A DNA stretch of 22,747 nucleotides from a virus: the IMG/VR virus record IMGVR_UViG_3300035698_005120, positions 1 through 22,747 of that record, one strand, 5' to 3'. Positions 1 to 22,747 of the stretch are shown piece after piece. The number at the start of each line of letters is the position of its first letter. Position 1 is the stretch's first letter. Position numbers and translations under genes: made by a program. The notes under the pieces were generated by a model. The model had not been told where the DNA came from. It made no database searches and saw nothing but the letters and a program-made list of their open reading frames with translations.

Positions 1-44
1 TGGACGCATCTTTTTTCGCAGCACCGGATGGAAAGGTAGGTAAC

Positions 45-1268
45 ATGAAAGATCGAATCAAGGAATTGAGACGGGTTAAGGCGTCGGAACTGCATGCCAA
101 CCCGAAGAACTGGCGGGTCCATCCCCAGGCCCAGGTAAAGGCCATGGAGGGCATCCTGGCGGAGATCGGATACGCGGGGGCATTGCTTGCCCGTGAGCTA
201 CCGGACGGCACCCTCGAGTTGATCGACGGGCATCTACGGGCGGAGCTTGACCCAGATCAGGAGGTGCCGGTTTTAATAGTTGACCTCGACCAGGACGAGG
301 CCAACAAGTTACTAACAGTCCTGGACCCGCTGGCGGCGATGGCGGAAGCCAACAAGGATGCCCTGGGGCAGTTGATGATGGAGATCGACACGGAGAGCGA
401 GGGGCTGCAGGCGATGCTCGATGAGTTGGCGAAGCAGGAAGGAATTGACGTTTTCGAGGCGGGGGCCGGGGAACTGCAAAACCCCGAGCCGCAGATCGAC
501 CGGGCGGATGAGTTGCAAAAGGAATGGAAGACCGAGACCGGGCAACTGTGGGAGGTGCCGGGCAAGGCGGGGACGCATCGGGTGTTGTGTGGGGACTCGA
601 CCAAGGAGGCGGACGTGGGGCGGCTGATGGGCGGGTTAAGTTGCGACATGCTATTGACTGATCCACCGTACGGCGTGGCGTATGTTGGCAAGACTAAAGA
701 CAAACTGAAGATCGAAAACGACGCATTGAGTGAAGGTGAATTAACGCATTTGGTTTGTGGTGCGTTTGACATAGCAGAACAAAATACCCGGCCCGGGGCG
801 TATTGGTATGCAACGGTCCCGCCGGGACCGTTGCATATTCTGTTTGCGAACGACTGGAAGCGGCGAGGGATACTACGGCAGATCTTGGTGTGGGCAAAAG
901 ACTCAATGGTACTGGGGCACTCAGAGTATCACTATCAACACGAGCCGATCTTATTTGGTTGGGTGCCGGGCGGCGAGCGGCACAAAAATACAGACCGCAC
1001 ACGTACGACATTATGGCAGGTGGATCGCCCAAAGGCATCGCGTGAACATCCCACTATGAAACCCGTCGAGTTGTGGGCCAGGGCGATGACTGACGGTAGC
1101 AGGCGAGCAGAGGTGGTCTACGACCCATTCCTCGGCTCGGGCACGACGATGGTAGCCGCCGAGCAGTTGGGCCGCGTGTGCTACGGCATGGAAATATCGC
1201 CGAAGTATGTAGCGGTGATCCTACAACGCATGAAGGACATGGGCCTTGAGCCGAAACTTGTGACATGA
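45..1268 (+). CDS. ParB-like nuclease domain / DNA adenine methyltransferase fusion
   Basis: This is a 407-aa protein. Residues about 10-95 look like a ParB/sulfiredoxin-like domain, with the box-II-like motif IDGHLR at 60-65. The C-terminal half is a SAM-dependent methyltransferase with DPPY at 206-209 and the SAM-binding motif DPFLGSG at 360-366. That motif order is typical of beta-class amino-methyltransferases, and DPPY favours N6-adenine. Such fusions are common in phages, usually beside the terminase, where they probably modify phage DNA against host restriction. The ATG at 45 has GGAAAGG and GTAGG upstream at good spacing. The frame is open upstream to the window edge, so an earlier start cannot be excluded, but the SD argues for this one. 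It overlaps the next gene by ATGA. The target sequence is unknown. Confidence 0.9.
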   Translation: MKDRIKELRRVKASELHANPKNWRVHPQAQVKAMEGILAEIGYAGALLARELPDGTLELIDGHLRAELDPDQEVPVLIVDLDQDEANKLLTVLDPLAAMAEANKDALGQLMMEIDTESEGLQAMLDELAKQEGIDVFEAGAGELQNPEPQIDRADELQKEWKTETGQLWEVPGKAGTHRVLCGDSTKEADVGRLMGGLSCDMLLTDPPYGVAYVGKTKDKLKIENDALSEGELTHLVCGAFDIAEQNTRPGAYWYATVPPGPLHILFANDWKRRGILRQILVWAKDSMVLGHSEYHYQHEPILFGWVPGGERHKNTDRTRTTLWQVDRPKASREHPTMKPVELWARAMTDGSRRAEVVYDPFLGSGTTMVAAEQLGRVCYGMEISPKYVAVILQRMKDMGLEPKLVT

Positions 1269-1618
1269 ATTACACACTACTACCACCAGGCGATTGGGAA
1301 AAAAATAGCACGCGAAAGCGGACGGTTGTTGTTGAAGGAATCTCTATCTCGCATTCCGTAATAATGACTATGAGAAAAGCAACGTGCACAATTTCGGATT
1401 GCGACTGGAATGGTATTAGTGCAGGAAGTTTGAAGATTGACGGTTTTACTTGCGCGCCGGATGGCAGATGTGAGATACAGCTAACCGAGTGCAGAAATAC
1501 AAAGTATTTTTATATGTATGTTGTAAACCCGGAAAACTTAGACAATATTCTCGAAACGTATGAGATTTACGAAAAGACCAACATAAAACAATTACTATTC
1601 GAGTTGGACCGAGGTTGA
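1265..1618 (+). CDS. hypothetical protein, 117 aa
   Basis: No family recognised. The start codon overlaps the methyltransferase stop (ATGA), which implies translational coupling. The protein has mixed beta-like content, four cysteines in the middle (CTISDC, CAPDGRC, then TEC) and a Tyr-rich stretch YFYMYVV. There is no signal peptide or membrane segment. The DNA is visibly more A/T-rich than the methyltransferase and terminase genes, and codons such as ATA, TTA and AAA are frequent. Together with the next gene it looks like a recently acquired accessory (moron) cassette ended by the terminator at 1951-1996. The function is unknown; a host-interaction or anti-defence role would be only a guess from position. 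Confidence 0.65.
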   Translation: MNYTLLPPGDWEKNSTRKRTVVVEGISISHSVIMTMRKATCTISDCDWNGISAGSLKIDGFTCAPDGRCEIQLTECRNTKYFYMYVVNPENLDNILETYEIYEKTNIKQLLFELDRG

Positions 1619-1622
1619 CAAC

Positions 1623-1895
1623 ATGTTGATTACAATACCATCAACCGAAGACGCACAGCTAAGTTTCAACAGGGACATAATCGAATTAGAGCCGTCAATG
1701 TTTTTTCCAAGCGAAAACGACATAGCAGGGGTGAGGACGTTTGAGCCGGGAGGGACAACGGTAAAAATAATCTACGACAACCGAGAATATAAGTTTTCCT
1801 TTGCGAAAGGCGATGAGCCGAAGTCCGGCGAGACTGTCTCTGCGTTCTGCATCGATTCACAAATATGGGTTAAATTAAAACTGCCAGAATTCTGA
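1623..1895 (+). CDS. hypothetical protein, 90 aa
   Basis: No family recognised. It starts four bases after the preceding stop, with GAGG of the previous gene's end serving as a possible SD. The sequence suggests a small beta-rich fold, with alternating hydrophobic strands such as VKIIYD, YKFSFA and IWVKLKL, and there are no transmembrane segments. It shares the A/T-rich composition of the 117-aa gene before it and is the last gene before the terminator at 1951-1996. It is probably transcribed with the methyltransferase as a three-gene unit. The function is unknown. Confidence 0.6.
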   Translation: MLITIPSTEDAQLSFNRDIIELEPSMFFPSENDIAGVRTFEPGGTTVKIIYDNREYKFSFAKGDEPKSGETVSAFCIDSQIWVKLKLPEF

Positions 1896-1950
1896 TGATA
1901 TAACCTAACCGCAACAACTTCGCCGGGTGGCCACCAGGCGAGGGAATAGC

Positions 1951-1996
1951 AAACAAAAGCCATGCAGGGCTGCATACCTGCATGGCTTTTTTGTTT
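1951..1996 (+). terminator. strong rho-independent terminator, likely bidirectional
   Basis: The left arm at 1951-1968 (AAACAAAAGCCATGCAGG) pairs with 1977-1996 across an 8-nt loop. The GC-rich core GCCATGCAGG/CCTGCATGGC is perfect and is followed by TTTTTTGTTT. The A-rich left flank would give a U-tract on the other strand as well. It sits between the methyltransferase cassette and the terminase gene, whose ATG is only 12 nt downstream. Confidence 0.9.
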
Positions 1997-2008
1997 GCGC
2001 CTTGAACT

Positions 2009-3958
2009 ATGACGCCACCACAGATAATAACCGAACTGCAAGAGAAGGAAAAAAAGCTGGCGAAGATGTTGCGCGACGTGCGGAAGGTTACCAAGGGGAC
2101 CACGGACAAGGGCGGCGGCTGGAACAAGAAGAGCCTCGAGGAGCATATCGCCGCCGGCACATATCAAAAGTACAGACACGGGCCGTTGCCTGTCACCCAG
2201 GTGGGATCGAAGAAGCCACCGGGCATCATCCACGCTACGGCTCGCAGTCAATCCAAGTGGAAGAAAAACGCTAGCGACGAGCACGCGATCCGCAATGGCT
2301 GCCGGTTCAACGAAGCCTTGGCCGAACACGCGGCGGGTTTCTTCCCTGAATATCTTTGTCACTCAAAGGGGCAATGGGCGGGGCAGGCTTTTGAGTTAAC
2401 GGATTGGCAGAAAGAGAAAATCATTTACCCACTGTTCGGCTGGGTGCGTCCGGACGGCACGCGGCGGTTCCGCCGCAGCTATATTGAGATGCCGAAGAAG
2501 AACGGCAAGAGTACGCTGGCCAGTGGCATCGGCCTTTACATGCTGGTGGGTGACGACGAGCAGGGTGCGGAGATATGGTCGCTGGGTGCCGACCGCGACC
2601 AGGCCCGTATCGTCCACAACGAGGCGATAAATATGATCGAGGCTTCGCCGAAGCTGTCGGCGGCGTTGAAGATCAACCGCACAAATTTCAACATCCTGCA
2701 TGGAAATAGCAAGAGTTGGTATCGGGCAGTCTCGGGAACGGCACGCGGCAAGCAAGGTGCCAATCTGCATTGTGCCATCATTGACGAGCTTCACGAGTGG
2801 CACGGCACAGACATGTGGGAGCGGCTGCGGTACGCATACCGAGCCCGGCGTGAGCCGTTGTCATTTGTTATCACCAATGCCGGGGACGATCTGCAAAGTA
2901 TTTGTTACCGGCAACACGAGAAGGCCGAGGCGGTGTTGAGTGGAGCCATTGTTGACGATGACTTCTTTGCCATGATCCTGGCCGTATCGCGGGAGGATGC
3001 GGAGCGAGAGGTGGCGTGTGTGGGCGAGGGTGCCGGGGAATTGCATGTTGCCCGCGTTTGCAATCCGGCCATCGGGACGATTCTATCTGAGCCTGACCTG
3101 GCCCGTGACATCAAGGACGCCATCCACACGCCCAGCGAGATGCCCAACTTGCTGCGGCTGACTTACGGCATATGGAACACGGGTGTTAATCCCTGGCTGA
3201 ATTCCGCGGACTGGGCGGCATGTGCTGCTGACTTCACCGAGGCTGACCTGGAAACGGCCACTTGTGCAGCCGGGCTTGATATGTCGCGGGTGCGAGACAT
3301 GACCGCCCTGGCTCTGGTGTTCCCCGATCCTGAGATTGTGGGCCGCTATCGCCAACTGGCTTACTTCTGGATGCCAGAAAAAACAATGTTCGAGCGGCAA
3401 CACCTGATCGACTACAAGTCCTGGGTGGACGCTGGGCTGTTGCGTGTTGGCGGTGACAAGGTGGTTGAATCATCTATTGTCGAGGCTGACATCCAAAAAA
3501 TATTCAAGCAGTTTTCCGTGACGCACCTGGCGTTCGACGCCATGTACGTTGATGAGACTCGACTGGGCGATCTATACCCCGACACCGACCCGGTGAAGTT
3601 CCCACAAACCGTCATGCAGTTCGCCGCGCCCACGGCTGAGTACGAGCGGCTTATCGTCGCTGGTGATCTGCTGCACAACAACAACGATGTGCTGACGTGG
3701 CAAGCGGGGAATTGCATGGTTAAGAGCGACCTCAATAATAATATCCGCCCGGTGAAACCGAAGCACGGCGACATACGCACGATTGACGGCATGGTCGCTG
3801 GTGTGATGGCATTGCGACTAGTGATGGGTGAGGACGCCGCAAGCGCATACGAAGACGAAGACGTGCCGATGTACGCCGACGACATCGAGTACGACGAAGA
3901 CACGGGCGACGACGAACTTGAAGATCAACCCACAGACGACGAGGGTATTTATGTTTAA
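2009..3958 (+). CDS. terL: phage terminase large subunit
   Basis: This 649-aa protein is the packaging motor ATPase and nuclease that moves DNA into the prohead and cuts it. The ATPase domain has a Walker A-like PKKNGKST at 162-169 and a Walker B at AIIDE (256-260; acidic residues D259 and E260). The C-terminal RNase H-like nuclease domain has candidate metal-binding Asp at 424 (in GLDMSRVRD), 510 (in LAFDAMY) and 593 (in TIDGMVAG). Length and layout fit the Terminase_1 family. The C-terminal 35 or so residues are strongly acidic. The ATG at 2009 has no clear SD and follows the terminator directly, so expression would need read-through. No small subunit is visible in the window; it may lie upstream. 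The 3' end overlaps the portal start by 8 nt. Confidence 0.93.
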   Translation: MTPPQIITELQEKEKKLAKMLRDVRKVTKGTTDKGGGWNKKSLEEHIAAGTYQKYRHGPLPVTQVGSKKPPGIIHATARSQSKWKKNASDEHAIRNGCRFNEALAEHAAGFFPEYLCHSKGQWAGQAFELTDWQKEKIIYPLFGWVRPDGTRRFRRSYIEMPKKNGKSTLASGIGLYMLVGDDEQGAEIWSLGADRDQARIVHNEAINMIEASPKLSAALKINRTNFNILHGNSKSWYRAVSGTARGKQGANLHCAIIDELHEWHGTDMWERLRYAYRARREPLSFVITNAGDDLQSICYRQHEKAEAVLSGAIVDDDFFAMILAVSREDAEREVACVGEGAGELHVARVCNPAIGTILSEPDLARDIKDAIHTPSEMPNLLRLTYGIWNTGVNPWLNSADWAACAADFTEADLETATCAAGLDMSRVRDMTALALVFPDPEIVGRYRQLAYFWMPEKTMFERQHLIDYKSWVDAGLLRVGGDKVVESSIVEADIQKIFKQFSVTHLAFDAMYVDETRLGDLYPDTDPVKFPQTVMQFAAPTAEYERLIVAGDLLHNNNDVLTWQAGNCMVKSDLNNNIRPVKPKHGDIRTIDGMVAGVMALRLVMGEDAASAYEDEDVPMYADDIEYDEDTGDDELEDQPTDDEGIYV

Positions 3959-5639
3959 TCCGTTCGCCCTATTTTCCAAACAGGCCGTTGCCGCCCAGCC
4001 CGGCCCGCTGGATGACTTTTGGTATGCTCCCCCTGGTCAGGCCACGCCAGCCGGTGTTGACGTTACGCTTGACAGTGCCATGCGGGTGTCTGCCGTTTAC
4101 GGTTGCGTCCGCATCCTCCGCGAGGCGTTGGGTCATTTACCATTCACCGTTTACGCATGGACGGGCAAAGACACGCGGGAAAAAGCCAAGGACCATTATC
4201 TGTGGGAGGTGCTGCACGACCGGCCAAACCATTGGCAGACGCCGATGACGTTCAAAGAGATGGGCGTATCTCATTTGCTTCTGCGCGGCAATTTCTATTG
4301 CGAGATCAAGGGTAGCGGCGACGGAATGGAACTGTGGCCGCTGAACCCGGAACGCATGATTGTGACGCAAACCAGCGGGGGCCGGTTGAAATATACATAT
4401 CGGCGGCAACCCGGTGATGCCATCGAGTACAGCCAGGAGGATATCTATCACGTTCGCGGCCAATCGCTCGACGGTATTGCAGGCGTGAGTGTAATCGAGT
4501 ACGCGCGGAACACCATCGGCTCTACCATCGCTCAGGAAACCCACGGGGCCAGCCTATTCAAAAACGGCGGGCTACCGGCGTTCTGGATTTATCGACCGCC
4601 CGAAAAGAAGTGGACATCGGACGCGCAAAAGAACTTTCGGCGAGGCTGGCGGAAGATGTACGGCGGCAGCGAGAACGCGGGCTCTCCGCCGATCCTGGCC
4701 GATGGCATGGAGTTGCGAGAGCTTAGTCTGAGCAACCGCGACAGCCAGTGGATTGAGTCGCGGGGATTGTCGGCGGAAGAGATATGCCGGTTTTTTGGTA
4801 TCAGCCCACACATGATCGGCGTAAAATCGACGGCACCGAAGAGCAACACGGAGCAGCAGTCGCTTGAGTTCTTAATGTACACGCTGACGCCGCTGGCCAC
4901 CCGATTCGAGCAGGCGGCGAATATGTCGCTGATCCTGGATCGAAAAAAGTATTTCGCTAAATTTAACCTTGATGCCTTGCGGAGGGCCGACACTAAATCA
5001 CGACACGAGGCCCATAACATTGCCGTGCAGGGCGGCTGGAAAAAGGTCAATGAGGTACGGGCGTTAGAAGACCTGAACCCCGAGCCGGGTGGCGACGTGC
5101 TACGATCACCCCTGAACATGCAGCCAGCGGGCGGTGGCCCTGACGAAAACGAGCAGGGCGGCCAGCCGGGCAAGGGTACGCCGAAGCCGCCGAAGCAACC
5201 AGAACAAACCGATGCCCTAGCCGCCGCCGACACAACCGACCGTGATAAAGCACGGCTGGCGGCTCGGGCGTCGTTTGCTATTTTGCTGGACGAGGCGGCC
5301 GAGCGGATCGCGGCGGCAGAGATCAAGGCGTTGTCGGTGCGTGCGGATCGAGCGGGTGAGGACCACGAGAAGTGGATGCACTGGCTGGCGGGTGTGTATC
5401 ACAAGCATCGTGATTACGCAGCCAAGGCCCTCGGCCCGATTTGTGATGCCTGGACGATCTCCTATGAGATGTCGTTGGACCGAGAGCGCTGGATTCAGTT
5501 ATGCGTCGAGGACCTGTGGGAAAGCCCGCTTGCAAAGCCTGAAACCGACATCCCCGCCCTACTTGAAACATGGAAAACAACCAGGGCCGGGGAACTGGCC
5601 GCAATTTTGAAAGAGGAATTTTTTGATGAAAAACTATAA
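3951..5639 (+). CDS. phage portal protein (HK97/lambda type)
   Basis: This 562-aa protein forms the ring at the unique capsid vertex through which DNA is packaged. The N-terminal half has the conserved portal look: AVYGCVRILREALGHLPF near residues 44-61, then the DHYLWEVLHDRPN, FKEMGVSHLLLRGNFY and AEEICRFFGISPHMIG segments. The reading frame is open from 3828, but the ATG at 3951 is chosen because it overlaps the terminase end by 8 nt, has GAGGGT just upstream, and begins a typical portal N-terminus. The last 150 or so residues follow a Pro/Gly-rich linker and form an Ala/Glu-rich, probably helical tail. The gene overlaps the protease start. Confidence 0.92.
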   Translation: MFNPFALFSKQAVAAQPGPLDDFWYAPPGQATPAGVDVTLDSAMRVSAVYGCVRILREALGHLPFTVYAWTGKDTREKAKDHYLWEVLHDRPNHWQTPMTFKEMGVSHLLLRGNFYCEIKGSGDGMELWPLNPERMIVTQTSGGRLKYTYRRQPGDAIEYSQEDIYHVRGQSLDGIAGVSVIEYARNTIGSTIAQETHGASLFKNGGLPAFWIYRPPEKKWTSDAQKNFRRGWRKMYGGSENAGSPPILADGMELRELSLSNRDSQWIESRGLSAEEICRFFGISPHMIGVKSTAPKSNTEQQSLEFLMYTLTPLATRFEQAANMSLILDRKKYFAKFNLDALRRADTKSRHEAHNIAVQGGWKKVNEVRALEDLNPEPGGDVLRSPLNMQPAGGGPDENEQGGQPGKGTPKPPKQPEQTDALAAADTTDRDKARLAARASFAILLDEAAERIAAAEIKALSVRADRAGEDHEKWMHWLAGVYHKHRDYAAKALGPICDAWTISYEMSLDRERWIQLCVEDLWESPLAKPETDIPALLETWKTTRAGELAAILKEEFFDEKL

Positions 5640-6522
5640 CCAAATCAACGCATTTATTACCGGCTCGATCTGGATGATTCTGCCCGAAAAAATGGACGCC
5701 ATGCTGAGCGTGGTGGAATCACGCACGGCGGGGTTTCAGATCGACGCCGATGTAGCCGAGAAGATGGCCGCCGCCAACCGATCCGGGAATTCGGCCAGCG
5801 TACAGCGAAACGTGGCCGTGTTGCCTGTTGTGGGCGTACTGAGCCAGCGAATGGGCTTAATGTCGGCCATGAGCGGCGGCACCTCTACGGAGCGGCTAGG
5901 GCGCGAGTTCGATGCCCTGGTGTCGGATGGGTCGGTGGATGCCATTGTGTTGGACATCGACAGCCCCGGCGGCAACTACGCCGGCACGCCGGAACTGGCC
6001 GCCAAGATATATGGGGCCAGGGGCAGTAAGCCGATTATTGCCGTGGCGAATTCAATGGCCGCCTCGGCTGCCTACTGGATCGGCACGGCGGCCGACGAGC
6101 TGGTAGTGGCCCCATCCGGCGACGTGGGCTCAATTGGCGTGCTTGTCATCCACGACGACGAATCCAAGTCCAACGAGCAGGAGGGTGTCAGCCGTGAGTA
6201 TATCACCTACGGTCGCAATAAGGCCGAAGGAAACTCGGATAGCCCGCTTTCCGACGATTCCCGCGCGTATATTCAACAGCGGGTGGATGAAAAGGGCAAA
6301 GTCTTCGACGCCACCGTGGCCAGGCACCGCGGCACCACGGCCAAGATTGTGCATGAGACCTTTGGCCAGGGCCGTATGTTCGCCGCCAAGGAAGCGGTTT
6401 CCCTGGGCATGGCGGATCGGATCGGCACCTTGGAGGGCGAGGTTGACCGGCTGATTAGTGCCCAGCGGTTGCGACGTGGGCGTCGAACCGCCATGCAGCG
6501 GCGGCGGATCGACCTGGCCTAA
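5626..6522 (+). CDS. S49 (ClpP/SppA-like) prohead protease
   Basis: This 298-aa peptidase probably cleaves capsid delta domains during head maturation. The conserved SppA/S49 segments are clear: DIDSPGGN, then ANSMAASAAYWIG with candidate nucleophile Ser147, the strand SGDVGSIGV, and the candidate general base Lys199 in YGRNKAEG. No signal peptide is seen, unlike bacterial SppA. The ATG at 5626 is preferred over the TTG at 5623 because AAGAGGA lies 8 nt upstream. It overlaps the portal gene by 14 nt and is followed, after a promoter and leader, by the capsid gene, the usual order. No separate scaffold gene is seen; the capsid N-terminus may serve that role. Confidence 0.92.
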   Translation: MKNYNQINAFITGSIWMILPEKMDAMLSVVESRTAGFQIDADVAEKMAAANRSGNSASVQRNVAVLPVVGVLSQRMGLMSAMSGGTSTERLGREFDALVSDGSVDAIVLDIDSPGGNYAGTPELAAKIYGARGSKPIIAVANSMAASAAYWIGTAADELVVAPSGDVGSIGVLVIHDDESKSNEQEGVSREYITYGRNKAEGNSDSPLSDDSRAYIQQRVDEKGKVFDATVARHRGTTAKIVHETFGQGRMFAAKEAVSLGMADRIGTLEGEVDRLISAQRLRRGRRTAMQRRRIDLA

Positions 6523-6529
6523 TTACTCA

Positions 6530-6557
6530 TTGACAGCGATTTTTATTATGGTATAAT
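6530..6557 (+). promoter_or_regulatory. sigma70-type promoter for the capsid gene
   Basis: A perfect -35 TTGACA (6530-6535) and a perfect -10 TATAAT (6552-6557) are separated by 16 bp of A/T-rich spacer. The predicted start is near 6564. It lies in the gap after the protease gene and would boost transcription of the major capsid gene separately from the packaging genes. Confidence 0.85.
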
Positions 6558-6563
6558 GCGACC

Positions 6564-6759
6564 CGTAACCTACCCGGCACGCCTCGGCGGCCGGGCGGCT
6601 ACGAGAACACACGATTAGGTTATCCATTACGCCACGGCGGGTGTGAAACCAACAACCTGTATTGACAGGCGGTTAGTTTTACGTCCGCCGTTTTTTATTT
6701 GTCCAGGATCATCCACGCCACGGCGGGTTGCACCGGCAGCAACCAAAAGGATGATTCAG
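6564..6759 (+). promoter_or_regulatory. long structured 5' leader of the capsid mRNA
   Basis: About 195 nt lie between the predicted start site and the capsid ATG. They hold a strong hairpin close to the 5' end (CCCGGC at 6573-6578 with GCCGGG at 6590-6595, plus inner CGCC/GGCG). A hairpin followed by a T-run comes next (GGCGG 6668-6672 / CCGCC 6685-6689, then T6), resembling a weak terminator. A third hairpin just before the SD pairs GGTTGC 6726-6731 with GCAACC 6739-6744. The motif CGCCACGGCGGGT occurs twice (6630-6642 and 6716-6728), and a related CGCCTCGGCG sits in the first hairpin. mRNA stabilisation or attenuation is possible. No known riboswitch is recognised. Confidence 0.55.
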
Positions 6760-8079
6760 ATGAATCGCAGACTTGCCAAGGCCGAAGAGCGCAAAAAGGC
6801 GTTGCTGGCCCACTCTACTTCACTCCTCGACGCGGCTGAAAAAGACGACCGCGATCTGACCGAGGAAGACCAAACCGCGTTCGATGCCAACCAGGCCGAA
6901 CTAGTGACGGTACAAGCCGCCATCGAGCGTGAGCATGAACTCAAGGCGTATCTCACCGACACGCCGCCGGTCAATCAGTTTACCGAGGATGACATCCCCG
7001 ATACGCTGGGCAGGATCACCAACCCCAAGGCGGCCTGGGAAGCTGACCCCAAAAAGGGGTTCTCCGATCCCACGGACTTCCTCACGACCATCATCGAGAG
7101 CACTCGAACGAACGTGCTTGATGATCGCCTAAAATTCATGGCCACGGCTGGCTCCGACGAGGCTGGCGGATACTCCGATCCCTACGGTGGGTTTTTGATC
7201 CCTGAGGGATTGGCCCCTGGGATGCTCAAAGTGGCACCGGAAGCCGATCCCATCGGCAATGCCATTACAAAAGTGCCGATGGCGTATCCCAAAGTGTCGT
7301 TTAACGCCAGGACGGATAAGGAACATGCAACCAGCGTCAGTGGTGGGTTGCTTGTTTATCGCCGGGCTGAAACCCAAACGGTTACCGCTTCCCGGATGGC
7401 ATTCGAGCAAGTCACGCTCGACGCACACGCCCTGTTCGGGCTGAGCTACGCCACCGAGGAAATCCTCGAGCGGTCGCCGATGTCGTTTGCCGCGATCCTG
7501 GAGGCTGGCTTCCGCGATCAATTCCAAGCCCACCTCACCGATGAGCGGATCAACGGTACAGGCGCTGGCGAATTTGAAGGCGTGATGACCTCGCCCGCAC
7601 TGGTGACAGTGACCGAGGAAACTGGCCAGGATGCCGACAGCATCTGCTACGAAAACCTAGTCAAGATGCGATCTCAATGTTGGGGTTACAACAACGCCGT
7701 CTGGCTTGCCAATCACGACACGCTGCCGCAGCTGATGTCAATCGTCTTCCCCGGCACGCTTGGCGGATTCCCCGTCTGGCAGACTAATGCCCGAGAGGGA
7801 CATCCTGACATGCTGTTCGGACGGCCCGTGGTGCTTACCGAGTTCTGTGGCACGCTTGGCGATCTGGGTGACATCATCCTGATTAACTGGTCGCAGTATC
7901 TTGAAGGCACCTACAAGCCGCTTCGCTCTGCCGAGTCGATCCACGTGCGATTTGTTAACCACGAGCGCACTTTCAAATTCTGGGTTGAGAACGATGCCCG
8001 CGGCTGGTGGAACGTACCACTGGAACCGAAGAACTCCACCACCCAACTGTCACCGTTTGTCTGCCTCTCGGCACGATAA
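6760..8079 (+). CDS. HK97-fold major capsid protein
   Basis: This 439-aa protein is the main shell subunit. Residues 1-65 or so are charged and helical (coiled-coil-like), as in the delta/scaffold domain removed by the prohead protease. The HK97-like core follows, with typical segments such as GGYSDPYGGFLIPEGL, LSYATEEILERSPMSF, the G-loop-like TDERINGTGAGEFEGVM, and FPVWQTNAREGHPDMLFGRPVVL near the end. An upstream GTG at 6643 would add 39 residues, but the ATG at 6760 has AAAAGG 9 nt upstream and begins a typical capsid N-terminus. The ATG at 6751 directly abuts the SD and is less likely. It has its own promoter and leader. Confidence 0.93.
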   Translation: MNRRLAKAEERKKALLAHSTSLLDAAEKDDRDLTEEDQTAFDANQAELVTVQAAIEREHELKAYLTDTPPVNQFTEDDIPDTLGRITNPKAAWEADPKKGFSDPTDFLTTIIESTRTNVLDDRLKFMATAGSDEAGGYSDPYGGFLIPEGLAPGMLKVAPEADPIGNAITKVPMAYPKVSFNARTDKEHATSVSGGLLVYRRAETQTVTASRMAFEQVTLDAHALFGLSYATEEILERSPMSFAAILEAGFRDQFQAHLTDERINGTGAGEFEGVMTSPALVTVTEETGQDADSICYENLVKMRSQCWGYNNAVWLANHDTLPQLMSIVFPGTLGGFPVWQTNAREGHPDMLFGRPVVLTEFCGTLGDLGDIILINWSQYLEGTYKPLRSAESIHVRFVNHERTFKFWVENDARGWWNVPLEPKNSTTQLSPFVCLSAR

Positions 8080-8117
8080 CCAACTAAACAAATCATTCCT
8101 TTGAAAGGATAATTATT

Positions 8118-8591
8118 ATGGCTGTTACTCCTGTATCAACAGTGAAGTTCTTTGCCAACAACAAGGTCACCTGTTGCTGCCATGCAAGTACAACCAACGC
8201 CACGGCCCAAACGGCTAAGTCTGGGGCCACAACCGCGACGTGGATAGCCATGCGAGATTACGAGGGCATTGCCATGCTGGCTGCATCTTCGGTTCTCGGC
8301 GGCAATGGCGTGGAAGTGTTGTCGATTTATGTCGCCACTAGTTCGGCTGGGGCAAATCCAGCGCTAGCGAAAACGGGTAATACCGTTGTCGGTGACGCAC
8401 TCGCCGATATGGTCGTGTTGGAAATTTCCGCAGCAGACATCGCCCAACTTGGCTCCCTTGCTGGTGTCGAGTATACGCATGTTATCGCGTGGGTCGAGTG
8501 CCAACACAACGACGATGAAGTCATCGTGACTTACATTCAGCACGGTGCGAAGCGGCCTGCCGCTGGCCTCACTGCTGACGTTATTGCGTAA
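8118..8591 (+). CDS. hypothetical structural protein, 157 aa
   Basis: No named family recognised. The gene follows the capsid gene by 38 nt with GAAAGG at good spacing, in the slot often used for capsid accessory proteins. The sequence is rich in Ala/Thr/Val with predicted beta strands: NKVTCCCHAST at the start, WIAMRDYEGIAMLAAS in the middle, and EYTHVIAWVECQHNDDEVIVTYIQHGAKRPAA at the C-terminus. An ordered beta-sandwich or small head protein is plausible. There is no signal peptide or transmembrane helix. A role as a head accessory or minor head protein is inferred from position only. Confidence 0.65.
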   Translation: MAVTPVSTVKFFANNKVTCCCHASTTNATAQTAKSGATTATWIAMRDYEGIAMLAASSVLGGNGVEVLSIYVATSSAGANPALAKTGNTVVGDALADMVVLEISAADIAQLGSLAGVEYTHVIAWVECQHNDDEVIVTYIQHGAKRPAAGLTADVIA

Positions 8592-8605
8592 CTCCCCTTG
8601 CTCAT

Positions 8606-8673
8606 GCGGTTGGCATGGAGGCTGGCCGCGTGGGCTTACTTACATTTACACACGTACCCGAAAGGTAACCGTG
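8606..8673 (+). promoter_or_regulatory. two RNA hairpins before the beta-helix gene
   Basis: The first hairpin pairs GCGGTTGGC (8606-8614) with GCTGGCCGC (8621-8629), 9 bp including G-U pairs. The second pairs CACG-TACC (8651-8658) with GGTA-AC-CGTG (8664-8673) and draws the GG of the SD AAAGG (8661-8665) into its stem. The second could restrict translation of the gene at 8678. Confidence 0.45.
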
Positions 8674-8677
8674 AATT

Positions 8678-9604
8678 ATGTCTCTTGCTCGAACAGGATT
8701 ATTTGTTAAGCGGTCTGTTGGCGGCTTGTTTGCCGTTGAGGATATGGCCGTCTCCACCGGTGCTCGAATTTTCGTTCATTACACTGATGGCACCGATGCC
8801 GCAGGATATGGCACCGGGCCGGATAAGCCGGTCAAAACTATCGACTACGCCATCGGCCTCTGCACGGCCAGCGATGGCGACGTTATTTATGTAATGCCCG
8901 GCCATGCCGAAAGCATCACAGCAGCCGATGGCATCGACTGCGATGTCGCTGGCGTTTCGATTATCGGACTCGGCGAGGGGAACCTGCTTCCCATCATTTC
9001 GTGCTCGGCGGCGGCTGGAAGCATTACCATCGCGGCGGCTAATGTCACGCTGAAAAACTTGCGATTGCTCGCTACTTTTGAAACTGGCGTAACTACCGGC
9101 ATGACTGTTGCCGCTGCTGGCGATGGGCTGACACTTGATGGCGTGCAGTTCCGCGACACCGATGCGACTCACGAGTTCTTGATTCATGTTTCGGTGGCAA
9201 CTACCGTTACCGACCTACTGATTAAGAATTGCTCATTCGTAACGGCAGTCGGTACGCTCTCAAGTTCCATTCCATTTGCCGGCTCGTCTAGCAATGTTGT
9301 CATCTGTGACAACTACTTCTTCGTCGATTCGTCGCACAGTGTGATTAACCACGAGCCTGGTGCCGCCGTCAATATTCGCATTATGCGGAATATGATCGTT
9401 AACGCCGATACCGATACGGCTGGCTATTGCATCGAATTGAAATCAACATGCACCGGTGCCATCCACGACAACTATCTGGCGTACAACAAAAACGATGCCG
9501 AAATTGGTGTCGGTGCCGCAGCATTTTGGTTTCAGAACTACGGCTGTAATACTATCGCCCAGTCCGGTCTACTCGATCCGACAACGGCGCACGCGATTCC
9601 CTAA
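8678..9604 (+). CDS. predicted right-handed beta-helix (pectate-lyase-fold) protein
   Basis: This 308-aa protein has a short N-terminal region, then the segment HYTDGTDAAGYGTGPDKPVKTIDYAI, which resembles the entry motif of pectin-lyase-like and DUF1565 proteins. Repeated strand-turn units follow, such as GVSIIGLGEGN, NVTLKNLRLLA, GLTLDGVQFRD, DLLIKNCSFVT, NVVICDNYFF, NIRIMRNMIVN and GAIHDNYLAYN. This ladder is characteristic of a parallel beta-helix. It lies between capsid and connector genes, an unusual site for such a fold, which in phages is usually seen in tailspikes. A capsid-surface adhesin or decoration protein is one idea. No catalytic residues can be assigned. Its SD may be partly hidden in a hairpin. 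Confidence 0.75.
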   Translation: MSLARTGLFVKRSVGGLFAVEDMAVSTGARIFVHYTDGTDAAGYGTGPDKPVKTIDYAIGLCTASDGDVIYVMPGHAESITAADGIDCDVAGVSIIGLGEGNLLPIISCSAAAGSITIAAANVTLKNLRLLATFETGVTTGMTVAAAGDGLTLDGVQFRDTDATHEFLIHVSVATTVTDLLIKNCSFVTAVGTLSSSIPFAGSSSNVVICDNYFFVDSSHSVINHEPGAAVNIRIMRNMIVNADTDTAGYCIELKSTCTGAIHDNYLAYNKNDAEIGVGAAAFWFQNYGCNTIAQSGLLDPTTAHAIP

Positions 9605-9621
9605 CGGCTTAACGTTTTGCG

Positions 9622-9672
9622 TTGCCCGACCGCTGGCCGTTGGCACTCCTGGCGGCTGGCGGTTTCGGGCAA
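9622..9672 (+). promoter_or_regulatory. strong intergenic hairpin before the connector gene
   Basis: TTGCCCGA (9622-9629) pairs perfectly with TCGGGCAA (9665-9672), and CCGC (9630-9633) pairs with GCGG (9659-9662) across a 2-nt bulge. There is no T-run, so it is not a classical terminator. It may be an RNA processing or stability element separating capsid mRNA from neck mRNA. Confidence 0.5.
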
Positions 9673-9688
9673 ATAACTGGAAAGCAAT

Positions 9689-10276
9689 ATGTCAATCAAG
9701 CAGACAGTAGCACCGACGCTAGACGCCGTAACGCTCGACGAGATCAAGGCCCAGTGTGGGGCCGATGGTTACGACGATTACGACAGCCTGCTCGCTGGGT
9801 TGCGCGACCGGGCCACCGAGGCCGTGGGCAAGCAATCCAAGCGGCAGATCATGTCGGCGACGTTTACGCTGTCGCTGGACTGTTTCCCGGCTGAGATCGT
9901 GATTGATCTGATCCCGGTGTCTGCTATTAGTTCCATTGCCTACACGGATTCCAACGGCACGGCTCAGACGCTGACGGCGGTTACGGACTATCAGACGGAC
10001 TTATCGACGTATGACGGCCCGGCACGAATCAAGCCCGCGTACGGAACAAGCTGGCCGTCAACGATTAGCGACACCTACGGGGCGGTGGTGGTGACTTTCG
10101 TTGCTGGATATACGACCACGGCCCTGGTGCCGAAAACGATTAAACATGAAATTTGCATGATGACTGCCCACTGGTTCGCCCAACGTGAGGGCGTGGTGGT
10201 GGGCACCACTGCTAGTGCTATCCCTGCCGGGTTGGAAATGCTAGCGGCGTTGAATGACTCAGGAGCATACCAATGA
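9689..10276 (+). CDS. head-tail connector protein (gp6 / phiE125 gp8-like)
   Basis: This 195-aa protein belongs to the adaptor group that sits below the portal. The N-terminal helical part has VTLDEIKAQCGADGYDDYDSLLAGLRDRATEAVGKQ. A central beta region follows with the typical IDLIPVSAISSIAYTDSNG segment, then ARIKPAYGTSWPS and VVVTFVAGYTT. The C-terminal helix is PKTIKHEICMMTAHWFAQREG. This order is the standard pattern of phiE125 gp8-type proteins. GGAAAG lies just upstream of the ATG. The stop overlaps the next ATG, and the head closure gene directly downstream supports the call. Confidence 0.87.
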   Translation: MSIKQTVAPTLDAVTLDEIKAQCGADGYDDYDSLLAGLRDRATEAVGKQSKRQIMSATFTLSLDCFPAEIVIDLIPVSAISSIAYTDSNGTAQTLTAVTDYQTDLSTYDGPARIKPAYGTSWPSTISDTYGAVVVTFVAGYTTTALVPKTIKHEICMMTAHWFAQREGVVVGTTASAIPAGLEMLAALNDSGAYQ

Positions 10277-10599
10277 CGGTTGGTGCATCCGGTCGGCGTT
10301 CGCGTCGGCTAACAATTCAGAGCCTGACGGAGACCATCACCGATGGCGGTGAGGTAACGGAAGCGGCTTCGACATTCGCCACGGTGTGGGCGGAGATACA
10401 ACCGTTGAGTGCCCGAGAGGATTGGATAGCAAAGCAGTCGCAAGCGACGACAACGCACAAGATCACCATGCTGTACATGCCGGGGATTACCAACCAGATG
10501 CAAGGTGTTTATGACGACAGGACCTTTCGGTTCGATTCGGTTATCAATATGGACGAAGCCAACCGCCACCTGCTGATAACCGCCACGGAGGTAATGTAA
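10273..10599 (+). CDS. head closure / head-tail joining protein (SPP1 gp16-like)
   Basis: This 108-aa protein fits the Phage_H_T_join family in length and pattern: an Arg-rich start (GRRSRRLTIQS), then GGEVTEAASTFATVWAEIQPLSAREDW, then THKITMLYMPGI, and a C-terminal YDDRTFRFDSVINMDEANRHLLITATEV. It should close the connector after DNA packaging. AGGAG lies 7 nt before the ATG. The gene overlaps its neighbours on both sides (ATGA upstream, TAATG downstream), consistent with coupled low-copy neck proteins. Confidence 0.88.
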   Translation: MTVGASGRRSRRLTIQSLTETITDGGEVTEAASTFATVWAEIQPLSAREDWIAKQSQATTTHKITMLYMPGITNQMQGVYDDRTFRFDSVINMDEANRHLLITATEVM

Positions 10600-11018
10600 T
10601 GGCCTTCGTGCTCGAATCGGAATTGAGAGCAGCCCTGCTGGGCATGACGGCGGTTACGGATATCGTCGGCACGCGAATATGGGATGAGTGGTTCCACTCC
10701 GACACCTACCCGGCTGTCGTCTTCGAGATCGACAACGAACGACGTGAAAACGACATCGAGGGCCGAGGCGGGCTAGTATACGCAGACATAAACATAATAT
10801 GCCGTGCGGAGACGCGGCTGGCATCGAGGCAACTGGCCGAGGCCGTGCGTGTCAACGGCGACACGTCGCCAGGCACCGGGCTTGCTGGATATTCGGGAAA
10901 TTTTGACAGCTGGCTGGAGGACATGCAGGCGGCGGTGGTGCCCAAGAACGATAGCGGCAATGCCCATTGGTACGACACCAACATGAGCTTTGTTCTCAGC
11001 TGGTCGGAGGCGGTGTGA
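10599..11018 (+). CDS. DUF3168 tail completion/terminator protein
   Basis: This 139-aa protein has the DUF3168 pattern: an N-terminal helix LESELRAALLGMTAVTDIVGTRIW, a strand YPAVVFEIDNERRENDIEG, then YADINIICRAETRLASRQLAEAV and a closing beta strand YDTNMSFVLSWSEAV. Family members cap or terminate the tail tube. It comes before the gp10-like gene here, a small reordering relative to phages in which gp10 precedes DUF3168. The start overlaps the previous stop (TAATG), and its stop lies one base before the next ATG. Confidence 0.83.
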   Translation: MAFVLESELRAALLGMTAVTDIVGTRIWDEWFHSDTYPAVVFEIDNERRENDIEGRGGLVYADINIICRAETRLASRQLAEAVRVNGDTSPGTGLAGYSGNFDSWLEDMQAAVVPKNDSGNAHWYDTNMSFVLSWSEAV

Positions 11019-11019
11019 T

Positions 11020-11553
11020 ATGGGATTTGGAAGCAATCAATTAAAAGGCGTCAACAAGATGATAAAGACGCTCAACACGACAAAAGACAAGACGGCGAAG
11101 AAAGTGGCCAGGGCGGGTGCAAACTCAAGCCTAATGGCGTTGGCAAAAGGAATCAGAGCCGCCGTCAATGCCTCACCGGCCAGCCCGGAAATCAAGAAGG
11201 CGGCACGCAAGACAGTCGGTAAGAAACTAAGGCGGTATAGAGGCGGCGGCGGAAGCATCGGCGGCAAAGCGGGTTTTGGCGTGGGCAAGCCGAGCAAGAA
11301 GAAACAAGAGGCGGCATCGGCACGGGCGGGAAGCGGTCACGGTGTCGGCATTTCATCGAACAACATCCATTGGTTTGTGCTAGGTACCGAAGAACGATAC
11401 CAGAAATCAGGCAAGGCAACTGGCGAAATTGATGACTACCTAAAAGGCGTCGTACCGTCCGCGTCGATGGCATCACGCGGCGCAATGCTTGAGGCGGCGC
11501 GGAAAAAATGTACCCAAGTCCTGGCCCGCGAAACGGCCAAAGCAAGAAAATAG
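11020..11553 (+). CDS. HK97 gp10-like neck/tail component
   Basis: This 177-aa, strongly basic protein is rich in Lys, Ala and Gly. An N-terminal helical segment runs MGFGSNQLKGVNKMIKTLNT, followed by a Gly-rich flexible stretch (RRYRGGGGSIGGKAGFGVG). The characteristic gp10-type segment GISSNNIHWFVLGTEER follows, and a C-terminal helix with the Met/Ala-rich end is last. An upstream start at 10990 is possible, but the ATG at 11020 has GGAGG 9 nt before it and follows the DUF3168 stop. Family members take part in head-tail joining. The basic charge could reflect contact with DNA or acidic partners. Confidence 0.75.
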   Translation: MGFGSNQLKGVNKMIKTLNTTKDKTAKKVARAGANSSLMALAKGIRAAVNASPASPEIKKAARKTVGKKLRRYRGGGGSIGGKAGFGVGKPSKKKQEAASARAGSGHGVGISSNNIHWFVLGTEERYQKSGKATGEIDDYLKGVVPSASMASRGAMLEAARKKCTQVLARETAKARK

Positions 11554-11565
11554 AAAGGCTTAATT

Positions 11566-11991
11566 ATGGCAGATATTTCCATAACAGACACGGCGGTGGT
11601 TACCGTATCGGGTAACACGGTCGAGGGCACGGCGGGCGAAGCCGTCGACGCTGGTGAGTTCGTTTATAAAAGATCGTCTGATAGCAAGTATTGGCTTGCT
11701 GATTGCGATGCGGTTGCTGTTGCTGCACATGCTAACGCCGACAATGTGATCGGCATTGCGTTGTGCGGTAGCGGAGCATCACAACCGATCAAAGTGCAAA
11801 CGACCGGAACGGTAACTGTAAACACAGGTTTAACGGTGGGTATGATGCTGTACTTGTCGAACAATGCCGGAAAAGTCACGGGGACATACAGCGACATAAA
11901 CTCTACCGATTGGTTGACAACTCTGGGCGTGCCATCGGCGGCTACCATCATTTCCTTGGACATCAACCGGACATCGATCCAGAAACCATAA
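11566..11991 (+). CDS. decoration-like virion protein, paralog A
   Basis: This 141-aa, Ala/Thr/Val-rich, probably all-beta protein has the segments GTAGEAVDAGEFVYK, IGIALCGSGASQPIKVQTTGTVTV, VGMMLYLSNNAGKVTG and TLGVPSAATIISLDI. The pattern recalls DUF2190-like capsid decoration proteins common in siphoviruses, but I assign it by general pattern only. The gene at 12000 is a diverged tandem paralog with the same motif order. GAAAGG lies 8-9 nt upstream of the ATG. The location between the gp10-like gene and the tail tube is less usual than next to the capsid gene. Confidence 0.65.
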   Translation: MADISITDTAVVTVSGNTVEGTAGEAVDAGEFVYKRSSDSKYWLADCDAVAVAAHANADNVIGIALCGSGASQPIKVQTTGTVTVNTGLTVGMMLYLSNNAGKVTGTYSDINSTDWLTTLGVPSAATIISLDINRTSIQKP

Positions 11992-11999
11992 GGTGAAAC

Positions 12000-12416
12000 A
12001 TGGGCGCAATATCTATTACCGCTGGCAACTGTTTACAAGTTACGGGGGCCAGTGCATGGGGTACAGCGGGCGAAACCATCACGGCTGGCCAACTCGTTTA
12101 TGAGTCATCGGCGTTGACTTTTGCACTTGCACAGGCCGACTCTGCCGCAACGGATGACGTTTTTGGCATTGCGCTGAACAACGCATCCGTTAGTCAACCG
12201 CTTAACGTCGCGACCACGGGGACAATCACAATCGGCGGCACGGTGGTTGTTGGCGCGATCTACGTATTGGACGACGCCGCAGCCGGGGCTGTTTCCACAT
12301 GGAGCGATCTGACTGCCGACGATACCGACTATCTAACCATTATCGGGCCGGGTATCTCCGCGACCGTTATTGACATTGCCCTCAAGACTACCAGTGTCGC
12401 CTTGCCGACACCTTAA
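12000..12416 (+). CDS. decoration-like virion protein, paralog B
   Basis: This 138-aa protein is a diverged copy of the preceding gene. Matching positions include GTAGETITAGQLVYE, FGIALNNASVSQPLNVATTG, VVGAIYVLDDAAAG, YLTIIGPGISATVI and a short Pro-ending tail. It is Ala/Thr/Val-rich with no membrane or signal features. AAGGTG lies upstream of the ATG. Two paralogs may form a hetero-oligomer or serve on head and tail separately; this is inference. It is followed by the probable tail tube gene. Confidence 0.63.
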   Translation: MGAISITAGNCLQVTGASAWGTAGETITAGQLVYESSALTFALAQADSAATDDVFGIALNNASVSQPLNVATTGTITIGGTVVVGAIYVLDDAAAGAVSTWSDLTADDTDYLTIIGPGISATVIDIALKTTSVALPTP

Positions 12417-12434
12417 CCACGAAAGGCCACGATC

Positions 12435-12866
12435 ATGGCACTAATTAAATCAAAAGGCACTGTGCTCACCCTGGGTATCGCCGGGACGGGTGCTGCCATT
12501 GGACAGATGATAAGCATTGACTTGCCAGAGATGGAAGTTGAGACATTCGAGGCCGATACGCTTGACACGTCTGGCGCTGGTATTCCTCACAAGGCTTCTG
12601 GCCGTATTGAGGGTGGCAGTCTGGGCGGCGAGTTGTTTATAGCATCGGCGTCCAGTATGTCATACATCCTGGGATTCTTGACATCGGGGGCATCGAGCCT
12701 GTCACCTGCTGCCGCATCCAATACTGCTTCAATTGTTCTAGGCGATTTAAGTACGACGCTCACATTTGCCCTTGCTGGTATGAGTCTGGGCGGTACGGTC
12801 GCACTGGGCGAGGCCGTCAAGGGTACACTCTCGGCAAAACTTGATGGTATTCCCGTTTGGTCATAA
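12435..12866 (+). CDS. probable major tail tube protein
   Basis: This 143-aa protein occupies the tail tube slot, just before the acidic protein and the chaperone pair. The N-terminal segment ends in LPEMEVETFEADTLDTSGAGIPHKASGRIEGGSLGGELF, which resembles tail tube proteins with a conserved E-x-D-T/L turn and a loop that stacks on the next ring. The remainder is small-residue-rich beta sequence (LSTTLTFALAGMSLGGTVALG) ending in KLDGIPVWS. It is short compared with some tube proteins. GAAAGG is present at good spacing. A minor structural protein is the alternative. Confidence 0.7.
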   Translation: MALIKSKGTVLTLGIAGTGAAIGQMISIDLPEMEVETFEADTLDTSGAGIPHKASGRIEGGSLGGELFIASASSMSYILGFLTSGASSLSPAAASNTASIVLGDLSTTLTFALAGMSLGGTVALGEAVKGTLSAKLDGIPVWS

Positions 12867-12884
12867 ATGTGAAAGGACAACGCA

Positions 12885-13289
12885 ATGAAGTGTAAGTTAC
12901 TTCAAGACACTCCAGCCGCACCAACGATGCCGCCGAATAAAGACATCCTACCGGCGGGGTCAATCATCGACCACCCGAACGCGTTTATCTTGGTACAGAT
13001 AGGCATGGCCGAATCGGCTGACGAAGAGTGCAAGGCTACGGCTGATTGCAGCCCGGCGCAACTCAACCAGGCCCAATACGAATACTCACGGACAAAGAAG
13101 GGCATTCACCCCGACGACTTTGCCCGCTATGACCGTGGCGAGATCGACGGCTACAACCGCGACGGCACGGTGAAGCCGGGGCCGAACTTCGTTGAAGACG
13201 AAGACGAGGACGAGGACGAGTCTAACATTATTTTACCCGAGGGGTATGACGACGAACCCGAAGAAGAAAAGGAAGATGACGATGAGTAA
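12885..13289 (+). CDS. hypothetical protein with acidic C-terminal tail
   Basis: No family recognised for this 134-aa protein. The N-terminal part (MKCKLLQDTPAAPTMPP, then GSIIDHPNAFILVQIGMAESADEECK) recalls small phage proteins with a binding pocket for a head or tail partner. The last 40 or so residues are almost entirely Asp and Glu, in two runs around the segment SNIILPEGYDDEP. It lies between tail tube and chaperone genes and overlaps the chaperone start by 8 nt. GAAAGGA precedes the ATG. An acidic tail could keep a basic partner soluble; that is inference. Confidence 0.65.
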   Translation: MKCKLLQDTPAAPTMPPNKDILPAGSIIDHPNAFILVQIGMAESADEECKATADCSPAQLNQAQYEYSRTKKGIHPDDFARYDRGEIDGYNRDGTVKPGPNFVEDEDEDEDESNIILPEGYDDEPEEEKEDDDE

Positions 13290-13674
13290 GGCAACGCTGG
13301 CCAGTGCGGATCAACTGTTCGCACCGGCAAAGAGACGGCACAAGGCGATAACCCTGCCGGTGTCTGGTCATGCCGTGCGGATTCAATCGTTGACCGCGTG
13401 TGAGTCAGCACGATACTCGGCACAAACGCTGGCTAAAAACGGTAGTTTCAAGATGTCGAAACTTGAAGACGCCGAGCGGCGGCTGATTGTTTTGTGCTTT
13501 GTTGATGATGACGGTAATCGCATCCTCAACGACAGGGACATGATTAGGCTGGGCGATTGGGATAGTGCCGACGCGACTCACGCCTATAAGGAATGCGCCG
13601 CACATACTGGCATCAACACCGACGACATTGAGGGCCTAGCAAAAAACTCCGAGAAGACGACCGTCGAAGACTAA
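13282..13674 (+). CDS. tail assembly chaperone, short form (lambda gpG-like)
   Basis: This 130-aa protein corresponds by position and size to gpG-type chaperones that keep the tape measure soluble. Notable segments are KRRHKAITLPVSGHAVRIQSLTACESARYS, RRLIVLCFVDDDGNRI and LGDWDSADATHAYKECAAHTGI. The frame is open from 13192, but the ATG at 13282 is chosen because GGAAG lies 8-9 nt upstream and the start sits at the overlap with the acidic gene. Near the C-terminus, codons 120-122 contain the slippery site A_AAA_AAC, allowing a fraction of ribosomes to make the longer fusion. Confidence 0.8.
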   Translation: MSKATLASADQLFAPAKRRHKAITLPVSGHAVRIQSLTACESARYSAQTLAKNGSFKMSKLEDAERRLIVLCFVDDDGNRILNDRDMIRLGDWDSADATHAYKECAAHTGINTDDIEGLAKNSEKTTVED

Positions 13675-13949
13675 TGTTTTCGCTGGCCGAGTCGGTGGGC
13701 GTGCTGGATGTCAACCGGCTATTCGACACGATAACAGCGAAGCAGTTCGACGAATGGGAAGCATATAAGCGAATCGAACCCGACAAACTCGACAGGTTAC
13801 GGGAGATTATAACCCGTGGCTTGCAATGTTTGTGCAACTCCTGGGGCGCGAAACTGGAAATGAAAGACCTCGACCCATGGCACGAAGACCCCGAGCCTGA
13901 ATCGTTATCGCCAGCGGAAGTTGAACGGCGAATGAAAGAGGTTTATTGA
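13282..13949 (+). CDS. frameshifted tail assembly chaperone, long form (gpGT-like)
   Basis: A -1 slip at A_AAA_AAC (13641-13647) after codon 122 takes ribosomes into the frame that reads ctc cga gaa gac gac cgt cga aga cta and then the downstream frame from 13674. There is no stop in between. The predicted fusion has 222 residues: 122 from the first frame, a 9-residue junction (LREDDRRRL) and 91 from the second. This layout is known for the tape-measure chaperones of lambda and many siphoviruses, where the T-part contacts the tube protein. The T-part has SVGVLDVNRLFDTITAKQFDEWEAYKRIEPD. Frameshift efficiency cannot be judged from sequence. Confidence 0.8.
13641..13647 (+). promoter_or_regulatory. 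programmed -1 ribosomal frameshift slippery site
   Basis: The heptamer AAAAAAC is in the phased form A_AAA_AAC relative to the frame beginning at 13282 (codon AAA at 13642, AAC at 13645). After a -1 slip, the reading frame matches the gene starting at 13674. The site lies 25 nt before the zero-frame stop. A convincing downstream pseudoknot was not found by eye. Confidence 0.82.
13674..13949 (+). CDS. T-region of the tail chaperone (downstream frame, possible separate start)
   Basis: A 91-aa frame resembling DUF4035-type or gpT-type tail assembly domains. It contains LAESVGVLDVNRLF, then TAKQFDEWEAYKRIEPD, and ends with SPAEVERRMKEVY. It begins with an ATG that overlaps the preceding stop as TAATG, so coupled re-initiation is possible, but there is no good SD. 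I expect most of it to be made as the frameshifted fusion listed separately. The next gene, the tape measure, starts right after its stop. Confidence 0.7.
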   Translation: MFSLAESVGVLDVNRLFDTITAKQFDEWEAYKRIEPDKLDRLREIITRGLQCLCNSWGAKLEMKDLDPWHEDPEPESLSPAEVERRMKEVY

Positions 13950-13950
13950 C

Positions 13951-15696
13951 ATGGCAGCAATCGGCGATCTTGTCGCAAAGATGAAGATGAACACCAAGCC
14001 GTTTGAGGCTGGTGCTACGCGGGCCAAAACCTCGCTCGGGCGTCTGGGGCAGAAGGCGAGTGGTGCCATGTCTAACATTAGCGGCGCCATCGCTAAAGTT
14101 GGTGCGGGGCCGCTGGCGGCATTGGCTGCCGGTGTTGCAATCGCTGCTGTTGCGTTTCGCAGACTAGCCCGAGCCGTCGTCAACGCGTTTACGTCGTTTG
14201 CTGCATTCGGAGACACTTTAGATAAGATGTCGGCCCGGATTGGCGTTTCTGTTGAGTTCTTGAGTAAGCTGTCACACGTCGCTGCGATAGGCGGCACGGA
14301 TATCAAGACTCTTGAAAATGGCATAAGGCGATTGCAGCGAACTGCATTAGATGCCCAGCGTGGGTTGAGTACGGCTGTCGATGCGTTTAGCGAGCTTGGC
14401 ATATCAGCGGTAACAAACGGCGGGAAACTTAAAGACACTCGCACTCTATTCATGGAGTCGGTCACCGCCCTTTCACAAGTGGAAAGCAACACAAAAAAAG
14501 CAGCATTGGCGCAGATGCTCTTTGGGCGATCCGGTACGGCACTATTGCCGATGCTGAAGGATGGTGCGGGCGGGATGCGGGCCGTGATGGAAGAGGCGGA
14601 ACGGTTGGGGCTGGTTATGTCAACGAGGTCCGCCACTGCTGCCGCTAACCTTACCGACCAATGGGAGAGGCTTACTTCGGTGATGAAGATGAACGTATTC
14701 AAGTTTGTCGCCGAAGCTGCACCAGTGTTGTCGGCAGCGTTAAATGTTGCAATTCAAGTTGTGCGAATTGCCGGGGGAGTCATGAAGTGGTACGCAATCC
14801 ATACTCTCGCTGCGGCGAAGGCGATGCTAAAGCTCGTGCAGGTGTTGACGTTTTTCCAAAGTGCAACGGTCAATTCTCTGGTAGATGACTTTACAAAATC
14901 AATAAACGCACTCAAGGGTGAGACCAAAGAGACAACGGGCGCAATGGGAGATACGGCTGATGCGATAGACACAATTGGCGGATCAGCCGAGGAAGTTAAA
15001 AAAGTCATGACGGGACTGGGCGAGGCCATCGCCGATGGGTTCAAGGCCGACCTGAAAGCGGTTGACGCTACCAAGAATAAGATGGCCGAAATACTGACGT
15101 TTGGAAAACCAAGTTTTCATAGAGAGGCGTTAAGATTGCTAACGGGTGGAGCCAGTATCGAAGAGGTGCAGAAATTCATCGAAGCGGCAAAGCAGCTTGA
15201 GGCGATGCGAGAAGGGGCGAAAAAAGACAAAGCCGATAAGACCGCCGCAGATGCGGCAGTGAAAAAAACCGCAGCCGACCGCGATACGGCAGCCAAAACA
15301 AACAAAACAGCCGCCGCCGCTATTGCGAGATCGGTGGAAACGCCACTTGAGAAGTACCGTCGCGAGATTGAAGAGATAAACAGGTTGCAAAGCGTGGGCG
15401 CGTTGGATGCTGTATCGGCGAATAGAGCCCGAGGGGCGGCAGCCGATGCAGCCAAAAAAGCGGCAGCCGATGCGGCTAAAAAACCAGGCGCAAAAACTAC
15501 AGATAAGGGCGAAGCACAGCAGGCCAAAATTCTACAAAAGGGCTCCGCCGCAGCATGGAAAGATACCATCGCGGCCATGTACGGCGGGGACAAGGACAAG
15601 GCAGCAGAGCAGACGGCAAGCAACACGGACCGCACGGCTGACGCTGTTGAAGAGATGGCACGGAACGCCAAGCCCGTCGAGGTGGAAATTGCATGA
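13951..15696 (+). CDS. tail tape measure protein
   Basis: This 581-aa protein sets tail length and is injected or displaced during infection. The N-terminal half has long amphipathic stretches and a small-residue hydrophobic segment (about residues 50-70, AGPLAALAAGVAIAAVAF). A conserved tape-measure-like region follows with FGDTLDKMSARIGVSVEFL, then GRSGTALLPMLKDG and ATAAANLTDQWERL. The C-terminal third is Ala/Lys-rich and coiled-coil-like. It is short for this family; a rough 0.15 nm per residue would give a tail under 100 nm. GAAAGAGG lies 9 nt before the ATG. It overlaps the next gene by ATGA. Confidence 0.9.
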   Translation: MAAIGDLVAKMKMNTKPFEAGATRAKTSLGRLGQKASGAMSNISGAIAKVGAGPLAALAAGVAIAAVAFRRLARAVVNAFTSFAAFGDTLDKMSARIGVSVEFLSKLSHVAAIGGTDIKTLENGIRRLQRTALDAQRGLSTAVDAFSELGISAVTNGGKLKDTRTLFMESVTALSQVESNTKKAALAQMLFGRSGTALLPMLKDGAGGMRAVMEEAERLGLVMSTRSATAAANLTDQWERLTSVMKMNVFKFVAEAAPVLSAALNVAIQVVRIAGGVMKWYAIHTLAAAKAMLKLVQVLTFFQSATVNSLVDDFTKSINALKGETKETTGAMGDTADAIDTIGGSAEEVKKVMTGLGEAIADGFKADLKAVDATKNKMAEILTFGKPSFHREALRLLTGGASIEEVQKFIEAAKQLEAMREGAKKDKADKTAADAAVKKTAADRDTAAKTNKTAAAAIARSVETPLEKYRREIEEINRLQSVGALDAVSANRARGAAADAAKKAAADAAKKPGAKTTDKGEAQQAKILQKGSAAAWKDTIAAMYGGDKDKAAEQTASNTDRTADAVEEMARNAKPVEVEIA

Positions 15697-16556
15697 GCGT
15701 CACTTCAATCAAGGAAATCTCCGACGGGCGTGGCGGTGGTGATGAGCTTTCTTCATCGTCGTATACCGCCGACGACACCCGCGTGTGGCGTGTGTATACC
15801 AGCAGCGTGTATGATTCGGCAGACACGGTGCTGCGAGCAGGCCCCGCGATTGGTGCAGCCCACAACACGATCTCCAATCTGTACGCGAAATCACGGCGGG
15901 CCGTGAATAAGGGACCGGGTAAGCTCGTCTGGATTCTCACGGTGAAATATGACGTGCAATGGGAGGCGTCGGAAAACCCGCTTGCAAAACCGGCTGAAAT
16001 CACATGGGCCACGGAGTCCGCACAGGGGATCGCAACCAAAGACATCGACGGTAATGCGATTCTAAACACGGCGGGCGATTACTACGAAGAGGGCTATCCG
16101 ATAGAGCAGCATTTCTGGACCGCCAAGGTTAAGAAAAACGTATCCTATGTGCCGACGTGGATTGACGATTACCGCGATGCAGTGAACAGTGATGCGTTTT
16201 ATCTCGATGGCCTGACGATTGCCGCACGGACCGCAAAAGTATCCGGTATCACTATTGGCTGGTGGCAGTTCCAAAGCGATATTTGGTTTCGCACTATCGA
16301 CATGTCCATAAAGATTCGAGACACATGGACAGCCAGCATCAAAAACATTGGGCTGTATCGACAGGTTGAAAGCGCGACTGACCCAGGAACTTACCAGCGG
16401 ATACGATGTACAGATGATAAAGGCTCAGACACGAAAATACCTGTCGCCCTTGACGCCAATGGTGATCAGATTATAGGCCCGACGCCATCTACGGTGGTGT
16501 TCAATACTCATTATATTTACCCAGAACAAGTTTTTTCATTCTTACCCTTGGTGTAA
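15693..16556 (+). CDS. hypothetical tail-region protein, 287 aa
   Basis: No family recognised. The gene is coupled to the tape measure by an ATGA overlap and lies where distal tail (Dit-like) or baseplate proteins are usually encoded. The sequence is mixed alpha/beta with many aromatics, for example RVWRVYTSSVYDSADTVLRAGP, KLVWILTVKYDVQWEASEN and GITIGWWQFQSDIWFRTIDMSIK. It has no membrane or signal features. The regular strands and Trp-rich segment would fit a tail-tip structural protein, but that is positional inference. Confidence 0.65.
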   Translation: MSVTSIKEISDGRGGGDELSSSSYTADDTRVWRVYTSSVYDSADTVLRAGPAIGAAHNTISNLYAKSRRAVNKGPGKLVWILTVKYDVQWEASENPLAKPAEITWATESAQGIATKDIDGNAILNTAGDYYEEGYPIEQHFWTAKVKKNVSYVPTWIDDYRDAVNSDAFYLDGLTIAARTAKVSGITIGWWQFQSDIWFRTIDMSIKIRDTWTASIKNIGLYRQVESATDPGTYQRIRCTDDKGSDTKIPVALDANGDQIIGPTPSTVVFNTHYIYPEQVFSFLPLV

Positions 16557-16558
16557 CA

Positions 16559-16930
16559 ATGGCCAACGAGATTACAGTTAGTTTTAATGCTCAAGTTGTT
16601 AACGGCTTTATGCGTGAGACAATGCAGCCGGGGCAGATACAAATCGACCAGGCAGCGGTGGGCCGTGCCGGGCATATACAAAGTATTGGCCATGCTGCTG
16701 CCGAAATTGTTGACCTTGGTGACGTATCAACGAACGGGATGTTGTATCTCCGTAATCTTGATGAGACAAACTATATTCTCTTCGGCCCGGATGTTGGCTC
16801 GGATATCGAGAGATGTGGCAAATTAAAAGCTGGTGAGTTTGCTTGGCTCCGCCTTGCGCCAACGGTTGTATTATATGCCCAGGCTGATACGGCTGCTTGT
16901 CTGCTCGACGTGAGCCTATTCGAGGATTGA
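16559..16930 (+). CDS. phage structural-type protein, tandem copy 1
   Basis: This 123-aa protein has conserved segments MANEITVSFNAQVVNG, VDLGDVSTNGMLYLRNLDETN, KAGEFAWLRLAPTVVL and DTAACLLDVSLFED, a beta-rich pattern I associate with small phage virion proteins. I cannot name a family. Copy 2 lies 10 bp downstream and shares long identical DNA blocks. There is no strong SD before the ATG, which is only two bases after the previous stop. Tail-tip or fibre function is inferred from position after the tape measure. Confidence 0.65.
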   Translation: MANEITVSFNAQVVNGFMRETMQPGQIQIDQAAVGRAGHIQSIGHAAAEIVDLGDVSTNGMLYLRNLDETNYILFGPDVGSDIERCGKLKAGEFAWLRLAPTVVLYAQADTAACLLDVSLFED

Positions 16931-16940
16931 GGAGCAACAC

Positions 16941-17306
16941 ATGGCCAACGAGATTACAGTAAGTTTTAATGCTCAAGTCGTCAACGGCCTGATGCGAAAG
17001 ACGATCCAGCTAGGGCAAATGCAAATTGACCAGGCGGCAGTGGGCCGTGCCGGGCACACGCAAGAGATTGGCACGAGTTCAGAGGTGGTTGACCTTGGTG
17101 ACGTATCAACGAACGGGATGTTGTATCTCCGTAATCTTGATGAGACAAATTTTATCACTTTCGGAACCGATGATGTACTTGGTATTATTTTCGCCGAATT
17201 AAAGCCCGGTGAGTTTGCTTGGCTCCGCCTTGCGCCAACGGTTGTATTAAAAGCCGTCGCCAACACGGCTGCATGCTTACTCGACGTAAAACTTTTCGAG
17301 GATTAA
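16941..17306 (+). CDS. phage structural-type protein, tandem copy 2
   Basis: This 121-aa protein is a duplicate of the preceding gene. The DNA shares a 62-bp identical block (16709-16770 with 17088-17149) and a 42-bp identical block (16832-16873 with 17208-17249). Differences cluster in a few segments, notably residues 17-27, 40-50 and 72-90. GAGGAG provides a good SD. Both copies keep intact frames, so both are probably functional. The clustering suggests patchy divergence or gene conversion. The role is unknown; likely virion-associated. Confidence 0.65.
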   Translation: MANEITVSFNAQVVNGLMRKTIQLGQMQIDQAAVGRAGHTQEIGTSSEVVDLGDVSTNGMLYLRNLDETNFITFGTDDVLGIIFAELKPGEFAWLRLAPTVVLKAVANTAACLLDVKLFED

Positions 17307-17315
17307 GGCCACTCA

Positions 17316-17912
17316 ATGCCGGTCTATGAGTTTGGTGAAAAAGCGCGAGGGCGAATTGCCAAAGTTGTTCGGCACGTCGAGTCGCAGGGCATCGACAACC
17401 GCCCCACCCCTGCACAGTGGCGCGGTGATTCTAATTTGCAGTGGTTCCTGCTTACCGAGGATTACGGAGCCGACACCGATCACCCGCACGAGGCCCGAGG
17501 CAAGTTCGGCACATGGTCGGCGGCAGACGATGGCGGCGACGGCGAAATGACAGCGGAGCCAGTCGCTTGGGATTACGTACGCGATACGACTAGATACCGC
17601 ACGGGCGGGGAAAATCAATGGGTGTTGTGCCGACCGATTGGCTCGCTTAACGATACGGTATGGGAGGTTGTGAGTAGTAATAGTTCTGGCTTCCGCCAAG
17701 TCACGGGATACCTCACTGCTGCTCTGGCCACTACCGATACGACATGCACATTAGAAGCCATCGTTGCAACCCACGGCGAAACTCCCGACGATCCGCTTAC
17801 GGTTCATAATCCGTTTGCTTTCGATTCTGATGACGAGGGTTTTTGCGTGGCGGAATACTGGCCGAATCAAGATTATTGGGTTTTGACTTACGCCCCGTGT
17901 GCAACGACATAA
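17316..17912 (+). CDS. hypothetical tail-region protein, 198 aa
   Basis: No family recognised. The protein begins with a basic region (YEFGEKARGRIAKVVRHVE). An acidic, Trp-containing part follows, then a beta-rich C-terminal part with CTLEAIVATHGETPDDPLTVHNP, and it ends EYWPNQDYWVLTYAPCATT. AAGG overlaps the previous stop at suitable spacing. The stop overlaps the next ATG (TAATG), tying it to the Cys-rich gene. A virion-tip or fibre-associated role is possible from position only. Confidence 0.6.
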   Translation: MPVYEFGEKARGRIAKVVRHVESQGIDNRPTPAQWRGDSNLQWFLLTEDYGADTDHPHEARGKFGTWSAADDGGDGEMTAEPVAWDYVRDTTRYRTGGENQWVLCRPIGSLNDTVWEVVSSNSSGFRQVTGYLTAALATTDTTCTLEAIVATHGETPDDPLTVHNPFAFDSDDEGFCVAEYWPNQDYWVLTYAPCATT

Positions 17913-18421
17913 TGAAAATCTGGCATCCAAAACACAAACGAAACTCGTTCCTTCACAAGGCTGCTCGGAGTATTGGCGATGCGTTTTGTGGTTCGCCGAT
18001 GGGGCCAAGTAAGCTGCTTGCGCCGAGCGGGCTGTGGATGCCGAAGTTTGTGGGCGGGAGGCGGCGGTGTTGTTGTGGTGGTGGCGTATGCACATGTGAA
18101 GTATTATTGACAATCGCCGGGATTACAGGAGCACTATCTTCATTGAATGGTGAGTATACATTGTCCCCTTATACTTGTCCGCCAGCTTCCGGCGCGGTGT
18201 GTTGTTGGCGATATGTGTGGGATACTGTTTATTCATTAACACTATATGTTAATCCCGATAGTATTCATGCAACGCGGGTTGAATATGCTGCACACCTCTG
18301 TGCTGACTGGGTCAATGGCGCAAACTGGTACTGCGAAGCAGAAATGACGCTTGATATTCTACACCCTACTTGCTACGCTCCCGACTGGGAAGATTCCACC
18401 GCTACGATTGAAGTTTTATGA
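17912..18421 (+). CDS. Cys-rich hypothetical protein, 169 aa
   Basis: No family recognised. The ATG at 17912 overlaps the preceding stop; an upstream in-frame start at 17843 would lie inside the previous gene and is rejected. The N-terminus is basic (MKIWHPKHKRNSFLHK). Twelve cysteines include the cluster RRRCCCGGGVCTC near residues 51-62, a CC pair in GAVCCWRYVW, and three more near the C-terminus. Metal binding or a disulfide-stabilised virion protein is plausible. The C-terminal half appears beta-rich (YTLSPYTCPP, YSLTLYVNPDS). It is coupled to another Cys-rich gene by an ATGA overlap. Confidence 0.62.
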   Translation: MKIWHPKHKRNSFLHKAARSIGDAFCGSPMGPSKLLAPSGLWMPKFVGGRRRCCCGGGVCTCEVLLTIAGITGALSSLNGEYTLSPYTCPPASGAVCCWRYVWDTVYSLTLYVNPDSIHATRVEYAAHLCADWVNGANWYCEAEMTLDILHPTCYAPDWEDSTATIEVL

Positions 18422-18759
18422 TCGACTGCCCCTTCACCCTCAACACTGACGGCCTTTGGCAATGTCCTGATTGTGGCTGGGTTCTCAAGCTCAAACGAGA
18501 CAAGCCTATACCTCGCAACTGCCCGGCCTCGATCACCGACGAAGACCGCAAGCGGATGGCGGAATCAGCAGAACAGGGGCTCAATGCTCCAACCCCTTGG
18601 CCCGAGGACGACATCGACTATATTACAACCGATATCTGCCCCGCGTGTGACAAGTACAAGGATGGCAGGTGCAAATGCGGCAACTGCAAACAATCACAAG
18701 GCAGGTCAGTCCGCGAGATGGTGGAGCGGGGCGGAAGCTGCCCGGCGATGAAGTGGTGA
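18418..18759 (+). CDS. zinc-ribbon-like small protein, 113 aa
   Basis: This small protein has ten cysteines with CxxC-type pairs: QCPDCGWV near residue 16, ICPAC near residue 74, RCKCGNC near residue 84, and an isolated SCP at the end. The first pair plus RNCP could form one metal site and the later pairs a second. The middle is acidic (PWPEDDIDYITTDI). The start overlaps the preceding stop as ATGA. It is the last gene before the terminator at 18764, so the late operon ends here. Its role is unknown; a zinc-binding assembly or regulatory factor would be a guess. Confidence 0.62.
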   Translation: MIDCPFTLNTDGLWQCPDCGWVLKLKRDKPIPRNCPASITDEDRKRMAESAEQGLNAPTPWPEDDIDYITTDICPACDKYKDGRCKCGNCKQSQGRSVREMVERGGSCPAMKW

Positions 18760-18763
18760 ATGG

Positions 18764-18791
18764 GAAGTGATTACCGCTTCTTTTTCTTTTT
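18764..18791 (+). terminator. rho-independent terminator, end of late region
   Basis: GAAGTG (18764-18769) pairs with CGCTTC (18775-18780) across ATTAC, with one G-U pair, followed directly by TTTTTCTTTTTC. It starts 5 nt after the stop of the zinc-ribbon-like gene. Confidence 0.75.
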
Positions 18792-18827
18792 CAATGGCTC
18801 GGTCACGGGTAGCAACACACGATTCTC

Positions 18828-18862
18828 AAAACCGTCGTTTCGCCCGATTCGACGGTTTTATT
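18828..18862 (+). terminator. second hairpin terminator, possibly bidirectional
   Basis: AAAACCGTCG (18828-18837) pairs perfectly with CGACGGTTTT (18850-18859) across a 12-nt loop, followed by ATT. The A-run on the left would serve as a U-run on the minus strand. It lies in the gap of about 310 bp between 18760 and 19069, which holds no convincing gene. Confidence 0.6.
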
Positions 18863-18902
18863 AAAATCCCCCAGCAGCCCACAACGCAACGCCACAGCGG
18901 GC

Positions 18903-18922
18903 AGCTCGAGCGCGCTCGAGCT
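18903..18922. repeat. perfect 20-bp palindrome
   Basis: AGCTCGAGCG (18903-18912) is followed directly by its reverse complement CGCTCGAGCT. It contains two CTCGAG units. It could be a binding site or a cruciform-forming element upstream of the promoter at 18996. No known protein site is recognised. Confidence 0.7.
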
Positions 18923-18952
18923 TCTTTCCGCCTCTGCGTAACCCCCCCCGCC

Positions 18953-18976
18953 TGGGAATACTTCGGTTATTTCCCA
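18953..18976 (+). promoter_or_regulatory. UUCG-tetraloop hairpin upstream of the early promoter
   Basis: TGGGAATAC (18953-18961) and GTTATTTCCCA (18966-18976) form about 9 bp with two bulged T bases around the loop TTCG closed by C-G, a very stable RNA tetraloop. It is followed by A bases rather than T, so it is not a + strand terminator. The function is unclear. Confidence 0.45.
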
Positions 18977-18995
18977 AAAATACCGTGCGGTGCTA

Positions 18996-19023
18996 TTGAC
19001 TTAGTATCCGATACGTATATAAT
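18996..19023 (+). promoter_or_regulatory. promoter with palindromic operator-like spacer
   Basis: The -35 is TTGACT (18996-19001), the spacer is 16 bp, and the -10 is a perfect TATAAT (19018-19023). The spacer contains GTATC-C-GATAC (19004-19014), a perfect inverted repeat, and an overlapping ATACGTAT palindrome (19011-19018) that runs into the -10. It reads into the 97-aa gene and probably the XRE gene. Repressor binding here would block polymerase. Which regulator acts on it is unknown. Confidence 0.75.
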
Positions 19024-19069
19024 AAGGGCATGGCAAACAACAATAACACTTTGAAACCAGGAGAAAACG

Positions 19070-19363
19070 ATGAAACCATTGGTACCCAAAACCGAAAACG
19101 GAATAAAGCAGATCGTTGGCCGTGCCGTGGCGAGATACCGCCGAGAGACAGGGCATGAATGCAGCGGTCACGCATTTGCATTCGATAATGGCGTTGTTGA
19201 CGTGTCTACGTGCGCGGCGGGCGGAGATAATGTGTGCTGGGCAACCAAGCTGCACGCCGCTGTTGCATCAGCCATGATGGATCATGGCTACACGTCTATA
19301 CCGGGCAGTCGATGCCATTGTTGTGGCAATGTAAGCAGCCGTTTGCGATTCACGGCGCACTAG
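19070..19363 (+). CDS. hypothetical early protein, 97 aa
   Basis: No family recognised. The gene has a strong SD (CCAGGAGAAAACG) and is the first gene behind the operator-containing promoter. The N-terminus is basic (GIKQIVGRAVARYRRETGHEC). The middle has HAFAFDNGVVDVSTCAAGGDNVCWATKLHAAVASAMMDHGY. The C-terminus has a short Cys/His motif CHCCGN that could bind metal. No signal peptide or membrane segment is present. An early regulatory or host-interaction protein is possible from its promoter. Confidence 0.62.
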   Translation: MKPLVPKTENGIKQIVGRAVARYRRETGHECSGHAFAFDNGVVDVSTCAAGGDNVCWATKLHAAVASAMMDHGYTSIPGSRCHCCGNVSSRLRFTAH

Positions 19364-19444
19364 GATGCCATGCTAAATTAGGAAACCCCGCCCACCCAAA
19401 GGGCAATTGGAAACAGTAGGTAATTTCACACAGGAGTATTCAAA

Positions 19445-19735
19445 ATGACAAACGAACCCACAACCGGCGACCTCATCCGCGCCGCGCGGCTCGCCCGAGG
19501 GAAAAAGCTACACGGGACGCTGACCACATACCGGTCAGACGTCGCGGCGAAAATCAGCCCGGCAGAGATGTACACCCAGACCGATCTAGCCGCAGATGCT
19601 GGCTGTGCCGCCTCGCAGATATCATCCTGGGAACGAGGGGAAAAGAAGCCGACCGTCGATTCTCTAATCAAGCTGGCCGCCGCCCTGGGCGTGCCGGTGG
19701 CGGATCTGCTGCCGTCCGTTGTCGCTCGCCCGTGA
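19445..19735 (+). CDS. XRE/Cro-CI family HTH regulator
   Basis: This 96-aa DNA-binding protein has the XRE signature: GDLIRAARLARGKK as helix 1, then TQTDLAADAGCAASQISSWERGEKKPTVDSLIKLAAALGVPVADLL. Between helix 1 and the HTH core there is an unusual 25-30-residue insert (LHGTLTTYRSDVAAKISPAEMY). It has only the HTH domain, with no CI-type protease or dimerisation domain, so it looks more like Cro or a small repressor. AGGAG lies 8 nt before the ATG. It probably shares the promoter at 18996. Direct repeats flank its stop codon, and the palindromes at 18996-19023 are candidate operators. Confidence 0.85.
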   Translation: MTNEPTTGDLIRAARLARGKKLHGTLTTYRSDVAAKISPAEMYTQTDLAADAGCAASQISSWERGEKKPTVDSLIKLAAALGVPVADLLPSVVARP

Positions 19736-19785
19736 TCCACAAACCACGTCGACGATCATATTTCGCGTTTTGTGATCCACAAACC
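19732..19785. repeat. 14-bp direct repeats overlapping and following the XRE stop
   Basis: GTGATCCACAAACC occurs at 19732-19745 and again at 19772-19785, exactly 40 bp apart. The first copy includes the XRE stop codon. TGATCCACA within each differs from the DnaA-box consensus TTATCCACA at one position. They could be regulator or replication-initiator sites; two copies are too few to call iterons. Confidence 0.6.
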
Positions 19786-19841
19786 CCACGCGGGGGACCA
19801 TTCTCCTGACGTCGGGAATATGGTCGGTGCGCTTTCTTTCC

Positions 19842-19863
19842 GCCCGCAGATTGCGGGCTTTTT
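19842..19863 (+). terminator. rho-independent terminator
   Basis: GCCCGCA (19842-19848) pairs perfectly with TGCGGGC (19852-19858) across a 3-nt loop and is followed by TTTTT. It terminates the XRE transcript. Confidence 0.85.
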
Positions 19864-19870
19864 CATGCGC

Positions 19871-19929
19871 CGATCTGGTGTAGTGGATTGTGGTTCCAGG
19901 GGCGGGGGGTCCGAATCCCCTCAGCCACC
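19871..19929 (+). pseudogene. tRNA-like remnant lacking an anticodon arm
   Basis: A T-arm-like element has stem GGGGG (19905-19909), loop TCCGAAT and CCCCT (19917-19921), then a 7-nt 3' acceptor-like CAGCCAC and a discriminator base. Upstream, TGGTGTAGTGGATTG resembles a tRNA D-arm. No anticodon arm or matching 5' acceptor fits, so this is not a working tRNA. It may be a tRNA 3' fragment captured at an attachment site or by recombination. The 236-bp gap between 19736 and 19971 otherwise holds the direct repeats and a terminator. Confidence 0.35.
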
Positions 19930-19971
19930 CTCTCTTAACTGAAAAACAAGTAATAGAAAGGGGAGCAAGTT

Positions 19972-20175
19972 ATGACCATCACTGTTAATGGCCCTATCGA
20001 TCAACTCAGAAGGGGCCTTAATCCAAGTTTTGAATACTACAAAAACGCCTCCCGAAATGGCGATGTTCAGGCGACCGTTCTGGTTTGTAGTGAGATTCTT
20101 TATGGAGTGTTGGCAAACCTTGATGAACGGCTGGAGCGGCTGGAAGAAACATTGAAGGCTAGGGACGAATCGTGA
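19972..20175 (+). CDS. hypothetical small protein, 67 aa
   Basis: No family recognised. GAAAGGGGAG gives a strong SD about 7 nt before the ATG. The C-terminal half is a charged helix with heptad-like spacing (GVLANLDERLERLEETLKARDES), likely coiled coil and oligomeric. The N-terminal half includes NGPIDQLRRGLNPSFEYYKN. The 3' end overlaps, tail to tail, the minus-strand gene ending at 20159. The size and SD suggest a real early phage gene of unknown role. Confidence 0.6.
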   Translation: MTITVNGPIDQLRRGLNPSFEYYKNASRNGDVQATVLVCSEILYGVLANLDERLERLEETLKARDES

Positions 20176-20377
20176 AATCAAGTTTTGGGCCAATTAATGT
20201 GGGCTTAAAAAACTTGATGGTATTACCGGACAAGGCTTGACAGCTACCATCGAAGGGGTGGTATTTGGCCGCCAAAAATGGTGTTTCGCCGATGATTTCA
20301 AGAAAACTGCAATACTCTGTGGCACCATCTTCGAGTGCACACAAATACCAGCCGGGTTCCGTGGGTAAATTATACAT
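20159..20377 (-). CDS. hypothetical small protein on the minus strand, 72 aa
   Basis: The only minus-strand gene I support. A strong SD (GGAGG, 6 nt before ATG on the minus strand) marks the start. The protein begins MYNLPTEPGWYLCALEDGATEYCSFLEI. Its GWYL segment after a Pro/Glu start recalls small phage proteins of the DUF551 type, but the match is weak. It contains no HTH or membrane segment. The 3' end overlaps the 67-aa gene by 17 bp. Its promoter would lie in the palindrome-rich region 20378-20450, but none is clear. Confidence 0.6.
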   Translation of the reverse strand: MYNLPTEPGWYLCALEDGATEYCSFLEIIGETPFLAAKYHPFDGSCQALSGNTIKFFKPTLIGPKLDFTIRP

Positions 20378-20416
20378 TTTAACCTCCGTGAAAAAGTAAA
20401 CATTGAAACATTGTTT

Positions 20417-20496
20417 GCAGCGAAACGCGACGGGGACCGTTAGTCGTAAGACGCGGGCTGTGCTTAAGCAGTTTTCAGCCCCGTCGCGTTTCCTGC
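20417..20496. repeat. long inverted repeat / large stem-loop
   Basis: GAAACGCGACGGGG (20422-20435) is the exact reverse complement of 20479-20492. The arms extend by GCAG (20417-20420) with CTGC (20493-20496) across one bulged C, giving 18 bp around a loop of 43 nt. The loop holds TGCTTAAGCA (20461-20470) and GGGCTG (20455-20460), which can pair with CAGCCC (20476-20481) as a competing fold. It separates the minus-strand gene from the HTH gene. Confidence 0.75.
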
Positions 20497-20525
20497 TTGC
20501 AAAATCTAACGGTACTGCTACAATG
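20497..20525 (+). promoter_or_regulatory. promoter/operator of the HTH gene
   Basis: The -35 is TTGCAA (20497-20502), the spacer is 16 bp and the -10 is TACAAT (20519-20524). The sequence AAATCTAAC (20502-20510) followed by ggtact matches the left part of the palindromic operator found downstream at 20795-20818; the right half here is degenerate. Transcription is expected to start near 20531, at the ATG. Confidence 0.72.
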
Positions 20526-20530
20526 AGAGG

Positions 20531-20770
20531 ATGTCAATAGTGGATACTGACTTTCGTTTTCTGTCTGTCTCTGAAGCCGCTGAAATCCTCGGTGTTTCTG
20601 GTGGTCGTGTACGCCAATTGCTAATTGCTGGCCTTCTGAAAGGTCACAAATTAGGTGAAAAGCAGTGGGCTATTGACCCCGCAGAAGTTGCCCAGAGAAA
20701 AATTAAGCCGACACCAAGAGGGCGGCCGTGTCGCAAATCCATGACGGCAACCGACTTAAAAAAAGTATGA
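20531..20770 (+). CDS. small HTH DNA-binding protein (excisionase/MerR-like HTH)
   Basis: This 79-aa protein has a winged-helix HTH of the excisionase/HTH_17 type: FLSVSEAAEILGVSGGRVRQLLIAGLLKG, then HKLGEKQWAIDPAEVAQ (residues about 10-56) and a basic tail KIKPTPRGRPCRKS. It could be an excisionase or a lysis-lysogeny regulator. The predicted -10 at 20519-20524 puts the transcript start at the ATG, so the mRNA may be leaderless. A GTG at 20540 with GAGAGG 9 nt upstream is an alternative start if transcription begins earlier. Matching operator elements before and after the gene suggest that it regulates itself and the downstream genes. Confidence 0.82.
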   Translation: MSIVDTDFRFLSVSEAAEILGVSGGRVRQLLIAGLLKGHKLGEKQWAIDPAEVAQRKIKPTPRGRPCRKSMTATDLKKV

Positions 20771-20789
20771 TATTTTTTCGTCACTGCTA

Positions 20790-20818
20790 TTGACAAATCT
20801 AACGACACTGTTAGATTT
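20790..20818 (+). promoter_or_regulatory. promoter with perfect palindromic operator
   Basis: TTGACA (20790-20795), a 16-bp spacer and TAGATT (20812-20817) form a promoter. AAATCTAAC (20795-20803) and GTTAGATTT (20810-20818) form a perfect inverted repeat separated by 6 bp, spanning the spacer and -10. It aligns closely with the element at 20497-20525. It should drive the DUF3820-like gene and perhaps the integrase, and be blocked by a bound repressor. Confidence 0.8.
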
Positions 20819-20846
20819 ACGTTATCGAAAGCACATCGCTTTTGAA

Positions 20847-20900
20847 CGGGCCTGAAAACCCGCTTAAGCACCTCTCGACGCCCTCTTGCGTCACGGGTGC
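20847..20900 (+). promoter_or_regulatory. structured leader upstream of the DUF3820-like gene
   Basis: CGGG (20847-20850) pairs with CCCG (20859-20862). A second hairpin pairs GACGC (20877-20881) with GCGTC (20888-20892) inside GCACC (20868-20872) and GGTGC (20896-20900). The stretch 20848-20870, read in reverse complement, resembles TGCTTAAGC..TTTTCAG of the stem-loop at 20461. The role is unknown. Confidence 0.4.
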
Positions 20901-20975
20901 CACAACCCGAACCAAAACACCTGATTACCCTGATGGTTGCATGTGCGCGGCCCTGGGAACAAGTGTAGATTTTCC

Positions 20976-21278
20976 ATGAATGGTGATGACCTAATGCTGT
21001 TTGGAAAGCACAGAGGCAGGCCGCTTTCTAAGGTGCCTGAGCGGTATTTTCACTGGCTTATCCAGCAGGAATGGCTCGAACACCACCCGCTTCTGGTGCT
21101 GTATGTCGAGGAGCGACTTGGCCTCGAATTCAACCCGCCGCGGAAGCCTAGAAAGTGCGTTCTCACTACTTGTGGCACCGTAACCGGGGATTTATACGAT
21201 CCCTCCGCTAATGATGGAACATGTCCGTTTAACGCGGAAACCACGTTGAATCCAGTTGAACCTTTCATTAACACTTAA
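20976..21278 (+). CDS. DUF3820-like protein
   Basis: This 100-aa protein has the core LMLFGKHRGRPLSKVPERYFHWLIQQEWLEHHPLLVLYVEERLGLEF, which fits the DUF3820 pattern (FGKYKGKPL..P..Y..WL). Its biochemical role is unknown. The tail has four cysteines. Several starts are open, including TTG 20937 and ATG 20994. I chose ATG 20976 because it gives a compact N-terminus, but no convincing SD is visible, so the start is uncertain. It lies downstream of the palindromic operator. From its stop to the integrase start there are 143 bp with no supported gene. Confidence 0.75.
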   Translation: MNGDDLMLFGKHRGRPLSKVPERYFHWLIQQEWLEHHPLLVLYVEERLGLEFNPPRKPRKCVLTTCGTVTGDLYDPSANDGTCPFNAETTLNPVEPFINT

Positions 21279-21421
21279 CCACGAATATCAGGATAATCCG
21301 CACGACCGGACTGGTCGCGTGAGGTTTTGCAAGGCTGCGATGCAAGGAAAGCAATCCATAGTATTGCCCTCGGGTAAACATGACCTACGGTTGTGTTATG
21401 TTGCCCCATCGGAGTACGTAA

Positions 21422-22306
21422 GTGATTGCCCCAGCGGGGAAGACCATCGAATCGTTTTTCGAGAAAACCTACCGGCCACTTCGGCTGCTAGGTCGGGCTG
21501 CCGGTACGGCGGAATCCTACTCGATTACCATGCTGCTGTGGGGCCGATACATGGGCAACATGCCGCTGCGGGAGATCGACGACATTGCGGTGGCCGAGTA
21601 TGCCCAGGCCCTGCTACGGAAGCAGAAGCCGCCCACGGTGAACAAAAACCTACGGCAACTGGGAATCATCCTGCGATTCGCAATGGCCAAGGGCAAGATC
21701 AAGGCAGTGCCAGAGATTCCCAAACTCAAAGAGAATCTGGCGATGCCGCGTGCGTTCCTGCTGGAAGAGATAACGGCGATCCTGCGGGCAGCTCGACAAG
21801 TACCCGGCGACCTCGCTGGGATCAAGGCTGCCGACTGGTGGGAGTCGCTGCTGCTCACGTTCTACGATTGCGGCGGTCGGATCGGGGCCGTGCTGGCCAC
21901 TCCAACTGCGAACATCGACATCCAAGGCGGCTGGATAATGCTACCGGCGGACTCGCAGAAGCAACATCGCGGGCAGGACTTGCGGCTGCATCCAGACACG
22001 GTGGACGTCTGCAAACGAATCTGGACCAGCGACCGCGAACTAATGTGGCCCTGGCCGTATTACAAGAGCGTTTTATACAGGCATTTCCGGCGGATCCTCA
22101 AAACGGCAGACGTGACAACCTGGCGGGGCACGGGCACGTTGTTCCACCGCATCCGAAAATCGTGCGCCTCATACTCGGCAGCCAACGGGCTCGATCCGGT
22201 GGTGCAGATGGGGCACAGTTCCCCAGCCGTAACGGCTCGCTATCTCGACGAGCGGATCATCGGCAGGACACACGCGATCGACGTACTGCCCAGGCCAACT
22301 CTCTAA
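21422..22306 (+). CDS. int: tyrosine-family integrase
   Basis: This 294-aa recombinase catalyses phage integration and excision. The N-terminal core-binding domain includes TAESYSITMLLWGRYMGNMPLREIDDIAVAEY. The catalytic domain shows Arg153 (in GGRIG), His242 and Arg245 (in FHRIRKS), His265 (in GHSS) and the nucleophile Tyr274 (in ARYLDE), a complete pattern; a Lys in the SQKQHRG segment is the likely sixth residue. There is no arm-binding N-terminal domain of lambda size. The start is GTG at 21422 with GGAG 7 nt upstream. A long overlapping frame from 21256 is rejected as a shadow. The attachment site is probably nearby. Confidence 0.92.
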   Translation: MIAPAGKTIESFFEKTYRPLRLLGRAAGTAESYSITMLLWGRYMGNMPLREIDDIAVAEYAQALLRKQKPPTVNKNLRQLGIILRFAMAKGKIKAVPEIPKLKENLAMPRAFLLEEITAILRAARQVPGDLAGIKAADWWESLLLTFYDCGGRIGAVLATPTANIDIQGGWIMLPADSQKQHRGQDLRLHPDTVDVCKRIWTSDRELMWPWPYYKSVLYRHFRRILKTADVTTWRGTGTLFHRIRKSCASYSAANGLDPVVQMGHSSPAVTARYLDERIIGRTHAIDVLPRPTL

Positions 22307-22339
22307 CCGTACCCGCTTCGGGATCGTATCCCGTTGCTA

Positions 22340-22389
22340 GCCCCGCCCGTAGTTTGCCCCCCTTGCTTTCCGGGCGAGGGCTTTTTTTT
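22340..22389 (+). terminator. rho-independent terminator after the integrase
   Basis: GCCC-CGCCCG (22340-22349) pairs with CGGGCG-A-GGGC (22371-22381), 10 bp with one bulged A, followed by eight T bases. Confidence 0.82.
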
Positions 22390-22392
22390 ATT

Positions 22393-22452
22393 CCCCGACT
22401 TCGCATCACCACCGGTTTGACAAGACCGCTGCGGAGTCGGGGGCTTTTATTT
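22393..22452 (+). terminator. second hairpin terminator
   Basis: CCCCGACTTCGC (22393-22404) pairs with GCGGAGTCGGGG (22431-22442) over 12 bp with one G-U pair, followed by GCTTTTATTT. The loop of 26 nt is long. With the preceding terminator it marks a sharp boundary between the integrase and the repeat gene. Confidence 0.75.
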
Positions 22453-22482
22453 AACGTATCCCGCTTATCAAGGAAATAGATA

Positions 22483-22747
22483 ATGAACTTACAAGACAAA
22501 TTTTCAGAATGGCAACGTCTGAGCATTAAGAAGACATTGACCAAAGACGAAGCCCTGGAGGCTGTCAAACGTAATGGCTACTCGCTCCGGTACGTCAAGG
22601 ATCAGAGTGAGGCCAGCTGCATCGAGGCTGTCAAACAGGATGGCTACTCGCTCCGGTACGTCAAGGATCAGAGTGAGGCCAGCTGCATCGAGGCTGTCAA
22701 ACAGGATGGCTACTCGCTCCGGTACGTCAAGGATCAGAGTGAGGCCA
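22483..22747 (+). CDS. DUF4116-like repeat protein, 5' part only
   Basis: The frame begins at ATG 22483 with AGGA 8 nt upstream and is open to the window end, giving at least 88 residues. A short unique start (MNLQDKFSEWQRLSIKKTLT) is followed by 22-residue repeats with the core EAVKQDGYSLRYVKDQSEAS. The AVKQDGY..LRYV pattern resembles DUF4116-type repeats, found in proteins of variable length and unknown function. The repeats are nearly identical in DNA, so copy number may vary. It lies beyond two terminators after the integrase, so it may be host DNA at the prophage edge or phage cargo. Its length and end cannot be seen. Confidence 0.72.
   Translation, partial: MNLQDKFSEWQRLSIKKTLTKDEALEAVKRNGYSLRYVKDQSEASCIEAVKQDGYSLRYVKDQSEASCIEAVKQDGYSLRYVKDQSEA
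22558..22747 (+). repeat. 66-bp perfect tandem repeat inside the terminal gene
   Basis: Units start at 22558, 22624 and 22690, the last cut by the window edge after 58 bp. Units 2 and 3 are identical over the visible length. Unit 1 differs only around CGTAAT versus CAGGAT. The unit is exactly 22 codons, so gain or loss keeps the frame. Confidence 0.93.

Follow-up and report, generated by a model that had tools for sequence, protein, structure and literature searches.

The stretch of DNA analysed here (hereafter, the window; 22,747 bases) is one IMG/VR virus record and probably represents a fragment. In the window, genes for terminase, capsid and tail proteins are followed by a small control region and then by a tyrosine integrase gene; no early replication genes were recognised on this contig. 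The control region and its flanks include the following features:

19445-19735: CI-like HTH_3 gene, 96 aa, about 0.8 kb upstream of the HTH_17 gene (Pfam HTH_3, 4e-14)
20497-20524, plus strand: promoter of the HTH gene itself, -35 TTGCAA (20497-20502), 16-nt spacer, -10 TACAAT (20519-20524), from the promoter scan
20505-20522, plus strand: putative self operator TCTAACGGTACTGCTACA, predicted to be the weaker one, left arm intact, right arm degraded, 4 of the 7 outer pairs symmetric
20531-20770, plus strand: HTH_17 (MerR/Xis-type winged helix) gene, 79 aa, encoding the proposed repressor of both promoters (Pfam, PHROG, fold prediction)
20790-20817, plus strand: downstream promoter, -35 TTGACA (20790-20795), 16-nt spacer, -10 TAGATT (20812-20817), from the promoter scan
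20795-20818, unstranded: putative downstream operator, predicted to be the stronger one, perfect palindrome AAATCTAACGACACTGTTAGATTT; relatives have TTCTAACGCCGACGCTAGAATA in the same geometry
20976-21278, plus strand: ORF with a QSregVF_b domain, 100 aa, the first gene past the downstream promoter (Pfam, 1.2e-4, just above the cut-off)
21422-22306, plus strand: tyrosine integrase, 294 aa (PHROG integrase, 3e-23); its relatives adjoin the HTH gene

Several additional elements surround these features. A strong hairpin with a perfect 14-bp stem (GAAACGCGACGGGG/CCCCGTCGCGTTTC) and a 43-nt loop (20418-20495; -47 kcal/mol, z -4.8) ends just before the HTH promoter, and the HTH gene is bracketed, outside the operators, by inverted near-copies of GGGC(C)TGAAAAC-NN-GCTTAAGCAC (20453-20483 and 20848-20871). 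A degenerate tRNA-His-like stretch (19856-19930), uncalled by ARAGORN, is a candidate attP core or a decayed tRNA; its 3' half is nearly identical to the tRNA-His of several Planctomycetota genomes, which is a hint as to the host. At the end of the window (22483-22747), an ORF that contains in-frame tandem repeats of 66 bp and by eye resembles DUF4116 runs off the contig.

The two promoter elements belong to one direct-repeat family (24 nt, 79% identical, at 20497 and 20790) and thus lie 293 bp apart, as described in an earlier note on this DNA that interpreted them as twin operators of a compact lysogeny-type switch. Both promoters were recovered independently by the promoter scan as sigma70-like, with 16-nt spacers (TTGACA/TAGATT, 10/12; TTGCAA/TACAAT, 9/12). 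The perfect palindrome reported for the downstream element, AAATCTAAC-N6-GTTAGATTT, is exact at 20795-20818, where it lies across the TTGACA-16-TAGATT promoter; this 24-bp sequence has no other match in the window at up to 3 mismatches and no match in 100 dinucleotide shuffles of the window. The right half of the upstream element is degraded, likewise as described (CTACA vs GTTAGA). In both sites, an 18-mer beginning with TCTAAC starts 2 nt past the -35 and extends over the first 4 nt of the -10; aligned in register, the self site reads TTGCAA-aa-TCTAACGGTACTGCTACA-at and the downstream site TTGACA-aa-TCTAACGACACTGTTAGA-tt. The palindromes therefore overlap the -35 and -10 elements of the regulator's own promoter and of one other promoter, which is the arrangement typical of a phage operator-repressor switch. 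Only two operator-like sites are present in the window. The -10 of the self promoter ends 6 nt before the ATG at 20531, from which a leaderless HTH mRNA is predicted. The half-site AAATCTAAC by itself occurs in the window at chance frequency, so what makes the elements significant is the palindrome, their geometry and their conservation among relatives.

The 79-aa protein belongs to the HTH_17 family (PF12728; 2e-7, 31.6 bits against the curated cut-off of 27), its best and sole clear Pfam match, and is weakly matched by excisionase PHROGs. Structure prediction gives a winged HTH at modest confidence (pLDDT 64), and the nearest solved folds are those of Pukovnik Xis (1.5 A over 46 columns, Foldseek E 0.023), RacA and BldC (1.4-1.7 A over 45-49 columns), with MerR-family regulators and RdfS also among the structural matches. 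A PDB sequence search with the HTH profile gave no match, and no relative of the protein was found among 50,697 deposited phage records. The protein contains neither an HTH_3-type domain nor the C-terminal dimerisation/peptidase domain of CI-type repressors. Given the CI-like HTH_3 gene at 19445-19735, however, the earlier claim of a switch built around a small HTH protein rather than a CI-type repressor may not hold for this phage.

The HTH_17 relatives of known function (RdfS, BldC and Pukovnik Xis) are excisionases or direct-repeat binders, which counts against a repressor. The protein might instead be a recombination directionality factor with an additional function in transcriptional control, comparable to Apl of phage 186, P2 Cox, XisF4 of Pf4 and RdfS, with excision as its main job and autoregulation as a secondary one. 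In addition to the weak PHROG matches and to the presence of Pukovnik Xis and RdfS among the structural neighbours, the gene order is compatible with such a function: the HTH gene adjoins the integrase gene in the window as well as in relatives, and the stronger site of the window would control the promoter before the integrase. Specifically, this site reads into the QSregVF_b-domain ORF and the integrase, with no evident lytic operon, which counts against the switch as proposed; because the integrase is encoded on the same strand downstream of the site, after that ORF, the strong operator would control the integrase transcript. Furthermore, RdfS, an HTH_17 excisionase, represses its own promoter via a weaker site (PMC11963761). 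The form of the sites argues otherwise: directionality factors recognise direct repeats one helix turn apart, as in the case of Apl (PMC7498355), or, as in the case of RdfS, sites without a consensus, whereas the conserved sites here are strict inverted repeats inside promoters, although further sites of another kind may exist. Moreover, the sites recur at several early promoters (see below), and no half-site within one mismatch is found near the tRNA-His-like segment, the attP candidate. The comparison of HTH alleles, which bears most directly on this alternative, is discussed further below.

A search with the HTH protein followed by alignments yielded about 40 loci with a close HTH ortholog, one of which is a provirus in a Pirellulales MAG. 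In all but two of these loci, a relative of the integrase adjoins the HTH ortholog; the exceptions are L077 and L085, in which the contig begins less than 300 bp before the HTH gene. The integrase gene is divergently transcribed from the HTH gene in the relatives, whereas in the window the two are on the same strand. Conservation of the sites was assessed in 24 non-redundant relatives selected by HTH similarity, each taken from a locus with a divergent integrase relative, using a 12-letter consensus derived from the window alone and counting as a site any match of at least 9/12. A downstream site within 260 bp past the HTH stop is present in 17 of the 24 relatives (mean 1.4 and maximum 5 in 200 shuffles; 2.3% of control windows from the same loci), and an upstream site within 60 bp before the ATG in 9 of the 24 (shuffles, mean 0.15 and maximum 2; same-locus controls, 0.8%). 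The search for palindromes beside homologous HTH genes, whose failure the earlier note had named as one refutation of its interpretation, found them in nearly all 24 relatives. In most of these, palindromes lie before the HTH ATG and again past the stop, within TTGAC-16-TA(G)NNT promoters, and the upstream spacing is kept, with the 18-mer starting 26 nt and the -10 ending 6 nt before the ATG. In L088, for example, TTGACG-cc-GCTATTTCCGGCGTTAGT-at precedes the ATG and TTGCAC-gt-TCTAACGCCGACGCTAGA-at follows the stop. The self site is missing in L002, whose HTH gene overlaps with the end of a preceding HTH gene and may do without its own promoter. Dyads with 7-base arms past the HTH stop are in excess at most of the spacings tested, the excess being largest at gaps of 4 and 6.

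The graded binding proposed in the earlier note, with a strong downstream site and a weaker self site, fits the window well and holds in part among the relatives: by consensus score, the self site is the poorer one in 14 of 25 non-redundant loci, with two ties and nine loci showing the reverse, the latter belonging mostly to variant-operator groups that were scored against the present consensus. The possibility that the elements are chance matches to promoter-like and palindromic patterns could draw on the ordinary frequency of the half-site in the window and on the occurrence of the exact 18-letter palindrome in 39 other IMG/VR contigs that have no evident relation to the locus, relatives having been collected through the HTH- and integrase-based searches. 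Since the relatives keep the elements in position, geometry and sequence, this explanation is refuted, and its probability appears negligible.

The sites appear to be specific to the phage control region. The relatives usually have an additional, third promoter downstream that often contains two tandem sites and leads into early replication and recombination genes, which suggests that the HTH protein maintains lysogeny as a repressor in these phages. Strong sites are confined to the switch region in 14 virus records (13-46 kb), the usual arrangement being one site past the HTH gene and, between some hundred and 1,300 bp beyond it, a tandem pair. Several operator copies within one phage are thus restricted to the early control region, as expected of an operator-repressor switch. 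Two relatives of 45-46 kb encode RecT, a primase-polymerase, a sliding clamp and similar functions. In G001, the Pirellulales MAG (3.2 Mb), the variant TTCTTACG-N4-CGTAAGAA occurs at up to one mismatch only three times, in each case within about 1.05 kb beside the HTH ortholog and ahead of successive early genes, and the other matches all have three mismatches, at the level of the control. G001 was the only clear provirus in the phylum and order scans of Planctomycetota genomes.

Searches that did not start from the HTH protein gave a similar picture. A DNA-only search of viral contigs with the 18-letter promoter-operator pattern TTGNCNNNTTCTAACGNCGNNGCTA retrieved 39 contigs, 15 of which carry an HTH ortholog and an integrase; among the remaining ones, one holds a truncated copy of the operator pair (a tandem pair near the contig end), and the other 23, all unrelated, are isolate contigs with copies of one near-identical sequence. 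A search with the integrase only produced 61 loci; after one profile iteration, an HTH_17-like gene was recognised in 43 of them. Of the 4 loci with a close HTH ortholog, 3 show the TTCTAACG palindrome (at least 13/16), which is absent from the remaining 57.

Some further observations were made in the relatives. A conserved AGTTTCGACTCC(C/T)C element lies 30-60 bp past the tandem operators (L088, 2760-2800; L051, 1700-1720; L111, 4314-4335; and their relatives) and resembles a tRNA 3' end; as an attachment site it was discarded, with no match in 98 Pirellulales genomes, no tRNA and no Rfam match. A second integrase with two consecutive HTH_17-like genes in the same Pirellulales MAG (L064, 6001-6490) is accompanied neither by the palindrome nor by an obvious twin dyad and was treated as a distant paralog. 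In L084 (4001-4177), an HTH_17-like match is located between relatives of the window's own terminase and portal genes. In a 46-kb relative (L133, 4158-4478), a 107-aa protein has a LexA DNA-binding domain (3e-15) but lacks a peptidase domain.

The HTH_17 protein could act after infection in the manner of Cro, as an early regulator damping early transcription and its own synthesis, with lysogeny maintained by another protein, either of the HTH_3 type or unseen. In the relatives, the HTH gene and the early operon share a strand, which would suit a Cro-like role, and HTH_3-like genes are found nearby, in the window and, by reading, in L002, where one precedes and overlaps the HTH gene. These genes count against the switch as proposed and indicate that a second regulator exists in some of these phages; a protein with a LexA DNA-binding domain is also encoded elsewhere in one relative. 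Most relatives, for their part, have no room for a further regulator gene between the integrase and HTH genes, and no HTH_3 or S24 repressor domain is found in the two relatives of 45-46 kb, among the matches listed (25 of 28 Pfam families). Together with the exchange of alleles along with their operators, which is the behaviour of immunity repressors, these observations make the Cro-like alternative quite improbable.

Phage promoters are sometimes under host SOS control, and the palindromes are of the size of a typical dimer site, so that binding by a host regulator recruited by the phage, for instance a planctomycete LexA, also was considered; no usable literature on this idea was found. The TTCTAACG form argues against a host regulator, since TTCTAACGNNNNCGTTAGAA, at up to 2 mismatches, is not enriched over the reversed control in 147 Pirellulales genomes. 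In G001, moreover, the variant at up to one mismatch is found only in the provirus, and the operators differ between phages with near-identical integrases. A host regulator is accordingly a very remote candidate.

The more distant relatives of the integrase are associated with divergent HTH_17-like genes and with different palindromes in the same promoter geometry. In L239, TCTACCGGCAGCGGTAGA precedes the ATG and TTTACCGATACCGGTAAT lies past the stop; the corresponding sites are GGTTCCGCAGCCGGTACC and GGTTCCGATATCGGTATC in L242, and in L222 AGGCGAGATAACTCGCCA is found past the stop. The sequence TACCG-N4-CGGTA is found in L207, L239 and L202, exactly three times per locus and always just after TTGAC: before the ATG, past the stop and about 0.5-1.4 kb further, which reproduces the layout of the TTCTAACG group. 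When 26 HTH groups, defined as sharing less than 60% identity, were compared, upstream regions were more like the downstream region of their own group than like those of the other groups (permutation p=5e-5, the smallest value possible with 20,000 permutations), and this likeness exceeds that of random stretches of the same locus (Wilcoxon p=1.7e-4). The resemblance of the twins is individually clear in about 9 of the 26 groups and thus is general but not universal. The retention of the twin layout in divergent relatives, each with its own palindromes, suggests that it is the HTH protein that binds them. We considered a simple residue-to-base code, relating recognition-helix changes in L085, L114 and L069-type proteins to the changes in the operators, and abandoned it as inconsistent at some sites.

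The integrases and the HTH proteins do not diverge in concert. The integrases of L096 and L207 are 97% identical, whereas the HTH proteins are only 39% identical and the operators are different; between L003/L010 and L237, the respective values are 92-93% and 31%, and among L239, L241 and L242, 94-99% and 29-44%. In some phages, pairs of integrases with 92-99% identity thus accompany HTH proteins with only 29-49% identity and different operators, and in the swapped pairs the DNA similarity stops near the start of the HTH gene. An excisionase is expected to stay matched to its integrase, whereas an immunity repressor is expected to be exchanged together with its operators. Strongly diverged HTH alleles with different operators beside integrases of 92-99% identity are unexpected for a protein that evolves with its integrase, and it is mainly on account of this swapping that we infer a repressor in preference to an excisionase: the pattern appears to be the signature of exchanged immunity specificity rather than of an excisionase tied to its integrase. 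A primary role in excision thus seems unlikely.

Taken together, these observations make it reasonably likely that the locus is a compact temperate-phage regulatory switch in which an HTH_17 mini-repressor controls itself and the downstream early promoters. The 79-aa protein would most likely bind, probably as a dimer, to an inverted repeat of the generalised form TTCNNACG-N4-CGTNNGAA (ATCTAACG-N4-TGTTAGAT in the window) that fills the space between the -35 and the -10 of two promoters, so that binding would block RNA polymerase. The self site, with one degraded arm, ahead of the HTH gene and its probably leaderless transcript, would provide for weaker negative autoregulation, and the near-perfect site past the HTH stop for stronger repression. 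The protein and its operators would diversify and be exchanged together beside near-identical integrases, in the manner of immunity specificity. As far as sequence goes, the interpretation offered in the earlier note is supported, and the larger finding would be a repressor-operator cassette that is swappable across the whole family. The positions, geometry and conservation of the sites, the repetition of one operator within a phage, and the joint diversification and swapping are seen in the sequences themselves. Dozens of uncultured phages and one planctomycete prophage show this layout, with different operators, beside related integrases, and it probably represents a lysogeny switch with swapped specificity.

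A bolder generalisation, which we put forward tentatively as having nearly even chances, is that a large family of uncultured, Planctomycetota-linked temperate phages has HTH_17 mini-proteins of the excisionase fold as its only immunity repressors, and that the allele and about three palindromic operators are exchanged as a cassette beside a fixed integrase, yielding many heteroimmune types from one protein of 75-80 aa that possibly also serves excision. To our knowledge, the regulation of planctomycete phages has been little studied. Should the proposed switch be real, immunity groups could be read from metagenomic contigs at the sequence level, as an operator word combined with an HTH allele; the locus would offer a minimal single-domain repressor system for studies of DNA recognition; and the natural series of HTH_17 alleles with predicted targets would make the recognition code of this fold testable. 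It also would caution against calling every integrase-adjacent HTH_17 protein an excisionase.

In the CI/Cro system of phage lambda, operators lie within promoters, the repressor is autoregulated, the sites are graded and the cI mRNA from PRM is leaderless. All these features, as predicted here, are shared by the HTH_17 locus. Unlike CI, however, the HTH_17 proteins are winged-helix proteins (74-81 aa) that lack an HTH_3 domain as well as any C-terminal domain for oligomerisation or cleavage, and the operators bracket the repressor gene on one strand, whereas those of lambda are located between divergent promoters. The HTH_17 protein shares the fold class and the position next to a tyrosine integrase gene with RdfS and Pukovnik Xis. 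RdfS of ICEMlSymR7A oligomerises along DNA without a consensus motif, and its self-repression through a weaker site sets a precedent for a graded self site (PMC11963761); the present system differs in the strict inverted repeat of about 20 bp in several promoters and in alleles that are untied from the integrase. Apl, Cox and XisF4 are small excision-associated regulators of lysis-lysogeny promoters (PMC7498355, PMC7379572), and their likeness to the HTH_17 protein would be functional, with no sequence relationship claimed. Since XisF4 and P2 Cox combine excision with the control of such promoters (PMC7379572), a dual role in excision and regulation remains conceivable here. BldC and MerR-like single-domain regulators have the same winged-helix fold; as cited in PMC11963761, BldC binds direct repeats as head-to-tail multimers, whereas the sites in the present system are inverted repeats. 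The pattern of exchange itself has a broader parallel. In heteroimmune temperate phages, the repressor and its operators change together while other genes stay near-identical; compared with these phages in general, the swapped module described here would be distinguished by an excisionase-fold protein encoded beside the integrase, in uncultured phages linked to Planctomycetota.
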